Virus record (IMG/VR): IMGVR_UViG_3300049459_000229
Span: 1-64,000 of that record
Source of the DNA: a virus
Reading direction: 5' to 3' (one strand)
Length of the DNA stretch: 64,000 bases
In this document: piece after piece, positions 1-64,000 of the stretch
How the letters are laid out: each line of letters starts with the position of its first letter
Numbering within the stretch: position 1 is the first letter of the stretch
Made by a program: the position numbers and the translations under genes
The notes under the pieces: model-generated
What the model saw: the letters and a program-made list of their open reading frames with translations, nothing else
The model's database searches: none
Told to the model about the DNA's origin: nothing

Positions 1-889
1 AAATCGACTTGATCGAGGTCGAGACCAGCGGCGCGCCGCCTTCCCACAGCTGGCCCACACCCTTGACACCGTTCTGGATGTCGTAGGTGTTCGAGGCTGC
101 CACGGCGCCGGTCAGGCGAGTGGTGGTCAGGGCCTGGCCGGCGCCGCTGACCAGCTGGTCCTTGCCGAGGAAACTGAAGGTCGCGTCGGTCAGCGCCTTC
201 GAGGCGATCTGGGTCGAGAACTTCGACACGTACATGCCGCGGAAGGTCTGGAACTGGTTGATGTCTTGCTGCTGCTTTTCGATGGTGAACGACTGCAGCG
301 TGGTGCCGTTGGACAGGCGCGAGGTTGCGATCGAGCTGCCGGCCACTGCGGTCGACGCCAGCAGCGGCGTGTTCACGTCCAGCGTGACGGTGGTCGTGGT
401 CGGCGCCACCGAAGTGGAATTGCGCACCAGCTTGCCGTCGTTCGGGTCACCCGGCATGTTGATGCGGAACCACTGGCCCGGCTGCAGGGTGGTGAATGCG
501 TTCGCACCAGTCGGCGCGGCGCCAGCGGTGATCACCGAAGCGGTAGTACCGGCCACGCCAGCGGTGACGGAAGCGGAGAAGGTAGTGCCCACGCCGTTGG
601 TGCCGTGAGCGCTCCAGCTCGAGCGCAGCAGGCTGGCCAGGAAGCGGTCGTATTCGGCGTACTGCATGTGCACCTTGATGTCGCCCTTCGCTTCACCGTA
701 GGTCGTGGTCGACGAGGTGAGTTCCGCAGTCGGGTTCATCTCCTTGTCGTTCTCCTTGGTCAGGTCGAACGACAGGGATTCGCCGGTGTTGCGCAGGGCA
801 TACGGATTGCCGGTGGTCGGAATGACACCGAACGAGGCTTCCGGCACGTAGGCAATCTGTTCCCGGCTGGCATTGGCGAAAGTGGGCAT
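1..889 (-). CDS. Phage tail tube (major tail) protein, 3' end cut by window edge
   Basis: The reading frame starts at the ATG complementary to 887-889 and is open to the left edge, giving about 296 residues without a stop. The N-terminus (IAYVPEASFGVIPTTGNPY) is the usual opening of Phage_tube_2-type tail tube proteins: an E-x-[ST]-[FY]-G motif, then a short loop and a strand with polar residues. Such proteins stack as rings to form the tail lumen. It follows the tail terminator-like and gp10-like genes, the normal place for a tail tube gene in a siphovirus. The rest of the tail module (tape measure, tip) should lie beyond position 1. The family call is from sequence pattern and gene order. 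Confidence 0.82.
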   Translation of the reverse strand, partial: MPTFANASREQIAYVPEASFGVIPTTGNPYALRNTGESLSFDLTKENDKEMNPTAELTSSTTTYGEAKGDIKVHMQYAEYDRFLASLLRSSWSAHGTNGVGTTFSASVTAGVAGTTASVITAGAAPTGANAFTTLQPGQWFRINMPGDPNDGKLVRNSTSVAPTTTTVTLDVNTPLLASTAVAGSSIATSRLSNGTTLQSFTIEKQQQDINQFQTFRGMYVSKFSTQIASKALTDATFSFLGKDQLVSGAGQALTTTRLTGAVAASNTYDIQNGVKGVGQLWEGGAPLVSTSIKSI

Positions 890-962
890 GTTAGTTCTCC
901 GAAGAAATTTCCCCGGAGTCTAGCAGGCAATTATTGCCAAGTGTAAATAGTTTGCCGTCTAT

Positions 963-1391
963 TTACTGCTGCCGACTGAAGTAGAAGAAGGGGATGATCA
1001 CCGGCTGGTACCAGAGCCCCTTGAACTCGCGGCCGCGCACCGGGTACGCCGCTTGACACTGCAACGCACCAAACACCTGGGTGCTGAAGTAGGGCATGGC
1101 AAAGTCCAGCAATTGCTTGGCCGCAAGGGTGCCATTGCCGTCCTTGACGACGGCTGTCAACAGGATCTGGCCCCAGCGCTTAACGTTCGGATTCTGGCCA
1201 AGTTCGGCCTGCTCGCCGTCCAGTACCTCGATCGCCACCTGCAGATAGGGATTGACCTGGGTGGCGTGGTCGACTACGTTGCGCCCCTCAGGCTCGACGA
1301 CCAGCGGGTACGCCGCGTGGTCGGCGATGATCTGCTCGATCACGCCCATCACGGCCTGGTGCAGCTGGGCAAGGGTAAAGGATTCGCTCAC
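963..1391 (-). CDS. Tail terminator-like protein (gpU-like)
   Basis: The product has 142 residues. It sits between a gp10-like completion protein and the tail tube gene, the position of the tail terminator, which caps the growing tail and joins it to the neck. The N-terminus is helical and the middle has alternating strands ending in a hydrophobic C-terminus (IIPFFYFSRQQ). Its start overlaps the upstream stop by 4 bases (ATGA), so the two are probably translationally coupled. About 70 bases separate it from the tail tube gene. The assignment rests mainly on gene order and size. Confidence 0.6.
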   Translation of the reverse strand: MSESFTLAQLHQAVMGVIEQIIADHAAYPLVVEPEGRNVVDHATQVNPYLQVAIEVLDGEQAELGQNPNVKRWGQILLTAVVKDGNGTLAAKQLLDFAMPYFSTQVFGALQCQAAYPVRGREFKGLWYQPVIIPFFYFSRQQ

Positions 1392-1939
1392 AGGTCCTCC
1401 GGGTTAAGGGCTTTGGGGATCGCCGCTGCCTGCGCGCGGATGTACGCATCGATGCGCACATGGCCCGGGATGACGTTCTCCGGACGCAGGCGCTCGACGC
1501 CATCCGGACCGATCATCGTCTGGCCGGCGGCGCCGACCTCGAGCTCGGTGGCGTTGATGAGGTGCACGCGGCTGCTCATCGTCACGCCGCGCAGCTGCGC
1601 CGCGCCGCGCGCCAGCGCGGTGCCGACGGCTTCCGGGTCGCCCGCCTGGTGCGGCGTGACACGGTACGCCGCGGTGCCGTCATAGGCGCCATCGCTGCGC
1701 GAGACGTGCGACTCAAATTTGCCCGGCCACGGCTTGTAGACCGGCATGTTGCCGTCGACCGCGATGTTCCAGTTGCTGGCGAAATCACCAGACCATTGCG
1801 GCGAGACGCGCACGCCTTTCTCGAACAGCCAGTAGAGTTTCTGCCGGTAGACGCCGTCGGCGGTATCGGCCACCTTCTTGCGCACACCCTTCAAGCTCTT
1901 GATCGCGGCGGCCAGCTTGGTGGCGTTGACCGCAATCAC
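1388..1939 (-). CDS. Head-tail completion protein, HK97 gp10-like
   Basis: The 183-residue product starts with a helix rich in Lys and Ala, followed by RVSPQWSGDFASNWNI. A helix followed by a 'V-x-P-x-x-x-G-x-x-x-x-x-W' stretch is typical of the HK97 gp10 / minor tail protein Z group, which sits at the head-tail joint. It overlaps the genes on both sides by 4 bases. No enzyme motif is seen. Family assignment is by pattern and position between the head-closure candidate and the tail terminator. Confidence 0.6.
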   Translation of the reverse strand: MIAVNATKLAAAIKSLKGVRKKVADTADGVYRQKLYWLFEKGVRVSPQWSGDFASNWNIAVDGNMPVYKPWPGKFESHVSRSDGAYDGTAAYRVTPHQAGDPEAVGTALARGAAQLRGVTMSSRVHLINATELEVGAAGQTMIGPDGVERLRPENVIPGHVRIDAYIRAQAAAIPKALNPEDL

Positions 1940-2775
1940 ACCGGCCTCACGCGCAGCACACGCGCGTCGAGCTCGATGATCGAGGTCAGCACGCGCCAGG
2001 TCTGGCCCAGCATGGTCAGCTCGGAGCCGGGCTGCGGCGCCGCGCTGGCGGCGGCCACGAACACCACCCGGTCGCCCGGCTGGCTGTCGGCCTCCACTTG
2101 CGTGCGGTAGCGGTAGAACTTCAGCGAGTCGGCCTGGATCACCGGCAAGGTATTGCCGATCGACTCCAGTGTGTCCGTCACAAGGTTCAGCTTGCCGGTC
2201 GTAATGAAGGTCGCCTCCTGCAGTGCATCAGGCTCGAACTCGTCGGCCTCCAGCACCAGCAGGCCGTCAACCTCCATGTACTGGCCGCGCACGCGAAACA
2301 GTGCTGCGCCCTGCCGGAAGAACGCGCCGCGCGCGCCGGCGCCGTCGAGCGGGTTAATGTTGATGCTCCAGAGCGGATCCCAGTCAGAAAAGCTCTTCAC
2401 ATTCTGCATGTCGCGGTAGAGCTCCTTCTGGGTGTAGACCAGCATCCCAGGCGCGCCGGCGCAGGCCTCGGCCGGGGTCAGGCGGCGCATTGCATCGGTG
2501 CCGCGCTTGAGGCCCCAGACGCGGCGCACGGCCTCACCCTGGAAGCTGTCGACGTTGCTGTGGCCAACCAGCCACGGATCGCCCAGCAGCATCACCACGC
2601 CGCGCGCCGGCATGGTGTCGCCGACCTCGGTCGTCATGGTTCGCCGGCGAATCGTAGCGCCGGCCGAGGACTGGTCGTTGTGCGCCTTCGAGTGGCAGTA
2701 GCAAATGAATTCGCTGGTGTACGCGTCGTGCACCGGGTCGTTGTTGAAAAACGACGTGACAGCGGAGAATTCCAT
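1936..2775 (-). CDS. Structural protein, probable head-closure/neck component
   Basis: The product has 279 residues. I start it at the ATG complementary to 2773-2775 and not at the earlier in-frame ATG, because the upstream extension is Arg-rich and antisense-like and would run through the preceding gene. It is beta-rich with a Pro/Gly-containing C-terminal barrel-like segment (SELTMLGQTWRVLTSIIEL) of the kind seen in head-completion proteins. It lies directly after the connector candidate and overlaps the gp10-like gene by 4 bases. I do not recognise the family with certainty. Confidence 0.6.
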   Translation of the reverse strand: MEFSAVTSFFNNDPVHDAYTSEFICYCHSKAHNDQSSAGATIRRRTMTTEVGDTMPARGVVMLLGDPWLVGHSNVDSFQGEAVRRVWGLKRGTDAMRRLTPAEACAGAPGMLVYTQKELYRDMQNVKSFSDWDPLWSININPLDGAGARGAFFRQGAALFRVRGQYMEVDGLLVLEADEFEPDALQEATFITTGKLNLVTDTLESIGNTLPVIQADSLKFYRYRTQVEADSQPGDRVVFVAAASAAPQPGSELTMLGQTWRVLTSIIELDARVLRVRPV

Positions 2776-2776
2776 A

Positions 2777-3262
2777 TCAGGTTCCGGTGACCGGGTCGGT
2801 GCCCAGGCCAGTGGTGACAGCGAAGATGCGGTCGACCGCGTTCGGCGCCGGCGCGTCATCATTGATCAGGGCGTAGGCACGCTGCAGACGGGTCTTGAGC
2901 ATCGCCATCACGGCCGGCACATCGATCCGCAGCTGCTTGAAGGGGTCAGCAGTGCGCTGCAGCTGCGCCTTTTCGTCGGCGATCAGCTGCGGCGCGAACA
3001 TCGGCAGGGCGGCCAAGCATTGGTTCGCCACGTGATAGGTGCCGTAGCTGGAGGCAAGTTCGAGGAAGCGCTCCTGGTCGTCCGATGGCTCATCGATCTC
3101 ATTGATGCGCGCGAAGTCGGCCATCATCTGCGTGCTCATGTCGCGCAGATCCTCGCGCAGGCGCACCGAGTAGATGGGGTTGGTCAGGACGCTGTCGGGC
3201 AGCTCCTTGGCCGAGACACCAAGCACAGCACGCACGCCGCTGGTGGGGACGAGATCGATCAT
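2777..3262 (-). CDS. Putative head-tail connector/adaptor protein
   Basis: The product has 161 residues and looks almost all-helical (for example DPFKQLRIDVPAVMAMLKTR). A small helical protein just after the capsid genes and before the neck genes fits an adaptor such as HK97 gp6 or SPP1 gp15. The start has a strong ribosome site (GGAGG) and a -10-like CACAAT about 20 bases upstream, immediately after a perfect-stem terminator, so it probably opens a new transcription unit. Function is inferred from position and fold type only. Confidence 0.55.
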   Translation of the reverse strand: MIDLVPTSGVRAVLGVSAKELPDSVLTNPIYSVRLREDLRDMSTQMMADFARINEIDEPSDDQERFLELASSYGTYHVANQCLAALPMFAPQLIADEKAQLQRTADPFKQLRIDVPAVMAMLKTRLQRAYALINDDAPAPNAVDRIFAVTTGLGTDPVTGT

Positions 3263-3310
3263 GAGTTCCTCCGGAGATGGAGGTATTGTGGCACAGAAAT
3301 TGCTTGAATA

Positions 3311-3342
3311 AAAGAAAGGCCGCCTCTCGGCGGCCTTTCTTT
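3311..3342 (-). terminator. Intrinsic terminator, bidirectional
   Basis: A perfect 14-base-pair stem (AAAGAAAGGCCGCC / GGCGGCCTTTCTTT) with a TCTC loop has T-rich tails on both strands. On the minus strand it ends the capsid-downstream unit and overlaps the TAA of the 37-residue gene at 3341-3454. Confidence 0.9.
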
Positions 3343-3454
3343 AGGCTGTACGACCAACAACTGGGATGGGATGGCCGTTCTTCATATGCCACTCCATGCC
3401 GATCCGGGCGCAGGCCAGGCGGACAAAGAAGACCATCGGCTTGAGCTGGGTCAT
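3341..3454 (-). CDS. 37-residue hypothetical protein
   Basis: This small gene encodes 37 residues. Its ATG overlaps the stop of the upstream gene by 4 bases (ATGA), the same coupling used throughout this module, and its TAA is inside the terminator stem. The protein begins MTQLKPMVFFVRLACARIG and includes a short hydrophobic stretch with two Cys/Met-rich turns; it is too short for a confident membrane call. It is probably expressed by coupling to the 93-residue protein. No function is recognised. Confidence 0.6.
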   Translation of the reverse strand: MTQLKPMVFFVRLACARIGMEWHMKNGHPIPVVGRTA

Positions 3455-3732
3455 GCCTGCACCGGCGTGAAGTCGACGTAGAAGGTGTCACCGGCCTTGT
3501 ACTTGCCGAGCAGGTCAGGATTGCTGACGTACATGGACAGGTTGGCCGACGGCGTCCAGCGGGCGAACGAGTTGTTCTCGTCGCTGCCGTCAGCCGGGTA
3601 GCCGTCCGACTTGCAGACCGCACGGAACTCGAGGTTTTCGCCGAGGACCGCACTGTTCGGATCGGACGAGTTCATCAGGCTCTGGCAAACACCCGAAACG
3701 ACCATCTTGGCGCGCATGGACGGGGCGCTCAT
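3451..3732 (-). CDS. Conserved virion-module protein of unknown function
   Basis: The product has 93 residues and no catalytic motif. It contains SFARWTPSANLSMYVSNPD and ends in a strand (KYKAGDTFYVDFTPV), a small beta-rich protein that I associate with head modules of proteobacterial phages but cannot name. It overlaps both neighbours by 4 bases. It is in the short cassette downstream of the major capsid gene, so an accessory head role is plausible. Confidence 0.65.
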   Translation of the reverse strand: MSAPSMRAKMVVSGVCQSLMNSSDPNSAVLGENLEFRAVCKSDGYPADGSDENNSFARWTPSANLSMYVSNPDLLGKYKAGDTFYVDFTPVQA

Positions 3733-4070
3733 GCCGATGCCTTGTCAGCAGCCGGCGCGACACCAGCCTGGGCGACGGCATCTTCCACCGGCAGCTTGCC
3801 GTTGGCGATGCGCTGGGCGTGCTCGGCGGTGCGCTCGCGCTCCTGGCGGGCCAGCTCATCGGCGGCGTTCTGGTCGGCGATCTTCTGCAGGTCTTTCTCG
3901 TTCGGGTCGTCGTCCGGGTTGGCGCAGCGCTTGATGCTCGGCTGGTTCAGGACCCAGCTGGTCAGCTCGGCACGCGTGGCCTTGCCCGGCTCGAAGCGGG
4001 TGCCGGAAATGGGGTCGGGCAGGGGAAAGCTGCCTTCATTGCGCAGCCAGACGCGGGGGGTTTCAGCCAT
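3729..4070 (-). CDS. Hypothetical protein with charged helical C-terminus
   Basis: The product has 113 residues: an N-terminal WLRNEGSFPLPDPISGTRFEPGK segment split by prolines, then a long charged helix rich in Glu, Arg and Ala that is a likely coiled coil. The ATG is preceded by AAGGAG and by a promoter at 4098-4126. It leads the four-gene unit that ends at the 3311-3342 terminator. The function is unknown; a small head or assembly factor is a guess from position. Confidence 0.7.
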   Translation of the reverse strand: MAETPRVWLRNEGSFPLPDPISGTRFEPGKATRAELTSWVLNQPSIKRCANPDDDPNEKDLQKIADQNAADELARQERERTAEHAQRIANGKLPVEDAVAQAGVAPAADKASA

Positions 4071-4097
4071 GATGGGCTCCTTAGTTGTGGTGAGGAT

Positions 4098-4126
4098 ATT
4101 GTGTCACGGAAAATGACACAGAGCAA
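4098..4126 (-). promoter_or_regulatory. Sigma70-like promoter upstream of the 113-residue gene
   Basis: On the minus strand TTGCTC and CACAAT are separated by 17 bases. The spacer holds a 5-base inverted repeat (TGTCA ... TGACA, 4102-4118). It lies just downstream of the major capsid terminator. Confidence 0.55.
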
Positions 4127-4137
4127 GTTGTTTGCCG

Positions 4138-4170
4138 TTAAAAGAAAACAGCCCCGAAGGGCCGTTTTCT
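4138..4170 (-). terminator. Intrinsic terminator after the major capsid gene
   Basis: On the minus strand AGAAAACGGCCC pairs with GGGCTGTTTTCT around a short loop with one mismatch and runs into TTTTCTTTT. It is placed 15 bases after the capsid stop codon, as expected for a highly expressed gene. Confidence 0.8.
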
Positions 4171-4184
4171 GGTGGTGCTGTCGC

Positions 4185-5411
4185 TTACGCGATGACCAGG
4201 CGGGTGAACGGGGTCAGCTCCGCGTCGCCAAAGGTGCGGTACACCTCCTGCGACCAGTGCATCACCATCATCGAGCTGCGGCGCAGGATGAATTCCTCGG
4301 TCGCCTGGTATTCAGCTTCGGTGTTCGACACCGAGGTGATCGCCTTGCGAGCGTCCAGGCCCCAGACTTCGCCGGCCGGCACCGGGCCGCCTTGCGTGGC
4401 CGGGTCGACGATGAAGAAGGTCACGTCCTGGAAGTCCAGGTTGGTGACGCGAGCCTGCGCTTCGATGATCGGCAAGCGGTTGTCGTAAGCCGACAGGCCC
4501 GGACGGCCGGCGCGGTTTTCGATCTTCAGGTAGGTGTCGATGTCGCAGATCGCGTGCGTGATCTTGCGCGACTTGCGCTTGTCGGTCAGCCATTTCACCC
4601 AGGCCTTGTGGGTCATCACGCCGCCGGTCGCGACGGAGTCGTACGAGGTCGAGGTCACGGTCGGCACGGTGCCGATCACCATGTCGTTGTCGCCGACGTA
4701 CAAACTCGAGATGTAGTTGTAGACGCGCTGGTCTTTCTCGATCTCCTGGTAGCGCTTGACGGTCATGGCCAGCAGATCCAGGGTCTGGGTCTTCATGGCC
4801 TGCGCCGACATCTCGATACCGATACCGTAGGTCGGCAGACGACGCACCTTGTCGCTGGTAGTGATCTGCAGGATGGTCGGGACCATCGCCAGCTGCGAGA
4901 CGCGCTGCGCCTTGGCCTTGGTCGGACCTTGCTCGCCCGGGATCGTGTAGTTGATCAGCGGCTGCTCGAAGGTGTCGCCACCGATCGAGGTCTTCTGGGC
5001 CACCATGCTCTCGAACACCTGAGTGTCGGTGGTGCGGTCGACGTCGACGGCAGCTTCGATCGCGGCGATCAGCGCGGCCGGGAACAGGTTGCGCGACTGC
5101 GAGCCGTAGGGATTACCCTTCTGCTGCACGTTGGTCGAGCTGGCGGCGTCGAAGCCACTTTTGCCTTCCAGGATGTCGGCGACGATCGGAGAGCGCAGGC
5201 CGAAAGGGTTGTTGCCCTTCGGCGTGATGATTAGGCCTTCCGAGGCGCACAACTGCGCGAAGACCGAACCCTTCGAGGTGTCGACATCCGCCTGGAACTT
5301 CGAGTTCAGGTATTGCGGAACCGACTTCTGCTCCGCTTTGGCAGCTGCGTACACCGCCGCATCGACCTGGATGTGTTCGGAGTTGCCGTCTTTATTGATG
5401 AAAAATGCCAT
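4185..5411 (-). CDS. Major capsid protein (HK97-type fold expected)
   Basis: The product has 408 residues. I start it at the ATG complementary to 5409-5411 (MAFFINKDGNSEHIQVDAAV); longer in-frame starts would run into the previous gene. The middle carries extended strands and a long helix (LDLLAMTVKRYQEIEKDQRV) with the spine-helix character of HK97-type capsid proteins, and the size fits. It lies downstream of protease, scaffold and a small head protein and is followed by a terminator. The residues before about 100 are charged and could be a delta-like domain removed by the S49 protease; that is an inference. Confidence 0.88.
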   Translation of the reverse strand: MAFFINKDGNSEHIQVDAAVYAAAKAEQKSVPQYLNSKFQADVDTSKGSVFAQLCASEGLIITPKGNNPFGLRSPIVADILEGKSGFDAASSTNVQQKGNPYGSQSRNLFPAALIAAIEAAVDVDRTTDTQVFESMVAQKTSIGGDTFEQPLINYTIPGEQGPTKAKAQRVSQLAMVPTILQITTSDKVRRLPTYGIGIEMSAQAMKTQTLDLLAMTVKRYQEIEKDQRVYNYISSLYVGDNDMVIGTVPTVTSTSYDSVATGGVMTHKAWVKWLTDKRKSRKITHAICDIDTYLKIENRAGRPGLSAYDNRLPIIEAQARVTNLDFQDVTFFIVDPATQGGPVPAGEVWGLDARKAITSVSNTEAEYQATEEFILRRSSMMVMHWSQEVYRTFGDAELTPFTRLVIA

Positions 5412-5416
5412 TTTGA

Positions 5417-5965
5417 TTAGCTCCCGACGCGGGTGATAACGATGGTGGTGCCGGGAGCCCCGGTACCGACTGGGCCAAGCGATACGACGCGCCAGGCATG
5501 TGCGGACAGCTTCATCTGGGCGGCGGCGGCGGTGAGATCTGCCGGGACAGCGCCCAGTTGTTGAGTGGCCTTTACGACTTTCGGGTAGGCGGTGGACATC
5601 GCCACGCCCTTGGCATCCTGGGTGCCGGCCACGACGTAGTCGCCGACCGCGATGGTGCCGGTGCCTTCGGTCGCCTGCAGGCCGTTGGCGGTCACGTAGA
5701 TTTCCTTGGTTTCGCGGACGCCGCCGATGGTCCAACCATCGGAAGTCGCAGCTTCGACCGAAACGATCTGTGCTTCGATGACGTCGCCGGCGGCGCAGAT
5801 GTCATATTGCGATTCGCCGACCAGCTTGACGAATTTGCTTTCTTCCAGGTAGGTCATGGAACCGCCGGTGCCCGGGACGCCGCCGACCGTGCGGGACGCG
5901 CCCAGACGGACGACCATGACGTCGGGAGTCGGCCCCGTCGGAGTGATGTAGTGTGCTTTGGACAT
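5417..5965 (-). CDS. Head protein, possible capsid decoration protein
   Basis: The product has 182 residues, rich in Gly, Thr, Val and Ala, and looks mostly beta (GDYVVAGTQDAKGVAM; a C-terminal TTIVITRVGS strand). It is directly upstream of the major capsid gene with a 5-base gap and after the scaffold, where decoration or DUF2190-like head proteins are usually found. No signal peptide or enzyme motif is present. The decoration role is inferred from position and composition. Confidence 0.6.
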   Translation of the reverse strand: MSKAHYITPTGPTPDVMVVRLGASRTVGGVPGTGGSMTYLEESKFVKLVGESQYDICAAGDVIEAQIVSVEAATSDGWTIGGVRETKEIYVTANGLQATEGTGTIAVGDYVVAGTQDAKGVAMSTAYPKVVKATQQLGAVPADLTAAAAQMKLSAHAWRVVSLGPVGTGAPGTTIVITRVGS

Positions 5966-5976
5966 GGTGCGCCCCT

Positions 5977-6603
5977 TTATTTAACGAGAGAGTTTTCCAC
6001 TGCCGCGGCAAACATCGGATTGACGGTGGCCTTGGTGTTGGGTTTTTCTTCCGGCGACGCCACGGCTGCGACGCCGCCGACACGGAACTGCTTCTTGTGG
6101 ATGCCGTCAATGCGCTTGAATTCATCGACGATATTGGCCGAGGTGTATCCGGCTGCGATGTCGGCCGTACCGCCCAGTGCCACCAGCTTCTCACCGACCA
6201 CTGCGCGCAGCGTCTCTGTCAGGCTGTCGGCCAGGCCAGCCTGCGCCTTGAAACCTGCAGCTTCGACTTGCGATGCCAGCAGCTTGGTGGTCAGGTCCGA
6301 GACTTCCGCTTTCAGGTGCGAGACCAGAACGGACGAGCCGGCGTCTTCCGCGGTCACGGTACCAGCAGCAGCGGCAGCGGACGCACCAGCTTCACCTGCC
6401 GGCGGCGTGGTAGCAGTCACTGCGCCGGTAGCGGCGGCGCTCGACGCGGCAACTGCACCGGCGTCAGCAGCGCCGGGCGCGGCGGTCGCGTCAGCGCCCG
6501 GATTGCCCGGCGGATTGGCTTCCGGTGCGGTCGCCAGTGCGGCAACCTGCTCCTGAGTGCCGCCTGAAGCAAGGCAGGCGATCTGTGCGGCGTTAAGTTT
6601 CAT
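5977..6603 (-). CDS. Putative capsid scaffolding protein
   Basis: The product has 208 residues. The chosen ATG (MKLNAAQIACLASGG) is preceded by an AGGA-like site and by the promoter at 6629-6657. After a short helix there is a long low-complexity Ala/Gly/Pro/Thr linker (about residues 25-85), then a helical coiled-coil segment (about 90-145) and a basic C-terminus. This architecture, between protease and capsid genes, is what scaffolding proteins of HK97-type heads look like. No conserved catalytic residue is seen, so this is an inference from architecture and order. Confidence 0.65.
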   Translation of the reverse strand: MKLNAAQIACLASGGTQEQVAALATAPEANPPGNPGADATAAPGAADAGAVAASSAAATGAVTATTPPAGEAGASAAAAAGTVTAEDAGSSVLVSHLKAEVSDLTTKLLASQVEAAGFKAQAGLADSLTETLRAVVGEKLVALGGTADIAAGYTSANIVDEFKRIDGIHKKQFRVGGVAAVASPEEKPNTKATVNPMFAAAVENSLVK

Positions 6604-6628
6604 TTCAGCATCCTTTTGAATGATGGCA

Positions 6629-6657
6629 ATTATTGGGCACGGATTTTGCTTTGTCAA
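6629..6657 (-). promoter_or_regulatory. Strong sigma70-like promoter for scaffold/capsid genes
   Basis: On the minus strand a consensus TTGACA and AATAAT are separated by 17 bases. The -35 box overlaps the stop codon of the protease gene, and the scaffold ATG is about 25 bases below the -10. It would let capsid genes be expressed more strongly than portal and protease. Confidence 0.75.
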
Positions 6658-7454
6658 CGACTTTTCGCTGCGGCAACAGCCTGATCGAAAGTCTGAACTT
6701 TCTTGACCAGGCCGGCGGTCACCGCGCGCTGGCCAAGGAACGTCCGGCCCTTGCCCATGTGCTCACGCACGTGGCTGGCGGACACGCCCAGCATCTTGCC
6801 GACGTGGTCTTCGAACAGACCAGCGACGTCGTTCACCTGGCTCTGCATCTCAGCCTTGGCGGCTTCCGACAGCGGCTCGTACGGGTTGCCCAGCATCTTG
6901 AATTCGCCTGAACGCACGACAGTCTTGTCAATGCCCTCGGCCTCGAGCTTGCGGTGGGTTGCGGTGTGGATCTGGACGGCGCCGATCGAGCCGGCCACGC
7001 CCATCGGGCTGATCGACAGGTTGTCGGCGGCGCTCATGGCCCAATAAGCGGCAGAAGCGCCGACGGTGCTGATGTGGCCGTCGATCGGCTTGACCGTCTT
7101 GATCTGCGTGATGTAGTCGGCTAGCGGCTGCGCGCCACTGGCGGCGCCGCCGCTGGAGCGGCCATCGAGCAGGATGCGCTTGACGTCGCCGTCCATGGCG
7201 GCTTGGGTCAGCGCAGACTCAATGTCGGCATAGCCCGTCACGCCGAAGAACGACAGCCAGCCGGCATGGCCTTCAATCAGCGAGCCGCTGATCGGGATGA
7301 TGGCCAGGTTGCCCTGCTTCTGCCAGGTCTTGGGCATGTCAGGGCTGTCGCCACCGCGCGCCAGCAGTTCCTGCGCCATGACCTTCACGCTGGCCAAGGC
7401 CTGCAAGTAGACTTCGAAGCTCTCTTCCGAGCCGGCCCAGAAAATCGGGATCAT
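6654..7454 (-). CDS. S49 (SppA/C-like) prohead maturation protease
   Basis: The 266-residue product matches the S49 serine peptidase fold used by lambda gpC-type head proteases. VGASAAYWAMSAAD holds the likely nucleophile Ser134, and SGEFKMLGNPYEPLSEA holds the probable general base Lys186, the Ser-Lys dyad of SppA-like enzymes. The glycine-rich SSGGAASG around residue 100 fits the oxyanion region. It would cleave scaffold and capsid precursor during prohead maturation. It overlaps the portal stop by 4 bases. The dyad assignment is by alignment from memory. Confidence 0.87.
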   Translation of the reverse strand: MIPIFWAGSEESFEVYLQALASVKVMAQELLARGGDSPDMPKTWQKQGNLAIIPISGSLIEGHAGWLSFFGVTGYADIESALTQAAMDGDVKRILLDGRSSGGAASGAQPLADYITQIKTVKPIDGHISTVGASAAYWAMSAADNLSISPMGVAGSIGAVQIHTATHRKLEAEGIDKTVVRSGEFKMLGNPYEPLSEAAKAEMQSQVNDVAGLFEDHVGKMLGVSASHVREHMGKGRTFLGQRAVTAGLVKKVQTFDQAVAAAKSR

Positions 7455-9040
7455 TTTTGCGGTCCTTTCGGTTTGCTCGGGGCGTCAGATTTCTGGCCCT
7501 GCTGGCCGGCGCCCTGTTTGTTGCCCAGAGGCGACGCTTTGCTGTTCGGATTGGTCGGGTCGGCAGACGTGCCGTCGCCAGCAGCACCCGCGGCGCCGCC
7601 TGCGGCCGGCGTGTAGAAGCCGGTACCGGACAGCGGCGTGAAGCCGTCCGGCGTCATCTCGCCAGTCAGCTCGAGCGATGCCTCGTCGTCGGTCAGGAAA
7701 CCCAAGCTCAGGAGCTCGAGGTTGCGAGACTGCTTCATCGATTTGAAGCTCTCGAGCTCCAGGGTCGGGCGCAGGTTGATGTCGTCGTAGAGGAATTCGA
7801 CGGTGACGTCCATGCCGAACAGCCGCACGGCCAGCGTCATCGCCTTGGAGAACATCTCCTGCAGCTTGATGCGGATGATGCCGTTGGCGCTCATCATGAA
7901 GACCATGGTCTCGGTGCTGGCCACATTCTGCGAGCCGGAGCCGTGGCCCAGGATCGACGGCATCACCTTGGCGCCGGTCGAGACCTTTTCGTCGACAATG
8001 CCCTTGACAGTGTCGAAGCTCTCGGCACTGTTGTTGCTCTTCATGTCGACCACGGAGACCGAGAAAAAGTCGAAATGGATGATCGCGTCTTCCGGGTTCA
8101 TCGTGTTGATGACCGACTGGATGTTCGCGAGCGTGCCGTTGATGAATTTATTCAGTTCGATCGTGTCGTGCAGGATCTCCGGCGGGATCCGCAGGCGCAG
8201 CTTTTCTTCGTCGATCTCGACGTCGTAGCGTGGGAACACAGAGCGCTTGCAGATGCGACGCATGTCGTTGGCGAAGTCGGCTGCCGTCAGTACCGGCTGC
8301 ACCGCGGCCTCCATCGGGCTGATCGCGTAAGCGGTCAGCAGGTCCTGGTCGAGCGAGGTGTAGAAGAAGGTCGGGATGTCGAGGTCGATGTACTCGCCGC
8401 CGATCAGCTGCTGGGCCTTGATGCCCTGGCTGTTCTTGTCCTCGACGAAGACCAGCTGGGAGACCGGCACCGGCTGAAACTTGTAGGGCATGCGGTTCTT
8501 GTCCAGCACCAGTTCCAGCGCCATAGCACCTTCGACAAGGATTTCCTTGCCCAGGGCTTCAGCCACCGATCGAAGACTCGAGACTTGGGAAAAACCGGAC
8601 GCGTAATCGGGCATGAAGTCGAACTGGCGCAGGATGCTGTTGGCCAGCGCGGTTGCTTCGCGGTTGAAGCTGCCGTCGATATTGCGCGCCTTGACCCTCC
8701 ACCCTTCCGGAATGCCGACCCGCAGGAATGCGTTGGTGGCCGCCGACAGGTCTGGCGTCAGGCGCGAAAGCGAGCGAATGGCGCCGGGCGTGTTCGCCGC
8801 TGCGCGCGCGGCCGCAGCGATGTCGGTTGTGACGACCCGGCTATCCTGCTTGGTCAACGGCGAGATGACGTAGCTGGTGTTCGGCACGTAGCCGGGCTGA
8901 GTCACCTGCTTGTTCGGCGTCTTCGGCGTCTCTACCAGCGGCATGGCCGGCTGGCTGGTTGTCGGCTGGAGCGTGCCAGTGCCCTTCCCCGCTTTGGGCG
9001 TGGTCAGCTTGGCAAACAGTTGGCGGGCGGCATCGAACAT
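7451..9040 (-). CDS. Portal protein
   Basis: The 529-residue product has the features of phage portals: a long middle with YDVEIDEEKLRLRIPPEI, a clip/stem helical part, and a C-terminal Gly/Pro-rich tail of about 60 residues. The dodecameric portal forms the DNA channel at the capsid vertex. It lies between terminase and S49 protease, the canonical order. The ATG has no Shine-Dalgarno sequence, while a promoter ends 7 bases before it, so the message may be leaderless. Length is normal for the family. Confidence 0.88.
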   Translation of the reverse strand: MFDAARQLFAKLTTPKAGKGTGTLQPTTSQPAMPLVETPKTPNKQVTQPGYVPNTSYVISPLTKQDSRVVTTDIAAAARAAANTPGAIRSLSRLTPDLSAATNAFLRVGIPEGWRVKARNIDGSFNREATALANSILRQFDFMPDYASGFSQVSSLRSVAEALGKEILVEGAMALELVLDKNRMPYKFQPVPVSQLVFVEDKNSQGIKAQQLIGGEYIDLDIPTFFYTSLDQDLLTAYAISPMEAAVQPVLTAADFANDMRRICKRSVFPRYDVEIDEEKLRLRIPPEILHDTIELNKFINGTLANIQSVINTMNPEDAIIHFDFFSVSVVDMKSNNSAESFDTVKGIVDEKVSTGAKVMPSILGHGSGSQNVASTETMVFMMSANGIIRIKLQEMFSKAMTLAVRLFGMDVTVEFLYDDINLRPTLELESFKSMKQSRNLELLSLGFLTDDEASLELTGEMTPDGFTPLSGTGFYTPAAGGAAGAAGDGTSADPTNPNSKASPLGNKQGAGQQGQKSDAPSKPKGPQK

Positions 9041-9046
9041 GCCGCG

Positions 9047-9075
9047 AGTATGGCACAGCTCTTGCTAGGCAGCAA
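9047..9075 (-). promoter_or_regulatory. Sigma70-like promoter of portal gene, predicted leaderless
   Basis: On the minus strand TTGCTG and CATACT are separated by 17 bases. The -10 box ends 7 bases before the portal ATG, so transcription would begin at or next to the start codon. It follows the terminase terminator at 9091-9115. Confidence 0.6.
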
Positions 9076-9090
9076 CCGAGAAATTGCGGA

Positions 9091-9115
9091 AAAGAAAAAG
9101 CCCGCGGATGCGGGC
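9091..9115 (-). terminator. Intrinsic terminator after the large terminase gene
   Basis: On the minus strand GCCCGC-ATCC-GCGGGC is followed by TTTTTCTTTT. It separates the packaging genes from the portal unit. Confidence 0.85.
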
Positions 9116-9209
9116 GTTTCCTCGGCCGGGAACCCCAGCCCTTACCAGTCGAGAGCGGCCCGGCTGGCTGAATCTGCACCTTACCGATGCGCAGGCAGAC
9201 TCTACCACA

Positions 9210-10907
9210 TCAGTGCTTGACGCGGAAGCTGCCGAACAGCGGGATGCCGACGAAAGCGATGTCGCGCGACGCGGTCGCCATCAGCTGGCTTGCCACGTGC
9301 AGGTAGCCCAAGGTGTGCATGAAGTGGTCGTTGCCTTCCTTGGATTTCGTCCAGGTGTAGTAGAGCTCCTGGTGCTTGTCGAAGGCCTGGGTGCGCTTCA
9401 TGTCGACCATGTGCAGCTTCCACAGCGTGTCGGTGTGGTCGCCCTGCTCGACCCAGCTGATGGCGCCGGCTTTGTACATGTTCATCACCTCGTCGAAATT
9501 GACGTCGCGGTGGATCTTGGCCTGGTTGATCGGCAGCTTGCCTTCAGCCTCGTTCTTGTCGACCATGACAATCTCATAAGTCGCCAGTTTCAGGCTGCTG
9601 TTGTAGACGGCGCCGTACAGGTTTTTGTCCTGGCCCTGCATCCGGTGCACTAGGTTGGTCTCGGGGAAGGCGTCGACCACGGTGATCAGGACGCGCCACT
9701 TCGCGGCCAGCTCGCGCCGGCGAAGCTCAAGTTTGGCAAGTGGTACCTGCTCGCGGTAGCAGACCAGCAGCCGGTTATCCATCGTACGTCGGCCGATCGC
9801 GATGTGGCAGATTTGACCGACGTCAATGCCCATGGCATGCAGGTCGCCGGTGTGCAGGCTGCCGTTGGTATATTTGCACTTCTCGACGTCGGCGTCGGTC
9901 AGCTGGCTGCTGCCGGCGTCGGCCGTCTCGCCCAGCGCCTGGTTGACAAATTCCGCCCAGGTCTTGTACTTCGTGATCTCGAGGATCAGTGAAGGAATCG
10001 TGACGATCTCCGGCACCTCGAAGGGCGTGACGTAATAGCCGATCGCCTCGAACTGGTCCTGCGGGTTCTCGCAGACCCATTCGCGGTGTTCCGGCGCTAG
10101 GCTGGGTTCTTCGTCGCAGGCCGGGCAGTGCAGGCGCGCCTCGCGCCAGCGCAGCTGGTCGATATTGTGCTTGTTGATGTCGCGGAACTCGCCCGCGTAA
10201 TCCGGAATCTTGACGTGCTTGTGGAAGCTCGGGACGAACTGGGTGCCGCAGTGGTTGCAGGTGCAGGCGCGGCGCATGCGACGCGCGGCCGCCATCTCCA
10301 GCGCGATGCCGCGGCCTTCGGTCGTCGGCGTGCCGAAGCGGCGCGTCAGCTTCCATTTGCTGTGCTTGATGCGCGACTGAAACTGGGCAAGGGTGTCCGG
10401 ATCGCTCCGGTCAACCTCGTCGTGGATCAGCATGTCGGCCGGCACCGACAGCGCGGTGGTCGAGCCGGAGCAGCCGCGCATGTACAGGAGGCTGGTGCCG
10501 ATCGACTTGATGCTGGCGTTGTTCAGGTCCTTGTCGATCGACTCGCGCAAGTCGGGTGACTCGTCGATGATGGGGTCGAGGCGGGTCTTGGTGAAGTTGA
10601 CGGCGTCGTTGGCGAACGGCAGCGTCATGATCACCGAGAAATAGGGCATCACGCGGGAGACCGCCAGCGCGTAGCGCGCCATGCACTCGGACATGCCGAC
10701 CTGGGCGCACTTCTGCACGTACACCGTGCGGCTGGTGTCGGAGATGATGTCCTTCTGGAACTCGTGGTCGACGAACGAGAAGCGGTCGCCCTTGAGGAAG
10801 GTCTTCTCCTCGAGGTAGCGTACGACGTCGTTCAGGTCGTAACTGTTGAACAGCGCCTGCTCAAGGCGCTTCAGGTGCTCGACGAGCGCGGGGTCGGCGT
10901 GGCTCAT
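9210..10907 (-). CDS. terL: Terminase large subunit (packaging ATPase-nuclease)
   Basis: The 565-residue product has the two-domain plan of TerL. In the ATPase half, KCAQVGMSE (about 66-74) is in the Walker A position but with G-M-S in place of GK[ST], and MLIHDEVD (about 159-166) is Walker B. A zinc-ribbon-like insertion follows (C216-x2-C219 and C260-x2-C263), as in GpA-type terminases. The second half carries MGIDVGQ (first nuclease acidic residue) and later acidic/His residues typical of the RNase H-like nuclease. It powers DNA translocation into the prohead and cuts the concatemer. The start overlaps the small upstream gene by ATGA. Confidence 0.93.
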   Translation of the reverse strand: MSHADPALVEHLKRLEQALFNSYDLNDVVRYLEEKTFLKGDRFSFVDHEFQKDIISDTSRTVYVQKCAQVGMSECMARYALAVSRVMPYFSVIMTLPFANDAVNFTKTRLDPIIDESPDLRESIDKDLNNASIKSIGTSLLYMRGCSGSTTALSVPADMLIHDEVDRSDPDTLAQFQSRIKHSKWKLTRRFGTPTTEGRGIALEMAAARRMRRACTCNHCGTQFVPSFHKHVKIPDYAGEFRDINKHNIDQLRWREARLHCPACDEEPSLAPEHREWVCENPQDQFEAIGYYVTPFEVPEIVTIPSLILEITKYKTWAEFVNQALGETADAGSSQLTDADVEKCKYTNGSLHTGDLHAMGIDVGQICHIAIGRRTMDNRLLVCYREQVPLAKLELRRRELAAKWRVLITVVDAFPETNLVHRMQGQDKNLYGAVYNSSLKLATYEIVMVDKNEAEGKLPINQAKIHRDVNFDEVMNMYKAGAISWVEQGDHTDTLWKLHMVDMKRTQAFDKHQELYYTWTKSKEGNDHFMHTLGYLHVASQLMATASRDIAFVGIPLFGSFRVKH

Positions 10908-11023
10908 GACGTCCAGAGGGCCGCCAGCGGCCAGAAAACGAAGATGGTGGCCATGAAGGCCAAATAGGTGCTGACCAGGATCCGGCGTGTGCGCGCTGGG
11001 TGCTTGTTGGCTTCGATTCTCAT
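10904..11023 (-). CDS. 39-residue single-span membrane protein
   Basis: This gene, too short for usual cut-offs, encodes 39 residues: a basic N-terminus (MRIEANKHPARTRR), then a hydrophobic segment (ILVSTYLAFMATIFVFWPLA). The positive-inside rule predicts N-in, C-out. It is locked in place by ATGA overlaps with both the candidate small terminase above and terL below, which strongly argues that it is real. A single-span protein here could be a small holin-like or host-membrane protein. No function can be assigned. Confidence 0.7.
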   Translation of the reverse strand: MRIEANKHPARTRRILVSTYLAFMATIFVFWPLAALWTS

Positions 11024-11466
11024 GCTGCCTCCTCGGCTGGCGTTTCGTCCTCAGCCAGGTACTGGCTGTACAGGTCGAGGAAGCGCTTCTTCATCTCGTC
11101 CGTGCCCAGCAGGTCGAGCACCTTGATGAAGGTGGACTCGAAGCGCTTCAGGCGCTCGGCGTCGTACACCACTTTCTGTTGCTTGACGATGTCCTTCAGC
11201 ATGTTGCCGACGGAATTGAACACCTGCGCGCGCTGGTTCGCCGGTACGCCCTTGTCGTCTTGCACGCTGGCGAGCAGGATCTGACCCGAGCGGTACTGCA
11301 TGCCCAGCTCCTCGGCAAGGTTGAGCTCCTTCAGGTCGAGGTTTAGGCGCTTGTCCAGGCGCAGGCGCAGTGCGATCAGTTCCTCGTCGTCCAGGCCCTC
11401 GAGCGGGTCGTCCTTGGCCTTGCCGGCCTTGCCGGCCTTGCTCATCGAGTAGTCTTTGATGGCCAT
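11020..11466 (-). CDS. Candidate small terminase subunit or packaging accessory protein
   Basis: The product has 148 residues, strongly helical and charged. It has a Lys/Gly-rich N-terminus, a heptad-like region (EELIALRLRLDKRLNLDLKEL), a middle PANQRAQVFNSVGNMLKDIV, and a C-terminal YDAERLKRFESTFIKVLDLL helix followed by an acidic tail. I associate this pattern with proteins encoded beside GpA-like terminases. It could be the small subunit, or that role could belong to the HTH protein at 11606. It is ATGA-coupled on the downstream side. Confidence 0.55.
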   Translation of the reverse strand: MAIKDYSMSKAGKAGKAKDDPLEGLDDEELIALRLRLDKRLNLDLKELNLAEELGMQYRSGQILLASVQDDKGVPANQRAQVFNSVGNMLKDIVKQQKVVYDAERLKRFESTFIKVLDLLGTDEMKKRFLDLYSQYLAEDETPAEEAA

Positions 11467-11609
11467 TAGATGGTCCCCAGGAATTTGAAGATGTCGCGGG
11501 CGGCGACCGCCAGATTGGCCAGCACCCAGCTGCAGATCATGACGATGACTGTGCCGACCACGGTGATCGCCACCATGACGCTGGCGTTCGGGCTGCGCTG
11601 GATGCTCAT
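11466..11609 (-). CDS. 47-residue single-span membrane protein
   Basis: The product has 47 residues: a short polar N-terminus, a long hydrophobic segment (VMVAITVVGTVIVMICSWVL) and a short amphipathic tail. It starts inside the stop region of the HTH gene and its TAA overlaps the next start, so it is part of a tight chain. It is one of two tiny membrane genes flanking the candidate small terminase. A holin or membrane-anchoring role is possible but unsupported. Confidence 0.65.
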   Translation of the reverse strand: MSIQRSPNASVMVAITVVGTVIVMICSWVLANLAVAARDIFKFLGTI

Positions 11610-11893
11610 AGGCCGGCCTTGATGCGGTAGATGGTGCGCTCGCTGCAGTGGGCAGCTTTGGCGGCTGCCTTCACCGGCATGGTCGCCGCGGCGTTGCGGC
11701 GGAATTCGGCGCGCTGTTCGCGTAGCTCTTTGCTGCTGGGGGCGCGCACGAGATCCTCGCGCTTGACGCCCATGCGCGCGAAGGTGCGGCAAACGTAGGT
11801 TTCATTGGTGCCGAGCAGGCGCGCGACCTCGCGGCCGGTGATTTCCCGGCGGCGCCATCGGTCGATGTAGGGTTTGAGGTCGTCGCGTAGCAT
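11606..11893 (-). CDS. Helix-turn-helix DNA-binding protein, regulator or small terminase
   Basis: The 95-residue basic protein has two HTH-like segments: residues about 18-40 (TGREVARLLGTNETYVCRTF) and about 74-94 (AAAKAAHCSERTIYRIKAG). Two HTHs in one short chain suggest a site-specific DNA binder. As first gene of the packaging operon it could be the small terminase subunit that recognises the packaging site. As the gene beside the divergent control region it could also be the repressor that binds the paired palindromes at 12226-12262. The ATG lacks a Shine-Dalgarno and sits just after a GGCATACT -10-like box. Confidence 0.7.
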   Translation of the reverse strand: MLRDDLKPYIDRWRRREITGREVARLLGTNETYVCRTFARMGVKREDLVRAPSSKELREQRAEFRRNAAATMPVKAAAKAAHCSERTIYRIKAGL

Positions 11894-12225
11894 GCAATAA
11901 GTATGCCACGAAGCAAAGTTTTTGCCTAGAAACTGTGGAAAATAGGTAAAAATTTTGAAAAATTTCAGAAAATTACTGAAAAATCAGTAACTTATGTGGA
12001 AAGTTATGTAATTTATTTGAAAAGTTTGAAAATGGATTGGATATTTTTGGGGGCCCAGGAGCCGGCGCCGGCCTGCTTGCTACCAGGAAAGTGTACCCGT
12101 CCACACGCATCAAAACGACGCCTGCGCCGCCCTCTTTCCTGACGGCCGCACCGTCGTCCGAAATCCGCGCGTCACCTAGGCTGTTCTGGCGCGTTTAAAC
12201 CACATTGCAGTTAAGCAATATCCGA
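11894..12225. other. AT-rich divergent intergenic region, candidate origin or control DNA
   Basis: No gene is seen. Positions 11915-12045 are strikingly AT-rich for this genome, with many A and T runs and two AAGTTATGTA/AAGTTTGAAAA-like repeats. From 12046 the DNA becomes GC-rich, with the perfect palindrome GCCGGCGCCGGC at 12061-12072. Easily melted DNA between divergent operons is a common site for a replication origin or strong early promoters. Neither can be proven from sequence alone. Confidence 0.45.
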
Positions 12226-12262
12226 AGTGGTCCAACCAATTACGACAATTGGTCCAACCAAT
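12226..12262. promoter_or_regulatory. Two copies of a palindromic operator
   Basis: GGTCCAACCAAT occurs at 12229-12240 and again at 12251-12262, 22 bases apart (about two helical turns, same DNA face). The second copy is a full palindrome (ATTGGT-CCA-ACCAAT, 12248-12262); the first keeps the inner TGGT-CCA-ACCA. This is the classic look of a cooperative repressor site between divergent genes. Confidence 0.65.
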
Positions 12263-12422
12263 CACCACATGGCACGATTCTTGCCCATACGCCGGCATAG
12301 CCATCATCTATCAATAACCAGGTTCTGATTAATAAATGCAACTGTCCAGTATCACAGGTAATTGATAATATGGAGTCTCAGTAGTGCCCATTCATCAGCT
12401 GTTCACCCATAGGAGATACACC

Positions 12423-13181
12423 ATGAAAGCCACCCAATCCCGCGCTGTTGCCATGTCCGATGTGTTTCGCGCTGTCGCCGGTTCCGCCGAAGCGCAATTC
12501 GACCTGATCGCCTGCACGGTCTATTCCGCTGCCTACTCCATCATGCAGGCTGGCAACAAAACCCAGTTCAACAAGCTGGCTGCTGACGCCGCCATGTACG
12601 GCGTCGCTACCACGGAATCACGCAAGCTGGTGCGCGGCGTGCTCGGCATCAAGACCATGAACAGCGCCGCCAAGCACTTCGAAAAGGTGTACTTCGCAAT
12701 CCACGCCACGCTGGCCGCGTTCCCTGCGCCGGAACTGATCAAGGACCTGCCGCGTAGCAAGGACGCGCAATTCGCCATTCTTGACCCGCTGGCGTCCGGC
12801 TACGCGGACCAGTTCACAGCCAATTTTACAACGATCATGCTGACTCCGGCGCGTACCGCTGACGAGCAGGCCGAAGCGGATGCCGCGCGCATCGCCAAGA
12901 AAGCCGAGAAAGAGGCCGAAGCGGCGCGCGCCGCCAAGGTTGCCGAGCGTGAGGCCCGCAAGTCGTTGGACGCCACGATCGCGGCACGCGTGGAACAGGC
13001 AGTGGACAAGGCGACCGCACCCGACACCATGGCGCGCACCGTGGCCGATATGCTGGTGGCCGGTTCGCTGTCGGCTGAGCTCGAAGCCATGCTGATCGAA
13101 GCGGCGCGCACCCGCGAAACCGCCGTGCTGCTGGCGCGTGTCGCCAGCACCGCACCCGAAACCGAAACCGAAGCGGCCTGA
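12423..13181 (+). CDS. Conserved hypothetical protein with coiled-coil middle
   Basis: The product has 252 residues. I start at the ATG with AGGAGA 7 bases upstream and not at the in-frame ATG 39 bases earlier. Residues 1-120 are mixed and look globular (QFDLIACTVYSAAYSIMQAG). Residues about 145-190 are an Ala/Glu/Lys/Arg coiled coil, and the C-terminus is helical. It is the only long gene transcribed rightward from the divergent region and is followed by large hairpins, so it is probably a monocistronic, separately controlled gene. I do not recognise the family. Confidence 0.75.
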   Translation: MKATQSRAVAMSDVFRAVAGSAEAQFDLIACTVYSAAYSIMQAGNKTQFNKLAADAAMYGVATTESRKLVRGVLGIKTMNSAAKHFEKVYFAIHATLAAFPAPELIKDLPRSKDAQFAILDPLASGYADQFTANFTTIMLTPARTADEQAEADAARIAKKAEKEAEAARAAKVAEREARKSLDATIAARVEQAVDKATAPDTMARTVADMLVAGSLSAELEAMLIEAARTRETAVLLARVASTAPETETEAA

Positions 13182-13185
13182 ATCC

Positions 13186-13255
13186 CGCGCCCCTACAGGG
13201 GCGCTTATCTAAGCCTATCACGGCTTAGATAAGCGTCACTGCGCGCGCCCCTACA
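13186..13255. repeat. Stacked hairpins flanked by 12-base direct repeats
   Basis: Right after the stop codon are two hairpins: GCGCCCC-TACA-GGGGCGC (13187-13204), then a perfect 14-base-pair stem with a 6-base loop (13202-13235, arms CGCTTATCTAAGCC and GGCTTAGATAAGCG). CGCGCCCCTACA occurs at 13186-13197 and again at 13244-13255. There is no T-run, so this is not a standard terminator; it could be an RNA stability element, a protein site or a recombination relic. Confidence 0.7.
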
Positions 13256-13469
13256 CAACGCTAGGGACCAGCGCGCGCACCGTCGGATTGCTTGCTTGGA
13301 CAGCGTCTATTCGCGTTCTCGCAGGCGGTATCTTCGGAACCCGGTCTATAACAACGTGCCTACCTGAAACCCGAATCCGTGAATTCGTTTCGGTATTGAT
13401 TCGTCCCGTCTTTTCGGTGCACGTGCCCTTATCGCTTCGCCCTATACCGGAATCGGCAGCAGGACGGCC
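13256..13469. other. Intergenic stretch without a convincing gene
   Basis: The stretch is open in some frames, but no frame has a start with a ribosome site, and composition is ordinary. It separates the hairpin pair from the structured region beginning at 13470. I see nothing else that can be supported. Confidence 0.4.
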
Positions 13470-13556
13470 ATGGTAGTAAATAACGGGCTTAGAAAGCCCG
13501 GCAGCGATGAGCTGAGCCGCTTTGGCAAGTGGTGGCGCCTTTCCCGGCGCGAATAG
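13470..13556 (+). CDS. Possible 28-residue peptide gene
   Basis: An ATG with AGGA 5 bases upstream opens a 28-codon frame (MVVNNGLRKPGSDELSRFGK, then WWRLSRRE) ending in TAG. The product would be basic with a Trp-Trp pair. The frame lies on top of two strong hairpins, so it may be chance within an RNA element or a leader peptide. Low confidence. Confidence 0.3.
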   Translation: MVVNNGLRKPGSDELSRFGKWWRLSRRE

Positions 13557-13606
13557 GGAAAGGAAATACCTTGCAGACTGGCTCGGACCGTTGTTACGGT
13601 CCGTTT
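13470..13606 (+). ncRNA. Candidate structured small RNA ending in a terminator-like hairpin
   Basis: Three perfect hairpins follow one another: CGGGCTT-AGA-AAGCCCG (13484-13500), CCTTTCCC ... GGGAAAGG (13538-13563) and CGGACCG-TTGTTA-CGGTCCG (13584-13603) followed by TTTC. The last resembles a weak intrinsic terminator. The run of independent stems in a region lacking a normal gene suggests an RNA. A 28-residue frame at 13470-13556 is an alternative use of part of it. Confidence 0.4.
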
Positions 13607-13637
13607 CGGGTTGCACGGCTATTTCTTGGAGAATCAG

Positions 13638-13820
13638 ATGAAAATGACACCATTGAGAATGGCGGCGTTTCAATTCGCAGCCAGTGCCGGATATACAGGC
13701 TATGAGGTGCGGCTAGCTGAAAGCAAACGTGGCAGCGCTTACGATGTGTTTGTACGCATGCCCGGCGCCGTACGTGGGAAGAAAATAGGCGCAATTCTGC
13801 TGCGCATGGTGTATCCATGA
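13638..13820 (+). CDS. 60-residue basic hypothetical protein
   Basis: I start at the ATG preceded by GGAG 7 bases upstream; an earlier in-frame ATG at 13611 has no ribosome site. The 60-residue product is basic and small (AAFQFAASAGYTGYEVRLAE) with a C-terminal KKIGAILLRM segment. Its stop overlaps the next start (ATGA). It lies after the structured RNA in a lower-GC patch, so it may have been acquired separately from its neighbours. Function unknown. Confidence 0.65.
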   Translation: MKMTPLRMAAFQFAASAGYTGYEVRLAESKRGSAYDVFVRMPGAVRGKKIGAILLRMVYP

Positions 13821-14119
13821 GCAGGAAGACAATTTCGGTTCCAATAAAAACGGACCTAAAAATTAAAATGTCAGAATTAATTAAAATTCTGCCAAAACCG
13901 CATCCCTGTATCATCCCTCAGCCAGCGATAGAAACGCGTTCCCGCCTGTTCGATCCTGAGATTATTGAGGTGCCGAAACGCAAAAAGCCTGGCCGTGTCA
14001 GGCAGGTAGAGAAAGGCACGATGAATATCGCGATGCCTGAATTGCGTAAAGGCACGATGAATCGTCCGGATAAGTCGCAGCAAATCACCAAATTAACTTT
14101 CGCCTGGAGTGCAGCATGA
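13817..14119 (+). CDS. 100-residue Lys-rich hypothetical protein with internal repeat
   Basis: The product has 100 residues and is highly basic and Pro/Ile-rich (SVPIKTDLKIKMSELIKILP). The 15-base direct repeat AAAGGCACGATGAAT (14012-14026 and 14048-14062) gives the peptide KGTMN twice, 12 residues apart. Codon use is AT-richer than the surrounding genes, for example many AAA and ATT codons. It overlaps both neighbours by 4 bases. It is probably disordered and possibly nucleic-acid binding; no family is recognised. Confidence 0.65.
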   Translation: MSRKTISVPIKTDLKIKMSELIKILPKPHPCIIPQPAIETRSRLFDPEIIEVPKRKKPGRVRQVEKGTMNIAMPELRKGTMNRPDKSQQITKLTFAWSAA

Positions 14120-14286
14120 ATTACACCGCACGCAAATCGCTTGCCAAAGACCGCACCAGCATGCCCTTCGTGGTCGAGCACGCATCCGGCCGCATCGTCG
14201 CCACCTGCAAGACTTGGGCTGATGCGATCAACGAACGCAACCGCTTCAATGCCATGGAGCTGTTCGCCAAGTTGGCCGAGGCATAA
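14116..14286 (+). CDS. 56-residue hypothetical protein
   Basis: The product has 56 residues (MNYTARKSLAKDRTSMPFVV...) and is coupled to the previous gene by ATGA. It has a short strand-turn-strand (FVVEHASGRIVATCKTW) followed by a helix (ADAINERNRFNAMELFAKL), a compact alpha/beta mini-fold typical of small phage accessory proteins. It ends 8 bases before the stop of the convergent minus-strand gene. No function is recognised. Confidence 0.6.
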   Translation: MNYTARKSLAKDRTSMPFVVEHASGRIVATCKTWADAINERNRFNAMELFAKLAEA

Positions 14287-14293
14287 GAATTTC

Positions 14294-15034
14294 TTATACC
14301 CCCTGCCAGACCGAGCCGTCAGGCAAGATCGCATCGACCCGCGAGGTTGAAGCGTTGAAAAGAAACGCCACGGCGCCGGCCAGCACGGCCTTGATGCGCA
14401 CCCGGTAATCATCGGCCACGTGGCAGGCAACCGGGATATGCATCCATGCATCGTTGTACCAGTGCCACTCGCGGCCCGGAATCGCCTTGGGCCGCGCCGG
14501 GCGCACCGGGCGCTCATGCTCCGGACGCGCAGCAGGTACCAGTTCAGGCTTGTACTGCGCCAGCTCGGCAAGGTGTTGCGCGCGCAGCTCGCGCTGTACC
14601 GTCTCCAGCCTGAGGACGTAGGCATAGTCCTTCAGGTAGAAGTCTCGCGCCATGTCTTCCCAGTCCTTGCGGCACAGTCGGCTATTGATGTGCAGCCGCG
14701 TGCTCAGGGGGTGCTTGAGCAGGTTTCCCACCACGGTCTCGCAGTAGCGCAAGCGTTTAATGCGCGCCGGGTAGAGATTATCCTGGGAGAAATCGAAAGG
14801 GTCTTCCGAGAGCTGCACGATGGGAAACTCCGGCCAGTTGCCATAGATCAGGCACCACGCGATCGAGGTGCCGAGGAGCTTCTCAGTCTTGAACAAAGTG
14901 ACAACTTGTTTGCCGTCCCGGCTCTTGAGCAAGGTGGCGCTGCCTGTCGTAAGTTTGCGGTACAGCTTCGAGCCTTCCAGCACGAAATACTTATGCACTT
15001 GTTCCGGGGGCAACAGATTGTTGAGATTCAGCAT
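14294..15034 (-). CDS. HNH/AP2-like protein apparently lacking catalytic histidines
   Basis: The product has 246 residues; the ATG is preceded by AGGAG and by a promoter at 15060-15088. Residues about 15-95 follow the phage HNH-homing-endonuclease layout: F-x-L-E-G-S-K-L-Y-R-K, then DGKQVVTLF, SIAWCLIYGNWPEFPIVQLS, DPFDFSQDNL. Where active enzymes have His (usually A-H-R-x-x-W and I-D-H), this protein has T-S and Q-L, so it is probably not a nuclease. The middle is helical and Arg-rich; the C-terminus is unrecognised. It is the only minus-strand gene in this area. Confidence 0.55.
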   Translation of the reverse strand: MLNLNNLLPPEQVHKYFVLEGSKLYRKLTTGSATLLKSRDGKQVVTLFKTEKLLGTSIAWCLIYGNWPEFPIVQLSEDPFDFSQDNLYPARIKRLRYCETVVGNLLKHPLSTRLHINSRLCRKDWEDMARDFYLKDYAYVLRLETVQRELRAQHLAELAQYKPELVPAARPEHERPVRPARPKAIPGREWHWYNDAWMHIPVACHVADDYRVRIKAVLAGAVAFLFNASTSRVDAILPDGSVWQGV

Positions 15035-15059
15035 GGCAAGCTCCTGTAGTTGAGCTAGA

Positions 15060-15088
15060 ACTATACCATAGAATTCGTGTGCGCCCAA
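15060..15088 (-). promoter_or_regulatory. Promoter of the HNH-like gene
   Basis: On the minus strand TTGGGC and TATAGT are separated by 17 bases. The ATG with its AGGAG site lies 26 bases below the -10. Confidence 0.65.
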
Positions 15089-15545
15089 GGGTCTCTCATA
15101 GTAGGGCCACCTCACCAAAAGTAACTCTATATTTCAGTAAAAATTTTCTGTTCCTGTAGAGGGGGGTGGGGGGTAAATTCGTGTTTTTCAAAAGTACGTT
15201 TCTGTACCCTTATTTCTTCTCCAGCAAAAATCTCAAATTGGGGGGGGGGGGGTCTCTACGGAAAACGGCCCTCTAGATTACAACTTAACCCTAAGGTAAT
15301 TCCAGAAAACACGCAAAATTACCTACCCTCAAATAAGTGAAATGTGAGGTTGTGGTAAGTTACCTGTAAGGTCATCCGCGCATTTAAGTTACAAATTGCA
15401 ACTCTGCTATCACTATAAGTGAAACTGTAAGTTGCTTGGGTGAAACATTCTGAATTACCAGATTCTGCCACTTATTCTGTGCTCTTATTTTCCGAAAATT
15501 CCAGTGCCTCGTCCGATCTTTAATTTTTACAGTTCACTTAAATCT
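15089..15545. repeat. Divergent intergenic region with G-runs and iterated TAAGT motifs
   Basis: No gene is seen. Two G6 runs lie at 15161-15173 and a G13 run at 15240-15252, enclosed by GTAGAG and CTCTAC. Further right, five same-direction TAAGT(G/T) elements start at 15334, 15356, 15385, 15416 and 15428; two share TAAGTGAAA and two share TAAGTTAC. AT-rich DNA plus short iterated sites beside the first gene of a long operon fits an origin or an early-promoter control region. The G13 run may also be a length-variable site. Confidence 0.5.
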
Positions 15546-15716
15546 ATGTTCCCTCTATTCAAGCGCATCACCCTCAAGGACGTTCAAAGACAGGACATCG
15601 CTGAGCTCGAACTCGCCCTGCACAACGCCCAGCTCAGCCTCGAGCGGCAGCAAGCCGACGTCGCCCGCCTCCAGACCTCCCTTGCCCGCCTGAAAGCCGA
15701 ACATGCGAACCCGTGA
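15546..15716 (+). CDS. First gene of the accessory operon, small helical protein
   Basis: The product has 56 residues (MFPLFKRITLKDVQRQDIAE, then a coiled-coil-like helix rich in Gln, Leu and Ala). I choose this ATG because small phage proteins beginning M-F-x-L-F-K-R-I-T are familiar to me; an in-frame GTG at 15504 is the alternative. Neither has a clear Shine-Dalgarno. It overlaps the next gene by 14 bases. Function unknown. Confidence 0.6.
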   Translation: MFPLFKRITLKDVQRQDIAELELALHNAQLSLERQQADVARLQTSLARLKAEHANP

Positions 15717-15993
15717 GATCGAAGCCCTCCTCGACGTCGCCCACCACAAAGCAGCCGAGCTTGCCGCCCAGGAGATACGGCACCACTTGCGCCCCTTCAA
15801 CCTCAAGCGCCACCCGCTCGGATACAGCAACATCCCGACGCTGGGCCATGACTCGAACTGCCTGACCTTGGGCGATGTGCCTTACTGGTACTGGACCTAC
15901 GCCCACCCTGCCTGCCAGGCTGTGCGCGAGGCCGGTGAGTACGCCTCCCGCCTGCCGGCCGAAGTCCAACACCGCCTCAAGGAGCACCTATGA
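15703..15993 (+). CDS. 96-residue hypothetical protein
   Basis: The product has 96 residues and is rich in His and aromatic residues in the middle (PTLGHDSNCLTLGDVPYWYW, then TYAHPAC). The N-terminal helix is followed by a compact His/Cys/Tyr-rich core and a C-terminal helix. No zinc-binding spacing is convincing. It overlaps its neighbours on both sides, 4 bases at the downstream end. No function is recognised. Confidence 0.75.
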   Translation: MRTREIEALLDVAHHKAAELAAQEIRHHLRPFNLKRHPLGYSNIPTLGHDSNCLTLGDVPYWYWTYAHPACQAVREAGEYASRLPAEVQHRLKEHL

Positions 15994-16208
15994 GCACCGC
16001 CATGCAGCTCCGCATCCTCAACCACGCCCGCGTCAAGATCGAGGAAGGCCAAACCCTTGCGCAAGCGCTGGACGACATCGCCGCCGCCGACCACCGGCGC
16101 CGCATCCAGACCCTGTGCGCAGGCCTGAAAGCGAAAAGCCCGATCCCCGCCGCAGACAGCCTCAAGCTTGTCGACGCGATCATCAAAGAACTGAAAGGCA
16201 GGCCATGA
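15990..16208 (+). CDS. 72-residue helical hypothetical protein
   Basis: The product has 72 residues and is predicted all-helical (LRILNHARVKIEEGQTLAQA; DSLKLVDAIIKELKG). It is mildly basic. ATGA overlaps at both ends lock it into the operon. It has no motif. Confidence 0.75.
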   Translation: MSTAMQLRILNHARVKIEEGQTLAQALDDIAAADHRRRIQTLCAGLKAKSPIPAADSLKLVDAIIKELKGRP

Positions 16209-16492
16209 ACACCTTCCCCGAACTGCACGCCCATTTCGACAGCCTCGACGCCGACCTGGTCAATGCGTGGCGCCTTACCCTGGCCGGCTTCGACATGACC
16301 CAGACCACCGGCATGCCTGACGCCGTCTTCAACGCGATCGCTTTCGCACACGCCAACGACCTGGCCCAGTTCGTGGGCACGCCGGAATTCACCGAGGCGG
16401 TGACCGAGCAGTTCGGCGAGTTCTTCGCCCAGTTGTGCGGCGCGCCCACCATCAGCACCGCCACCCTCAGCCACACCAGCGTCTGCTGGTAA
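16205..16492 (+). CDS. Hypothetical protein, paralogue of the gene at 26313
   Basis: The product has 95 residues. It shares the pattern N-A-W-[RK]-L-x-L-x-x-F-[DN]-M, then T-T-G, F-A-x-x-x-D, T-P-E-F and E-x-F-G with the product of 26313-26615, over almost the full length, so the two are a duplicated pair. Both look helical and acidic. It overlaps the previous gene by 4 bases and is followed by a 16-base gap. Function unknown; conservation of two copies suggests selection. Confidence 0.8.
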   Translation: MNTFPELHAHFDSLDADLVNAWRLTLAGFDMTQTTGMPDAVFNAIAFAHANDLAQFVGTPEFTEAVTEQFGEFFAQLCGAPTISTATLSHTSVCW

Positions 16493-16508
16493 TTGAAAGG
16501 AAAGCAAC

Positions 16509-16985
16509 ATGACCGCCACCGCTTTCGGCGCCCGCCGCATCGCCGAGCTGGAGTCCCGGCTCGCGGCTGCAAACCAACAACTCGCCGTCACCCGCCTGTC
16601 GCTCGCAGCCGCCCAACGCCTTGCAGGCAGTCTGCAAGACCAGATCGATTCCATTGGCCGTCCGCGCGATGCTGTGGCCCTGCCGGCCGACACCGTCGAA
16701 GACATTGCGCTGCGGCTGCGTGCCGACCAGATCGACTATAGCAAGTGCTTCGGCATGACCACCAGCGTGCTGACCGAGCTGACCGAGCGACTCAAGGAGC
16801 CTGACTTCGAGCGCCTGAGCACCTTGCGCATGAGCGAGATAAGCGAGACCGAGCAGGCTGACGCCTTGGAAGGCTGGCTTCGCGCCAACGTGCGCTACTT
16901 CGATCTACCGATCGCCAGATACGGCGCCACCAACCACATCGAATTCCTCCTCCGCCGCATCGACTACCTCCGGAAAGGCAAATGA
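16509..16985 (+). CDS. 158-residue hypothetical protein with N-terminal coiled coil
   Basis: The product has 158 residues. Residues about 8-50 form a coiled coil (RIAELESRLAAANQQLAVTR), followed by a helical domain ending in HIEFLLRRIDYLRKGK. The ATG has GAAAGGAAAG upstream, one of the few separate ribosome sites in this block. No catalytic residue pattern is visible. The next gene overlaps by 4 bases. Confidence 0.75.
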   Translation: MTATAFGARRIAELESRLAAANQQLAVTRLSLAAAQRLAGSLQDQIDSIGRPRDAVALPADTVEDIALRLRADQIDYSKCFGMTTSVLTELTERLKEPDFERLSTLRMSEISETEQADALEGWLRANVRYFDLPIARYGATNHIEFLLRRIDYLRKGK

Positions 16986-17329
16986 TGCTCACCAAACAAC
17001 ATCTCCCCATCCTGCTCAAGGCGCGCGAGCTGGTCGATAACGGCCATGACTACTTCATCTGCCACGCAATCAAGCGCGCTGGATCGCTCCTCGACATGCA
17101 TGTCGCAGCCCGGCAGGCGCACCAATACATCAAGCATGAGGTAGGCCTCGGCACCCTGGCAGGCTGGGTGATGGACGACATGACCACGAGACTCGGTGAG
17201 CGCGCCATCACCAACAAGTTCGGCCACCTTGTCGAGCCCTACCTGGTAACGCTGATCAGCAACGGCAACCAGCTCGCCCGGCTTGCCTGGCTCGACAAGA
17301 TGATCCACGACATCGAGGCCCAGCCATGA
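16982..17329 (+). CDS. 115-residue helical hypothetical protein
   Basis: The product has 115 residues, mostly helical, with a Cys/His-containing segment (ELVDNGHDYFICHAIKRAG) that I have seen in other small phage proteins but cannot name. ATG-ATG double start; the first overlaps the previous stop by ATGA. The C-terminus (LARLAWLDKMIHDIEAQP) is amphipathic. Confidence 0.75.
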   Translation: MMLTKQHLPILLKARELVDNGHDYFICHAIKRAGSLLDMHVAARQAHQYIKHEVGLGTLAGWVMDDMTTRLGERAITNKFGHLVEPYLVTLISNGNQLARLAWLDKMIHDIEAQP

Positions 17330-17505
17330 CCAGTGAAGACCTCCTGATCGAGCAAGCCCAGGAGCTTGGGTTCGAAATCGTAAAGGACACCGAATCCGAC
17401 TACTACATGTTCAAGGCCTTGTTCTGGGTCGAGGACAGCCCCGCTATTTTCGATACGCCGGCCGAAGCCGCCGCACGTGTCATTTTTCTGTATGGAGAAG
17501 CCTGA
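17326..17505 (+). CDS. 59-residue acidic hypothetical protein
   Basis: The product has 59 residues (MTSEDLLIEQAQELGFEIVK...), acidic, with a helix-strand-strand-helix look and a Phe/Tyr-rich core (DYYMFKALFWVEDSPAIF). ATGA overlap upstream and TGATG overlap downstream mark it as a real member of the chain, although it is below usual length cut-offs. No family is recognised. Confidence 0.7.
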   Translation: MTSEDLLIEQAQELGFEIVKDTESDYYMFKALFWVEDSPAIFDTPAEAAARVIFLYGEA

Positions 17506-18140
17506 TGTTCATCACCCTCACCAACATCAAGAATCCGCGCCGCCCCTTCCCGATGCATTGGCGTGCCAACAGCATCGAGGCTGTCTATTATGACGACCTG
17601 CTGGACGCCACTGTCGTCAAGGTGGCGGGCCAGAACTATAGCGTGGCCCAGACGCCCGACGAAATCCTCGGCCTGATCGGCAGCCGCGGTGAGCCGCGCG
17701 CCGCCGACCGCCACCTGCTCACCCTTGCGGCGGATGCGCTGGTAGCACGGCAGAGCGTAAGCCAGGCTGATCTGATCAAGCAGCTGCGCTCCGCCGCCGA
17801 ACACTGGCGCAGTGCTGGGTCAGACGCTGGGCCGTCCGAGATCTTGACCAACGCACTGGACGAGTGCGACAAGTGGAAGGCCGCCTTCATGGAGTGGTCT
17901 GACAAAACCGACTGGGTGCAGGAGCAGAAAGATAGCTTCCCGTTCCGCACGATCGGGCTGCATCGCGCCGACATCATGAGGAAGGAGATCGACCGGCTGC
18001 GCGCCGAGAAAGAGCTGTGGCGCGCGGCGGCCGGCCTCACCCGCGAGCAGATCTGGAATATTGTGTACGGCTTCATGAAGCACGACGACCAGATCCTGTT
18101 CATGGCCAAGGTCGACGCAGCGCTGGAGGACCGGAAATGA
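17505..18140 (+). CDS. 211-residue hypothetical protein
   Basis: The product has 211 residues: an N-terminal beta part of about 60 residues (VVKVAGQNYSVAQTPDEIL) and then a helical, Trp-containing segment (ECDKWKAAFMEWSDKTDWVQ) with a heptad-like stretch ending in a charged helix. The N-terminal domain looks like a small strand-rich binding module. ATG shares one base with the previous stop. Function unknown. Confidence 0.78.
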   Translation: MFITLTNIKNPRRPFPMHWRANSIEAVYYDDLLDATVVKVAGQNYSVAQTPDEILGLIGSRGEPRAADRHLLTLAADALVARQSVSQADLIKQLRSAAEHWRSAGSDAGPSEILTNALDECDKWKAAFMEWSDKTDWVQEQKDSFPFRTIGLHRADIMRKEIDRLRAEKELWRAAAGLTREQIWNIVYGFMKHDDQILFMAKVDAALEDRK

Positions 18141-18361
18141 ACGGCCGCGCCGCTCGCCGCATTCGCCGCGCCGCGAAACAGACCAGCCTGGCATCGCGCA
18201 AGGAACAGGGCAAGCATGAGGGCTACAGCGCAGCCCTCAAGCGCCTCAAGCGCGAGTACCGCGCCCGGCCCTACCACCAGCGCACCGGCCTCAGCTATGC
18301 CGTGCTGTCCCACAAAGCCCAGGAGCGCCGCTGGCGCGCCAGTCAACCGAGAACCAAATGA
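18137..18361 (+). CDS. 74-residue highly basic protein
   Basis: The product has 74 residues with more than a third Arg, Lys or His (RAARRIRRAAKQTSLASRKE). It has no acidic patch. Such composition suggests binding to nucleic acid or to acidic host proteins. The start overlaps the previous stop by ATGA and its end overlaps the zinc-ribbon gene that follows. No family is recognised. Confidence 0.72.
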   Translation: MNGRAARRIRRAAKQTSLASRKEQGKHEGYSAALKRLKREYRARPYHQRTGLSYAVLSHKAQERRWRASQPRTK

Positions 18362-18801
18362 ACGATCACCTCGCCCTCCTCGCCGCCCAGCTGGCCGAAA
18401 AGCACCGCATCCCCGAAACCAGCATCGTGCACCCGGAACTCGCCAACGACCCGATGCTGCCGCAAAAGCAGGCCGACCCGAACTACGTGCCCTATTGCCT
18501 GAAGACCGCGGACTGCGGCCGCGTGCGCCGGCGCCGCTATGGCTTCGAGTGCCCGACCTGCGGCAACAAGATGAATTACGACCTGACGCACTACGACGGC
18601 AACAAGAGCGTCGAGTACGCAGGTGAGCCGGCCAAGCCGGAAGACGCGCTGGCCGGCTTCCCACCGGTGCCAGGTGAGCGCTGGTGGCCCGAGCGCGTGG
18701 CGTCCGCACGACTTGCTCAACGCCGCGCTAAGCACGCTGAGCGCACGGCCTGGAACGATGCCGTCGACGCCAAGAAACGCGCCAAGAAGGGGCGCAAGTG
18801 A
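18358..18801 (+). CDS. 147-residue protein with zinc-ribbon-like cysteines
   Basis: The product has 147 residues. C-L-K-T-A-D-C and C-P-T-C-G-N-K (about residues 46-70) with an intervening basic strand resemble a zinc ribbon. The C-terminus is a Lys/Arg-rich helix (DAKKRAKKGRK). Zinc binding plus a basic tail suggests nucleic acid or ribosome contact. It is coupled by ATGA upstream and by GTGA downstream. Inferred only from motif spacing. Confidence 0.72.
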   Translation: MNDHLALLAAQLAEKHRIPETSIVHPELANDPMLPQKQADPNYVPYCLKTADCGRVRRRRYGFECPTCGNKMNYDLTHYDGNKSVEYAGEPAKPEDALAGFPPVPGERWWPERVASARLAQRRAKHAERTAWNDAVDAKKRAKKGRK

Positions 18802-19031
18802 GAATCCACATCACCAGCGGCCCGACCAGGCCGAAACCCAAGGCCGGCGACCGCCGCATCACCAAGAAGCACGGCCTGCGCATCCGCGTGCCCGAGATCC
18901 ACAACGGCATGCACGTCTATAGCGGCAGCCGACCCTGCTATGCGTGGTGCAAGCCGGCCGACCTGCCTCGCTTCTATCAGCGCTACCTGACAACCGACGA
19001 ACTTGCAGCCTACTTTCCAGAGACGCCATGA
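18798..19031 (+). CDS. 77-residue basic protein, GTG start
   Basis: The product has 77 residues and starts with GTG inside the stop of the previous gene (GTGA). It is basic at the N-terminus (TSGPTRPKPKAGDRRITKKH) with two Cys and aromatic residues in the middle. No motif can be named. The tight GTGA coupling supports the GTG start. Confidence 0.72.
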   Translation: MRIHITSGPTRPKPKAGDRRITKKHGLRIRVPEIHNGMHVYSGSRPCYAWCKPADLPRFYQRYLTTDELAAYFPETP

Positions 19032-19312
19032 TCACTGATGCCGCCAGCAAGCTGGTCGACGCCATTCTCGCCAAGAAGCGCGAGGCCGAAGGCACCGCCC
19101 AGCAGTACGCCATCTCCTATGCCAAGGACGACAAACCCGAAAACAAGGCCATTTTCCGGCGCTATTACGAAGCGGCAGAAATCTACAGCGCCATGCATAA
19201 CCTGGTGTGTGCCGGCCTGCACCAGGTCGAGGCCGAGATGTCCCGCAAAACCTCCGAGCTGGAACGCCAGCTCAAGGAGGCCGACAACAAGCTGAAAGGA
19301 AAACTTCCATGA
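19028..19312 (+). CDS. 94-residue helical protein with C-terminal coiled coil
   Basis: The product has 94 residues. After a short N-terminal helix and a Tyr-rich region (NKAIFRRYYEAAEIYSAMHN), the last 30 residues form a heptad coiled coil (SELERQLKEADNKLKG). It is probably oligomeric. Overlaps of 4 bases are present on both sides. Confidence 0.75.
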   Translation: MITDAASKLVDAILAKKREAEGTAQQYAISYAKDDKPENKAIFRRYYEAAEIYSAMHNLVCAGLHQVEAEMSRKTSELERQLKEADNKLKGKLP

Positions 19313-20850
19313 AAACGAACCCCGAACACCTCAAGGCCCTGGCCATCGCCGCCGGCGGTGGTACCTACAAGGGCGACTGGAAATCCACCGGCGTCGTCAT
19401 CGCAGCGTCTGACGAAGGTGGCATGCACTATCTGTTCCAGCACGTCCATGGCGAGATCGACACGCCGGCTCTGGCTTTCGTCGAGGCTGCCAACCCGAAC
19501 GCCGTTCTCGCCCTGGTCGAGGAGCTGCGCGCCGCCCAACCAGCAGGCGCAGCAGATACCACGGCAAGCGAGAAATCGCTAGATACGTTGGAATTCATGG
19601 CAAACGCTCAGGCATGGGCGCGAGCCTACGCAGCTCACGACATGGCCGAAGAGCGCAGGCAGTGGAGAATCATGGTTGATTGCCTGAATGCCGCCGCTGC
19701 CAAGCCGGTACAGGCTGGAGAAGCGGTAGACGAACGGGGGCTGGTCGAAGCGTGCCAGAATTTGGCAGGAGAGTTGGTTGTCGAGAAGCTACTGAACGAA
19801 AACCTTGCTCGCGAACTCGATGATGCCCGCGCCAGTCCTGCTCCGGTATCCGCCCAGCAGGGCGCAGCGTTGGACACGCCGGAAACTTGGGAGCTAATCC
19901 GAAACTACGCCGCTGCGCTGTTTGCCGTCGATGTTGAGGCAACCGCGAAGGCCAAGACGGCGCTGCTTGCGCATCTTGTCCAGCAGGGCGCAGCCAGTCG
20001 CGAACACTTCGAGAAGATCGCGCAGCAGTGCGGCGTCTATACCTGCAATTTCGCTCGTTACGATGAGGCCCGCGCTGCGCATGCAAACAAAGACCGCAGC
20101 CTTGGTGAGGATGTTGCGCCGGGTGATTATGTGAGCCGGACGCTTCAAAGCTGCTGGAAGGTCTACCAGGCCGCAGCCAAAACACCGGCAGCGCAGGCTG
20201 ACGATCCTCCGAAGCCTGCCGGGTCCGCGTGGGTGGGCGAACCCTGGCCCGAGTGGCCGCCTGTTTCGGATCAGGAGCAAATCGACCGTGACGCTGCCGT
20301 GAAGTTCTATCAGGCCAATCCCGGCGCGGCCCTCTACGATTTTATGGGCCGCGTTGGTCGCGGAACAACGGCACCGGCAGCGCAGGCTGTGGGTGCGCTG
20401 CTGCAGGCGCTTCGACTGGTGGTGGATGAGCCCGCCGATGGTGAGCCGTGGGTGATCGCCAGCGAAGCCCTTGAAGCCTACCGCGCCGCTTCCCCTGCCA
20501 GCACTCCCGAGGCAGCGCAGGCTGATGATCTGCGACTTGCGATTTGCAACATCCCGCTGCCGGTCTACGGCTCCAACTCGTTCCAGCACGGATTTGTGTC
20601 CGCCAAGGAAGCCGTTCTCGACCTGCTCAGCAAGCGCGCCGCCACTACTGCTGGAGCAGCGACGACCAGCGAGGATGCGCTGGAACAGTTGCTGATCGAG
20701 CACCGTATCGGCCTGACGCCCGAGAATGAAGGCGGGTTCCATGCGGAAGTGTATAGCGACCAGGAGATACCGAAGGCCAAAGGCTACGGGCAGACCCCGC
20801 GCGCCGCCATCGACGCTGCCATGCGCGCTACCCAGCAGGAGGGCGAGTAA
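19309..20850 (+). CDS. Large Ead/Ea22-like mosaic protein
   Basis: The product has 513 residues, the largest in the accessory block. The N-terminus (MHYLFQHVHGEIDTPALAF, then ANPNAVLALVEELRA) is the Ead/Ea22-like signature found in many phage early proteins. After it come several modules joined by Ala/Gln/Pro-rich linkers (AQADDPPKPAG; PEAAQADD), including a QCGVYTCNFARYDEA segment. The linkers suggest a chain of exchangeable domains. Role unknown; related lambdoid genes lie in early accessory regions. The ATG chosen overlaps the previous stop by 4 bases. Confidence 0.75.
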   Translation: MKTNPEHLKALAIAAGGGTYKGDWKSTGVVIAASDEGGMHYLFQHVHGEIDTPALAFVEAANPNAVLALVEELRAAQPAGAADTTASEKSLDTLEFMANAQAWARAYAAHDMAEERRQWRIMVDCLNAAAAKPVQAGEAVDERGLVEACQNLAGELVVEKLLNENLARELDDARASPAPVSAQQGAALDTPETWELIRNYAAALFAVDVEATAKAKTALLAHLVQQGAASREHFEKIAQQCGVYTCNFARYDEARAAHANKDRSLGEDVAPGDYVSRTLQSCWKVYQAAAKTPAAQADDPPKPAGSAWVGEPWPEWPPVSDQEQIDRDAAVKFYQANPGAALYDFMGRVGRGTTAPAAQAVGALLQALRLVVDEPADGEPWVIASEALEAYRAASPASTPEAAQADDLRLAICNIPLPVYGSNSFQHGFVSAKEAVLDLLSKRAATTAGAATTSEDALEQLLIEHRIGLTPENEGGFHAEVYSDQEIPKAKGYGQTPRAAIDAAMRATQQEGE

Positions 20851-21078
20851 ATGCCACGCGTCGACACCACTATCGAAATCACCAGCCAGGAACGCGGCGT
20901 CTATCACATCCCCGGCGTGCACAACACGCAGCAGACGTTGTGCGGCTATGTCGATTGTTACGGCGACAAGCGCCATGATGCCGCCGAGCACCCTTGCAAC
21001 TGTCAGCATTGCATCGACGCTCTCAACAAAATCAAGGCGATGCGCTTCCCGAAACACTATTTCGAAGGGGGCAAGTAA
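20851..21078 (+). CDS. 75-residue Cys-rich, probably zinc-binding protein
   Basis: The product has 75 residues. L-C-G-Y-V-D-C and H-P-C-N-C-Q-H-C-I-D (about residues 30-57) make a possible zinc site, a layout I know from short phage proteins that begin with a helix and end in such a Cys cluster. It starts directly after the TAA of the large mosaic protein (no gap), and its own TAA shares a base with the next ATG. The zinc call is inferred. Confidence 0.72.
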   Translation: MPRVDTTIEITSQERGVYHIPGVHNTQQTLCGYVDCYGDKRHDAAEHPCNCQHCIDALNKIKAMRFPKHYFEGGK

Positions 21079-21554
21079 TGTCTAATAACCCGAACCAAGG
21101 CGCGAGCATTGCCGACGACGAAGAATTTGCGATCGCACTGCGCGCCTTCGAGAGCACACCGTTCCAGAGCCGCGTGCCGCTTATCGAAAGCATCATGACG
21201 TGGCACCGCGCCCAACTCGCTGCCCGCCGCACCCCTGCTGACGCTGTAGGTGCGGGAGAGCCGAGCACGCTAGACAGGCTGCGTGAGCGAAACCCCGAGT
21301 TCGTGGCGCACCTGGAGCGCAATGCCGCTGAGGTGGCGACGTGGCCAAGCTGGAAAACTGGCTTGTGGGCATCGGATACACCTGCCGGTGCAGGAGAGCT
21401 GCCACCGCTGCCGAGGAATTACGGCCGATTCAACATCAATGGGCCAGATGAGCACAGGATCCGTGGTTGGACTCAGGAGCAGATGCATGACTACGCCCGT
21501 GCCGCTATCGCCGCCGCTGATCGCGCCCAGCGCAAGGAGAGTCCAAATGACTAA
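21078..21554 (+). CDS. 158-residue hypothetical protein
   Basis: The product has 158 residues. The N-terminus carries DDEEFAIALRAFESTPFQSR and a Trp-His motif (TWHRAQLAARR); the C-terminus is a helix (QMHDYARAAIAAADRAQRKE). It resembles short phage proteins that are chains of helices with a Pro-rich centre. I choose the ATG sharing a base with the previous TAA. No function is recognised. Confidence 0.75.
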   Translation: MSNNPNQGASIADDEEFAIALRAFESTPFQSRVPLIESIMTWHRAQLAARRTPADAVGAGEPSTLDRLRERNPEFVAHLERNAAEVATWPSWKTGLWASDTPAGAGELPPLPRNYGRFNINGPDEHRIRGWTQEQMHDYARAAIAAADRAQRKESPND

Positions 21555-21828
21555 GTACATCGAAACCATCCTGGCCGCCGCGTTCTTCGGGGCCGCCCTG
21601 TTCGTGTGGCTGTACGGGCGGCCGATTTCGTTCAATTACGATCCGGAGCATTTCATGGTGCTGGAGATTCACCTCGGCGCCATCATCCTGGCCATGCTGG
21701 GCGCGTACTACGCGATCGGCGTGTGGGCCGGTAATCCGGAGATGCGCGGCACGCTGTGCGTGCTGACCGTCCTCGCCCTGCTGCCGACCATCGTCAAAGT
21801 AGCAACCGCTCCTTTTTCTCTCATCTGA
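21547..21828 (+). CDS. Small membrane protein with three predicted spans
   Basis: The product has 93 residues with three hydrophobic segments: about 8-24 (ILAAAFFGAALFVWLYG), 41-61 (LEIHLGAIILAMLGAYYAIG) and 70-88 (LCVLTVLALLPTIVKVA). Short polar loops and few charges give the size of a class I holin, but it is not next to an endolysin gene. It overlaps the previous gene by 8 bases. Membrane topology is a prediction by eye. Confidence 0.7.
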   Translation: MTKYIETILAAAFFGAALFVWLYGRPISFNYDPEHFMVLEIHLGAIILAMLGAYYAIGVWAGNPEMRGTLCVLTVLALLPTIVKVATAPFSLI

Positions 21829-21830
21829 CC

Positions 21831-22778
21831 ATGACCCGGCCCACCATCCCCTTCAAGCCGCACGCTCTGCGCTGCCCTACCTGCAACCAGTACCTGCCCG
21901 ACCGCTGCACCTGCAACGGCATGAGTATCGAGCAGGCCCGGCAAACTACCATCACCCTGTTCGCCGACAACCTCTACTCGAAGTGGGGCTTTCACGACGG
22001 CGACATCCTCAACGACGCCTGGTACGCTCTGGGCCTGAGCGGCGACCGGCACGAGGTGCTGTGCCAGCTGGTCGAAGAGCGGCTGCTGCCGATCCTGCCG
22101 CACCCGGTGAAGACTGAACGCATCAGCACCTGCCACAACCCGATTCGCGTCGAGGATGAGCACCTGGAAGACAATAGCCGGCTGTCCAACGAGAACACCA
22201 GCGTGGACATCACCTACCAGGACATCCGCGAGTGTGCGGTGCGGCTGTCTGGCGCCATCGATATCGAATTCAGTAGCGCAGGGTTGCGCGAGCTGGCAGC
22301 GACACTTGTAGGCCGCACGCCTCCCGTGCCCAACCTGCAGCAGCGTAAGACCATTCATCTTCTCAAGTACGCTCCTCGTGATGTCCTCAACTCCCGTGCT
22401 GCGATGATCGCGCCCAACCTGCAGCAGCTGCCGAAGTGGCCACCGAATGAGGAGCTGCGCATCGAGCAGGAGCGCCTGCGCGCCTTCATGGTCGGCATGG
22501 ACTTCGCCGACCTCGAAGACCGGCTGGTGCTTATTGACTACTCACCCGGCCTGCCGACCGTGGTCTGTAGCGTGCCCCGCCGCAAGATCATCCAGCACTA
22601 CGACAGCCCGGCCGGACACCTTGCCGGTCGCGTCGAGGTCTGGGACGGCGACAAGCACATCGTCACGATCAGCCTGTCCGGTAACGCCCGCCAGCGCCGC
22701 CGCACCATTCGCCAGCTGAAGCGCGAGTTCACTGTCCGCCAGACCAATGCTGCCACCGGCGAAACCATCATTCGATAA
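21831..22778 (+). CDS. 315-residue protein with N-terminal zinc ribbon
   Basis: The product has 315 residues. C-P-T-C-N-Q-Y-L-P-D-R-C-T-C near residue 15 is a compact zinc-ribbon-like site. A helical part (NLYSKWGFHDGDILNDAWYA) follows and a basic C-terminus (ARQRRRTIRQLKREFTVRQ). The C-terminal half looks like an alpha/beta domain, with no catalytic motif I can name. Basic end plus zinc ribbon suggests nucleic-acid binding; inferred. Confidence 0.72.
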   Translation: MTRPTIPFKPHALRCPTCNQYLPDRCTCNGMSIEQARQTTITLFADNLYSKWGFHDGDILNDAWYALGLSGDRHEVLCQLVEERLLPILPHPVKTERISTCHNPIRVEDEHLEDNSRLSNENTSVDITYQDIRECAVRLSGAIDIEFSSAGLRELAATLVGRTPPVPNLQQRKTIHLLKYAPRDVLNSRAAMIAPNLQQLPKWPPNEELRIEQERLRAFMVGMDFADLEDRLVLIDYSPGLPTVVCSVPRRKIIQHYDSPAGHLAGRVEVWDGDKHIVTISLSGNARQRRRTIRQLKREFTVRQTNAATGETIIR

Positions 22779-22815
22779 CTGACGGCGCCGCATGGCGCCG
22801 CCTGGAGCTCACCCC

Positions 22816-23229
22816 ATGAAAATCACCACATCCAACGGCCGCGTCTGCATTCAGGCTGACGAAGCCGACGTCTCCATCCTGATGGAGCCGGGCGAGACCG
22901 AGCAGCAGGCGCTGCTGCGCAGTGCCCGCCTGCTCTACGACTGCGCCGAGTTCAACATCAAGCGCGCCCAGTTCCGCAAGCTGGCAGCCGCCACGCTCGG
23001 GCCGCCGCTGGATATCTGCTGCGAGATGCACAGCGTGCAGATATACGCCGGCCACGAGCACGGCTGGTACTCCGTCATGACCCGCCCCGGCGACTCGCCG
23101 ATCGAGAATCTGCGCCGGCGCGCGGCCGCGCTGCGCGAGGAGATCGCTGAGATGCCCAAGGACCGCCTTTTCGCCGCCTTGCTGTTCGAGCAGGCCGCCC
23201 TTCAACTGGAGAACGACAATGCGAACTGA
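22816..23229 (+). CDS. 137-residue hypothetical protein
   Basis: The product has 137 residues. I start at the ATG preceded by GGAG 9 bases upstream; an in-frame ATG 24 bases earlier is the alternative. The C-terminus (AALREEIAEMPKDRLFAALL) is helical and the N-terminus has short strands with paired Cys (LDICCEMHSVQIYAG). It overlaps the next gene by 11 bases. Function unknown. Confidence 0.72.
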   Translation: MKITTSNGRVCIQADEADVSILMEPGETEQQALLRSARLLYDCAEFNIKRAQFRKLAAATLGPPLDICCEMHSVQIYAGHEHGWYSVMTRPGDSPIENLRRRAAALREEIAEMPKDRLFAALLFEQAALQLENDNAN

Positions 23230-23647
23230 CCGCATCACCCATCTCATCACCGTCCTCGAGCGTGTGTCTGAAAGGCGCTTCAACATCGAGACTTGGCGCA
23301 ACAGCAAGGCCTGCGGCACCGTATGCTGCGCCGGCGGCTGGGCCGCACTCGATCCGGTCTTCAACAAGCAGGGCCTGAGCATACCAGGCACCCGGCCTAA
23401 GTTCGACGGCGAGCACGAGACCCTCCTCGACTTCGAGGCCTTGCAGATGTTCTTCGAGATCAGCGAGGACGAGACGTTCCAGCTGTTCTCGGCGTATCAG
23501 TACCAGAACAAACGGGCCACCCCGGCCGACGTCATCGCCCGCATCCGCAAGCTGCTGGCCGACCAGCAGCTGGAAGACGAGACGCGTGCCCAGGTCGAGG
23601 ACATCGAGCAGGCGCAGATCGACACTGGAGGCGACCATGGGCGATAA
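23219..23647 (+). CDS. Conserved phage protein with Cys-Gly core
   Basis: The product has 142 residues. NIETWRNSKACGTVCCAGGW is a conserved signature I recognise from phage proteins of unknown function. It continues with an acidic helix region (FFEISEDETFQLFSA) and a helical tail rich in Gln and Glu. Three close Cys suggest a metal site or structural disulphide. It overlaps both neighbours by 11 bases. No activity is known to me. Confidence 0.78.
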   Translation: MRTDRITHLITVLERVSERRFNIETWRNSKACGTVCCAGGWAALDPVFNKQGLSIPGTRPKFDGEHETLLDFEALQMFFEISEDETFQLFSAYQYQNKRATPADVIARIRKLLADQQLEDETRAQVEDIEQAQIDTGGDHGR

Positions 23648-23876
23648 GAACTGGGTCCTGACTACCGCCGAGAAGGACCCAAGCCTTGCCAAGGTGCCCT
23701 TCATCGTTGAGTACCTCGATGAGAATTTCAATGTCCGGCCGCACAGCGAGGAGTCGTATCCGACCTTCGACTACGCGCTGGCCCGCGCCCGCTGGGCCAA
23801 TGAGAACGGCGGCCACAACGTCCGCGTGGTGCAGGAGTTGGCATTCTGCTTCAATCAGCCCAAGGAGCCCTCATGA
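23637..23876 (+). CDS. 79-residue hypothetical protein
   Basis: The product has 79 residues: VPFIVEYLDENFNVRPHSEE and NVRVVQELAFCFNQ are strands, with a helix rich in Ala and Arg between them. This compact beta-alpha-beta protein is typical of short phage accessory genes. I choose the ATG inside the end of the previous gene because it preserves the coding overlap and gives a normal N-terminus. Confidence 0.72.
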   Translation: MGDKNWVLTTAEKDPSLAKVPFIVEYLDENFNVRPHSEESYPTFDYALARARWANENGGHNVRVVQELAFCFNQPKEPS

Positions 23877-24181
23877 AGCTCGCCTACCTCGACCTCTCCA
23901 ACGGCCACCTGACCGAGGCGACCTTCGCACTGCTGGGCAAGCATTTCCAGTACACCAGCAATCCGATCGAAGTCGGTCTGGACTGGCCGGCTATGACCGT
24001 TGTGACGCACGGCTACGGCGTCTTCATGACCGTGCCCTACGACTACTCACTGCAGCAGGGTGAGGCCGTGCCGGAAGACCTTGCGCGCGTGCTGGCTGCC
24101 GCTCGGCTGCGTGACGCCACCCTGATCCGCTTCGATGTCGACGGCGACGTCGATTCCACCCTCCCTTACTACGAATGGTGA
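23873..24181 (+). CDS. 102-residue hypothetical protein, DUF5983-like pattern
   Basis: The product has 102 residues. LDLSNGHLTEATFALLG resembles the 'S-x-x-H-L-T' opening of small phage proteins grouped as DUF5983-like. The C-terminus ends in a helix and an acidic tail (DVDGDVDSTLPYYEW). It overlaps the previous gene by 4 bases; the next starts after 3. Family similarity is a recollection, not a search. Confidence 0.7.
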   Translation: MKLAYLDLSNGHLTEATFALLGKHFQYTSNPIEVGLDWPAMTVVTHGYGVFMTVPYDYSLQQGEAVPEDLARVLAAARLRDATLIRFDVDGDVDSTLPYYEW

Positions 24182-24184
24182 CCC

Positions 24185-24505
24185 ATGCAAGACATCGACA
24201 TCAAATCCCTCAAGCCTGGCGATATCCTCGAATTCGAAGGCGTCTTCCAGGTTTCGCCCTATGGTTGGACCAGTATTAACAGTGGCGCTGGTATCCCCGA
24301 CTACGTGACCATCGCGCCGGTCAAGATCTCCGTCACCGTGCCGGACGGCTTCAACGGCATCACGGCCATGGTGCAGGTGCTGGACGATAAGGCTGAGGCG
24401 GTCCGCAAGGAAGCCGACGGCAAGATCCTGGTGCTCACGAAGCAGAAGAACGACCTGCTGCAGCTGAGCTACGGCGGCCAGGAGATTCTCGATGCGGAGG
24501 CCTGA
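24185..24505 (+). CDS. 106-residue hypothetical protein
   Basis: The product has 106 residues: a beta-rich N-terminal half (LKPGDILEFEGVFQVSPYGW) then a more charged helical part (DKAEAVRKEADGKILVLT). It looks like a small SH3-like barrel with an added helix. A 3-base gap precedes and a single base follows, so it is part of the chain. No family is named. Confidence 0.72.
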   Translation: MQDIDIKSLKPGDILEFEGVFQVSPYGWTSINSGAGIPDYVTIAPVKISVTVPDGFNGITAMVQVLDDKAEAVRKEADGKILVLTKQKNDLLQLSYGGQEILDAEA

Positions 24506-24506
24506 C

Positions 24507-24695
24507 ATGCAACTCGAAATCAAAACCGTCATCGACTTTGGCGAGGACGGCCCGCCGCCCGGCGACTACAACGACATTCTGCGCTTCGCCGTCGAGCGCC
24601 TGAACGAGCATGTCCTGACGCCACTGTGCAATACCTACGGCGCCCAGGCCTCCACCAACACCGGCTGGACCAGCTCGGGAGACGACGAAGAATGA
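24507..24695 (+). CDS. 62-residue acidic hypothetical protein
   Basis: The product has 62 residues, acidic at both ends (KTVIDFGEDGPPPGDYND; TSSGDDEE). A short helix (LRFAVERLNEHVLTPLC) forms the core. Acidic small proteins of this type can be DNA mimics or host-protein baits, but nothing specific shows that here. The ATG lies one base after the previous stop. Confidence 0.7.
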   Translation: MQLEIKTVIDFGEDGPPPGDYNDILRFAVERLNEHVLTPLCNTYGAQASTNTGWTSSGDDEE

Positions 24696-24931
24696 ACCGC
24701 GCACACCTCGCCGCCGTCGTCGCGGCTGGCCAAGACCTTGCCAGCGCGGCCGCCGGCCTGCTGCAGGCTCACGCCCACCGCCAGGGCCTCGAATCCTTGC
24801 GCCTGCGGATGATTCCTGAAGCCTGGCCGCCGGTGGGCGAGCAGGCTGACCGCCGCGTGCGCGAAGCGCAGTGGCGCTACGATAACGCGGCCGCCGCGGT
24901 GCGGCGCCTGACAACGAAGGAGGCGGCATGA
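24692..24931 (+). CDS. 79-residue Ala-rich helical protein
   Basis: The product has 79 residues, Ala- and Arg-rich and helical (LAAVVAAGQDLASAAAGLLQ; LRMIPEAWPPVGEQ). 4-base overlaps on both sides place it firmly in the operon. No motif. Confidence 0.7.
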   Translation: MNRAHLAAVVAAGQDLASAAAGLLQAHAHRQGLESLRLRMIPEAWPPVGEQADRRVREAQWRYDNAAAAVRRLTTKEAA

Positions 24932-25134
24932 ATCTCCAGCGCATGTGGATCAATCAGCCTTCCACGCTGCAGCATGGCCACAGCCTGCACGGCCGGCTGG
25001 TGCTGGCGTACCGTGAGGTCGGTGAGACCTGGCGTATCTACTTCCTCACCGGCCCTGTCGTCAGCCAGCAAATCGACGGCGCGGCGCTGTCGCCGGGCTG
25101 GCCCGAACACCTGCAAACCAAGGAGCCCACATGA
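24928..25134 (+). CDS. 68-residue hypothetical protein
   Basis: The product has 68 residues and appears beta-rich (LHGRLVLAYREVGETWRIYF, then LTGPVVSQQIDGA), like a small barrel. 4-base overlaps on both sides. No family is recognised. Confidence 0.7.
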   Translation: MNLQRMWINQPSTLQHGHSLHGRLVLAYREVGETWRIYFLTGPVVSQQIDGAALSPGWPEHLQTKEPT

Positions 25135-25346
25135 AAGGCATCACCACCCGCGACATCGAGCACTACAACCCGCGCTGCAACGCCCGCGGCACGATCAAGG
25201 CCGGCACCGAGGTGGTCCTGATCAAGAAAGAAGGCTGGTCTGGCTGGGTCGTGAAGCATCGCGGCGACGCCGGCTTCATGTCAAAGTTCGACTGGGACCA
25301 TAGCTACGTTGACGTGCCGGCTGACGCCGTGAAGGGGCTGCTATGA
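25131..25346 (+). CDS. 71-residue SH3-like hypothetical protein
   Basis: The product has 71 residues. GTIKAGTEVVLIKKEGWSGW and VVKHRGDAGFMSKFDWD alternate hydrophobic and charged residues like a small SH3-type barrel. It is coupled to both neighbours by ATGA. No family is recognised. Confidence 0.7.
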   Translation: MKGITTRDIEHYNPRCNARGTIKAGTEVVLIKKEGWSGWVVKHRGDAGFMSKFDWDHSYVDVPADAVKGLL

Positions 25347-25432
25347 ATTTCTGGATATGTAAGTGTGGGCACCACAACCCCTGGGCCAATAAGGCTTGTG
25401 GCCGCTGCTATCTCGCGAGGGTGTCGCCATGA
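25343..25432 (+). CDS. 29-residue RanBP2-type zinc-finger microprotein
   Basis: This tiny gene encodes 29 residues: M-N-F-W-I-C-K-C-G-H-H-N-P-W-A-N-K-A-C-G-R-C plus a short tail. The spacing W-x-C-x-C-x3-N-x6-C-x2-C matches RanBP2-type zinc fingers (Trp-Cys core, Asn, then C-x2-C), so almost the whole protein is one finger. Such fingers bind single-stranded RNA or ubiquitin-like partners in other organisms. ATGA overlaps on both sides support the gene. Zinc binding is inferred from spacing. Confidence 0.7.
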   Translation: MNFWICKCGHHNPWANKACGRCYLARVSP

Positions 25433-25642
25433 ACATCGGTGACCGCGTCGACACCCACTCCCACGGCCTGGGCCAGATCGTGAACGAGGAGCGTGCCAAC
25501 GCAGGCTGGCCCGACCGCCCGAACATGGTCCTCACCGGCACGCTACGGCGTGCTGCTGGACGACGCCGACCAGTACCCATGGTTCACCGGCGGCATCGCC
25601 TACTTCCAGCCGCACGAACTCACCCTGAAGGAGTCGAAATGA
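25429..25642 (+). pseudogene. Small phage gene split by a +1 frameshift
   Basis: The frame from the ATG reads MNIGDRVDTHSHGLGQIVNE and on to ...NMVLTG-T, after which it turns into an Arg-rich run that continues in frame into the next gene. If one base is skipped near 25543 the reading becomes Y-G-V-L-L-D-D-A-D-Q-Y-P-W-F-T-G-G-I-A-Y and so on, ending at a TGA that overlaps the next ATG exactly like every other junction here. A 'GDRV ... YGV-L-D ... G-I-A-Y-F' small protein family exists in phages. So this is a +1 error, mutation or programmed shift. I annotate the intended span. Confidence 0.65.
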
Positions 25643-25977
25643 CCTACCAACGCGTCATCCCACGCGACCTCTTCAACGAGGCCAGCCTCCTGAAGTGCTA
25701 CGGCCAGCTGTACCTACAGCTGGAATTCCACAACTTCCCAGGCGTCGAGCTGGTGCACATCCGGAATGCTTTCGACGTGCGTCAGGATCAGCGCAGCGGG
25801 GCGATCTACATCGACAACATCCGGCTGTCCGCCCGCGGCGTGCTGTATGGTTTCTGGCGCCCGCGCAACAGCCGTGCACCGTATCCCCTTTATCTCAACG
25901 CCGGTGATGACGACATTGCCGTCTTCAACGACGACGGCACCTTCACCGCTGAGATGCTCGACTTCCTGCGAGGCTGA
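25639..25977 (+). CDS. 112-residue conserved phage protein
   Basis: The product has 112 residues. RVIPRDLFNEASLLKCYGQL is a recognisable start of small conserved phage proteins; it continues with YIDNIRLSARGVLYGF and an acidic end. It begins with ATGA overlapping the intended stop of the frameshifted gene. It is best read as a separate gene and not as a fusion with the frame above. Function unknown. Confidence 0.78.
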   Translation: MTYQRVIPRDLFNEASLLKCYGQLYLQLEFHNFPGVELVHIRNAFDVRQDQRSGAIYIDNIRLSARGVLYGFWRPRNSRAPYPLYLNAGDDDIAVFNDDGTFTAEMLDFLRG

Positions 25978-25978
25978 C

Positions 25979-26068
25979 ATGCGCAAGCTCTGGATCCTTG
26001 CAGCCGTGGCCTTCGTGCTGGCCGTTTACATCACCAACCATGGCCCTTTTGTGGCCGGAATAGGGTAA
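25979..26068 (+). CDS. 29-residue single-span membrane peptide
   Basis: The product has 29 residues: MRKLWILAAVAFVLAVYITN and a short Gly-rich tail. This is a basic N-terminus plus one hydrophobic segment of about 16 residues, resembling a signal anchor. One base separates it from the previous stop and 2 bases from the next start. It may act by insertion in the inner membrane; no function is known. Confidence 0.6.
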   Translation: MRKLWILAAVAFVLAVYITNHGPFVAGIG

Positions 26069-26070
26069 TT

Positions 26071-26268
26071 ATGAACTTCACACCGCACGACCCCGACACC
26101 GACCTGATGACGGCCGCTGAATTCCAGGTCAATGTCAAAGCCGGCGGCTTCATCCGCACCGATGGCGATGGCTACTGGGCCACCATCGACGGTCACGACA
26201 TGAACGCCAGCGTCTGGTCCATTCCGCAACCCGCCTGGGCCACCCATGTGGCATGGCTCAATAAGTAG
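26071..26268 (+). CDS. 65-residue hypothetical protein
   Basis: The product has 65 residues: an acidic N-terminus, then FIRTDGDGYWATIDGHDMNA and WSIPQPAWATHVAWLNK. It is Trp-rich (four Trp). The gene is followed by a promoter-like element and a separate unit at 26313. No family is recognised. Confidence 0.68.
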   Translation: MNFTPHDPDTDLMTAAEFQVNVKAGGFIRTDGDGYWATIDGHDMNASVWSIPQPAWATHVAWLNK

Positions 26269-26278
26269 GTGCTAAAAT
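26249..26278 (+). promoter_or_regulatory. Candidate extended -10 promoter for the 26313 gene
   Basis: TGCTAAAAT at 26270-26278 is an extended -10 (TG-n-TAAAAT), with TGGCAT as weak -35, spaced by 18 bases. It would start just before the 26313 gene and is followed by that gene's own terminator. Confidence 0.45.
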
Positions 26279-26312
26279 GTTGTCTCTTATCAACAACACT
26301 GAAAGCCTCGAC

Positions 26313-26615
26313 ATGCACCTCGCCTATGCAGCCCTGAATCCAGCCCAGGACATCAACCAGATCAACGCCTGGAAGCTCGTGCTGTTCCAGTTCAACATGG
26401 CTCTGCCGCCGACCACCGGCCTGTCGCCGATCGACAACGCGCTGATTTTCGCGCAGTCGCACGACATGAACCAGCTGTCGACCACGCCCGAGTTCAACAC
26501 CGCCGCCAACGAGTATTTCGGCGACTACTACGCCGAGCTCAACGGCGTGCCGGCGCCGGACATCGGCCCGTGTATCGACCTGGCCTGGGGCTCGCAAAAC
26601 GGGCGCACCGCATAA
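26313..26615 (+). CDS. Hypothetical protein, paralogue of the gene at 16205
   Basis: The product has 100 residues. INAWKLVLFQFNMALPPTTG, NALIFAQSHDMNQL and TTPEFNTAANEYFGDY align with the 16205 product over most of its length. I start at the ATG that matches the length of that paralogue; an ATG at 26277 would add 12 residues but sits on the promoter -10. It has a candidate promoter of its own and is followed by a strong terminator, so it may be expressed as a separate single gene. Function unknown. Confidence 0.78.
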   Translation: MHLAYAALNPAQDINQINAWKLVLFQFNMALPPTTGLSPIDNALIFAQSHDMNQLSTTPEFNTAANEYFGDYYAELNGVPAPDIGPCIDLAWGSQNGRTA

Positions 26616-26638
26616 GCCGAGCCTGCTTTAATCTGCAA

Positions 26639-26666
26639 CCGCCACCTTGCGTGGCGGTTTTCTTTT
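26639..26666 (+). terminator. Intrinsic terminator splitting the accessory operon
   Basis: CCGCCAC-CTTGC-GTGGCGG is followed by TTTTCTTTT. A perfect 7-base-pair stem and a T-run end the first accessory unit. Confidence 0.9.
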
Positions 26667-26702
26667 GGCGGGCACGCCGCCACCTAGCCTGAAAGGATCC
26701 CT

Positions 26703-27068
26703 ATGTACTGCCCCGACTACACCATCAAGTTCGTCATCAAATCCTCCGAAAGCGTCGATACGCTGGTCAGTGCTCTGCAGGCCGTCTACGACAATAACGG
26801 CCCATCCGGCAACTTCACCATCGAAGCTATTAACCTCAAGTCGGACTGGCGCTACTTCACCTTCACCCGCAGCCTGGAACTGGATGCCGAGGACATCGTC
26901 GAGCGCATGGCCAAGTCCTACTTCAACCTCACGGCGCGTGAAGCTGCCTGTCAGCTGCTTAGCGAGGAGCTGTCGAGTGCCGGCGCCGACAGTGCTCTGG
27001 TGAAGGAGCTTGTATCGGAGTTGCGCGCCGCCGGAGTAGCCTTCCCGCAGCCCGAGGAACAGCCATGA
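26703..27068 (+). CDS. 121-residue hypothetical protein, first of second accessory unit
   Basis: The product has 121 residues and begins MYCPDYTIKFVIKSSESVDT after GAAAGGATCCCT. The N-terminal half is mixed strand/helix; the C-terminal half is a long acidic helix (EELSSAGADSALVKELVSEL). It opens the second unit after the terminator but no consensus promoter is obvious in the 36-base gap. It overlaps the next gene by 4 bases. No family is recognised. Confidence 0.75.
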   Translation: MYCPDYTIKFVIKSSESVDTLVSALQAVYDNNGPSGNFTIEAINLKSDWRYFTFTRSLELDAEDIVERMAKSYFNLTAREAACQLLSEELSSAGADSALVKELVSELRAAGVAFPQPEEQP

Positions 27069-27334
27069 CCATCCCCGCCAACCTCACCCACGCCGAAGTC
27101 GGCGCCTTCCTCATGGCCGTCGGCCAGCACATGATCGACCACGATGTGTGCGCCGAGGCTGTGGTGCAGCCGGAAGACGTGCGCGACAACCTGCCCTACG
27201 CCGAGAATCTGGCGCACAGCATGATCGACGCCTACATCTACCTGCCGATGCACCCGGGCCGCGCCCTCGAGATCTTGCAAAGCCTCACGCTAGAGGAGGC
27301 GATCGCCTTCGTCCAGTTGCCGAAAGGACTCTGA
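27065..27334 (+). CDS. 89-residue helical hypothetical protein
   Basis: The product has 89 residues, helical and acidic (LTHAEVGAFLMAVGQHMIDH; LEILQSLTLEEAIAFVQLP). 4-base overlap upstream and a one-base overlap (TGATG) downstream. No family is recognised. Confidence 0.75.
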   Translation: MTIPANLTHAEVGAFLMAVGQHMIDHDVCAEAVVQPEDVRDNLPYAENLAHSMIDAYIYLPMHPGRALEILQSLTLEEAIAFVQLPKGL

Positions 27335-27546
27335 TGACCACCACCCTCTACTACCTGACCCGCACCGCCAGCAGCCTGGTCGAGCTGCGCCAGCAGCGCT
27401 ACCGCGCGCAACTCGAGGCCGGCCGCGAGCACCCGCACGACGTGTGCGCCGTTGCCCGGAGCAAGACCGAGATGCGCGCCATGCTGGCGCGCTTTCGCTT
27501 CGGCCCGGTCGAATGGGACTCGATCGAGGAAGACTGCCATGCATAA
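27334..27546 (+). CDS. 70-residue hypothetical protein
   Basis: The product has 70 residues, with an Arg-rich helix (LVELRQQRYRAQLEAGREHP) and a basic-then-acidic C-terminus (ARFRFGPVEWDSIEEDC). It overlaps the previous gene by one base and the next by 8. No family is recognised. Confidence 0.72.
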   Translation: MTTTLYYLTRTASSLVELRQQRYRAQLEAGREHPHDVCAVARSKTEMRAMLARFRFGPVEWDSIEEDCHA

Positions 27547-27928
27547 TTACGTCCTCACCGTCAAGCACGACCGCGGCATCGTGCATATCCACACCACGGC
27601 CGACAGCGCTGACGGCGCGCGCCAGATCGTCATGGCTGCCGAGCGCTGCCCTGAGCGGGCTATCCGCCGCGTGCGTGCCTACGATGCCGACGGCTTCGAG
27701 CTCGACGCGCGCGGCCAGCGCAAGACCATCGCCGGCGCTACCGTGAACATGCACGAAAGCTTTTCGAAGAATGGCCAGAGCCGGCCTGACAAGGTGCCCA
27801 CGCGCTGGGAGATCCAGCTGCCCGGCGACGTGCGCTGGCGCCGCGTCTACAGCACCCGGCACTCCGGGCTGCGTTACATCACCCTCGACGGCCTGAAGGT
27901 CGTCGTTTCACTTCCGGAGGCACTATGA
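27539..27928 (+). CDS. 129-residue hypothetical protein, common phage repeat-like N-terminus
   Basis: The product has 129 residues. TADSADGARQIVMAAERCPE is a helix-turn segment of a kind I have seen in small phage proteins ('A-x-x-I-V-x-x-A-E-x-C-P'). The second half is strand-rich (GLRYITLDGLKVVVSL). 4-base overlap downstream. Function unknown. Confidence 0.72.
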   Translation: MHNYVLTVKHDRGIVHIHTTADSADGARQIVMAAERCPERAIRRVRAYDADGFELDARGQRKTIAGATVNMHESFSKNGQSRPDKVPTRWEIQLPGDVRWRRVYSTRHSGLRYITLDGLKVVVSLPEAL

Positions 27929-28140
27929 ACGAAGCACATCTCGAAGCGGCGCGCGCTGCGGCCGCAGAATTCATCGCAGCCAGCAGAACCCTGCAGCTCT
28001 GGCAGGCCGAGGCCCGGCAGGTCGCGGCCGGCACTTCAGCTGCGCCGTATGACGTGGTACTGGAGCGGATCGCCAGCAACGAGTCGATCGTCGTCGGCAG
28101 GGCCGAGGTCCTGCGACTTGCGCTGGGAGCGCTGGAATGA
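27925..28140 (+). CDS. 71-residue Ala-rich helical protein
   Basis: The product has 71 residues, Ala-rich and helical (EAARAAAAEFIAASRTLQLW). A single-Trp amphipathic helix gives no clear function. ATGA overlaps at both ends. Confidence 0.7.
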   Translation: MNEAHLEAARAAAAEFIAASRTLQLWQAEARQVAAGTSAAPYDVVLERIASNESIVVGRAEVLRLALGALE

Positions 28141-28385
28141 TCACCTATCTGATCGCGCCGGCTCTGACCGACCAGGCCGGCCAGTGCCGCATCGTCGCGC
28201 GCCACCACGGCCCGCACTTCAAGCCCGACCTCGCCAACTATCGGCAGGCGCCCACCGCCTGGTCCGAGGCCGGCATCATGGACAGCCGCGGTAAGCTGGT
28301 CTGCCTGTCCAACTCTGAGCACTTCAAAGACATGCAGGCCTGTGAGCCGCTGGCTGCTGGCACCACCTTCACCTATGAGGACTGA
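28137..28385 (+). CDS. 82-residue hypothetical protein
   Basis: The product has 82 residues: ITYLIAPALTDQAGQCRIVA then an HHGPHFKP segment rich in His. Strand-rich start, loop-rich middle with two His-x-x-His-like spacings that do not form a clear metal site. A 4-base overlap upstream. No family is recognised. Confidence 0.7.
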   Translation: MITYLIAPALTDQAGQCRIVARHHGPHFKPDLANYRQAPTAWSEAGIMDSRGKLVCLSNSEHFKDMQACEPLAAGTTFTYED

Positions 28386-28386
28386 C

Positions 28387-28539
28387 ATGACCAATCAGGA
28401 TCGCAGCGAATTTCAGGACTACCTGCAGGCCTGCACCGATGATCAGGTGTGGGGTGTGTACGAAAAAGAGCGCGCCGCCGGCCGCTACGACTATGCTGAG
28501 CTGGCGCATGCCGAGCTGGTGCGGAGGCGGCTCGAATGA
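28387..28539 (+). CDS. 50-residue acidic helical protein
   Basis: The product has 50 residues, helical and acidic-to-basic (RSEFQDYLQACTDDQVWGVY; then AELVRRRLE). It starts one base after the previous TGA. About 48 bases without a longer gene follow before the next start. No family is recognised. Confidence 0.65.
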   Translation: MTNQDRSEFQDYLQACTDDQVWGVYEKERAAGRYDYAELAHAELVRRRLE

Positions 28540-28587
28540 GCCGCCTCGCCGGCACTGACGCCATTTTCATTCTGTGAAAGGGCAGCC

Positions 28588-28794
28588 ATGAAACCCATCG
28601 AAGAACGCACCGTCTTCGTCACTGACGACGGTCAGCAGCACGCCACGCGGCAGGCTGCGGAGAGTCACAACTACTACCAGGACCTTGTCGACCGGCTGAG
28701 GCAGGATGTAGACCTTGCCGGCGCCGACTTCACCAGCCACGAGGAGATCGTCCTGTGGTTCACTACTCGCTTTAAATTGGAACCGAAACCATGA
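28588..28794 (+). CDS. 68-residue hypothetical protein
   Basis: The product has 68 residues: RTVFVTDDGQQHATRQAAES then a helix and FTSHEEIVLWFTTRFKL. It matches the common small-phage pattern 'T-x-D-G-x-x-F/H ... A-A-x-x-H' but I cannot name it. AAGGGCAGCC precedes the ATG. It overlaps the next gene by 4 bases. Confidence 0.7.
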   Translation: MKPIEERTVFVTDDGQQHATRQAAESHNYYQDLVDRLRQDVDLAGADFTSHEEIVLWFTTRFKLEPKP

Positions 28795-29240
28795 AATCTA
28801 TCACCCCTAGCATGCTGCAGGCTGCTGCCCAAATTAACGACCTCGACGAGGCCCTGCGCAGCGTGATGGATGTTGTCGGCATCGACGACGGCGGCGTGGC
28901 CGCTCTGGTGTTTTCTGGCGATGACTGGAACGCGCGCTGGCCGGACGAGCACCATAATAGTCGAATGGCCATGCTCAGAAAGTGGGCTGACGCTGAAGAG
29001 TCCTACGCTGGCCCGGGCGGCCCAGCCCTGCCACCTGACCCCGACGAACTGAACGACAAGCGTGCTGAATGGGCCGACCGTGCCATCGTCGAATTTCAGG
29101 ATGCCACCGGCACCGACCGCGAAGACGCGCTGGCTGACCTGCTGTGCAATCTGATGCACTGGTGTGACCGCAACGGCTTCGGCTTCGACGAAGAGCTCGA
29201 GCACGGCCGCGGCATGTACCAGGACGAGGTGCGGCCGTGA
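28791..29240 (+). CDS. 149-residue acidic hypothetical protein
   Basis: The product has 149 residues, acidic and helical, with FSGDDWNARWPDEHHNSRMA and a helix-rich end (LADLLCNLMHWCDRNGFGF). It may be a dimeric helical protein. Overlaps: ATGA upstream, GTGA downstream. No catalytic motif. Confidence 0.75.
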   Translation: MKSITPSMLQAAAQINDLDEALRSVMDVVGIDDGGVAALVFSGDDWNARWPDEHHNSRMAMLRKWADAEESYAGPGGPALPPDPDELNDKRAEWADRAIVEFQDATGTDREDALADLLCNLMHWCDRNGFGFDEELEHGRGMYQDEVRP

Positions 29241-29428
29241 ACGGCCGCTACACGATCGAGACCTGGGAACTTGCCAAGTCCCGGTTCTATGGCGTCGTGG
29301 CTCCGCTGCGGGAGCGCCTGCCCAAGCTTCTGGAGGACCCGGACATCGCTGCCGCGGTGTCTGCCATTCGTAACGCCGAGCGCGCAATCGAAGCGCGTGT
29401 GCAGGAACTTCTCAAGGACCCAACATGA
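29237..29428 (+). CDS. 63-residue hypothetical protein, GTG start
   Basis: The product has 63 residues starting at GTG inside the previous stop. It is helical (ETWELAKSRFYGVVAPLRER; AIRNAERAIEARVQELLKDP). No family is recognised. Confidence 0.7.
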   Translation: MNGRYTIETWELAKSRFYGVVAPLRERLPKLLEDPDIAAAVSAIRNAERAIEARVQELLKDPT

Positions 29429-29820
29429 TCATCTCCCAACCCAACGACGGCCGCGGCCTGCTCTACCACATCGTCAACCTGCTTGGCCAGACCGTGCACG
29501 CCTACCGCGACCTCGATGCGGTGATCCTCTCGCGCGAGGGTGACCAGCGCATCTGCATCCAGATCGAGGCCAGTGGCCGCTGGCTGACCGACGTGCCGGC
29601 GCCGCTCGTGCCAGTCAACGGTGGACCATACCGCGCTGACCTGGCGCGCGCCGACCGCCTGCTCTCCGCCGACGAGCTGCGCGATAAGTACACCACTGCC
29701 AAGGACTGCGGCGAGCACCCGCAGTACCGGCGTTTCGATTGGCGCCACGAGGTAAATTCCGACAGCACCGTGCGCGGCTACTGGGACTGGGTCGCAGCGC
29801 AGCTGGAGGAAGAAGAGTGA
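29425..29820 (+). CDS. 131-residue hypothetical protein
   Basis: The product has 131 residues: a beta-rich N-terminal half (GLLYHIVNLLGQTVHAYRDL) and a helical, Trp-containing C-terminal half (GYWDWVAAQLEEEE). It shows no catalytic motif. It overlaps the previous gene by 4 bases and the transposase-domain gene that follows by GTGA. Confidence 0.75.
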   Translation: MIISQPNDGRGLLYHIVNLLGQTVHAYRDLDAVILSREGDQRICIQIEASGRWLTDVPAPLVPVNGGPYRADLARADRLLSADELRDKYTTAKDCGEHPQYRRFDWRHEVNSDSTVRGYWDWVAAQLEEEE

Positions 29821-30104
29821 CCCCACCCATCACCCGCGAGCAGTTCGAGCCGCTGCGCCCGATGCTGGAGAACCTCCACAAGAAGACCCGGCCGCGCATG
29901 CACGACCTGTACGACGTCGTCTGCGCTATCCTGGCGCGCGAACAGCATGGCCTGACCTGGCGCACGCTGCCGGCCGGCTCGCCGCCGTGGCGCACCGTGC
30001 ACGAATATCACGCCCAGTGGACGATGCCCGGCCGCGACGGCGCCGAGCCTGTCATGTCCCATATCTACCGGACGCTGCAAGGCGTCTGGCCGCCCAAGGA
30101 GTAA
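29817..30104 (+). CDS. Stand-alone transposase N-terminal domain (DUF4096-like)
   Basis: The product has 95 residues from a GTG start that overlaps the previous stop. ITREQFEPLRPMLENLHK, a DDLYDVV-like helix, the segment HGLTWRTLPAGSPPWRTV and YHAQWTMPG follow the DUF4096 domain found at the N-terminus of IS5-type transposases (L-T-x-x-Q-W ... G-x-x-W-R-x-L-P ... P-W-x-T-V-x-x-x-F-x-x-W). There is no DDE catalytic domain, no inverted repeat and no insertion scar around it, so it looks domesticated as a DNA-binding or other small protein. Family from pattern recall. Confidence 0.72.
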   Translation: MTPPITREQFEPLRPMLENLHKKTRPRMHDLYDVVCAILAREQHGLTWRTLPAGSPPWRTVHEYHAQWTMPGRDGAEPVMSHIYRTLQGVWPPKE

Positions 30105-30107
30105 ATC

Positions 30108-30449
30108 ATGCCCTACCAGGAAATGCACGTCGATCCCGACCTGTACATCATGCAAGCCGGTGTTGCGATCTACCACGCCTACAAGGACGACGATTACAGC
30201 GGCGGCCCGCTGAAGTACCACTTCACGACCAACGCCAGCGACGACAGCGCCGAATTTAAGTTCGACGTGCGCGACCTCGACTCGGTGCACCTGCTGGGCC
30301 AGCACCCGCCCTTCATCACCAGCGCCAACAACACGCCGGAGCTGAAAGAGGCCTGGTGCCGCTGGCACGATGTCGAAGAGCCGGATCACATCCGCGCCAT
30401 CATCATGGCGTCGATCGACGCCGGCCTACTCACCAATCCCAAGGACTGA
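30108..30449 (+). CDS. 113-residue hypothetical protein
   Basis: The product has 113 residues. It is aromatic-rich at the start (MHVDPDLYIMQAGVAIYHAY) with acidic loops and a C-terminal helix (HIRAIIMASIDAGLLTNPKD). A 3-base gap follows the previous stop. No family is recognised. Confidence 0.74.
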   Translation: MPYQEMHVDPDLYIMQAGVAIYHAYKDDDYSGGPLKYHFTTNASDDSAEFKFDVRDLDSVHLLGQHPPFITSANNTPELKEAWCRWHDVEEPDHIRAIIMASIDAGLLTNPKD

Positions 30450-30452
30450 CCA

Positions 30453-30875
30453 ATGAAGCCTTCCCTCTACGCCCTCACCGACGCCGAACATGCCACCGTG
30501 CTGGCCGCGCTGCGTGACTATCAGGACTACCTGACGGTCCATGGCGCACCTCGTGCTGACCTGCACGATATCGCCACCAACGGTGGTGCCATTGCGCCGC
30601 TCGATGACGACCAGGTTGACCGGCTGTGCGAAAGCCTGAACCACGAAGGCCTGACGTTTGGCGAGGTCGTCAATCTGCTGGGCGACGACGAGCAAGCCCC
30701 GCACGCAGCTGGCGCGAACAAGCACCGGCTCGTGCAGGAGGGCACGCTTGAAGTAGACCCGGTGACCGTCGTTTCGCGTAGCGCCGACGGCGGCGCTTAT
30801 GTCATGTGCTGGCTGTGGGTTTCCGACGAGCTGGCCGGCGTTGAACCGGAGCCTACTGGTATGCAGGAGGGCTGA
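30453..30875 (+). CDS. 140-residue hypothetical protein
   Basis: The product has 140 residues. The first half is helical (ATVLAALRDYQDYLTVHGAP) with an acidic centre; the second half has a strand-rich stretch (GGAYVMCWLWVSDELAG). Short phage proteins of this type are known but uncharacterised. 3 bases from the previous stop, 1 base to the next start. Confidence 0.74.
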   Translation: MKPSLYALTDAEHATVLAALRDYQDYLTVHGAPRADLHDIATNGGAIAPLDDDQVDRLCESLNHEGLTFGEVVNLLGDDEQAPHAAGANKHRLVQEGTLEVDPVTVVSRSADGGAYVMCWLWVSDELAGVEPEPTGMQEG

Positions 30876-30876
30876 C

Positions 30877-31140
30877 ATGCGCTTCAACTCGTCCGAAGAA
30901 GTCCTCGCGTGGGCTGAGAAGGTGGCGCGCGAAGACATCGCCCGCCACCGTGAGCACAACATCGACCTCAACCCGTTCTGCACCCAAGGTGCCCGCAACG
31001 ACTGGCAGCGCGGCTTCGACAACGCCGGGCCGCGCAGCTACGAAGGGCCGCGCGACTTTGACACCATCTACCAGCGCGGCCGCGCCGTGGCGCGCCTGCT
31101 GGAGCAGGAAGCTGCCGCCAACAAGGAGAACGACAAATGA
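30877..31140 (+). CDS. Ribosome-modulation-factor-like small phage protein
   Basis: The product has 87 residues. CTQGARNDWQRGFDNAGPRS and DFDTIYQRGRAVARLL form the R-x-x-W-x-x-G-[WF]-x-x-A pattern that phage proteins share with ribosome modulation factor (RMF), preceded by a helix. RMF binds 16S rRNA and causes 100S ribosome formation. Whether this protein does so is unknown. It overlaps the next gene by 4 bases. Confidence 0.6.
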   Translation: MRFNSSEEVLAWAEKVAREDIARHREHNIDLNPFCTQGARNDWQRGFDNAGPRSYEGPRDFDTIYQRGRAVARLLEQEAAANKENDK

Positions 31141-31322
31141 CTCACCGCCTTACCCTGCGCCTGACGCTCGACATCACCTACGACGTCGGCGATGCCGACT
31201 CGCGCGACCTCGAAGACAACCTGCTGGGTCTGGCGACGCGCGGCTGCCGCGAAGGCCTGTTTACCGGCAGCCTGGATGCGACCGTGGTGGTCGCCAACCC
31301 TTCCGTGGAGATTCTCGAATGA
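31137..31322 (+). CDS. 61-residue beta-rich hypothetical protein
   Basis: The product has 61 residues: LTLRLTLDITYDVGDADSRD, then a helix and TGSLDATVVVANPSVEILE. This strand-helix-strand plan is common in short phage proteins. Overlaps of 4 bases on both sides. No function is known. Confidence 0.72.
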   Translation: MTHRLTLRLTLDITYDVGDADSRDLEDNLLGLATRGCREGLFTGSLDATVVVANPSVEILE

Positions 31323-31780
31323 AGCACCAATTCACCCTCACCGTTGGCACCGACGCCACGCTGCAGCAGGACCAGGTTTGCCAGTTGGTGCAAGACACGC
31401 TGGAAGTTGGGCAGTCCCGTGCTGAGACCTACGCCAAGACTGGCGCAGGCGCCGGCATGGCATTTGCTCAGGCCGACGCCATCCGCAAGATGGAATTCAC
31501 CCTCGTCCCGGTGCCGGCGCCGACCACGCAGCTGGCGGCCGAGGCGCGCCTGTTCGTCATGGCACTGGACGAGATGGGCTTTGGCGCCGACGACCCGATC
31601 AACGGTGGCGACTGCGTCGAATTCATCGACCAGCACCAGGCGCTGCTGCGGCGTCTGCCGGCGCTGGCCGAACTTGCGGGCGCGGTCGATACCTTCCTCG
31701 CGGCCCGCGTGCCGAAAGACGGCAGCTACAGCCAGATCATCGTGCCGCTGATCGCCGCCCACATGAGGGTGAAATCATGA
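31319..31780 (+). CDS. 153-residue hypothetical protein
   Basis: The product has 153 residues. FTLTVGTDATLQQDQVCQLV and MEFTLVPVPAPTTQLAAEAR give a strand-rich N-terminal half; a helical C-terminal half (ALLRRLPALAELAGAVDTFL) follows. ATG overlaps the previous stop by ATGA. Function unknown. Confidence 0.74.
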   Translation: MKHQFTLTVGTDATLQQDQVCQLVQDTLEVGQSRAETYAKTGAGAGMAFAQADAIRKMEFTLVPVPAPTTQLAAEARLFVMALDEMGFGADDPINGGDCVEFIDQHQALLRRLPALAELAGAVDTFLAARVPKDGSYSQIIVPLIAAHMRVKS

Positions 31781-32034
31781 ACTCGCCCAGCAATCGCATG
31801 CTGCAGGCGTTACAGCTCGCCGTGGCTGCGCAGCGCGCGGTCCACGAGACGCTGAACGATCTAGAGGACGCGATCACGTCCAATGGCCTGAACGAGGCCC
31901 AGCAGGAGCTGCTGGCCGAGGAGGTAACCGACCTTGCGCTGGGCGACCCACTGATCGACGGGCTGATCGACCGGCCTGTTAGCAGAGAGGATCTGGAGTC
32001 GATCCTGCGTGCACTCGCAGCGGAGGCGCCGTGA
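31777..32034 (+). CDS. 85-residue acidic helical protein
   Basis: The product has 85 residues, strongly helical and acidic (HETLNDLEDAITSNGLNEAQ; SREDLESILRALAAEAP). Overlaps: ATGA upstream, GTGA downstream. No family is recognised. Confidence 0.72.
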   Translation: MNSPSNRMLQALQLAVAAQRAVHETLNDLEDAITSNGLNEAQQELLAEEVTDLALGDPLIDGLIDRPVSREDLESILRALAAEAP

Positions 32035-32228
32035 AGGAATCCGACATCGTCTACGAGGTCGACCGTTTCTGGGTGCTTCGTGACCTCAAGCGCCATGGCT
32101 ACACGGTGTTCGAGTCCGGCATCACCCACTCCACCAGCGATAGCACCTACCCGCTTGACGATGCTGGCCTGAGTCTGGCCAAGGCGCGCGTCGACTACCT
32201 CGCTAAACACAGAAAGGAACTGACATGA
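32031..32228 (+). CDS. 65-residue hypothetical protein, GTG start
   Basis: The product has 65 residues from a GTG start. IVYEVDRFWVLRDLKRHGYT is followed by a helix; the pattern 'F-W-V-L-R ... Y-x-V-F-E-x-G-x-T-H-S' is one I know from short phage proteins. No function is assigned. Confidence 0.72.
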   Translation: MKESDIVYEVDRFWVLRDLKRHGYTVFESGITHSTSDSTYPLDDAGLSLAKARVDYLAKHRKELT

Positions 32229-32539
32229 AAGATCAACCCGTATCCGAGCGCATCGCTGCGCTCGACGACACCAGCAAGACACCTGAACGCAAGGCGTACG
32301 AACTGCAGGCGGACTACACGATGCGCGGCCTGCTCGCTGCGCGCCGCGAGCTCCTCGGCCTGATCGTGGGCGCCGAGGAGCGCGGCATCGTCCTGACGAT
32401 CGACCTGCAGTCGCTGCAGCCGCCGGCGATGGGCAGGACGCAGATGATCGGCGACGTGCGCATCTCCCGCGAGCGCCAGCGCGAGCTGGAAGAGCTGCGC
32501 AAGGCGGCCGAGAAGTCGGAGGAGGTGCGCGATGCGTGA
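32225..32539 (+). CDS. 104-residue hypothetical protein with C-terminal coiled coil
   Basis: The product has 104 residues, with a charged N-terminal helix (RGLLAARRELLGLIVGAEER) and a C-terminal coiled coil (RQRELEELRKAAEKSEEV). LQPPAMGRTQMIGDVR in the middle resembles the 'P-P-L-A-M-G' motif of a small phage protein group. Overlaps the next gene by 8 bases. Function unknown. Confidence 0.74.
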   Translation: MKDQPVSERIAALDDTSKTPERKAYELQADYTMRGLLAARRELLGLIVGAEERGIVLTIDLQSLQPPAMGRTQMIGDVRISRERQRELEELRKAAEKSEEVRDA

Positions 32540-32765
32540 TTTCTATATCGTCGAGGGCGGCGCCGACCATCCGCAGGGTGTCAACTGGAGGCAGGTGAGC
32601 AGTGGTCGCGATGTGATTAACTACGCCATCTACCATCGCACGGATCTGGAGCCTACCGCCGTCCTGGCTGGCATCGTCGGCGCGCTGCTGGAGCGCGCGG
32701 CGGTCAGCAACCGCGACATGATGGACCTGTGCGGCCTGCAGCAGTTTCGGATCGAGGGGTACTGA
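32532..32765 (+). CDS. 77-residue hypothetical protein
   Basis: The product has 77 residues. FYIVEGGADHPQGVNWRQVS followed by a helix (AGIVGALLERAAVSNRDMMD). It starts 8 bases inside the previous gene. No family is recognised. Confidence 0.72.
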   Translation: MRDFYIVEGGADHPQGVNWRQVSSGRDVINYAIYHRTDLEPTAVLAGIVGALLERAAVSNRDMMDLCGLQQFRIEGY

Positions 32766-32766
32766 T

Positions 32767-33045
32767 ATGCAAGTTACCGTCTACCGCCGCCCTCATGGGC
32801 GCTACACCGTCATCGACTGCCAGAATGTCTACCCCGAAGACAAGGCCTGGTTCGAAGCCCACAACGTCAAGGTCAGCATGGAGGAGGACGGCATGCCAGG
32901 CAACCCCAACTACATCTTCTATGCCGACATCGGCCGCAAGGACGAGGACGGCGAGCCGGATGAGGTCATCGAGCTCTCGCAGGGCCGCGCCTGCGACGAG
33001 ACCCTTGCCGCGTTGCGGCGCCAGTGTGAGGAGGCGCTGACATGA
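32767..33045 (+). CDS. 92-residue hypothetical protein
   Basis: The product has 92 residues. PHGRYTVIDCQNVYPEDKAW, then acidic (DIGRKDEDGEPDEVIELSQG) and a helical tail with two Cys. One base after the previous stop and 4-base overlap downstream. No family is recognised. Confidence 0.72.
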   Translation: MQVTVYRRPHGRYTVIDCQNVYPEDKAWFEAHNVKVSMEEDGMPGNPNYIFYADIGRKDEDGEPDEVIELSQGRACDETLAALRRQCEEALT

Positions 33046-33287
33046 GCCTGACCAACGGCCACGTATGGGCCGGCTACAGCGATCCGGAAACTCGCGTGCC
33101 AGCTTATCCACTGAAGGTCGGCTCGAGTCGCGCCGGCGAGACCGGTACCGCGGTCTGGGATTCAGCTGGTGCCTGGATGGCCACCTTCCGCAACTCCGAA
33201 GACGCCCAGATGTATATCGAGAATGGTGTACGCCGCGCTGCCCAGATTAAGAAATGCCAGCCTAAATTTTTGAAAGGAAAAGCATGA
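33042..33287 (+). CDS. 81-residue hypothetical protein
   Basis: The product has 81 residues: strand-rich (GTAVWDSAGAWMATFRNSED, then AQMYIENGVRRAAQIKK) with a basic end. It resembles the small 'x-F-x-x-x-E-D-A-x-x-Y-I' phage proteins of unknown function. Overlaps by 4 bases at both ends. Confidence 0.72.
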   Translation: MSLTNGHVWAGYSDPETRVPAYPLKVGSSRAGETGTAVWDSAGAWMATFRNSEDAQMYIENGVRRAAQIKKCQPKFLKGKA

Positions 33288-33802
33288 CCAAGAAATATTA
33301 CAAGACCAGTGCACCGGCGGTGCTGACTGCGCTCGCCGAGCGCAACGAAAAACTGACGGCGCTGCGCCTGCGTGGCGAAGCATTCCAGAAGCACTTCGGC
33401 GCCAAGAATCTGGTCGTCAGCAGCAGCACAGAAGGCTATCGCATCCGCGGCCTGCAGTTCGATCCGCCGAAGGACCGTCGTCTGTGGACGGTACCGGATC
33501 ACGAGCATCTGGACATGCAGCGGCCGCGCCAGTCGATTACGAAGGCGACGCCTGACGAGAAGGCCGAACTGGCGCGCCTGAAGGCGGAATGGAAGGAGCA
33601 CTTCCCGACCGGCGATGTGCCGTTCGAGCCGGTGCTGACAGCGATGGGAACGACCTGGGTCGCTCTGATCTTCGGCGCTGGCTTCCACATGCATGAGCGC
33701 GATGGTGCGGTCTACGTGGCGACAGCAGCCAAGTTGAACGATCTGATGGTCGAGATCCTGGCCAGCGAGTACGAGGCCGCAACAGCGAAGGAGACGGCAT
33801 GA
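33284..33802 (+). CDS. 172-residue conserved phage protein (DUF5420-like)
   Basis: The product has 172 residues, larger than most here. YKTSAPAVLTALAERNEKLT and SSTEGYRIRGLQFDPPKDRR are followed by a helical stretch and MGTTWVALIFGAGFHMHERD. The layout, an N-terminal helix, a DPPKDRRLW core and a Trp/Gly-rich middle, resembles a widespread phage protein of unknown function that I recall as DUF5420-like. GAAAGGAAAAGC precedes the ATG. Family name from recall only. Confidence 0.65.
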   Translation: MTKKYYKTSAPAVLTALAERNEKLTALRLRGEAFQKHFGAKNLVVSSSTEGYRIRGLQFDPPKDRRLWTVPDHEHLDMQRPRQSITKATPDEKAELARLKAEWKEHFPTGDVPFEPVLTAMGTTWVALIFGAGFHMHERDGAVYVATAAKLNDLMVEILASEYEAATAKETA

Positions 33803-34113
33803 AAATCACACGCGGCTTTGTCGCCGTCCAGCCGGACGGCCAGTTCCTGTACATCAGCGCGACGCAGACCCATGTCGGTCACCGCGTGCACATCTCGCCG
33901 GTTTCCGATATCGATGACGCCACGGTGCGCATGCACCCCGGGCCGCGCGGCGGCGACCGCAAGGAGGCGGCCGCGCTGGCCGAGCTGAAGGTCACCTGGG
34001 TGCCGGTCGAAGTGCATCGCAATGTGGTCCTGCAGGGCTACGGCGTGGCGGACGAGCGCAAGGTCGGCATGAACCCTGCCCTCGCGGCGCCGTACGGCAG
34101 CAGCCATGAATAA
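33799..34113 (+). CDS. 104-residue hypothetical protein
   Basis: The product has 104 residues, strand-rich (QFLYISATQTHVGHRVHISP) with an Arg/Gly loop (HPGPRGGDRKEAAALAELK). No catalytic motif. It is coupled to both neighbours, 4 bases upstream and 8 bases downstream. Confidence 0.72.
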   Translation: MKITRGFVAVQPDGQFLYISATQTHVGHRVHISPVSDIDDATVRMHPGPRGGDRKEAAALAELKVTWVPVEVHRNVVLQGYGVADERKVGMNPALAAPYGSSHE

Positions 34114-34339
34114 GCCTCGCACCCGCCCGGTCGGCGCCATGGCCATCGCGACTGTCACCGTCGAGATCAGCGGCCTCGGCAGCTGGGGCACCAGCTGCAG
34201 CGTCGAGCAGGTGCACCGGCAGGCCAGCGAGGAAGCTGTCGGCTTCCTGCGTAACCTTGTGGCCGGCAATCGCGGCGAGCACCGGCTGCGCATCATCGGC
34301 CAACCTGAAGTCAAAACTATCACCACGGAGAGAAAATGA
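34106..34339 (+). CDS. 77-residue hypothetical protein, WG-C motif
   Basis: The product has 77 residues. VTVEISGLGSWGTSCSVEQV and HRQASEEAVGFLRNLV fit a short phage pattern 'V-E-I ... W-G-x-x-C-x-x-x-Q-V-x-x-Q-A'. The single Cys after WG is notable. Function unknown. Confidence 0.72.
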   Translation: MNKPRTRPVGAMAIATVTVEISGLGSWGTSCSVEQVHRQASEEAVGFLRNLVAGNRGEHRLRIIGQPEVKTITTERK

Positions 34340-34566
34340 CCCTTCCCGAACTGCTCGAGCGCGTGGGCGTCGACAACATTAATTTCCAGCTGCTGAACGC
34401 GTCGATGACGAATATCACGGCAACCAAACGTGACAGCAAAATCACCTTCCTGACCGACGCCCTGACGCCGAACAACGTCGCCACCGGCACCGGCCCGGTC
34501 GGCCTGATCGTCTGGTGCGATCGTGCCGCATGGGAGGCAGCCCTCTCGGAAGGAGATGCATCGTGA
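34336..34566 (+). CDS. 76-residue conserved small phage protein
   Basis: The product has 76 residues. LPELLERVGVDNINFQLLNA and GPVGLIVWCDRAAWEAAL fit a recurring small-phage pattern ('V-G-x-x-N-x-x-x-Q-x-L' and 'G-L-[IV]-[VL]-W-x-x-R-x-x-W'). No function is known. It is linked to the next gene by a GTGA overlap. Confidence 0.74.
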   Translation: MTLPELLERVGVDNINFQLLNASMTNITATKRDSKITFLTDALTPNNVATGTGPVGLIVWCDRAAWEAALSEGDAS

Positions 34567-34949
34567 GCACCTACAAGAACGGCCCCGGCAATGTGCCGCG
34601 GCTGCCCGACCGCGTGGTCGACACCCTGATCGACGCCGCTGGTGTGCCTCGCCAGATTTTCAGTGTCAACGGCCACCGAAGCGATAAACTCGACAAGACC
34701 GCCAATGTCGAGCGTCTGGTCCACGACACCTGCGAAGAGCTGCTGGCGCGCCTGCCGGCGCCGGACGAAGACGGCGAACGATTCCGCTTCATGTTGGCTG
34801 CTGCCGGCGACCGGAACAGCCGCGCCGCGCAAGCCATGGACCGCTTCAGCAACGAGCTTGACGACGACGATCCGCGGCCGCACACCGAGCAACTGGTCGA
34901 GATTATTGACAAGGGGCGGGCCTGGGTCGCGGCAGGAGGCCAGGCATGA
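34563..34949 (+). CDS. 128-residue hypothetical protein, GTG start
   Basis: The product has 128 residues from the GTG that overlaps the previous stop. RLPDRVVDTLIDAAGVPRQI and AAQAMDRFSNELDDDDPRPH are helical with an acidic tract (DELDDDDP-like). It is probably a helical adaptor. An upstream in-frame ATG is ignored because its extension runs antisense to normal composition. No motif. Confidence 0.7.
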   Translation: MSTYKNGPGNVPRLPDRVVDTLIDAAGVPRQIFSVNGHRSDKLDKTANVERLVHDTCEELLARLPAPDEDGERFRFMLAAAGDRNSRAAQAMDRFSNELDDDDPRPHTEQLVEIIDKGRAWVAAGGQA

Positions 34950-35170
34950 GCCTCCTGAAAGAACACCTTGCCTACATGGCCAGGGTCCGTGCGCACGGCG
35001 GCCGAATCCTCGCCTATCGACCACCGTGCTGCAACACCGAGACGGAGACGAAGGCGCCAGTCGACGACGACGATGTCTGGGATTCGCTGACCACCTGTCC
35101 GCACTGCGGTGCGCTCGGCATGAAGATCGTGACCCGCAACACTGTCGAAATTCGCTTACTGGAGGCTTGA
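34946..35170 (+). CDS. 74-residue zinc-ribbon-like protein
   Basis: The product has 74 residues. P-P-C-C-N-T near residue 28 and T-C-P-H-C-G near 50 with 20 residues between, and W-D-S-L before, match short phage zinc-ribbon proteins with the outline 'P-C-C ... W-x-S-x-x-x-C-P-x-C-G'. It likely binds zinc; its partner is unknown. ATGA overlap upstream. Confidence 0.74.
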   Translation: MSLLKEHLAYMARVRAHGGRILAYRPPCCNTETETKAPVDDDDVWDSLTTCPHCGALGMKIVTRNTVEIRLLEA

Positions 35171-35171
35171 A

Positions 35172-35819
35172 ATGAAAACCCAAACCCACTCCCGCACCAC
35201 CTACACCATCCCCGGCACCGACATCGAGGTCGAGCTGCCGGTCACGCCCGACAGCATCATGGACTTCAAGGCGCCGCTGGTCCGGATCACCGATGACCAG
35301 ATCATCCTCGGCTACCTGGCGCACGACGATGACTGTGAGAATCCGCTGGAAGACGATGAGTACGCCGGCTACATCTACGAGGCGCGCCGCCGCGGCAAGA
35401 CCCTGCGCGACTACGAGCGCGCGCTCGCCCTAGGCGATTTCGAGGACGACGAGCGTGACCCCTACGCCGTGCTGCTGGACGTCTATGAGCATGGCGGCAT
35501 CTCCTATAGCCTGGCCGGCGCCGGTATGCAGTCCCAGTTCGATACGGCGCGCGGCGGCGCCGTCTGGGTGCCGGGTGACCTGCTGCGCAAGGACATCGAG
35601 GCGCATGCCGACCCGATGGCTCGGGCGCGCGAGTGCGCCAAGATCGACGCTGAGCAGTACACCGACTGGTGCAACGGCAACTGCTATTCGATTGTGGTCG
35701 TCACCTATGACAAGAAGGGTCAGCAGATCGACTGGAACACCTGCAGCGGCTATGTTGGCGACGATAACGCCTACGAGGCGCTGCAGGGGGCGATGCCGCG
35801 GGAGGTGGCCCATGGCTAA
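35172..35819 (+). CDS. 215-residue conserved mobile-element protein
   Basis: The product has 215 residues. The middle LLDVYEHGGISYSLAGAGMQ, SQFDTARGGAVWVPG and AEQYTDWCNGNCYSIVVVTY make a combination that I have seen in phage and plasmid proteins without known role. The N-terminus has acidic segments (DDDCENPLEDDEYAGYIY). It starts 1 base after the previous stop and overlaps the next by 8 bases. Confidence 0.76.
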   Translation: MKTQTHSRTTYTIPGTDIEVELPVTPDSIMDFKAPLVRITDDQIILGYLAHDDDCENPLEDDEYAGYIYEARRRGKTLRDYERALALGDFEDDERDPYAVLLDVYEHGGISYSLAGAGMQSQFDTARGGAVWVPGDLLRKDIEAHADPMARARECAKIDAEQYTDWCNGNCYSIVVVTYDKKGQQIDWNTCSGYVGDDNAYEALQGAMPREVAHG

Positions 35820-36030
35820 GCTGACGAGCGCGATGGTGCGCGAGCTGAACAGTATCAAGCAGGCTGCCGCAGAGGGTCTGCCGGCTCAGTTGAGAGACTT
35901 CGCCTGGCTGGCGGCGGACTCGTTCCTTGCTTGGCGGCCGGTCTATCTGGGCGAATTCACCCGCAAGCAGCTGCAGTCCCACATCGACACCTTGAAATAC
36001 CTAATCACCCTGGGAGTGCATGACCGATGA
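35812..36030 (+). CDS. 72-residue helical hypothetical protein
   Basis: The product has 72 residues, helical (LTSAMVRELNSIKQAAAEGL; RKQLQSHIDTLKYLITLGVH). Starts 8 bases inside the previous gene; its stop overlaps the next ATG by 4. No motif. Confidence 0.72.
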   Translation: MAKLTSAMVRELNSIKQAAAEGLPAQLRDFAWLAADSFLAWRPVYLGEFTRKQLQSHIDTLKYLITLGVHDR

Positions 36031-36518
36031 GCACCCGTCGACGCAACGCCCCTGACGGCGACTTCGCCTTTTCCCTGCTCGACGAGATCCGCGCCTCGCC
36101 CGAGCATCCGATGCCGGATGGCGAGCGTCAGGTAAACGTGCAGGCCGCGCGCCAACACCTTGGCCAGCTGGCCTATGGCGCCGCGCCGTCGCGCCTGAAC
36201 TGGAAGGTGCTGTCCACGATCGGTAATTTCTTCCAGACCATGCTGACCCTCGGCATGATCCAGGACGAGGACGGCCTGCTGGACCATGCCAAGGCCGTGC
36301 TCTTCACGGCCAGCAAGCACGCTGTCGAACATGGCACCATGCTGCGCCTGGTCGGCGCCGAGGTGGCCATCATGGAGAACATGCTGGAAGCCTACGACGA
36401 AGTACTTGCGGCGCTGCCGCACCGCGACGCTATTCGAGTGTTTCGTGAGACTGACAAGCGGATGCGTGTGCGACGTCCGGGCGACTACGACGCCAATCCT
36501 GAGAAAGGAAAATCATGA
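36027..36518 (+). CDS. 163-residue helical hypothetical protein
   Basis: The product has 163 residues, all-helical in the middle (NWKVLSTIGNFFQTMLTLGM; LRLVGAEVAIMENMLEAYDE) with a basic tail (KRMRVRRPGDYDANPEKGKS). No catalytic motif. Overlaps 4 bases both sides. Confidence 0.74.
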   Translation: MSTRRRNAPDGDFAFSLLDEIRASPEHPMPDGERQVNVQAARQHLGQLAYGAAPSRLNWKVLSTIGNFFQTMLTLGMIQDEDGLLDHAKAVLFTASKHAVEHGTMLRLVGAEVAIMENMLEAYDEVLAALPHRDAIRVFRETDKRMRVRRPGDYDANPEKGKS

Positions 36519-36859
36519 CCACCCTCGACGACAAGGTGAAAGCCAAGGTCGCCTTGGGCGACCTGGTTGAACTGTGCAAAGAGGCGCCAGGGCGCCGCTG
36601 GCGTCAGCCGCTTGAGTTCCTGATGGGCTTCATCAAGGATGTGCCGGTGGCGCCGCCGGCACCGGTCTATACGTGCGAAGGCAGGGGTGGTGAGTACGAG
36701 CTGATTGCCCGTGCATTCAGCGCGGGCGAGTTGAAGCGCGCCATGCAGCGAAGTCCGGACACCGCGGTCGACTTGGTGATCTATCGTGACCTGGCCAGCG
36801 GCACGGTCTATGTGCGCGATCGCACCGACTTCGAAGAACGCATGCGCCGCATCCGATGA
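36515..36859 (+). CDS. 114-residue DUF1653-like protein
   Basis: The product has 114 residues. RGGEYELIARAFSAGELKRA, VDLVIYRDLASGTVYVRDRT and DFEERMRRI fit the DUF1653 outline (small barrel: 'G-G-x-Y-E-x-x-x-x-A ... V-I-Y-R-D-x-x-x-x-x-x-x-V-R-x-x-x-x-F-x-x-x-x'). Such proteins have no established role. The assignment is by pattern; residues before about 45 are not explained. Confidence 0.66.
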   Translation: MTTLDDKVKAKVALGDLVELCKEAPGRRWRQPLEFLMGFIKDVPVAPPAPVYTCEGRGGEYELIARAFSAGELKRAMQRSPDTAVDLVIYRDLASGTVYVRDRTDFEERMRRIR

Positions 36860-37209
36860 AGCCGCCGCTCGAGGTGCCGGTGTTCCTGCAGCAGCCAGCG
36901 CCCGAGCTGGAAAAGCCGGACGAATCGGCGATCCCGGCCGCCATCGTCTCCACTCTGAAGACCGACGAGAGCGTGGCCGCCGAGCTGGCGGTCATCGCCC
37001 AACACCTTGCCCATCAGCGCCGGCTACGCCACACGCTCGAGGTCGAGTCGTTCGAGGAGGAGCTGCGGCACATGAACGCGATGCAGGATCTTGCCGTGCG
37101 CGCCCAGCAGATCGAGGACAACATCGAACGGCTGAAGCACCTGCGCAGCGATCTTCGTAACCACCAGCAGCGCCTCAAGCGCACGCTGGAGAAACTCAAG
37201 GAGAAGTGA
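36856..37209 (+). CDS. 117-residue coiled-coil protein
   Basis: The product has 117 residues. After a Pro-rich start (PPLEVPVFLQQPAPELEKPD), residues 45-115 are one long heptad coiled coil (ERLKHLRSDLRNHQQRLKRT). It probably forms dimers or links other proteins. Function unknown. Confidence 0.74.
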   Translation: MKPPLEVPVFLQQPAPELEKPDESAIPAAIVSTLKTDESVAAELAVIAQHLAHQRRLRHTLEVESFEEELRHMNAMQDLAVRAQQIEDNIERLKHLRSDLRNHQQRLKRTLEKLKEK

Positions 37210-37526
37210 TGTTCCATCCCTATACCCTCAAGCTCGACGGTGGCAAGTACACCGTCATCAACGACAACGGCCAGATGACCTTCTTGCGCCATGGCGAGCC
37301 GTGGCCGGCGGCCGACGACCTGAAGCATGCCGGTGTGGTGCTGGCCATGGCCCAGCGCATCGAGGAGCTGGAGGTCGCGATCGGTGAGGTGCTGAATGGC
37401 TCATTAGACGAGCAGGGCACGCGTGCTGCCGATGGGATCACTTCGATCCTGAGCGGCGTGATTGCTGTGCGCGGTACTTTCTGCAACTGGGAAGACACCC
37501 TGCGCCGCGCGCTGGAGCAGAAATAA
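37209..37526 (+). CDS. 105-residue hypothetical protein
   Basis: The product has 105 residues. I use the ATG that shares one base with the previous TGA; a GTG three bases earlier is the alternative. LDGGKYTVINDNGQMTFLRH and EWPAADDLKHAG-like elements resemble small phage barrel proteins. The C-terminus is a helix (ITSILSGVIAVRGTFCNW). No function is recognised. Confidence 0.72.
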   Translation: MFHPYTLKLDGGKYTVINDNGQMTFLRHGEPWPAADDLKHAGVVLAMAQRIEELEVAIGEVLNGSLDEQGTRAADGITSILSGVIAVRGTFCNWEDTLRRALEQK

Positions 37527-38344
37527 TGCCCACACTCACCCTCACCCGACAGCAGTTCGAAGGTGTGCGCGAGAGGGCCTTCAAGGCCTTTCTCGAGGCG
37601 CGCGGCGCCGAGCTGCTCGAACCCACCAACCAGTGGGAGTTGCTGCGCTTTCGTACCGAGGAAGGCACGTCGATCATCTACACCGACAAGCGCGGCAAGC
37701 TGACCTGGACCAACCAGGCAGCCGAGGCCTATCTTGCCTGCATAGGCAACAAGGCCTGGCGCGCGGTGCCGAAGACGCAGCGCCGCAAGAAGTCCAGCGT
37801 CGTCTGCCAGGCGCTGCGCGAGCGTGACGGCCACGCCTGCTTCTTCTGTCACCTCGATGTGCCGGTCGAGGAAGAGTCGGCCGAGCATCTGGTGCCTGTC
37901 ACGGCCGGCGGCCCGGATCATATCGCCAACATGGCGCTGGCGCATCAGCTCTGCAATCAGCAGGCCGGCCACGCGTCGCTGATGGTGAAGATCGCCATCC
38001 GCGAGTCAAACTGGCGACGGCCGCACACGCCCGGCACGCTGCCACATCTGCTGTTGCCGCCTGACGCGGCTGAAGCTGTCAAGGCGATTGCCGTAGCTGC
38101 GGCCGAGGACGAGGCGATCGATGATCTGTTTGACCGCGGCGAATGGCCGGCGGTGATCATCTCCACGCCAACCATCACTGGCGTTGTGCAGCTGGACCGA
38201 CTTGAGATGCTTGACGCCAAGCTGGGGGACTATGTCTGGCTTGAAGGCCGGTACGGCGATCTGGAAATTCCGAAAACCCGAGGCCAAGTCATCGCAGCGG
38301 ACGAGCAGTCTGTGACAGTGAGCCTCCCACCCTGGAGCGAATAA
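37526..38344 (+). CDS. HNH endonuclease
   Basis: The product has 272 residues. The HNH domain lies at about 95-150: C105-x2-C108, S-A-E-H121, G-G-P-D-H-I-A-N135, M-A-L-A-H140-Q-L-C-N144. E-H121 is the first His, N135 and H140/N144 close the beta-beta-alpha metal site. A basic leader (RRKKSSVVCQALRERDGHAC) precedes it. After it is an uncharacterised C-terminal region (residues about 170-272) with a small barrel-like end. Free-standing phage HNH enzymes cut DNA for homing, packaging or host DNA destruction; this one has no intron next to it. One-base overlaps link it to neighbours. Confidence 0.85.
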   Translation: MPTLTLTRQQFEGVRERAFKAFLEARGAELLEPTNQWELLRFRTEEGTSIIYTDKRGKLTWTNQAAEAYLACIGNKAWRAVPKTQRRKKSSVVCQALRERDGHACFFCHLDVPVEEESAEHLVPVTAGGPDHIANMALAHQLCNQQAGHASLMVKIAIRESNWRRPHTPGTLPHLLLPPDAAEAVKAIAVAAAEDEAIDDLFDRGEWPAVIISTPTITGVVQLDRLEMLDAKLGDYVWLEGRYGDLEIPKTRGQVIAADEQSVTVSLPPWSE

Positions 38345-38604
38345 TGCCCAAACCTACAACCCACGAAGCTCTCGGCCTGATCCGAGAGCACTACGGCCTG
38401 ACGATGGCCGAGGCCCAGAACCTGATGAAAGCGCCGCTGCACCCGCGCACCGTGCGCGACGAGTTTGCTGGCCAGGCTCTGACGGCGGCGCTCATGAATC
38501 GGCAGCTTGCCGAGTTATCTTACGGCGAGCGCGCGGAATTCTGCTACAGGCAGGCCGACGCCATGCTTGGTGCCCGCATACCCAAGGAGCCTGACGATGC
38601 CTGA
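38344..38604 (+). CDS. 86-residue helical hypothetical protein
   Basis: The product has 86 residues, helical (GLIREHYGLTMAEAQNLMKA; AALMNRQLAELSYGERAEFC). It shares one base with the HNH gene stop. 8-base overlap downstream. No function is recognised. Confidence 0.72.
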   Translation: MPKPTTHEALGLIREHYGLTMAEAQNLMKAPLHPRTVRDEFAGQALTAALMNRQLAELSYGERAEFCYRQADAMLGARIPKEPDDA

Positions 38605-38791
38605 ACAGATTTCCCTCTGGACTGTCGTGATCGTGTTCACCGATGGTCGCTACCAGTCCGATGTCTGGTCGTTCAGTGCCGGCGGCGCCCTGCAGCTAGG
38701 CCTGACCGATGCGCGTGGCATCGAGACCATGCCGATCTTTTCTGGCGAGGTCCGTGAGGTCGCCATTACCTGGAAGGAGGCTCAAAAGTGA
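38597..38791 (+). CDS. 64-residue beta-rich hypothetical protein
   Basis: The product has 64 residues, strand-rich (LWTVVIVFTDGRYQSDVWSF; EVREVAITWKEAQK). It starts 8 bases inside the previous gene and its stop shares a base with the next ATG. No family is recognised. Confidence 0.7.
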   Translation: MPEQISLWTVVIVFTDGRYQSDVWSFSAGGALQLGLTDARGIETMPIFSGEVREVAITWKEAQK

Positions 38792-39057
38792 TGACCCTCT
38801 ACGGTATGCGCATCCACGTGTCACCATTGATTGTCGACCCGCCCAGGTTTGAGCTCAGCCCGCGGCTGCAGGAGATCCTCAACTACGGCGCCACGCCCGG
38901 CTACGTCCAAGGCTTCAACGACTGGTCGCGCAAATTCTTTGGCACCAACTATGAGGTCATCAAGGCTGGCGACGACCTCTTCATGTCCGAGGCCGGCTAC
39001 CACGCGCTGCGCCTCAAACTTGAGAAGGAGGGCAAATGGCTCCCGCCATCCACCTGA
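38791..39057 (+). CDS. 88-residue hypothetical protein
   Basis: The product has 88 residues; the ATG used shares one base with the previous TGA (a GTG lies one codon before). SPRLQEILNYGATPGYVQGF and DWSRKFFGTNYEVIKAG, then a basic end. It overlaps the next gene by 22 bases, the longest overlap in this chain. No function is recognised. Confidence 0.7.
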   Translation: MTLYGMRIHVSPLIVDPPRFELSPRLQEILNYGATPGYVQGFNDWSRKFFGTNYEVIKAGDDLFMSEAGYHALRLKLEKEGKWLPPST

Positions 39058-39719
39058 CCCGCGCATCCGCCAACGCCAAAACCGGCCCCATCCCCGTCTC
39101 CACTTCCTCCCGCGCTACCTGTCCCAGCACCTGCTCCTTCAAGGGCGCCGGCTGCTATGCTGAGAACTTCCCGCTGTCTACCCACTGGAATGCCGTCACG
39201 GCTGGCCGCGGCCTGCCCTGGGCGGACTTCGTCGACGAGATCTCGCGGCTGAAGAAGGGCCAGCTGTGGCGCCACAACCAGGCAGGCGATCTTGCCGGCC
39301 AAGACGACGTCATCGACGTGGCAGCGTTGCGCCAGCTGACGCGTGCGAACCGCGGCAAGAAGGGCTTCACCTACACCCACTACCCGCCGACGCCGGCAAA
39401 CCTGAAGGCGATCCGCGCCGCGGTGAAGGGCGGCTTTGCAGTCAACCTGTCGGCCGATTCGCTGCTTGACGCAGACCGGCTGGCTGTCCACGGCCTGCCG
39501 CTCGTGGTCGTGGTGCCGCCGGGCTGGCGGGAAGGGAAGACGCCGGCCGGTCACAAGGTCACGCTGTGCCCGGCCCAAACGATGGAGTACATGACCTGCG
39601 CGGTCTGCAAGTTGTGTGCAAACACCGAACGCCATGCGATCGTGGCGTTCGAAGCGCACGGCGCGCGCCGGCGCACCGTGATTAAAATTATCGAGGAGAA
39701 GGCTACGGCCGAATCTTGA
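39036..39719 (+). CDS. Conserved phage protein with two Cys clusters (DUF7227-like)
   Basis: The product has 227 residues. Its N-terminus (LTRASANAKTGPIPVSTSSR, then C-P-S-T-C-S-F-K-G-A-G-C-Y-A) and its C-terminal C-P-A...T-C-A-V-C-K-L-C are conserved features of a common phage family I know as DUF7227, of unknown function. Between them LWRHNQAGDL and KKGFTYTHYPPTPANLKAIR are also family-typical. The Cys groups could hold zinc or an iron-sulphur cluster. It ends the accessory chain and overlaps the convergent small gene by 17 bases. Confidence 0.8.
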   Translation: MAPAIHLTRASANAKTGPIPVSTSSRATCPSTCSFKGAGCYAENFPLSTHWNAVTAGRGLPWADFVDEISRLKKGQLWRHNQAGDLAGQDDVIDVAALRQLTRANRGKKGFTYTHYPPTPANLKAIRAAVKGGFAVNLSADSLLDADRLAVHGLPLVVVVPPGWREGKTPAGHKVTLCPAQTMEYMTCAVCKLCANTERHAIVAFEAHGARRRTVIKIIEEKATAES

Positions 39720-39858
39720 TGAAGGCCTGCGGCGCCGCCGGCGGCTTTGCAGCCTCCAGTCGGGCGGCTTCGGCGGCGGCGACGGCGGCAGCTTCGGCGG
39801 CCGCCGTCTCCTCCAGCTTCTGGTTGGTCGCTTCCGCGAGTTTTTGCGCGTCGATCAT
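39703..39858 (-). CDS. 51-residue Ala/Glu-rich protein after the fibre gene
   Basis: The product has 51 residues (MIDAQKLAEATNQKLEETAA, then an Ala/Glu helix and a PPAAPQAFIKIRP tail). Its ATG shares one base with the stop of the fibre gene above it (TGATG), so it is coupled to it. The 3' end overlaps the convergent plus-strand gene by 17 bases. The helix-plus-tail plan could suit a small tail-fibre assembly or capping protein, which is a guess. Confidence 0.6.
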   Translation of the reverse strand: MIDAQKLAEATNQKLEETAAAEAAAVAAAEAARLEAAKPPAAPQAFIKIRP

Positions 39859-41096
39859 CAGTTGTCCGTTGCGGTGAAGTAGATGGTCCGGAATACCTGC
39901 TCGCCGGTGGCGAACGTCAGCGGCAGGGTACAGGTGTTCGCGCCGGCGATATCGAGGCTGCCCAGCTTGACGATGCCGCTACCACCTTGCGTGATCGGCG
40001 CGGCCAGCGAGGTGACGCCGACCGGTGTCGGCGCCTGGACGGAAGCCAGCGTCGTGCTGCTGTACTCCAGGTCGCTCGAGACATCGATCGCGTAGAAGCG
40101 CTGATCGTCCGGATCCTTGGCGAAACTCCACGACCTGTCATCGGCCAGCGCGAAGTGAATCGTGCGGTCGATCTGCTCGCCGTTGTTGAGCAGGATGCGC
40201 AGTGTGCAGTAGTTGTCGAAGCCGGTGGTCAGGTTCAGGCCGCCGATCTTTACCACGATCAGACCACCCTGTGGCGACGGGCCTTCCAGCAGCGTCACGC
40301 CGTTGGTCAAGGCGGTCACCGATTTGATCGTGGTGCCGCTGTCGGCAAGGTCGCGGGTCACATCGCCGATGTAGTAGAGCTTGTCGGCCGGGACCTTGTT
40401 GATGGTCCACTTCTTGTTCTTCAGGTAGGGACCATTCGGCAGCAGCTTGGGCGAACTCTCGGTCCCGAACAAGACGACGCGCGAGCCGCCGGCGAAGACC
40501 GCGGTGCGGCTGGCCGGCACGACCACGCTGTTCGGGATCGAGCCGCTGGAGGCGGCGCCCGGCGAGAAGGCGCCTGCGCTGACCAGGGTTGCGCCTGGTG
40601 CGTTTGCGTTGACTGGTGCTGCGCCGCCGGTTGCGCCGCCGGCCGTGAATACCGGGCTGCTGGCCAAGGTCGCGCCTGGCGCGCTGGAGGACGCCGATGC
40701 TGCGCCGCGCGTCAACACCGACACGCTGGTCAGGGTCGCACCCGGCGCGCTGCCGGCGGCTGCACCGACTGTCATCACGATCGGTGCTGGCTCCGACAGG
40801 AACAGACCGGCGGCCGGACTGTACTTCTTGACCTGCATGGTCGCGTTGTAGACACCGTCCGGCGCGCCGACAAAGCTGAGCGAGCCGTCCTCATAAACAG
40901 TCATCGTGCCCTGGCTTGGCCAGGCGGTCATCGTGCCGCAGTAGCGCGTGCCGACCGGGTCGCCGGCCTCGACGTCGTTGTTCAGCGAGCCTGCCAGCGG
41001 GAAGCCTGTCGGCAGCTCCGACGCCAGCATGCCGACGTATGGAATGCCGAGGACGACCTGTCCGCTGGCGGTTTTCTGGTTCAGGTTGCGCAGCAT
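39858..41096 (-). CDS. Tail-fibre-like protein with tandem-duplicated C-terminal domain
   Basis: The product has 412 residues. A beta-rich N-terminus (to about 115) is followed by three APGATL repeats (117-122, 139-144, 166-171) in an Ala/Gly/Ser-rich linker. Then come two similar domains, about 230-317 and 323-408, both carrying D-V-[ST]-x-D-L-x-x-S-x-T-T, G-V-T-x-L, Q-G-G and G-E-Q-[IV]-x-R-T-I. Such repeated strand domains are usual in virion fibres that bind sugar. It overlaps the beta-helix gene by one base. It is likely part of the host-recognition apparatus; exact role unknown. Confidence 0.7.
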   Translation of the reverse strand: MLRNLNQKTASGQVVLGIPYVGMLASELPTGFPLAGSLNNDVEAGDPVGTRYCGTMTAWPSQGTMTVYEDGSLSFVGAPDGVYNATMQVKKYSPAAGLFLSEPAPIVMTVGAAAGSAPGATLTSVSVLTRGAASASSSAPGATLASSPVFTAGGATGGAAPVNANAPGATLVSAGAFSPGAASSGSIPNSVVVPASRTAVFAGGSRVVLFGTESSPKLLPNGPYLKNKKWTINKVPADKLYYIGDVTRDLADSGTTIKSVTALTNGVTLLEGPSPQGGLIVVKIGGLNLTTGFDNYCTLRILLNNGEQIDRTIHFALADDRSWSFAKDPDDQRFYAIDVSSDLEYSSTTLASVQAPTPVGVTSLAAPITQGGSGIVKLGSLDIAGANTCTLPLTFATGEQVFRTIYFTATDN

Positions 41097-43126
41097 TATG
41101 CAGACGTCCCAGGTTGGTAGGCGACGATGTCGGAAGCCCAGTCGGCGCCCAGCACGGCAGCGGTGCCGGCGCCAGCTCCCAGTGGGATGTTCGTCAGGTC
41201 GACGGTGCTGTCAGAATTTGCCAGCGAACTGCCAGGTGTGACAGTACCGACCGTCCCGATTCGGCTCTGGCGCCACTCCCACACGATCGTCGTGCCGGCC
41301 GCGACAAGCTGCCCAGCATTGTTGACCAGCGGCCCCATTTTGAAGCTGCCGGTGGCGGCCGTAATCGTCAGCGTGAACGCGTTCGAGTCGACGGTCTGGC
41401 CGGCGGTGTCGGTGGCGCGCACTTTCAGGCCTGACGTCGTCGCTATCGTCGACACGGTGCCGCTGATGACGCCGGTGCCGCTGTTGACGACAAGGCCACT
41501 CGGCCAGGCGACGCCAAGCGGACTTGCGCTGTAGGTCAGGGTGTCGGTGTCGCTGAACTGGCTGGCCACACTCACCGGTGTCAGGGCGACACCACTCTTG
41601 CCACTGATGTTGGCGATCGCACCCGGGAAGGTCGGCGCGGCGTTGCTTGCCGAGATCGTGATCGAGAAACTGTTCGAGTCCGCGGTGGCGCTGTTGGCAT
41701 CCGTCGCCCGGATCACGATGCCAGTTTTTGTTTCGACCGTGGTCGGCGTGCCGCTGATGGCGCCAGTCGAGGTGTTCAGACTCAAGCCGGCCGGCAGCGT
41801 GCCTGCTTGCAGCGAGTAGGTGAACGGCGTGGCCGATCCGGTAAAGAACGTCGAGTTCGTGAAGCTGGCGGCGCTGCCGACGGCACCGGTGCGGTTCGGG
41901 ATGGTGCCGCTGAAGGCGACAGGCGAGGCTGCGGGTGGCAGATACTCGTAGGGGCCGATATCCCAAGCGGCGCCGGCTGGCCGCGCGCGGCCATACGCGT
42001 CGTTTGCCGTGTAGGTCAGCTCTGCGCCGGTCAGAGTCTGGCCGACATCCTTGAGCGGCGAGGCGGCCGTCAGGCGGAAGTCGTGCGTGCCGTCGGACGC
42101 CACCTTGGCGTACACCGTATTGTCGTAAGCGATCGTGGTCCAGCCCGACTGGACACCGTCGGTGTACCCCTTGACGACGACGTGCGACAGCGCGTCCGTA
42201 CTGACGGCCGAGCAGCCCATGACCGCCACGTTCTTGAAGGTGCTGCCCACGTAGGTGCACTGCAGGCCATTGGCCAGCTTCGTGCCGCCGGTGGCGGCGA
42301 ACGTGGTGTTGTAGACTTTTACGGCGCTGTCGATGCGGGCGATGATCGCAGCCGAGTCGCCCTGGCTTGTGTTTTCGACCAGCGAGTTGGTCAGCGTGCC
42401 GCCTGCCATGTAGAGCACACCGCGCAGGCCCGAGTTGTTGCAGGTGCCTTCGAAGATGGCGCGATCCACCGAGTTGTTGGCCACCGAGCCCACCGCGGAC
42501 TTGAACAGCGCGATGCCTGCTGTCGCGGATCCGGAGTATTTCATCTGGATCTTTGAAAAGCGGAAGTAGTCGACTTGGACGTCGATCCCCAGGGTGGCTC
42601 CGCTGGTGATGTCGATGTACGCGTAGCTCGTGTCGAGACGGAGCGGGGTCGCATCAGGGGTGGTGCTGTCGAAGATGGACGCATTAGGCGCCGTGGTCAG
42701 CTCGTAGTAGCACGTCGCACTGGTGGTCTTGCCGCTGATGGTGTTGGTCGTGCTGCGAGGTACTCGCGTCTTCAGCATTTGACCCTGCCAGATCACTTGG
42801 CCGATGTTGACAGCGGCGCCGGATGCCGGGGCGCTGCTGAATGCCGCCGCGCTGCCATTCAGCGATCCGACAGTTGCCGTCTTGGTGGTGGCGTTGTAGG
42901 CGGTGATCAAGCGGGTCTCGCTCCCGATGGTCATCGTGTTGCCGACATAGGCGCCAGTCGTCGCCGAGGCCGTGCTGTCGAGCGGGATGACCGACGTGGT
43001 AGCGCCCGACAGTGCCGTCAGGTTGAGGTTGACGGTACAGTCCTTCGGGCCGGCCGCCGCCCACGCGATGTCGTCGGTGTAGTCGGCGCTGGTCGGGGCG
43101 ATTGTTTTTACGACGGTCGTAACCAT
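41096..43126 (-). CDS. Tail fibre/receptor-binding protein with beta-helix and Ig-like repeats
   Basis: The product has 676 residues. Residues about 140-390 have short repeated strands with Asn, Gly and Thr turns (for example SLVENTSQGDSAAIIARID) that suggest a right-handed parallel beta-helix, as in fibre or depolymerase proteins. About 395-495 and 495-587 are two He_PIG/cadherin-like Ig domains (AGTLPAGLSLNTSTGAISGT). The C-terminus has another strand-rich domain. No catalytic triad is obvious. It is the central gene of the minus-strand cassette and probably forms a trimeric fibre. Confidence 0.75.
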   Translation of the reverse strand: MVTTVVKTIAPTSADYTDDIAWAAAGPKDCTVNLNLTALSGATTSVIPLDSTASATTGAYVGNTMTIGSETRLITAYNATTKTATVGSLNGSAAAFSSAPASGAAVNIGQVIWQGQMLKTRVPRSTTNTISGKTTSATCYYELTTAPNASIFDSTTPDATPLRLDTSYAYIDITSGATLGIDVQVDYFRFSKIQMKYSGSATAGIALFKSAVGSVANNSVDRAIFEGTCNNSGLRGVLYMAGGTLTNSLVENTSQGDSAAIIARIDSAVKVYNTTFAATGGTKLANGLQCTYVGSTFKNVAVMGCSAVSTDALSHVVVKGYTDGVQSGWTTIAYDNTVYAKVASDGTHDFRLTAASPLKDVGQTLTGAELTYTANDAYGRARPAGAAWDIGPYEYLPPAASPVAFSGTIPNRTGAVGSAASFTNSTFFTGSATPFTYSLQAGTLPAGLSLNTSTGAISGTPTTVETKTGIVIRATDANSATADSNSFSITISASNAAPTFPGAIANISGKSGVALTPVSVASQFSDTDTLTYSASPLGVAWPSGLVVNSGTGVISGTVSTIATTSGLKVRATDTAGQTVDSNAFTLTITAATGSFKMGPLVNNAGQLVAAGTTIVWEWRQSRIGTVGTVTPGSSLANSDSTVDLTNIPLGAGAGTAAVLGADWASDIVAYQPGTSA

Positions 43127-43135
43127 GTCTGGCCT

Positions 43136-44659
43136 TTATGGGAACTGAACCGGAACCCAGGTGTTCGAGTTCGGGATGGTGATTGTTTTCGGGGTCTTGC
43201 TGCCGGTGTAGATTTCGCTGACCGGTGCGACTGTGACCGTGCACGCGGCATCCTGCGGCCGGCGCGTCAAGGTGTACGCGGTGCCAGGCGCCGGCGCCGT
43301 CGAGAACGGCGCATCAACCGTCACCCGCTTGTACGAGCCTGCTGCTGTAGTGGCGCCTGCAGCGGACATGACCGTCTCCGCATCGTAGGTGGTGATAGTG
43401 CGGGTTTCACCGTTGATCGTGAGCGTGCTGCCGACGTAGATACCGTTGATCTCGCTTTCACCCTCTCCGGCGTTTCCGTAGGGGAAGGCGATGACCGTGG
43501 TGGTCGACAGGCCCGTGTAATTTCCTTGCGCGTCCTTCTTGCTGTTCGTGTACCCGACGTAGGTCCACGGCGTGACGCAGGTGACTTCGCACGACCAGCC
43601 GGTAGGCGTCTCCTGCACGTTGCGGAAGGTCAGGTCGATGTTGATGCCGCCCGCCTTGTGGACAGCCGGATCCTGGTCACGGCTGAAATTGCTGAAGCAC
43701 GGCCAGCCAGTGCCGATCCGGAAGGTGCCGAACGGATAGCCGCGCAGGATTTCGACCAGGCGCGCTTCGCCGTGCTGGCCGTCATTCCAGTAATACGCAA
43801 ATGCGCGCCCCGATTGGCGCAGGGCGGCGATCATGGCGTCGCTCTCTGCCATGGTCGCGAAGTTGTCGTTGCGGCCCAGGCACCAGCCGATCCAACGAAC
43901 CTTGTTGGCCTGGTTGGACACATAGGCAATCGCGTTCAGGTAGTCCCACGACGAGCCACCGCCGTCTTCCGGCGCAAGCTGTGGGGCCGTAGCCTGGGTA
44001 AATGTCTGGTCGGTGCCATTCCACATGGCCAGGCCGATAGTCGACTTGCCGCCATTCCAGCGCGGGCGGTCCGGATACAGCGCGGCGAACAAGTCATAGA
44101 GGCGCAGGCCGAACGAAGCCGTGCCCCAACCACCCATCGAGCCACCAGTCAGGCAGACGCCGAGCTTGTCGGCGATCGGCAGCGTATCGAGCGCGTACTT
44201 GTACATCGCTCTGTACCGCCGCTCCTCGAACAGGTGCAGTTTCCCGTCGGGCATGACGAAGCCCATGTGGAAAGCCTCCTTCTTCGCGCTGGCATCGTTG
44301 TACCACTCATCGTTTGGCCGCAAGTTGATGCGGCTGTGGTCGTATGCGATGCAAGCACTAAAGCCGAAGACCTTGCGGTTGTCGTAGTCCCGGCCGCCGA
44401 AGGTCGGCGAGGTGCCGCCCATGGTCATGAAGCCGTCGACCGGTACGCGGAATTGGCGCCCGGTGGTGTAGTTGGGACCACCGGACCCATGCAACTCGAC
44501 GACGAACGGCTTGGTGTTCCATTCGGTCGTGGTTGGGTAGCCGCCGGTGTCCGAAAACACCGTAACCTTGGTCGGATCGAAATAGATCGACGGGCCGGCG
44601 CGCCCCGCATAAATCGGCTGGCCGCTGGCGACCGTATAGCTGTCAACTGGGCGCGTCAT
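43136..44659 (-). CDS. Tail-associated esterase, alpha/beta-hydrolase with Ser-Asp-His triad
   Basis: The product has 507 residues. The first 320 fold as an alpha/beta-hydrolase: the oxyanion-type HGSGG (57-61), the nucleophile elbow G-G-S174-M-G-G, D265 in GRNDNF and H296 in GQHGEA are in the right order and spacing for a carboxylesterase. Residues 325-507 are beta-rich fibre-like modules. In phages such enzymes remove acyl groups from capsule, exopolysaccharide or LPS so the particle can adsorb. It lies between fibre genes. The triad is read from sequence; the substrate is unknown. Confidence 0.82.
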   Translation of the reverse strand: MTRPVDSYTVASGQPIYAGRAGPSIYFDPTKVTVFSDTGGYPTTTEWNTKPFVVELHGSGGPNYTTGRQFRVPVDGFMTMGGTSPTFGGRDYDNRKVFGFSACIAYDHSRINLRPNDEWYNDASAKKEAFHMGFVMPDGKLHLFEERRYRAMYKYALDTLPIADKLGVCLTGGSMGGWGTASFGLRLYDLFAALYPDRPRWNGGKSTIGLAMWNGTDQTFTQATAPQLAPEDGGGSSWDYLNAIAYVSNQANKVRWIGWCLGRNDNFATMAESDAMIAALRQSGRAFAYYWNDGQHGEARLVEILRGYPFGTFRIGTGWPCFSNFSRDQDPAVHKAGGINIDLTFRNVQETPTGWSCEVTCVTPWTYVGYTNSKKDAQGNYTGLSTTTVIAFPYGNAGEGESEINGIYVGSTLTINGETRTITTYDAETVMSAAGATTAAGSYKRVTVDAPFSTAPAPGTAYTLTRRPQDAACTVTVAPVSEIYTGSKTPKTITIPNSNTWVPVQFP

Positions 44660-44662
44660 GCT

Positions 44663-45085
44663 TTATGCCGGCGTCGGGAACGCGATCGAGCTGGCGGCCA
44701 GCGTGAAGGTGCCGGCGGTCGTGCTCACGTTAGAGCCGAAATCGTCGACGGCGATCAGCTCGTCGGTCGAGGACGCGCCGCCGCGCCGTTTGTAGTAGAC
44801 GGCCTGGCGCGCGGTGATCGTGCTGTTCGGCCAGGTGACGGCGCCGAAGTTGATCGTGTTTTTGTGGTTGGTCGTGTCCTTGGCGAGGGTCACGGCGACC
44901 GGGATGCCGCCTGCGGCGTAACCGGTGCCTGATACTTCGCCGGTCACGCTCGAGCGGAAAGCATGGGTGCCTGCGTTCGGCGTGTAGGTGGCGTCGACCA
45001 GCATCACGTAGAAGGTGTCGGTATCGAGGTCGATGTTGCCGCGAAATACCTGATCGAGAAAGCTGTCGTAACCGGTCGAGGCCAT
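44663..45085 (-). CDS. Conserved virion-associated protein, fibre cassette leader
   Basis: The product has 140 residues from the ATG complementary to 45083-45085. STGYDSFLDQVFRGNIDLDT, VMLVDATYTPNAGTHAFRSS and SGTGYAAGGIPVAVTLAKDT are a known small conserved phage structural protein pattern (usually near tail fibre genes). It is the first gene of the fibre cassette and has the cassette promoter just upstream. It may be a tail-tip or fibre connector; function is not established. Confidence 0.78.
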   Translation of the reverse strand: MASTGYDSFLDQVFRGNIDLDTDTFYVMLVDATYTPNAGTHAFRSSVTGEVSGTGYAAGGIPVAVTLAKDTTNHKNTINFGAVTWPNSTITARQAVYYKRRGGASSTDELIAVDDFGSNVSTTAGTFTLAASSIAFPTPA

Positions 45086-45106
45086 GGTAGGTCCTAAAAA
45101 TGAGAT

Positions 45107-45128
45107 GCCAGAATGCAAGAATTCTGGC
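45107..45128. promoter_or_regulatory. Palindromic operator over the fibre promoter
   Basis: GCCAGAAT-GCAAGA-ATTCTGGC is an 8-base inverted repeat. Its right arm covers the -10 box (45121-45126) and its left arm covers the expected start site of the fibre promoter. A protein bound here would block transcription of the fibre cassette. Confidence 0.65.
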
Positions 45129-45149
45129 ACGCTTCTTGCTGGATGTAAA
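45121..45149 (-). promoter_or_regulatory. Promoter of the tail-fibre cassette
   Basis: On the minus strand TTTACA and CAGAAT are separated by 17 bases, with GTGC directly before the -10 as in other virion promoters of this phage. The first fibre gene begins about 35 bases below. Confidence 0.65.
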
Positions 45150-45185
45150 GTAACGACAGGAGGTTGTTGACTAGAGAAAATTGTT

Positions 45186-45214
45186 TTGACACAAGACAGA
45201 AGTTTGCTTACCCT
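45186..45214 (+). promoter_or_regulatory. Promoter of the rdgC/replication block
   Basis: TTGACA and TACCCT are separated by 17 bases. It reads rightward, divergent from the fibre promoter, and the rdgC ATG is about 35 bases below the -10. Confidence 0.65.
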
Positions 45215-45248
45215 AATAATCCCTTTCCCAAGAGAATTCACCTACCCT

Positions 45249-46103
45249 ATGTGGCTCAAAAACGCAACCATCTTCGGCATCAGCCCGAAGGCGCAATTCC
45301 CTGTCGAGCAGCTTGAGGCTGCTCGTTTCGTTCCCGCTGGCGACCTGCAGCTGACCTCCAGCGGCTTCGTGCCGATTCAGGGCGAGCTGGCCTACAAGCA
45401 GGGCAAGCACACCTTGCTGCGCTTCATGATGGAAAAGAAACACCTGCCGGGCTCGGCCGTGGCGGTGAAGCTGGAGGAGCGCTGCGCCGAGTTGGAAGAT
45501 CAGCAGGGCTTTCGGCCGGGCAAGAAGGCGATGAAGGAGCTCAAGGAGCAGGTCATCGACGAGCTGTTGCCGCGCGCGCTGTCGTCGCGCCGTTCGACCC
45601 TGGTCTGGATCGATCAGGACCAGCACCGCATCGTGATCGATTCGACGTCGAATGCCGTGATCGATGAGGTCCTGCGCGTGCTGCGTAAGACTTATGAAGG
45701 CATCGACCTGGGTATCTGCGATGTCAGCTGGCCGCGCGCCAAGGTGCTGACCGAGTGGGCGATCGACAACGAGCCGGCTGACTTCACGGTCGACGACACG
45801 GCGGTGTTGGCCTACCCAGGTGAACGCGGCAAGGTTGTGAAGTTCGAACGCGCTGATCTGAGCCAGAAGGATGTGCAGCAGCATTTTGCCGCCGGCGCCA
45901 TCGTGCAGTCGGTCGCCATGACCTTCGGCAGCCGCCTCTCGTTCGTCATGACCGACAACAACCAGATTCGCAAGATTAAGCCGCTAGACGTGCTGCAGGA
46001 AGGCCGCGACGCCGAGAAGGACGTCGACCGCTTCGCCGGCGACGTCGAGCTGATGACGCGCGAGCTGGGCGTGCTGTTCGATCGCCTGGTGCGGGAAGCA
46101 TGA
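45249..46103 (+). CDS. rdgC: RdgC recombination-associated protein
   Basis: The product has 284 residues, close to the bacterial RdgC length (about 300). The start MWLKNATIFGISPKAQFPVE and the middle QGELAYKQGKHTLLRFMMEK are characteristic for RdgC, as is the C-terminal LTREL-type segment. RdgC forms a ring around double-stranded DNA and restrains RecA. A phage copy may protect replicating DNA or modulate recombination. I start at the ATG after the promoter; an upstream in-frame ATG would include promoter DNA. It overlaps the methyltransferase gene by 4 bases. Confidence 0.9.
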   Translation: MWLKNATIFGISPKAQFPVEQLEAARFVPAGDLQLTSSGFVPIQGELAYKQGKHTLLRFMMEKKHLPGSAVAVKLEERCAELEDQQGFRPGKKAMKELKEQVIDELLPRALSSRRSTLVWIDQDQHRIVIDSTSNAVIDEVLRVLRKTYEGIDLGICDVSWPRAKVLTEWAIDNEPADFTVDDTAVLAYPGERGKVVKFERADLSQKDVQQHFAAGAIVQSVAMTFGSRLSFVMTDNNQIRKIKPLDVLQEGRDAEKDVDRFAGDVELMTRELGVLFDRLVREA

Positions 46104-47215
46104 GCACAGCCTATTACAACGAGTTTGATCCCGGCGCCGCGGCGTGGCTCCGGGAGCTCATCAAAGAAAAACTGATCGCGCCGGGCGTGGTCGACGAAAG
46201 GAGCATCGCAGATGTCACACCCGGAGACCTTGCCGGATTTACCCAGTGCCACTTCTTCGCCGGCATCGGCGGCTGGTCCTACGCTCTCCGACTTGCAGGC
46301 GTCCCTGACAGCCGTCGAGTGTGGACGGGCAGCGCTCCTTGCCAGCCTTTCTCCTCGGCAGGCGAAGGCGCAGGGTTTGATGACGAGCGGCACCTATGGC
46401 CCGCCCTCCACCACCATGCCCGCGTCGGACGTCCTGCAGAAATCCTTGGAGAGCAGGTTGCAAGCAGCCTCGTCGACCCATGGATCGACCTTGTACAAGC
46501 TGACCTGGAAGCCTTGGGTTACGCCGTCGGGTCGGTCGCGTTCCCGTCTGCGGGCATCGGTGCTCCGCACATCCGCGACCGCTGCTACTGGGCAGGCCGG
46601 CTGGGTGACGCCGACCTCCCGCGACTGGAAGGACTCGGGAGCCGATATCAAGCCGCGCTCGGACAATGGCAAGGAGCGGCTGGATCAGCTGCCCAGGCAA
46701 GCGAACTTGTGCGGCTGGCCCACGCCGACGCTTTGCGACAGCGGCCGGGTGCCGGCGCCGGACTTCACCACCAAGAACCTCACGCTGAACCATGGCGCGG
46801 TGCTGACGGGCTGGCCCACGCCGCGCGCGGCGGACGGCTCGAAGGGCGTGGACCCGACAGCGGACACGCTGCGCGGGACGGATCTGCCGACCACGGCCAG
46901 CTGGGCGGCTGGGATCGCCGTGCCGGGCCCGGCCCGACTAACGGCTACTGGGAAGCTGCTGACTGGCTTGCATGCCGAGACAGCCGATGGCGGCCTGTTG
47001 AGCCCGGCACACAGCCGCTGGCTCATGGGCTACCACGCAGCCTGGGATCGTGCGGCGCCGGGGTGGCAGGACTGGCACGCGTGGCAGGCCTTGATGCAGC
47101 AAGCCTTGGTCGAGCAAAGAGCTATCGCGTGACGGCGCTGCGCGGCTATGGCAATGCGATCAACGTCTACGCCGCGAAAGCATTTATTGAAGCGTTTTAC
47201 GGAGTATCTGAATGA
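46100..47215 (+). CDS. dcm: DNA (cytosine-5-)-methyltransferase
   Basis: The product has 371 residues with ordered C5-methyltransferase motifs: I FFAGIGG (52-58, SAM binding), IV PCQPFS (80-85, catalytic Cys81), VI-position GEQV (117-120), VIII-position IRDRCYW (158-164), X GYGNAI near the C-terminus. It is at the short end of the family, fitting a phage enzyme. It likely methylates cytosine in the phage genome to escape restriction. Most of its length (46212-47132) also encodes another protein in the +1 frame, so its middle (about 175-310) is unusually rich in Ala, Gly, Arg and His. Confidence 0.87.
   Translation: MSTAYYNEFDPGAAAWLRELIKEKLIAPGVVDERSIADVTPGDLAGFTQCHFFAGIGGWSYALRLAGVPDSRRVWTGSAPCQPFSSAGEGAGFDDERHLWPALHHHARVGRPAEILGEQVASSLVDPWIDLVQADLEALGYAVGSVAFPSAGIGAPHIRDRCYWAGRLGDADLPRLEGLGSRYQAALGQWQGAAGSAAQASELVRLAHADALRQRPGAGAGLHHQEPHAEPWRGADGLAHAARGGRLEGRGPDSGHAARDGSADHGQLGGWDRRAGPGPTNGYWEAADWLACRDSRWRPVEPGTQPLAHGLPRSLGSCGAGVAGLARVAGLDAASLGRAKSYRVTALRGYGNAINVYAAKAFIEAFYGVSE
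46212..47132 (+). CDS. Overlapping gene inside dcm, WPTP-repeat phage protein
   Basis: A 306-codon frame lies entirely inside dcm in another reading frame. Its ATG has AAAGGAG 8 bases upstream, a perfect Shine-Dalgarno sequence in the middle of the methyltransferase gene. The product has STLYKLTWKPWVTPSGR, two GWPTP repeats (GWPTPTLCDS and GWPTPRAADG) and LSPAHSRWLMGYHAAW. I know these features from a phage protein family that usually occurs beside cytosine methyltransferases. So both frames appear to be used. Its biochemical role is unknown; a partner of the methyltransferase is possible. Confidence 0.72.
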   Translation: MSHPETLPDLPSATSSPASAAGPTLSDLQASLTAVECGRAALLASLSPRQAKAQGLMTSGTYGPPSTTMPASDVLQKSLESRLQAASSTHGSTLYKLTWKPWVTPSGRSRSRLRASVLRTSATAATGQAGWVTPTSRDWKDSGADIKPRSDNGKERLDQLPRQANLCGWPTPTLCDSGRVPAPDFTTKNLTLNHGAVLTGWPTPRAADGSKGVDPTADTLRGTDLPTTASWAAGIAVPGPARLTATGKLLTGLHAETADGGLLSPAHSRWLMGYHAAWDRAAPGWQDWHAWQALMQQALVEQRAIA

Positions 47216-47547
47216 CCGCTGGAACCCTAGGCCCCTGTGCCAAGCTGGAGGTGCGCTGCACCATCATCACGCCTGACGGCAGCCGCTTCGTCGGCGAGAA
47301 CTGGTGCGCGCACCCTCAGCCGGTCTGCCCGCGCGCGCCCGGCGAAGGGTATGAGAAGTGCCAGACCATCTGCGGTCAGATCGGCCACGCCGAAGAAGTT
47401 GCCGTGATGCTGGCCGGTGATGCCGCGCGCGGCAGCCATGCCTATGTCGAAAACCACACCCATGCCTGCCGCAATTGCCAGGAAGTTCTGTTCGGCCAGG
47501 CAGGGGTCAAAGCGCTGACCATCGGCGCGCCACCGGAGAAAGTATGA
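47212..47547 (+). CDS. Zinc-dependent deaminase-like protein (CDA/dCMP deaminase fold)
   Basis: The product has 111 residues. H59-A60-E61-E and T-H-A-C86-R-N-C89 match the H-A-E ... C-x2-C zinc site of the cytidine deaminase superfamily, with E61 as proton shuttle. The usual Pro before the first Cys is replaced by Ala (HAC), and there are extra Cys at 39, 50 and 54. It follows dcm directly (4-base overlap). It may act on free dCMP or on nucleic-acid cytosine; pairing with a cytosine methyltransferase is suggestive but unproven. Confidence 0.72.
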   Translation: MTAGTLGPCAKLEVRCTIITPDGSRFVGENWCAHPQPVCPRAPGEGYEKCQTICGQIGHAEEVAVMLAGDAARGSHAYVENHTHACRNCQEVLFGQAGVKALTIGAPPEKV

Positions 47548-47720
47548 CGGACAAGACCTATATGGATGACGTGCTCTGCCCAAGGAAGCACCAGTTCCGA
47601 CTTGCTCGTCGCGTCGATACGGCCGGGAGGAGTGTGAGGACGTTCTGCCCTTTTTGTCAGCGGAGCTATCAAATTACCGCCGGCTCTTTGCCGGCTAAAC
47701 GCCTGAAAGGTAACGAATGA
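47544..47720 (+). CDS. 58-residue zinc-ribbon-like protein
   Basis: The product has 58 residues. C12-P-R-K-H with C-P-F-C-Q at about 35-39 makes a plausible Cys3His or Cys4 zinc site. The rest is basic (RLARRVDTAGRSVRTF). It is between the deaminase-like gene and a 68-residue gene, ATGA-coupled to both. No function is assigned. Confidence 0.68.
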   Translation: MTDKTYMDDVLCPRKHQFRLARRVDTAGRSVRTFCPFCQRSYQITAGSLPAKRLKGNE

Positions 47721-47923
47721 AAAACTGCACCAAGGACGACCTGCCCTTCGAATACATCAAGCCGGCGCCGCTGAATCAGCGCGTCATCCTGCTCGAGCGC
47801 GACGGCTCGATCGACGTCGGGCCGTGGAAAGGCCCGACGGTCGGCAGCAACGCGCGCTACATCGGCTGGCATCCGGTGCCGGCGCGTGACCTGGACCTCG
47901 AGCGAAAGCTCGAGCTGGCGTGA
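47717..47923 (+). CDS. 68-residue hypothetical protein
   Basis: The product has 68 residues. FEYIKPAPLNQRVILLERDG and GSNARYIGWHPVPARDLDLE are strand-rich, with a short charged helix at the end. Overlap upstream by ATGA. No family is recognised. Confidence 0.7.
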   Translation: MKNCTKDDLPFEYIKPAPLNQRVILLERDGSIDVGPWKGPTVGSNARYIGWHPVPARDLDLERKLELA

Positions 47924-48357
47924 TGGTGATGCCTTACCAGCACTATCCGGATCCGGACCTGACCAAGGTCCAGGCGCTGGTCCGGCGCGTCTCCAGCCCG
48001 TTCTGGATGCACCGGCCTGAAGCCTGGATCTGGCAGCGCCCGGACGGCTACCCGCAAGGGTTTGTGGGGCTGATGGACAGCCCCGGGCTGTGCAACTTGC
48101 TGTGGTTGTCGATGGCATTTGATCGGCCGCCGCAGGTCTACGACGCCAACCAGAACGGCCTTTTCCTGCGGCTACTTAGTGGCGCGCGCGATGCGAAGCT
48201 GGGCGGTGAGCCGCTGACCGACTGGGCCGGCCTGCTAACCCTGCAGGAGTTCATCGACCAGCTGCCGCAAGAGGCGGGTCCAGCCGGCACAATCGCGAGC
48301 ACCTACCCGCTGCTGCGGCTACTCGGCGAAAGGAGGCTTGGCCATGCTGACGCTTGA
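47923..48357 (+). CDS. 144-residue hypothetical protein
   Basis: The product has 144 residues. I use the ATG sharing a base with the previous TGA; a GTG lies one codon earlier. HRPEAWIWQRPDGYPQGFVG and GLCNLLWLSMAFDRPPQVYD are Trp/Pro-rich. The C-terminus is helical and overlaps the SNF2 gene start by 14 bases. No motif. Confidence 0.72.
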   Translation: MVMPYQHYPDPDLTKVQALVRRVSSPFWMHRPEAWIWQRPDGYPQGFVGLMDSPGLCNLLWLSMAFDRPPQVYDANQNGLFLRLLSGARDAKLGGEPLTDWAGLLTLQEFIDQLPQEAGPAGTIASTYPLLRLLGERRLGHADA

Positions 48358-49786
48358 GCAGGTGATCGAGCGCTACCCCTTCCCGCATCCGCTGGGAGGG
48401 GTGATGACGCTCGAGCAGATGCAGAAGGAGGACATCGTCAAGGCGGCATTCTGGCGCCGCGCGCTGCTCGATTTGCCGGTCGGCTATGGCAAGACGGTGA
48501 TCGGCACCTGCATCGCCCTGATGCTGCAGCCGCAGCTGACTGTCATCCTGGTGCCGCCGGTCCTGATCGCACAGTGGGTGGCCTGGCTCAACAGCATCCC
48601 CGGCGCCGGGTTGGCGCTGGCGTATGACGCGGCGCCGAAGAAGCGCCGCGCGCTGCCGCTGGAAACCGCCGACTGGCTGATCATGAGCTACCAGGTTTTC
48701 AACAACGACATCGATTTTCTTTCCGATCTGTGCCGCGACGCTGATGTGTTGCTGGAAGTCGACGAGGCGCAGAACCTGAAAGGTCGTGGCGTACTGTTCA
48801 AGAACGTGCGAAACTTCTCGTCCGGCCGCGACCTGATCACGATGTCGGGCACGATCGCCAGCAAGCCTGGCGATTACTACAGCTACATTAAGCTCAACAC
48901 GCCGGACGTCTACACCAGCTACACCGCTTTTGAAAACATCCACGTGCTCGAACGCGACATCTTCAAGCAGCCGAAGGAGTGGCACAACCTCGACCTGCTG
49001 CAGACGAACTTGAACATGCGCCGTATTCACCGCACGAAAGAGGAGGTGCACTCAAAGCTGCCCAAGGCGAACATCATCCCGATCTACTACGACCTGTCGA
49101 AAGAGCACATGGCGCTGTACCGGCGCCTGATGGATGAGCAGCTGCTGCTTCTGGAGGACGGCGGCAAGATCGATGCCACTACCGCCACGAAGCTGTATCA
49201 CGCCGCCCAGCAGATCGTGCTGGATTTCGGCACCTTCGCCGGCGACCCGGAGAAGCGCTCGGCAATCTTCGACCTGGTCGACGGCATCGCCGATGAAATC
49301 AACCTCGGCGGCGAGATTCTGATGGACGGGAAGGTGCAGCCAGCCAGCAAGCTGATCCTCTGGACCACGCACAGGAGCGTGTCGCGGTTGCTTGGTGAGC
49401 ACATGGACGCTCACCTTGCACCGCTCGGCAAGAAGGGTGTAATGGCTTTCTCCGAGGTCGACTCGAAGGCGAATATCCAGCAATTCATGCACGACCCGAA
49501 TACGGTCAATCTGACTGCACAGCCGAGCAGCGCTGGCGCCGGCCTGAACCCGCAGTACATGTGCTGGGAGTGCGCATATATCCAGATACCGACTACCACG
49601 ATTCCCTTCATCCAGTCGTCAGGCCGGATCGATCGCAAGGGTCAGCGCTACAACCCGAACATCCGGCTCCTGATTGCGCGCGGCACGATCCAGGAGCAGC
49701 TGCTGCAGAACCTATTCAAAAATGATGAACTTGTCAATAGAGCAGCAGGTTCGATAAGCTCCATCAGAAATTTGATTTTCCCGTAG
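48344..49786 (+). CDS. SNF2-type helicase/translocase
   Basis: The product has 480 residues. Walker A is LPVGYGKTV (about 45-53), Walker B/motif II is DEAQ (140-143), motif III MSGT (167-170), and QSSGRIDRKGQ (424-434) is motif VI with the Arg finger. This is the SNF2-like superfamily 2 set. I start at the ATG with AGGAGG 7 bases before it; a TTG two codons earlier is less likely. Phage SNF2 helicases move on double-stranded DNA, perhaps in replication, recombination or counter-defence. Two RecA-like domains are complete with no nuclease extension. Confidence 0.88.
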   Translation: MLTLEQVIERYPFPHPLGGVMTLEQMQKEDIVKAAFWRRALLDLPVGYGKTVIGTCIALMLQPQLTVILVPPVLIAQWVAWLNSIPGAGLALAYDAAPKKRRALPLETADWLIMSYQVFNNDIDFLSDLCRDADVLLEVDEAQNLKGRGVLFKNVRNFSSGRDLITMSGTIASKPGDYYSYIKLNTPDVYTSYTAFENIHVLERDIFKQPKEWHNLDLLQTNLNMRRIHRTKEEVHSKLPKANIIPIYYDLSKEHMALYRRLMDEQLLLLEDGGKIDATTATKLYHAAQQIVLDFGTFAGDPEKRSAIFDLVDGIADEINLGGEILMDGKVQPASKLILWTTHRSVSRLLGEHMDAHLAPLGKKGVMAFSEVDSKANIQQFMHDPNTVNLTAQPSSAGAGLNPQYMCWECAYIQIPTTTIPFIQSSGRIDRKGQRYNPNIRLLIARGTIQEQLLQNLFKNDELVNRAAGSISSIRNLIFP

Positions 49787-49802
49787 GAAATAGCTGTAGA
49801 AT
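49772..49802 (+). promoter_or_regulatory. Weak promoter candidate before the primase unit
   Basis: TTGATT, then TGTAGA at 17 bases or TAGAAT at 19 bases, lies over the stop codon of the SNF2 gene. Poor consensus, so low confidence. Confidence 0.3.
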
Positions 49803-49843
49803 CCGCAGTTCAATAAGCAGTTCAACCGTACAAGGAAGGCAAC

Positions 49844-50323
49844 ATGGCAGACTACCGCCCGCTGAACAGAGCTGAAAGACTCAGCCTGCAGTCGCAGTGG
49901 CTCAATCACCGCATGGCCGACAGCCCCGCCTGGAAGGCGGCAGCGCCGCAGCCGCGGCTCCTCTCCGTGAGCGAGAACAAGGCCTTCGTGGCGTGGCTGC
50001 CTGGGGCCGACGGCCAGCCCCAGGTTATCGACCTGTTGCGCGCGACCGACATCCAGATATCATTCACGACCGGCATCACCGTCACCCTCACCGGCCGTGC
50101 CAGCAGCAACGGCTACCACATCAGTACCCATCCGCGCGAGATCCTGCCGGGCGTCTTTGCCTGGGTCCCGCCGTTCTGCGAAGTGCGCTTCTGCCCTTAT
50201 CAGTTCAGCGACCCGGCCAGCGTGTGGCGCACCACCCTGCCGATCATCGTTCGGATACCTGGTCAGATCGTCTTCTCGACGCTCAAGGAGTTCCGCGACC
50301 AGTGGCCTGGCGTGAACGTGTGA
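49844..50323 (+). CDS. 159-residue hypothetical protein
   Basis: The product has 159 residues with an N-terminal helix (RLSLQSQWLNHRMADSPAWK) followed by a beta-rich remainder (QISFTTGITVTLTGRASSNG; SVWRTTLPIIVRIPGQIVFS). AAGGAAGG precedes the ATG. It is beside the primase gene, so a replication accessory role is possible, but nothing specific identifies it. Confidence 0.75.
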   Translation: MADYRPLNRAERLSLQSQWLNHRMADSPAWKAAAPQPRLLSVSENKAFVAWLPGADGQPQVIDLLRATDIQISFTTGITVTLTGRASSNGYHISTHPREILPGVFAWVPPFCEVRFCPYQFSDPASVWRTTLPIIVRIPGQIVFSTLKEFRDQWPGVNV

Positions 50324-50330
50324 GGGCACC

Positions 50331-53273
50331 ATGAGCGCATTCCACTACTACCAGATCAAGGGTGGCGAGGAGGGTTGGCAGCCAGTGCCGGTATCGCACC
50401 GTGACCAGACCATTGCCGATATCCACCCGATGTTCATGACCGTGCTGGCGGTGTCCAAGCTGGTCGACAACCTCACCTACGAGGAAAAGCTGAAGCTGGC
50501 CTACATGGGGCCGTTCTACTCGGACTTCGACTCGGAAGACGGGACCCTGGTCATCGAGAAGACCAACGAGTACCTCGACAAGCTCGAGGCCCTGGGCGTC
50601 AACCTTGCCATGTGCCGGCTGTTCACCACCGGCGGCCGCGGCTACCACGTCGAGGTGCCAGTCGAGCTTTTCATGGACAAGGTGCCGAAGAATGGCGTGG
50701 TCGGTCTGCCCTCGATCTACCGCGAGATGGCGCTGTCGCTGGCCGTCGATACGCTTGATCTGAAGATATACTCGACCGGGCGCGGCCGCATGTGGCGTCA
50801 GCCCAATGTCGAGCGTGACAACGGCCGCTACAAGGTGCCGATCACGGTTGACGAGATGCGGAGCATGACGCCGGAGGTCGCGGTGGCGCTGTCATCGCAG
50901 CCGCGCGACCCGGTCCCGGTACTGCCGCCAGCGTTCTGTGTCAAGCTCTCGATCGAGTATTCCGCGGCCATGCAGAAGGTCGAGGACCTGCTGAAAAAGC
51001 GCGCCAAGTTCAAGCCGGATCCGCATGTGCGCGAGAAGGCCGGCTGCGCTTCCATCCAGTACATGATGGCAGGCCTCGGCATCAAGCATGGCGTCGGTTT
51101 CCAGGAGATCGCCACCCAGCTGGCGATCGCCGCGGTGGCGGCCGGCCTGTCGGAGGAGCGCTTCGTTGTCGAGTGCTCGGGCCTGATCGAGAATCACCAG
51201 GGCGACGGCAGCCGCTACGGCTCGCCGGCGAAGCGCACCGAAGAGCTGCGCCGCATGCACCGCTACATGGACGGCAACGCCTGCTATGAGTTCTCGGTCG
51301 GTGCCATCAAGACGCTGCTGAACCATCCGGCGCCGGACCTTGACGGCATCACGACCACGAAGGAGGAGGTCAAGGCCGAGATCGAGCTTGCCGCCACCCA
51401 GCTGGACGACCCGGAGCTACAGCAGGATGAATATGCGGACGTGGCCAAGGGCGTCACGCTGTCGCGCTACGGCGTGTATGTCGACGGCGAGTTCGGCAAG
51501 AAGCGGGTCTGCGCGGTGTCGTTCGACGCCGCGGCGATCCTCATGTCAAAAGACAGCGACCAGATCATCGGCTACGACGCCGTGGTGCTGGTCAACGGCA
51601 AATCGGTAGGCGCCATCACGCTGGAGAGCGACATGTTCTCCGGCCTGGTTCCTTTCAACCGGTTCGTGTCGAAATACGGGCACGCCTTTCAGGGCACCGA
51701 TGCCCAGGTAAGGACGGTAATGATGCGATTCGTAGAGCAGGCAAAAAGGAAGGGCAATATCAGCTATGTCGTGGAGCGTGAGGGCCTCGACATGATCACC
51801 ATCCCCCAGCACGAAAACCCACGGCTGCGTGAGCCCTTCATGATCTGGTCCGATGCGCACGGTGTGCGCCTTGAGCCGGAGATCGAGGAGACGGGCTTGA
51901 AGATCAAGTTCGCCGGCTACCCGGATCCGCGTGGCGTGTTCAAGACCGACATCTCGAATGCGCCGGCGCTGGCCAGTTGGCTGGAGGAGCCGAACAACAA
52001 GGAGCTGCTGACCGAGACGCTCGAGCATCTGTTCAAGTGCCAAAAGCCCGAGGTGCTGGGCAAGATGCTGGGCTGGTATGTGGCCTGCTTCTGGAAGCAG
52101 CTGTTTCAGAAGCACTACGGCAAGTTTCCGCTGCTGCATATCAACGGTCCGGCCGGCCTCGGCAAGACCGAGAGTCAGCTTGGCCTGGCGTCGATGTTCT
52201 TCTGGCGCGGCGAGGCGCGGCCGCTCTCGCCCGGCTCGACCAACTTCGCGCTGCTGCAGCACCTGATGGCGTCGTCCTCGATCCCGCTGATCCTTGATGA
52301 ATACAAACCGCACGTGATGCAGAAGACGCGTCTGGACCAGCTCAAGGGTCTGCTGCGCGACGTCTACAACCAACGTGACCAGGCGCGCGGCGGCGGCTCG
52401 CGCGAGAGCGATGATTACCGCGTGCTGCAGTTCTCGCAGATGGCCGCGCCCATGGTGTTTATCGCCGAGGCGGCCGAGGAGGAGGCCGCGGTGATGGAGC
52501 GCGTGGTGCTGGTGACGCTGTCCCGCCCACATCAGAGCGAAGGCCTGCGCCGGCATGCGCACTGGCAAGCCTACTGGCGCAATCGCCACCTGCTGGGAAT
52601 CCTCGGCCAGTACCTTGCGATGACCCTGGTGGAGGGCGGCGCCGGCGAGCGCTTTGTCGAGGAGTTCGACGAGCTGTATGCGGACGCGAAGCGCCAGTTC
52701 ATGTTGTCCGAGGAAGACCTGAAGGGCGGCCTGGAGCCGGAGCAGCTCAAGGAAAAGCAGAACACCAAGGAGCGTCCGGTCTACAACCACACGGTGGCAC
52801 GCTTCGGCATGCGTCAGTTGCGCAACCTGGTGAACGATGCGATTGGCCCGAAGTTCGACGGCATCATGGCCGAGATGGAGCAAGGTGTCTTCGCCCGCCT
52901 GCACGACCTGCATGCGGCAACGACGCCGGAGTATATCAAGGTGCTGTCCGAGATTTCCAGCATGAGCCACCACATCGAGGCCGACCGCCAGGATGCGATC
53001 CGCAAGAACTACGAGTACGCCTTCGTCGAAGCAGGCGGGCGCGCGCTCATCGAGATCGCGATCCGGCCGGCCTATCAGCGCTACCGCATGCACTGCCGGG
53101 CGACCGGGCTGGAGGCGCTGTTTGGCGGCTTCGAGAGCTTCGCGCACTCGGTGCAGGACTGCAGCGCGTTCGTCAAGCGTGGTACTGGCGAGAAGCTGCA
53201 GGCGCCGGGCGTATTCACGTTTGACGCGGATGAACTTGCACGCCTTGGCGTCGACGTATTTAAAAGCAATTGA
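50331..53273 (+). CDS. AEP-type primase fused to a helicase/ATPase domain
   Basis: The product has 980 residues. The N-terminal AEP-like primase shows DFD (D65 and D67), the GGRGYH motif (101-106, H106) and D143 in TLDLKIYSTGRGR, the catalytic set of archaeo-eukaryotic primases. A middle region (about 200-560) links to an ATPase with Walker A INGPAGLGKTES (about 604-612) and Walker B PLILDEY (about 650-656). It would synthesise primers and unwind DNA at the fork. The start lies 7 bases past the previous stop. The helicase family is not certain; a superfamily 3 or RecA-like assignment both fit what I can see. Confidence 0.82.
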   Translation: MSAFHYYQIKGGEEGWQPVPVSHRDQTIADIHPMFMTVLAVSKLVDNLTYEEKLKLAYMGPFYSDFDSEDGTLVIEKTNEYLDKLEALGVNLAMCRLFTTGGRGYHVEVPVELFMDKVPKNGVVGLPSIYREMALSLAVDTLDLKIYSTGRGRMWRQPNVERDNGRYKVPITVDEMRSMTPEVAVALSSQPRDPVPVLPPAFCVKLSIEYSAAMQKVEDLLKKRAKFKPDPHVREKAGCASIQYMMAGLGIKHGVGFQEIATQLAIAAVAAGLSEERFVVECSGLIENHQGDGSRYGSPAKRTEELRRMHRYMDGNACYEFSVGAIKTLLNHPAPDLDGITTTKEEVKAEIELAATQLDDPELQQDEYADVAKGVTLSRYGVYVDGEFGKKRVCAVSFDAAAILMSKDSDQIIGYDAVVLVNGKSVGAITLESDMFSGLVPFNRFVSKYGHAFQGTDAQVRTVMMRFVEQAKRKGNISYVVEREGLDMITIPQHENPRLREPFMIWSDAHGVRLEPEIEETGLKIKFAGYPDPRGVFKTDISNAPALASWLEEPNNKELLTETLEHLFKCQKPEVLGKMLGWYVACFWKQLFQKHYGKFPLLHINGPAGLGKTESQLGLASMFFWRGEARPLSPGSTNFALLQHLMASSSIPLILDEYKPHVMQKTRLDQLKGLLRDVYNQRDQARGGGSRESDDYRVLQFSQMAAPMVFIAEAAEEEAAVMERVVLVTLSRPHQSEGLRRHAHWQAYWRNRHLLGILGQYLAMTLVEGGAGERFVEEFDELYADAKRQFMLSEEDLKGGLEPEQLKEKQNTKERPVYNHTVARFGMRQLRNLVNDAIGPKFDGIMAEMEQGVFARLHDLHAATTPEYIKVLSEISSMSHHIEADRQDAIRKNYEYAFVEAGGRALIEIAIRPAYQRYRMHCRATGLEALFGGFESFAHSVQDCSAFVKRGTGEKLQAPGVFTFDADELARLGVDVFKSN

Positions 53274-53299
53274 CACGAGTCAATAAGTTTGCCATACTG
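53271..53299 (+). promoter_or_regulatory. Sigma70-like promoter before the candidate ssDNA-binding gene
   Basis: A consensus TTGACA and CATACT are separated by 17 bases, beginning at the stop codon of the primase gene. About 60 bases of leader follow with the hairpin at 53315-53341. Confidence 0.75.
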
Positions 53300-53314
53300 A
53301 ATTTTCACCCACAT

Positions 53315-53341
53315 GCCGGGCGTGGGATCCTGACCCGGCAA
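53315..53341 (+). promoter_or_regulatory. Leader hairpin, TGCCGGG/CCCGGCA
   Basis: A 7-base-pair stem with a 13-base loop is in the 5' leader. It uses the same CCGGG core as the intergenic hairpins at 62862-62877 and 63316-63337. Confidence 0.55.
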
Positions 53342-53366
53342 GACGATAACCTTAAAGGTAACGAAA

Positions 53367-54182
53367 ATGGCACTGACCCCGAAAACCGCAGCAAACACCC
53401 AAACCGCGCAATTCGAAGCTCCGGATGACGGCAACGTCATCGAGAACGGCGCAACCGACACCCGCAGCGCAGCGCAAGCTCGTCTGGCTGAAGCGGCCGC
53501 CCAGCACGCTGCTGCCAAGCCGGCTGAAGAAGCTAAGCCGTCCGAGAGCCGCGCTGTTGCGGCGCCGGCCCAGACTGGCGGCCAGGTGGCCAAGGCCAAG
53601 CCGATGGTCAACCCGCTGGAAACCCTGAAGAACGCGTTCCCGCTCGAGTTCGACACGCTGCGTCAGCTGGTGATCACCAACGGCAACATCACGGACAAGG
53701 CCACCGGCCGCGTGCTGGGCACCAACATGGGCGCCGAGATCCTGACCTTCCAGGACCAGTGGGTGGTCTCGCCGGGCGTCGACGGCGACGAGGGCAAGGA
53801 AGCTGTTCGCTATTCGGATGACGGCATCACCACTACCAAGGGCGAAGACGTTCAGGCTTACCTGAACCAGCTGAAGACCTCCGGCTATCCCAAGGCCAAC
53901 GTTTCCGAGCGCGTGGTGCTGGGCCTGGCGATCGTGGAGCTGAGCGCCAAGGGCAAGAAGGAGATGCCGGATCTCGAAGGTACGCTGGCGCAGGTCAGCC
54001 TGCCGCCGACTTCGAAAGCTACCTTCAAGCGCTATCAGATGGACCAGGCCTTCAAGATCGGCAAGGGCTTCATCGATGCAGAGGGTGCCCAGACCGTGCG
54101 TATCGACTGTGACGTCACCAAGCGCGGCGACATGAGCTGGACGGTCGCTGACTTCAAGCGCTACGAAGGCAACCTCGCGTAA
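53367..54182 (+). CDS. Candidate single-stranded DNA-binding protein
   Basis: The product has 271 residues. The N-terminal 80 are Ala/Lys/Glu-rich and likely flexible (SAAQARLAEAAAQHAAAKP). Residues 95-265 are folded, with strands (EILTFQDQWVVSPG; RIDCDVTKRGDMSWTV). It has its own promoter and terminator and so is likely a highly expressed gene in the replication block. That pattern plus its position between primase and DnaQ-like exonuclease is the basis for the SSB suggestion; no SSB motif is seen. Confidence 0.5.
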   Translation: MALTPKTAANTQTAQFEAPDDGNVIENGATDTRSAAQARLAEAAAQHAAAKPAEEAKPSESRAVAAPAQTGGQVAKAKPMVNPLETLKNAFPLEFDTLRQLVITNGNITDKATGRVLGTNMGAEILTFQDQWVVSPGVDGDEGKEAVRYSDDGITTTKGEDVQAYLNQLKTSGYPKANVSERVVLGLAIVELSAKGKKEMPDLEGTLAQVSLPPTSKATFKRYQMDQAFKIGKGFIDAEGAQTVRIDCDVTKRGDMSWTVADFKRYEGNLA

Positions 54183-54203
54183 CAGCCACTCACCACCACC
54201 CTC

Positions 54204-54228
54204 AAGGGACCTCTTCGGAGGTCCCTTT
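54204..54228 (+). terminator. Intrinsic terminator after the candidate SSB gene
   Basis: AAGGGACCTC-TTCG-GAGGTCCCTT followed by TTC: a perfect 10-base-pair stem with the stable TTCG loop. Confidence 0.9.
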
Positions 54229-54245
54229 TCTACAGGAGAAATCCC

Positions 54246-54953
54246 TTGGACATGCAAGAACAAGAGTCGCGCCCGCTCGCCTTCGTCATCGCTGATACCG
54301 AGACCACCGGCTTGACCGGCCCGGCCTGCGAGGTGGCCTTCCGCGAGATCTGCCCGGATACGCTGGAAACGATCCGCGAGATTCAGTCCCTGATCGACCC
54401 GGAATGCGAAATCGAGCCGAAGGCGATGGAAATCCACGGCATCACGCAGGAGATGGTAGCAAGCGCGCCGACGATGGCCGAATTCATTTCGACGCCTGGC
54501 TACCTCGACGGTGCTTTCGATGGCCGCAACATTGTGATCATCGCCCACAACGCCGCGTTCGACGTCAAGCGCCTGCACGCCGTCGGTGACATCGTCTCCT
54601 CTATCTGTACGGTGTTCCACAGCCGCCAGCTGATCGGGACCGAAGTCCCCAACCACCAGCTGCAGACCCTGCGCGAGCACTTCGGCTTCCCGGTCAACGA
54701 GGCGCACCGCGCCATGGCTGACGTGGCGACCACGCACCGCCTGCTGCGCGAGCTGATGGGCCGCGCCGGCCGCCGAACCTTGCGCGATTTCTACGAGACG
54801 CAGGAGACGACCGTGCACCGCTGGCCGTTCGGCAAGCACCGCGGCCAGCTGCTGCTGGAAACGCCCAAGGAATACCTGCTGTGGTTCAAGAAACAGGATT
54901 GCGATGCGAACCTGAAGAAGAGCATCGAGAAGGTGCTGAAGGCGATGAAATGA
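54246..54953 (+). CDS. DnaQ-like 3'-5' exonuclease, probable TTG start
   Basis: The product has 235 residues. The DEDDh set is present: D17-x-E19 in ADTETTGL, D106 in HNAAFDVKRL, and H154/D159 in HRAMADVATTH. The C-terminal part (WPFGKHRGQLLLETPKEYLL) is the DUF3820-like domain often fused to exodeoxyribonuclease X-type enzymes. It would proofread or degrade DNA. A TTG at 54246 is 7 bases after AGGAG, whereas the ATG at 54252 is 13 bases away, so the TTG looks like the real start. Confidence 0.86.
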   Translation: MDMQEQESRPLAFVIADTETTGLTGPACEVAFREICPDTLETIREIQSLIDPECEIEPKAMEIHGITQEMVASAPTMAEFISTPGYLDGAFDGRNIVIIAHNAAFDVKRLHAVGDIVSSICTVFHSRQLIGTEVPNHQLQTLREHFGFPVNEAHRAMADVATTHRLLRELMGRAGRRTLRDFYETQETTVHRWPFGKHRGQLLLETPKEYLLWFKKQDCDANLKKSIEKVLKAMK

Positions 54954-55453
54954 CCCGCAAAATCGTCCCTCTTAAAATGACCTACGCCAGCACCTATGTG
55001 GCGCCGGGTGTGGTCCTGCGCGTGTTCGACACCAATGCCGCTGGCGAGCTGCTGCCGGTCGCGTTCCGCCGCAATCCGATCGACGCTGTCGAGGTCCAGC
55101 CGGTCGACGCGCCTCACGGCCAGCTGTGGGCCGAGATCGCCCTGGATTACTACAAGGGCGCCTATATGACGGACCGCATGGTCGACAAGCAGGTCATGAT
55201 CGACGCGCTGCAGGCGCGCCAGAAGCTCGAGGCGCCGCTGGAGTCGGAGGAGGCCTGCTTTCACCTGGACGCCGCGTCGCAGTTCGGCTTCGAGATGGTC
55301 CAGGACGAGCCTGAGCTCTGGCAATGCACCCGAGACCAACTGGTCACACTTGCTAACGCCTTCGTGGCTGGTGGCCACTTCCAGTACGCGCGCCGCGCCG
55401 GCCATAGCACCGACCAAGCTCTCGAAATTCTCAACCGCCCTCTTCAAAAATAA
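54950..55453 (+). CDS. 167-residue hypothetical protein in replication block
   Basis: The product has 167 residues. KIVPLKMTYASTYVAPGVVL and LQARQKLEAPLESEEACFHL; the N-terminal half appears strand-rich and the C-terminal half helical. ATGA overlap with the exonuclease gene. No family is recognised. Confidence 0.72.
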   Translation: MTRKIVPLKMTYASTYVAPGVVLRVFDTNAAGELLPVAFRRNPIDAVEVQPVDAPHGQLWAEIALDYYKGAYMTDRMVDKQVMIDALQARQKLEAPLESEEACFHLDAASQFGFEMVQDEPELWQCTRDQLVTLANAFVAGGHFQYARRAGHSTDQALEILNRPLQK

Positions 55454-55463
55454 AGGATCCACC

Positions 55464-55916
55464 ATGAGTCAGTTTTCCGAAGCGATCGTCGCTTTCAACA
55501 ACATGTACCGCCTGCCGGTGGCCGACGCCCCCAACATCATTTCGGCACAGCGCCTGCGTGACCTGAAGAAGATCCTGCTGGACGAGGTCAACGAGATCGA
55601 TGAAGTCATCGGTCTGGTCGAGAATGCTGAGCAACTGTACAACTCGTCCGATGCTCGCCTCGACGCCCTGACTGCGCTGGCTGACCTGATGGGCGACTTG
55701 CAGGTGTACTGCGCCAGCGAGATGGCCAAGTGGGGCCTGCCGCTCAACGCTGTTCTCGCCACGATCATGGACTCGAATATGAGCAAGCTTGGTGCCGATG
55801 GCCTGCCGATCTACGACGAGACCGGCAAGGTTCTGAAAGGTCCAGGCTACTGGAAGCCGGAGCCGAAGATCCGCGCACTGCTGGCCGATCTCAGCTTTGG
55901 TGTCGCAGGAACCTGA
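55464..55916 (+). CDS. MazG-like nucleotide pyrophosphohydrolase (first copy)
   Basis: The product has 150 residues. LDEVNEIDEVIG (E41-x-x-E44) and LTALADLMGDLQVYCAS (D74-x3-D78) match the metal-binding E-x2-E ... D-x3-D helices of the MazG-like all-alpha NTP pyrophosphohydrolases. The MDSNMSKLGADGLPIYDETG tail is common in phage members. It may hydrolyse dNTPs or alarmones to tune the nucleotide pool. A second MazG-like gene lies at 62899. Confidence 0.8.
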   Translation: MSQFSEAIVAFNNMYRLPVADAPNIISAQRLRDLKKILLDEVNEIDEVIGLVENAEQLYNSSDARLDALTALADLMGDLQVYCASEMAKWGLPLNAVLATIMDSNMSKLGADGLPIYDETGKVLKGPGYWKPEPKIRALLADLSFGVAGT

Positions 55917-55918
55917 CC

Positions 55919-56977
55919 ATGTCGACCCACCTGATCAGCGCTCCGTCGCAGATCCGGTCCCTCTCGAAGGCGGTCTCGGCCGCTTTTCTCGCGTCCCCTC
56001 TCTCCGAAGAGGAGCGCAACCCGGGACGGATCGAACTGACCGACCTGCCGTGGGTGGCGCCGCCGATCGCCTGTCGCGAGACGATCGGGCAGGTGCCGCT
56101 GTCCGACTACCTGAGCGTGCCGATGCCGATTGAGCAGGGGGCGCTGCGTCGCTTCTGGATCAAGACGCTGGACGATCTCTGGAACCGGCCTAGCGCTACG
56201 ATCCGGCGCGGCGCCTTCGCCAACTGTGGCTGGGCCTTCCCCAAGCTCAAGGTCGGCCAGCGCGCCTTCCTGTTTTCCACGCCGCTGGGCTTTCCGTCGC
56301 AGCTGGAGCCGACGACGGGCGTCATGTTCTCGATCGAGGTGGCGGCCGCTGCCGCAGCGTCGCTGCCGGTGCTGGATATCGTCAGCGACGACGACAACTA
56401 CTATGCGGTCATGGCCGACGGCGAGATCTTCGGCGTGAAGAATGGTCGGCCGGCGTGCGAGTCGCCCTGGACCGAGAGCATGGCCGGCATGATCCACGAG
56501 CTGGTCACCGGCAGCCGCGGCGAAGCCGATTACAGCTGCCGCTTCGACCAGCTTGCCATGCTGCGTTCGGTGCTGCATGTGCATCGCCGGCGATTCGAGG
56601 AGTTCCAGGGCCTGGACTACGCCTTGCAGGCGCTGCGCATCCTGTCGCTGGGTGGGCACTGCCCGGACCTGATCTCGCAGCTGCGTCTGCTGCCGCAGGA
56701 CATGGGCCAGCTGCGCCGGCATGAACAGGTGCTGCGCGACTGCATCGACATCATCGACGACATGCAGATGTCGGACCGCAGCAAGCTGGAGATATGGCAC
56801 AACCTGCTGGTGCCGGAGGTTCTCACGCCCGGCAAGTTCCGCCAGCACGTGTTCTCTGGCGGCCAGTTCCCGTTCGCGCTGGCGCAGGCCAAGCTCGAGT
56901 CGATCCGCACCTGGATGGAAGCGCAGTACCGCGCGCTGCCGGCCAGCGTCCAGAAGGAGGGCGTATGCAAAGCGTAA
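55919..56977 (+). CDS. 352-residue hypothetical protein
   Basis: The product has 352 residues, mixed alpha/beta. PLGFPSQLEPTTGVMFSIEV and VLDIVSDDDNYYAVMADGEI suggest a beta core; the rest is helical (LRSVLHVHRRRFEEFQGLDY). No catalytic motif or known family. It lies between the MazG-like gene and the DUF7220-like membrane gene. Start ATG is 2 bases after the previous TGA. Confidence 0.7.
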   Translation: MSTHLISAPSQIRSLSKAVSAAFLASPLSEEERNPGRIELTDLPWVAPPIACRETIGQVPLSDYLSVPMPIEQGALRRFWIKTLDDLWNRPSATIRRGAFANCGWAFPKLKVGQRAFLFSTPLGFPSQLEPTTGVMFSIEVAAAAAASLPVLDIVSDDDNYYAVMADGEIFGVKNGRPACESPWTESMAGMIHELVTGSRGEADYSCRFDQLAMLRSVLHVHRRRFEEFQGLDYALQALRILSLGGHCPDLISQLRLLPQDMGQLRRHEQVLRDCIDIIDDMQMSDRSKLEIWHNLLVPEVLTPGKFRQHVFSGGQFPFALAQAKLESIRTWMEAQYRALPASVQKEGVCKA

Positions 56978-57189
56978 GGCAGTCCCTCATCGAGACGGCG
57001 TGCAGCACGGCTTTTGGGTTCGTCCTGAGCCTGCTGTGGCAGCACTATGGCGTCAACCCGCTCTGGCGGCTGCACGCATCGCCATTCGACAGTATCGGAA
57101 TCACCATTTCGTTCACCGTGCTGTCATTGGTGCGACAGTTTTACACTCGCCGGTTCTTCAACTGGCTCCACAACAGGAATAAAAAATGA
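56965..57189 (+). CDS. DUF7220-like small membrane protein
   Basis: The product has 74 residues with two hydrophobic segments: about 12-28 (TACSTAFGFVLSLLWQHYG) and about 45-60 (GITISFTVLSLVRQFYTRRF). This is the layout of DUF7220, a common small phage protein with a final basic end (NRNKK). AAGGAGGG precedes the ATG. Its biochemical function is unknown. It overlaps the kinase gene by 4 bases. Confidence 0.76.
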   Translation: MQSVRQSLIETACSTAFGFVLSLLWQHYGVNPLWRLHASPFDSIGITISFTVLSLVRQFYTRRFFNWLHNRNKK

Positions 57190-57737
57190 TTTTGATAGGG
57201 ATCACCGGCAAGGCCGGCGCCGGCAAGGATACGATTGCCGATTACCTCGTGCGTGAGCACGGCTTTCTGAAACTGTCGTTCGCCGGCCCGCTCAAGGCGA
57301 TGCTGGCAGCCGCCGGCATGCCGGAGCCGGCCAGCCGCGAAGAGAAGGAGATGCCGGTCCCCGGATTTTCTTTCACCTGGCGCGAAGCCGCCCAGAAGCT
57401 GGGCACCGAGTGGGGCCGCTCGCTGGACCCGGACATCTGGACCAAGGTCGTCGAGCAGCACATTCGCTTCGGCGGTTCGCTTCATACGCCGCACCGTGAA
57501 GCGCGTTTTGTCCTGTCGGATGTCCGCTTCGAGAACGAAGCCGCGATGATCCGCCGCCTGGGCGGCAAGGTGCTGCACGTGACCGGCCGCGCCGCTGAGC
57601 TGGGCGCCAACGCCGGGCATGCGTCGGAAGCCGGTGTCCGGTTCGACGTCGTGAACGACGAGCGGATCGACAACAGCCGCAGCATGGAATCTCTGGCGCT
57701 GCAGATCCAGTACAAGCTGGTCGAGGGCTGGGTATGA
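57186..57737 (+). CDS. Deoxynucleoside monophosphate kinase
   Basis: The product has 183 residues. The P-loop GKAGAGKDT (8-16) and FLSDVRFENEA-like motif (VLSDVRFENEAAMIRRLGG, about 98-116) fit phage dNMP kinases of the T4 gp1 type, which phosphorylate dNMPs to dNDPs and may accept modified nucleotides. Length is typical. Placed amid replication and nucleotide-pool genes (MazG-like, polymerase). Confidence 0.82.
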   Translation: MILIGITGKAGAGKDTIADYLVREHGFLKLSFAGPLKAMLAAAGMPEPASREEKEMPVPGFSFTWREAAQKLGTEWGRSLDPDIWTKVVEQHIRFGGSLHTPHREARFVLSDVRFENEAAMIRRLGGKVLHVTGRAAELGANAGHASEAGVRFDVVNDERIDNSRSMESLALQIQYKLVEGWV

Positions 57738-57973
57738 CCGAGCGCACCGCAGACGAACTGGAAGCCGCGGAAGAGATTCGCGAGCAGGGTGTGGTCGACG
57801 GCGTGGCCTGTGCGCGGGCCGAGCTGGTGCAGACTCACAAGGACTTCGACGGCGTGCACTGCATCGGCTGCGGCGAAGAGCTGCCGCTGGTGCGCATCGC
57901 CTACAAGCGCATCCGCTGCACGACTTGCCAATGCGAGATCGAGCGGAAGGAAAAGATGCGGAGGCGGGCATGA
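57734..57973 (+). CDS. TraR/DksA-type zinc-finger protein
   Basis: The product has 79 residues. C-I-G-C-G-E-E-L-P and C-T-T-C-Q-C-E with 17 residues between match the TraR/DksA C4 zinc finger. The N-terminus is an acidic helix (DELEAAEEIREQGVVDGVAC). TraR-family proteins bind RNA polymerase at the secondary channel and change promoter choice; phage members may do the same. It overlaps both neighbours by 4 bases. Confidence 0.78.
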   Translation: MTERTADELEAAEEIREQGVVDGVACARAELVQTHKDFDGVHCIGCGEELPLVRIAYKRIRCTTCQCEIERKEKMRRRA

Positions 57974-58146
57974 CGATCATGGGTATGACGATCACGGGCT
58001 TTGGGTACTGCGCGGGCGGTGTAGTCGTCCATGCTTTTTTGTCACTGTGGCATCACGGCGCTGGCCGGTTTGAGAAGTCGGAGAAGCGTGATCTTCGGCT
58101 GACGGTTTGGCTGGCAGCCGCCATCGTTATCGGGAGCCTGCAATGA
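57970..58146 (+). CDS. 58-residue membrane protein
   Basis: The product has 58 residues with hydrophobic segments near 9-25 (GFGYCAGGVVVHAFLSL) and 40-55 (TVWLAAAIVIGSLQ), separated by a basic loop. It may begin instead at the second ATG, 15 bases on. Its end resembles that of the next protein (I-V-I-G-S-L-Q versus V-V-I-G-S-Y-K). Unknown function. Confidence 0.62.
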   Translation: MTIMGMTITGFGYCAGGVVVHAFLSLWHHGAGRFEKSEKRDLRLTVWLAAAIVIGSLQ

Positions 58147-58304
58147 AATGGGTGATCTTCGCAGCCGTGATGGCGGTTGCGGGCTTTCACTTCTGGGCCG
58201 CGCGTCGTGCAGCCAGGCTGCGGGACTGGGAATGGAATCGGCACTTCACGGTGCTTGGCCACATTGTGCTGGTGATGGCCGTGGTCATAGGGAGCTATAA
58301 ATGA
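58143..58304 (+). CDS. 53-residue membrane protein
   Basis: The product has 53 residues with hydrophobic segments about 2-16 (WVIFAAVMAVAGFHFW) and 36-52 (VLGHIVLVMAVVIGS), a basic loop (ARRAARLRDWEWNRH) between. Two spans with loop inside (positive-inside rule). Overlaps both neighbours by 4 bases. Function unknown. Confidence 0.64.
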   Translation: MKWVIFAAVMAVAGFHFWAARRAARLRDWEWNRHFTVLGHIVLVMAVVIGSYK

Positions 58305-61300
58305 AAAAATACCGCCGTGGCGCCTTCGACATGTCGTCCTTCATGTGGACGATGATGTCGTGGCGTAAGGACAAAGAGAACGGCTACGAAGTCGAGCACG
58401 AAGGCAAGAAGGTCTACATCAACAGCGCCGTGTACGGCTTTGATAATACGCTAGGCCGCATGCTCGACTGCATGAAGGCCTATAAGCTCAACCCGATCGA
58501 CGTGATCCTGGTATTTGAAGGCCAGAACAGCAAGGGCAAGCGTCTGCTGATCGACAACCAGTACAAGGGCGGCGGCGAGAGCAGCCGCCCGCCGCAGGCC
58601 TACGAGGAGTTTCACAAGCTGCGCGAGATGCTCAAGCAGACCTTCCTCGAGTTGGGCGCCCAGGCCATGTGGCAGGACTTCGCCGAGGGTGACGACACGC
58701 TCGCTTGGCTGGCCCAGAACACCGAGGACGACCTGATCGTCTTCACGTTCGACAACGACCTGACGGCGTTGAATATGCACCCGAACGAGCACGGCGCGCG
58801 CGTCTCGACGTGGATTAACGAGATGTTCGAGTACAACAAATATGGCCTGTTCGACTACCACCTGGTCACCACCTACAAGGCGCTGGTCGGCGACAAGTCG
58901 GACAACATCAAGGGTTGTCCGGACTTTGGCGCCGGCAAGCCGGGCAGCGCGTGGGAGCGCCTTGTCGATAAGTACGGTTTCGATGGTGTGCAGCAGATTC
59001 ACGACATGCTGGTCAAAAGCGACCTGTCGCCGCTGGGCGACTTCATCGGGCCGGACGACAAGCTCCTGCAGATGATCCTTGACAACGCACCACAGGTGAT
59101 CCGCTGTTTCGACCTTGCCCGCCTGCGTCCGGAGTGGGTCAACACCATGCGCCAGCCGCTGTGCTGGGAAGCTGGCATGGTGCGCCAGCTGGCGCCTACT
59201 GACCATGACCCGCGCCTGAAGCCCTGGTACGGCCGCACGCGACTCGTCACCGGTGGCACGTTCGAGCAGGCCATTGCCTGGGCCATGCCGCATATCCTCG
59301 CCTCGCGCGAGATCTCGCTCGATATCGAGACTGCGACGCCCGATGAATCGGACGAGTGGCTGGCTGCACTGGGTGACCCGGACGGCGTCGACGTGTTCGG
59401 CTCGTTCCTGGTGGGTCTGGCTCTGACCTTCGGCCCGAACAACCAGTACAGCCTGTATTTCTCGGTGCGCCACGCCGAGACCGGCAACGTCGACAGCGAA
59501 GCCTTGCGCCAGTTCATCGCCTCGATCCCGCAGGACAAAGAGCTGATCATCCAGAACGTCTCGTTCGAGCTGGCGGTGCTCTTCAACGAGTGGGGCGCGC
59601 GCCAGATGGACAACGGCTACCACGGCTTCCTGCCCAATGTGCTGGACACGAAGTTCGAGGCGAACTATGTCAACGAGAACATCCCGGTCGGCCTGAAGGA
59701 GCGCTCGCACGGCACCTTGGGCTACCGTCAGCAGACCTACAAGGAGACGTGCGAGATCACGGCACCAGTGGACCAGCTGTTCCCGGGCGGGCGCCTGGTG
59801 CGCGAGGACTACGTCTACGAGACGATCGGCACCGGCAAATTTGAGCCACTGACCGATGAGGAGGTAGCCGCTGGCGTGGTGCCGGCCGAGATTATGAAGA
59901 CGCAGCTGGTCGAGGTCGACGGCGAGCCGGTCGTGGCGACGCAGACGCGCCGCTACAAGATGAGCGAGCTGCCGGCGGCGCACGTGCTTGGCTATGGCGT
60001 CGACGACACGATCTGCACGATCGCCCTGCACAACTACTACAAGCTGTTCATGCAGCTGGAGCACTCGTACCAGACCTACCTGCAGGTGGAGATTCGCGCA
60101 GCCTATCAGCACGCGAAGAACTTCATCGACGGTACCGAGGTCTCGATCGCGCGCTGCAAGGAGCTCGAGCGCGAGGACGACGCTACCTACGACGCTGCCT
60201 GGGCGACGGTGCGCGAGTATCTGATCGAGCAGGGCTGGGCCGGCACCACGCCGCCGACCTACACGGTCGACATCACGCCGGCGCAGATCAAGGAGGCGTA
60301 CACCATCGTGACCGGCGAGACGCTGGACACGATGATGCGCACGCCTTCGAAGATCGTGACCTTCATCCGTACCGAGACCGAGCACCTGCAGTTTGCCGAG
60401 ATGCTCGATCGCCTAGTGCAGGCGAAAGCCTACGCCGACGGCAACGCGCATACCCTGCCAGCCGGCTCGGTGGTGGCTGAGATCGAGAAGGACTTCACCG
60501 CCTATGTTCGCAGCTACTTCAAGGGTGAGCCGCAGTTTAACAAGGGTTCGCCGATCCAGATGCAGCGCCTGATGTACGAGGTGATGGGCCTGCCGATCAA
60601 GGTGCGCAACATGCCGACCGAGGCCATGAAGAAGGCCGGCATCCGCGAAGGTTCGCCCAAGACCGATCTGCTGGCGGTGGCCTACGGCTTGCAGGACTGC
60701 ACACCGGAGCAGAAGCCAGTGCTCGAAGCCCTGAAGCTGATGGGCATGGTCACCACGCGCCGCTCGCTCTACTACTCGAAGTATCCATACTTCACGCACT
60801 GGAAGGACGGCCGCGTACGTTCGCAGCACAACCAGTGCTCGACCGTGACGCGCCGCGCCAGCGAGTCGAAGCCCAACAAGCAGCAGCTGCCCAAGCACCA
60901 GAAGATCGAGGGGCAGGAGGCCAAGTTCCGCGAGGTCATCGTGCCGCACCGGCCGGGTGCCGTCATCGTCTCCATGGACTTCGACTCGCAGGAGATGGTG
61001 CTGATCGCCTACCAGTCGCAGGATCCGAACGCGCTGTCTTGCTTCCAGGGTGAGAAGCGCAAGTCGCCACACACGATCACCGGCCTGGGTATCATCCGCG
61101 AGGAGGAGGGCCTGGACTGGACGTACGAGGACTTCGAGGCAGCGCTGGCCAGTGGCGACAAGGTGCTGGCCAAGCACGTCAAGGATATTCGCAACCTGGG
61201 CAAGAAGGTGAACTTCACAGCCGAATACGGCGCCATGGCCGAGAAGGTCGCCGCTACCCTGATGATCCCGGTCGAACGCGCGCAGCTGTTCCTCGATGCG

Positions 61301-61858
61301 CGCGAGGCGATGTATCCGGTTGCCCAGCAGTGGAAGGAAGACATCAAGGCCGAGGTCAAAGAGTTCGGCGTGGTGCGTACCCTCGGCGGCGGTGTGCGCC
61401 ACCTGGGCGACCAGCTGCTGAACGGCACCAACTTCGAGAAATCGAAAGCAGAGCGCCAGGCGGTCAACTTCAAGGTGCAGGGTCCGGCCGGCGAGCAGAC
61501 CAAGCTTGCGGAAGGCCGGATGTGGGACGACAACCTGTTCTACGACTTCGACGCGGTTTGCTACGGGCCGATTCACGACGAGGTGGTGGCCTCGGTGATG
61601 ATCGAGGACCTGCCGGCCTTCCTGCCGCGCATGCACCGCTGCATGACGGCGCCGTTCGCCACGATGGATCTGGAAGTGGTGTCGACCATCTCGTTTGGCC
61701 CGAACTTCTACCGCCAGACCGAAATCGGCGCCTACCCGACGCTGGAGGCTATCCGTGACGGGCTGCTGGAGATGCACCTCGGGATGATTGCACGCGGCGA
61801 GACCACGTGGGAGCAGTCGTGGATTGAGAATGAAGTAAAACTTTTGGAGGCAGCATGA
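58301..61858 (+). CDS. Family A DNA polymerase with 5' nuclease and 3'-5' exonuclease domains
   Basis: The product has 1185 residues, longer than E. coli Pol I (928). Residues about 1-260 are a 5' nuclease domain (EGDDTLAWLAQNTEDDLIVF, then VGDKSDNIKGCPDFG). Residues about 330-500 are a 3'-5' exonuclease (LDIETA with D341/E343). Residues about 840-1150 are the polymerase: motif A SMDFDSQEM (about 891-899), motif B RNLGKKVNFTAEYG (about 962-976), motif C IHDEVV (H1092-D1093). All three activities appear intact. It is the phage replicative polymerase. Confidence 0.92.
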   Translation: MKKYRRGAFDMSSFMWTMMSWRKDKENGYEVEHEGKKVYINSAVYGFDNTLGRMLDCMKAYKLNPIDVILVFEGQNSKGKRLLIDNQYKGGGESSRPPQAYEEFHKLREMLKQTFLELGAQAMWQDFAEGDDTLAWLAQNTEDDLIVFTFDNDLTALNMHPNEHGARVSTWINEMFEYNKYGLFDYHLVTTYKALVGDKSDNIKGCPDFGAGKPGSAWERLVDKYGFDGVQQIHDMLVKSDLSPLGDFIGPDDKLLQMILDNAPQVIRCFDLARLRPEWVNTMRQPLCWEAGMVRQLAPTDHDPRLKPWYGRTRLVTGGTFEQAIAWAMPHILASREISLDIETATPDESDEWLAALGDPDGVDVFGSFLVGLALTFGPNNQYSLYFSVRHAETGNVDSEALRQFIASIPQDKELIIQNVSFELAVLFNEWGARQMDNGYHGFLPNVLDTKFEANYVNENIPVGLKERSHGTLGYRQQTYKETCEITAPVDQLFPGGRLVREDYVYETIGTGKFEPLTDEEVAAGVVPAEIMKTQLVEVDGEPVVATQTRRYKMSELPAAHVLGYGVDDTICTIALHNYYKLFMQLEHSYQTYLQVEIRAAYQHAKNFIDGTEVSIARCKELEREDDATYDAAWATVREYLIEQGWAGTTPPTYTVDITPAQIKEAYTIVTGETLDTMMRTPSKIVTFIRTETEHLQFAEMLDRLVQAKAYADGNAHTLPAGSVVAEIEKDFTAYVRSYFKGEPQFNKGSPIQMQRLMYEVMGLPIKVRNMPTEAMKKAGIREGSPKTDLLAVAYGLQDCTPEQKPVLEALKLMGMVTTRRSLYYSKYPYFTHWKDGRVRSQHNQCSTVTRRASESKPNKQQLPKHQKIEGQEAKFREVIVPHRPGAVIVSMDFDSQEMVLIAYQSQDPNALSCFQGEKRKSPHTITGLGIIREEEGLDWTYEDFEAALASGDKVLAKHVKDIRNLGKKVNFTAEYGAMAEKVAATLMIPVERAQLFLDAREAMYPVAQQWKEDIKAEVKEFGVVRTLGGGVRHLGDQLLNGTNFEKSKAERQAVNFKVQGPAGEQTKLAEGRMWDDNLFYDFDAVCYGPIHDEVVASVMIEDLPAFLPRMHRCMTAPFATMDLEVVSTISFGPNFYRQTEIGAYPTLEAIRDGLLEMHLGMIARGETTWEQSWIENEVKLLEAA

Positions 61859-62148
61859 GAGTTCAAGTAGCGAAGGAGGAGGTGTTCACCCTGACCATCG
61901 GCGACGTCCAGTTCAAGGACATGCGCATTGAATCCCGCTGGGAAGGTCTGACCAAGCTGGCGAACAGTCGCGGTGATGCGCTGGTCGTGTCGGGTCTGGG
62001 CGATGGCCAGAGTTTCGGCACCGCCTTCGATACGCTGTTCGGTGACATCTTCAGGACCGGAAAGATGACCGATGAGGCAGGCGTGTTGATTGTGATGGGC
62101 ACACCTTGCCTGATAACGCAGATTCTGCCGCTGAGAGGGAAGGTATGA
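61855..62148 (+). CDS. 97-residue hypothetical protein
   Basis: The product has 97 residues, strand-rich (VQVAKEEVFTLTIGDVQFKD; VLIVMGTPCLITQILPLRG). It overlaps the polymerase gene by 4 bases and the next by 4. It may be a small replication accessory factor. No family is recognised. Confidence 0.72.
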   Translation: MRVQVAKEEVFTLTIGDVQFKDMRIESRWEGLTKLANSRGDALVVSGLGDGQSFGTAFDTLFGDIFRTGKMTDEAGVLIVMGTPCLITQILPLRGKV

Positions 62149-62498
62149 AGGACACCGTCGCCGCCGCGATCGCCCGCATCCTGGGCGTCTCGTCGAAGCT
62201 GATCTCAGGGTGGTCACTGGAGGCGCGACAGGACGGCCGCCGAGGCACGCCAGGCATGCTGACCACGCATCTGCAAGTCAAGGTCGAGGCTGACCGCGAC
62301 ACCCTGTACCGGCTGCAGACGGGCCAGCACCGCGGCAGCTGGGCGCTGAACAACGTCTATGCTGACTCGGCGCACCTGTTTGACGTCGCAGCACGCCTCG
62401 ATGTGGCCCTTCTCTATGGCAAGGAGACGCAGCACATCTTCAAGGCGTTGGCCCAGATGACGGTCTATCGCAAAAATCAGAAAGGAAAGAGGAAATGA
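62145..62498 (+). CDS. 117-residue hypothetical protein
   Basis: The product has 117 residues, basic, with a HTH-like N-terminus (AAIARILGVSSKLISGWSLE) and Arg/Lys-rich end (YRKNQKGKRK). Possibly DNA or RNA binding. ATGA overlap upstream. No family is recognised. Confidence 0.68.
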   Translation: MKDTVAAAIARILGVSSKLISGWSLEARQDGRRGTPGMLTTHLQVKVEADRDTLYRLQTGQHRGSWALNNVYADSAHLFDVAARLDVALLYGKETQHIFKALAQMTVYRKNQKGKRK

Positions 62499-62854
62499 AT
62501 GACGCCCTGAGACAGACCGGCCGCACCACGCGGCTGATCGAGAAGGCAGTGCAGCTGGCGCACGAAGGCCGGGCTGTCTACATCCATACGCCGGAGCGAT
62601 GCGTGCGCCGCACGCAGAAGCAGGTCGATGAGACCTGGGAAAAGCTGTGGCCGGGCCGGCCACACGGCATCAAGGTCGAAGCGCCGCACCCGCACGCGCA
62701 GTTCAATTGGTGGGAGATGCGCGTGCTGGGTGCCCACCCGAACAGCGTCTGGCTGGTCGACCACTACCTTGTCGAGCGCCGGATCCAGCTCCTGCAAGAC
62801 CAGATGGCCGAACTTGCGAAAGAGATCGGCCGCATCTACCCACTTACCGTATAA
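62495..62854 (+). CDS. 119-residue P-loop-like phage protein
   Basis: The product has 119 residues. RQTGRTTRLIEKAVQLAHEG holds a G-R-T-T-R P-loop-like turn known from short phage NTPase-like proteins, and VWLVDHY in the second half may be Walker B. The Lys of the Walker A is replaced by Arg/Thr. Nucleotide binding is a possibility, not shown. AAAGGAAAGAGG precedes the ATG. Confidence 0.66.
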   Translation: MNDALRQTGRTTRLIEKAVQLAHEGRAVYIHTPERCVRRTQKQVDETWEKLWPGRPHGIKVEAPHPHAQFNWWEMRVLGAHPNSVWLVDHYLVERRIQLLQDQMAELAKEIGRIYPLTV

Positions 62855-62861
62855 CCCACCC

Positions 62862-62877
62862 GCCCGGCGCGCCGGGC
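62862..62877 (+). promoter_or_regulatory. Intergenic hairpin, perfect 16-base palindrome
   Basis: GCCCGGCGCGCCGGGC lies between two genes, 21 bases before the MazG-like ATG. It is related to the hairpin at 63316-63337: both carry CCCGGC and GCCGGG arms, then CA, CAACC and CTAG[AG]GA before the ribosome site. There is no T-run. Confidence 0.6.
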
Positions 62878-62898
62878 ACAACCCCCTAGGAGAATGCA

Positions 62899-63309
62899 AT
62901 GTCCATGACTTTTGAAGCACTCAGGCAGGCCAACCTGATGCGCCTGCCACAGTTCAAGAATTCGCGCGGCGAGTATGCGCACAGCGAGATGGACGGCTCC
63001 GACTGGAGCCCTTCGGATTGGTTCGAGGCGATGGCTGGTGAAGTCGGCGAATTCGCAAATTGGCACAAGAAATTCCGTCGGGGCGACATCTCGTTCGAGG
63101 AGTTCCAGCAGCACGCAGCCAAGGAGCTGGCCGATGTCCAGATTTACCTCGACATCCTCGCGCTGCGCTGCCTCGACCTGCCAGGCAGGCCGCACCCGAC
63201 TGGCATCGACCTCGGCCAGGCCACTCGCTTGAAGTTCAACGAGGTGTCTGAGCGCGTTGGCGCCAACGTTTTTATCGATACGCAGGGCCTCGTCTACCAG
63301 GAAATTTAG
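62899..63309 (+). CDS. MazG-like nucleotide pyrophosphohydrolase (second copy)
   Basis: The product has 136 residues. E48-x2-E51 in AMAGEVGEF and E76-x2-D79 in AKELADVQIYLDIL form the MazG metal site; LGQATRLKFNEVSERVG is the conserved end of phage MazG-like proteins. It differs from the first copy (55464) and is closer to classic MazG. It likely trims dNTPs or alarmones. AGGAGAATGCA is its ribosome site. Confidence 0.84.
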   Translation: MSMTFEALRQANLMRLPQFKNSRGEYAHSEMDGSDWSPSDWFEAMAGEVGEFANWHKKFRRGDISFEEFQQHAAKELADVQIYLDILALRCLDLPGRPHPTGIDLGQATRLKFNEVSERVGANVFIDTQGLVYQEI

Positions 63310-63315
63310 TCCGCC

Positions 63316-63337
63316 GCCCGGCTACCCCCCGCCGGGC
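63316..63337 (+). promoter_or_regulatory. Intergenic hairpin before the P-loop gene
   Basis: GCCCGGC-TACCCCCC-GCCGGGC sits 22 bases before the ATG. It is a second copy of the 62862-62877 type of element, each in a gap of about 45 bases. It is not a terminator (no T-run). Confidence 0.6.
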
Positions 63338-63359
63338 ATCAACCTAGAGAAAGAAGAAA

Positions 63360-63572
63360 ATGAGCAAACCCCAAATTACAGTCACCATCAGCGGGCCGGC
63401 TGGCGCCGGCAAGTCCACGCTGGCCGAGCATATTGCCAGCGACCTAGCCATACGTTATGGCGTCAAGGTGCAACTGATCGATGACGGCTGGAATCAGCTG
63501 TTGCCCACCTCGGCCCGCCACCTGCCTGGCCACTTCGACGCTGACGTCGCTATCCTTGTGGAGCAAAAATAA
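63360..63572 (+). CDS. 70-residue minimal P-loop protein
   Basis: The product has 70 residues. The Walker A motif G-P-A-G-A-G-K-S-T at 12-20 is perfect, and QLIDDGWNQLL could carry the next helix. It is about a third of a normal P-loop kinase and lacks the remaining motifs; such very short P-loop proteins are a recurring phage family. It could be a nucleotide sensor. TAATG overlap with the ligase gene. Confidence 0.72.
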   Translation: MSKPQITVTISGPAGAGKSTLAEHIASDLAIRYGVKVQLIDDGWNQLLPTSARHLPGHFDADVAILVEQK

Positions 63573-64000
63573 TGACCACCAAAACCCTCCCCCAACTCGC
63601 GATCGATGTGAAATCCGACTTCGCCGGCATGCGCTTCCCCGTCTGGGGCTTCATCAAGGTTGACGGCGTGCGCGGCTGCCACGTGACCGGCAAATTCACC
63701 GGCCGCTCGCTGGAAGACATGAAGAACACGGCGCTGGCCGAGAAGTTCAGCGGCCCGGAGTACGCCGGCTTCGATGGCGAGCTCACGATTGATGGCTACC
63801 TGACCAACCGCGCGCTGCCGGCCGACTTGCGCCCCGAGGGCAACGAGACGCTGTGCAGCCTGACGACCGGCATCACCAACCGCGCGAAGATTAAGAAGGG
63901 CGAGATGGCGCTGCCGACGAACGTGGTCTGGAACCTGTTCGACTATCTGGCGCCGGACCTCGTGGACCAACCATACGAGATCCGCTACGCCGCTCTGAAA
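63572..64000 (+). CDS. ATP-dependent DNA ligase, 3' end cut by window edge
   Basis: The first 143 residues are present. FIKVDGVRG (about 27-35) is the KxDG nucleotidyl-transfer motif with K29 as the AMP-accepting residue, and GFDGEL (about 67-72) is motif III. This fits T7-like phage ATP-dependent ligases. It closes nicks in newly made DNA. The rest, including motifs IV-VI and the OB domain, is outside the window. Confidence 0.86.
   Translation, partial: MTTKTLPQLAIDVKSDFAGMRFPVWGFIKVDGVRGCHVTGKFTGRSLEDMKNTALAEKFSGPEYAGFDGELTIDGYLTNRALPADLRPEGNETLCSLTTGITNRAKIKKGEMALPTNVVWNLFDYLAPDLVDQPYEIRYAALK

Follow-up and report, generated by a model that had tools for sequence, protein, structure and literature searches.

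The non-coding gap at 15035-15545, which separates the divergent genes 14297-15034 (leftward) and 15546-15716 (rightward), is very probably a control region. We read it, at nearly an even chance, as the control region of divergent early genes, with a rightward leader that carries a G tract of variable length, specific to one clade, which possibly slows or stops RNA polymerase. The part of this reading in which the tract itself acts on the polymerase is tentative. If it holds, the tract would be a very simple, fast-evolving dial on phage early expression, and a mechanism known from mitochondria would gain a bacterial model. In either case the candidate operator motif GTAANT and the predicted promoter map are testable in phages of 85-93 kb that form one family and are known here from IMG/VR contigs alone.

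The phage family and its divergent gap

The window (the whole stretch of 64,000 nt that was analysed) is taken from a virus record of 87,830 nt, of which it covers positions 1-64000. Because the two ends of this record have 127 nt in common, it probably represents a closed assembly of 87,703 nt. Family searches assigned a GpA-type terminase, a primase-like protein and a DNA polymerase A within the window; beyond it lie a thymidylate synthase and an SbcCD-like pair, and no RNA polymerase was found among the 19 different proteins scanned. Among the named phages listed, the nearest terminases (26-29% identity) belong to Vibrio phage SHOU24, Pseudomonas phage PMBT3 and Caulobacter phage Seuss, whose genomes of 78-87 kb are comparable in size to the window's record and which are too remote for a comparison of the gap. 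The features used below are as follows.

9210-10907, minus strand: GpA-type terminase (family search)
14297-15034, minus strand: 246-aa protein with an HNH_3-like N-terminal domain (alignment of 14 relatives, weak family hits, structure model)
15060-15088, minus strand: predicted leftward promoter, -10 TATAGT at 15065-15060 and -35 TTGGGC at 15088-15083, spacer 17, placed by eye
15104-15133, plus strand: predicted rightward promoter, weak -35 GGGCCA at 15104-15109, GTAACT at 15121-15126 in the spacer, -10-like TATATT at 15128-15133
15161-15173, plus strand: G6TG6 tract (sequence), of which L003 and L009 retain one G6 with GTAAA directly after it
15240-15252, plus strand: G13 tract, which starts 119 nt downstream of GTAACT, with equivalents in six relatives
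15296-15322, no strand assigned: inverted GTAATT pair, the first copy 175 nt after the promoter GTAACT (172-175 nt in those 5 of 7 clade gaps that contain another forward motif)
15334-15458, both strands: further GTAANT and TAAGT copies (sequence, motif scan)
15546-15716, plus strand: first rightward gene, 56 aa (translation; homologues in place in seven other contigs)
50331-53273, plus strand: primase-like protein (family search)
58301-61858, plus strand: DNA polymerase A (family search)

Relatives were collected by a terminase search of IMG/VR, which gave 31 loci. Fourteen homologous gaps were analysed: one is the window's, and the other 13 come from loci of that search (L003, L005, L006, L007, L009, L010, L012, L014 and L016-L020); all were located via the HNH-like leftward gene and therefore adjoin it. 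This count leaves out L004, L008, L011, L013, L015, L021 and L022, whose contigs end short of the gap, L023-L033, whose terminase identity is at most 32%, and two more contigs with an HNH-like gene, G016 (= L049) and G017. The gap borders come from tblastn hits, with the right borders of the distant gaps placed by eye. We also compared nine long phage records of 85-93 kb, six of which are clade records, namely the window's and five relatives (G001 = L003, G002 = L009, G003 = L005, G004 = L006, G005 = L007). In the terminase tree all phages with a G or C run in the gap fall, L009 included, in one fully supported group of nine; in the other two members, L004 and L008, the gap could not be read.

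The left limit of the gap is at 15035, and the rightward start codon nearest to it is at 15546. The divergent arrangement is kept across the 14 gaps, and the window's first rightward gene has homologues in seven other contigs. In the ORF list, gene 15546-15716 is followed by a long run of small ORFs on the same strand, which we infer to be an early operon. The first-pass annotation had placed its candidate origin or control DNA in AT-richer DNA, and this description holds: the lowest-GC 300-nt windows of the record fall within the gap, and the lowest-GC 300-nt window lies at the gap in all nine long records. No Rfam family reached its gathering score in the window, the leader RNA is not unusually stable compared with shuffles (z -0.89), and a scan of 15035-15545 for intrinsic terminators found none.

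The protein encoded to the left of the gap matched no family at E 0.01. At E 0.1 an HNH PHROG was matched by 9 of the 14 members, including the window's (E 0.037), and Pfam HNH_3 by three members, the window's not among them. Its AlphaFold2 model (pLDDT 91, pTM 0.62) resembles, among the families compared, I-HmuI best (Z 5.3 over 79 residues, rmsd 3.0) and then I-PpoI (Z 2.5-3.2), modest levels that possibly reflect a common arrangement alone; Foldseek returned no match at E 0.001. In the alignment column that we take to be the position of the catalytic histidine in the HNH motif, 11 of the 14 members, the window's included, have Q, and the others have H, C and I, one each. We found no match to the protein in 50,697 phage records (tblastn, E 1e-5) and no cellular relative among the 41 stretches matched by two peptide patterns. 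Judging from the weak family hits, the confident model and the alignment, the protein looks like a former HNH endonuclease, and such a degenerate HNH protein would suit a role as a DNA-binding regulator.

Predicted promoters and the GTAANT motif

Promoter-like sites are predicted in both directions at the left end of the gap. For the leftward one, the scan preferred a -35 of TGGGCG with a spacer of 16, and the score in the window is not above that of shuffles (55% of them reach it). Of the 14 gaps, eight have their best leftward sigma70-like site at 26-88 nt from the gap start, where shuffles predict 1.7, for a range picked after the data were seen; a conserved block surrounds the ACTATA at the predicted leftward promoter. 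The rightward site at 15104-15133 ranked third among the rightward sites of the scan, none of which was prominent. Most of the promoter scores do not exceed those of shuffles, and a strict promoter scan of 14000-17000 found none.

The rightward site is better described by its composite form, AxGTAAYT or GTAAGT followed after 0-5 nt by TAnnnT, which is present at the left end of the gap in six of the nine long records. It is missing at the gap in G001 and everywhere in G007 and G010, and the -10 boxes of L003 and L020 are poor. Elsewhere the composite occurs once each in the window's record (G000) and in G002, both times directly ahead of gene 12426 or the corresponding gene, and once in G001, with one more on the opposite strand inside the G008 gap. 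We take the composite, on its sequence, as a predicted rightward promoter with a putative operator in the spacer. The second copy in the window, GTAATT with a -10-like site at 12356-12371, stands ahead of the conserved gene 12426-13181 (plus strand), and likewise in G002.

The motif in the spacer of the rightward site recurs within the gap. The first-pass annotation had listed five TAAGT(G/T) repeats in one direction, and these are present at 15334, 15356, 15385, 15416 and 15428 (spacings 22, 29, 31 and 12), all on one strand and each followed by G or T. Five same-strand copies of TAAGTK were reached in 1 of 5000 local shuffles (mean 0.56), and ACTTA also occurs three times in the window's gap. 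When the 14 gaps are pooled, one-strand TAAGTK shows hardly any enrichment (13 copies, 7.4 expected, p 0.04). GTAANT, counted on both strands, occurs 73 times in the 14 homologous gaps against 23.7 expected (sd 4.7), a number that none of 500 shuffles reached, and it is singly enriched at p <0.05 in nine of the 14 gaps and clearly not enriched in those of L017 and L019. The variants differ between phages: L012 and L014 use mostly GTAAGT, and L003, L005, L006 and L009 use GTAAYT without GTAAGT. Judged by this comparison, the one-strand TAAGT pattern is a peculiarity of the window's phage and a partial view of GTAANT. Thus the "iterons" of the earlier description were right as to a repeated motif and wrong as to which motif is repeated.

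GTAANT is also concentrated at this place in the genome. The gap is the densest 400-nt window for the motif in eight of the nine long records (the exception is G010), and the window's record has only two clusters, this gap and 11.95-12.36 kb. At the second place, two of 10 regions are singly enriched, the window's (p 0.007) and that of L009 (p 0.04), and the other eight are not; pooled, the 10 regions, of which L011 and L012 are near-copies, have 25 copies against 11.8.

Under the reading we favour, back-to-back predicted promoters (15060-15133) would drive the HNH-fold, DNA-binding-like protein leftward and, rightward, an untranslated leader of about 400 nt followed by a long series of small genes, presumably early. 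The GTAANT sites would be operators for a sequence-specific phage protein, one of them lying between the rightward -35 and -10, and candidate binders are the divergent HNH-fold protein and a small HTH protein encoded at 11606-11893. Such an arrangement resembles the divergent early control regions of tailed phages of lambda type, with their repeated operators, in its back-to-back promoter-like sites, in the repeated motifs within or beside these, and in the DNA-binding-like protein encoded next door. It differs from them in that no recognised repressor family is present, the 6-nt motif is on both strands, and the long leader contains a G tract.

The G tract in the rightward leader

The G runs were described correctly from the start, with two G6 runs as G6TG6 at 15161-15173 and the G13 at 15240-15252. 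The G13 is the sole G or C homopolymer of at least 7 in the 87,830-nt record, and a run of 13 appeared in none of 100 whole-genome and none of 5000 local dinucleotide shuffles, the longest being 12 in either. Long G or C runs are scarce across the record as such: dinucleotide-shuffled genomes have a mean of 8.9 homopolymers of at least 7 where the record has one, a contrast of which codon use may explain part, since the shuffles do not preserve codons.

The seven clade gaps are compared below; each line gives the tract, the distance from the GTAAYT of the rightward site to the tract start, the distance from that motif to the next forward GTAANT where present, and the hairpin p values (right strand, left strand) discussed later.

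Window: G13; 119 nt; 175 nt; 0.55, 0.47
L003: G15; 118 nt; 172 nt; 0.11, 0.13
L009: C7; 121 nt; 175 nt; 0.41, 0.30
L005: G7; 121 nt; 174 nt; 0.05, 0.18
L006: G10; 118 nt; no entry; 0.013, 0.003
L007: G7; 120 nt; 174 nt; 0.17, 0.65
L020: G6; 120 nt; no entry; 0.023, 0/300

The tract thus starts 118-121 nt after the motif in all seven clade gaps, and the distance to the next forward motif is independent of run length, while outside the motif-tract segment the lengths differ by tens of nucleotides. The tract is the longest G or C run of the record in all six long clade records, and a search for G8 on both strands of 11 relatives' records found it in two, solely at the tract position. The first-pass annotation had suggested a comparison of G-run length between clones. 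Between species the length does vary, from 6 to 15 with one strand flip (the C7 of L009); within a species no variation was seen, the scan for near-identical strains with a DNA pattern in viral_contigs having matched L020's contig alone. That pattern required AACGGCCC after the tract, which made L003, L006 and L007 unfindable, and the window's own record is possibly outside the collection. Among the literature matches listed, no G tract or poly-G element was described in phage control regions.

The closest competitor of our reading is a plain divergent promoter/operator region in which the G tract is selectively neutral, a leftover of mutation in one clade that slippage has lengthened, and we regard it as a distinct possibility. 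The tract is confined to one clade, with no run of at least 6 in any of the seven more distant gaps, from which we conclude that the region does not need it to work. One of these run-free gaps, that of L016, has GTAATT sites at the same spacing of 175 nt (at 93 and 268, with another at 180), and L012 and L014 have a spacing of 207 each. The strand flip in L009 also suits a neutral relic; the C7 there, in place of G7, counts against a tract that acts on the polymerase. Against neutrality stand the scarcity of G and C runs in the rest of the record, the constant position of the tract in all seven clade gaps despite terminase identity down to 81%, and the spacing from motif to motif, which stays at 172-175 with runs of 7-15, so that a longer tract does not make the segment longer.

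In the favoured reading, with a tract that acts on polymerase, the leader's non-template strand would carry the G tract 107 nt downstream of the predicted -10. The G-rich RNA could stay with the DNA or form a hybrid quadruplex, and a share of transcripts that depends on tract length would then pause or stop before the early genes. We count for this reading the low GC content of the gap, the enrichment and clustering of GTAANT, the composite rightward site, the shared zone of the leftward sites, the fixed spacing, the longest-run status of the tract and the precedent of CSB 2 in human mitochondria. Against it we count the C7 of L009, the lack of a tract in the distant gaps, the poor outcome of the promoter scans, the records without a composite site at the gap, the two gaps without GTAANT enrichment, and the ordinary stability of the leader RNA and of the tract hairpin in the window.

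Whether the runs could form quadruplexes by themselves, as the earlier description had allowed, depends on the pattern used. The canonical pattern (four tracts of at least 3 G, loops of 1-7) is absent in the window and is present in one of the seven clade gaps (L003), and the two-tetrad pattern fits both tracts of the window. A hybrid RNA:DNA quadruplex needs less than the four-tract, three-tetrad pattern. A hairpin of the tract with downstream C's was compared with 300 shuffles in which the run was held fixed. The p values are suggestive of a tract hairpin in L006 and L020; as the window's is no better than the shuffles (p 0.55), we do not claim one. We also rejected an intrinsic terminator at such a hairpin, as no T-run follows it in either direction.

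At CSB 2 a longer G tract correlates with more termination, T7 RNA polymerase is reported to follow that trend on continuous tracts of G9 to G13, and R-loops may prime replication (PMC5027508). That paper gives the CSB 2 tract as G5AG7 in the reference sequence, with six then seven to nine G's in the commoner variants. CSB 2 and the gap are alike in being a non-coding control region with promoters, in natural variation of tract length, and in an interrupted non-template G tract downstream of a promoter, here G6TG6 plus G13 after a predicted one. A G tract placed some 100 nt beyond the promoter, here a predicted one, fits the sequence in six of the seven clade gaps, with a C run in L009, and the length heterogeneity is that between species. 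The two differ in polymerase and organism, in the restriction of the phage tract to one clade, and in the C7 of one relative. A true phage counterpart of the CSB 2 switch, in which the length-variable leader tract as an RNA:DNA hybrid quadruplex would set read-through versus replication priming, seems unlikely to us.

The origin question and the skew switch near 12 kb

Replication may also be considered for the gap itself: an R-loop formed by the promoter transcript at the G tract could prime the leading strand, or a phage initiator could melt the AT-rich DNA via GTAANT iterons. In favour are the motif cluster, the genome's lowest-GC window at the gap, and the position of the G tract beyond a predicted promoter, which resembles the mitochondrial control region. 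AT-rich DNA and repeated short motifs are likewise shared with iteron-type origins. However, such origins have regular same-strand tandem copies, while the spacings of 22, 29, 31 and 12 are irregular and the shared motif is on both strands; the proteins bordering the gap match no recognised initiator family; and distant relatives lack the tract. The switch in strand composition is also elsewhere: the cumulative GC-skew maximum is at 12.05 kb, 3 kb from the gap and beside the HTH and terminase genes, though it is weak evidence on the origin because skew tracks gene direction in the window's phage. We therefore consider an origin in the gap improbable. Of the two functions first proposed for this DNA, it is control that has gained, from the divergent genes, the promoter-like sites in both directions and the densest motif window in eight of nine records.

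An even poorer candidate is a phase-variable promoter, with tract length shifting within a population to switch expression: the lengths of 6-15 among relatives would suit it, yet the tract lies 107 nt after the predicted -10, outside the -35/-10 spacer, and the narrow pattern found no near-identical strain with variation within a population, so that we hold it to be very unlikely. An earlier placement of the G tract inside the -35/-10 spacer was dropped with the same promoter assignment.

The skew maximum is itself a regular feature of the family, lying 147-192 nt from the start of the HTH gene in seven of the nine long records (the exceptions are G007 and G008). At 11893-12080 there is an A-tract array of AAATTT-like units and then the GC-rich block GGGGGCCCAGGAGCCGGCGCCGGCC, and array and block are present in the 10 regions compared. 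This place may be a packaging site or an origin. In L008 the counterpart of 11893-12080 contains an extended array of GCAAAAAGTTGCAGAAAAATT-type repeats. The nearby small HTH protein (11606-11893) weakly matches families of phage late activators and D5-like regulators.

Two further observations concern other parts of the record. The exonuclease at 54252-54953 has an extra C-terminal match to Pfam QSregVF_b (E 2e-7). At 13470-13556 there is a 28-aa ORF ending in DELSRFGKWWRLSRRE, whose DNA is 75-92% identical in eight relatives while its surroundings diverge.
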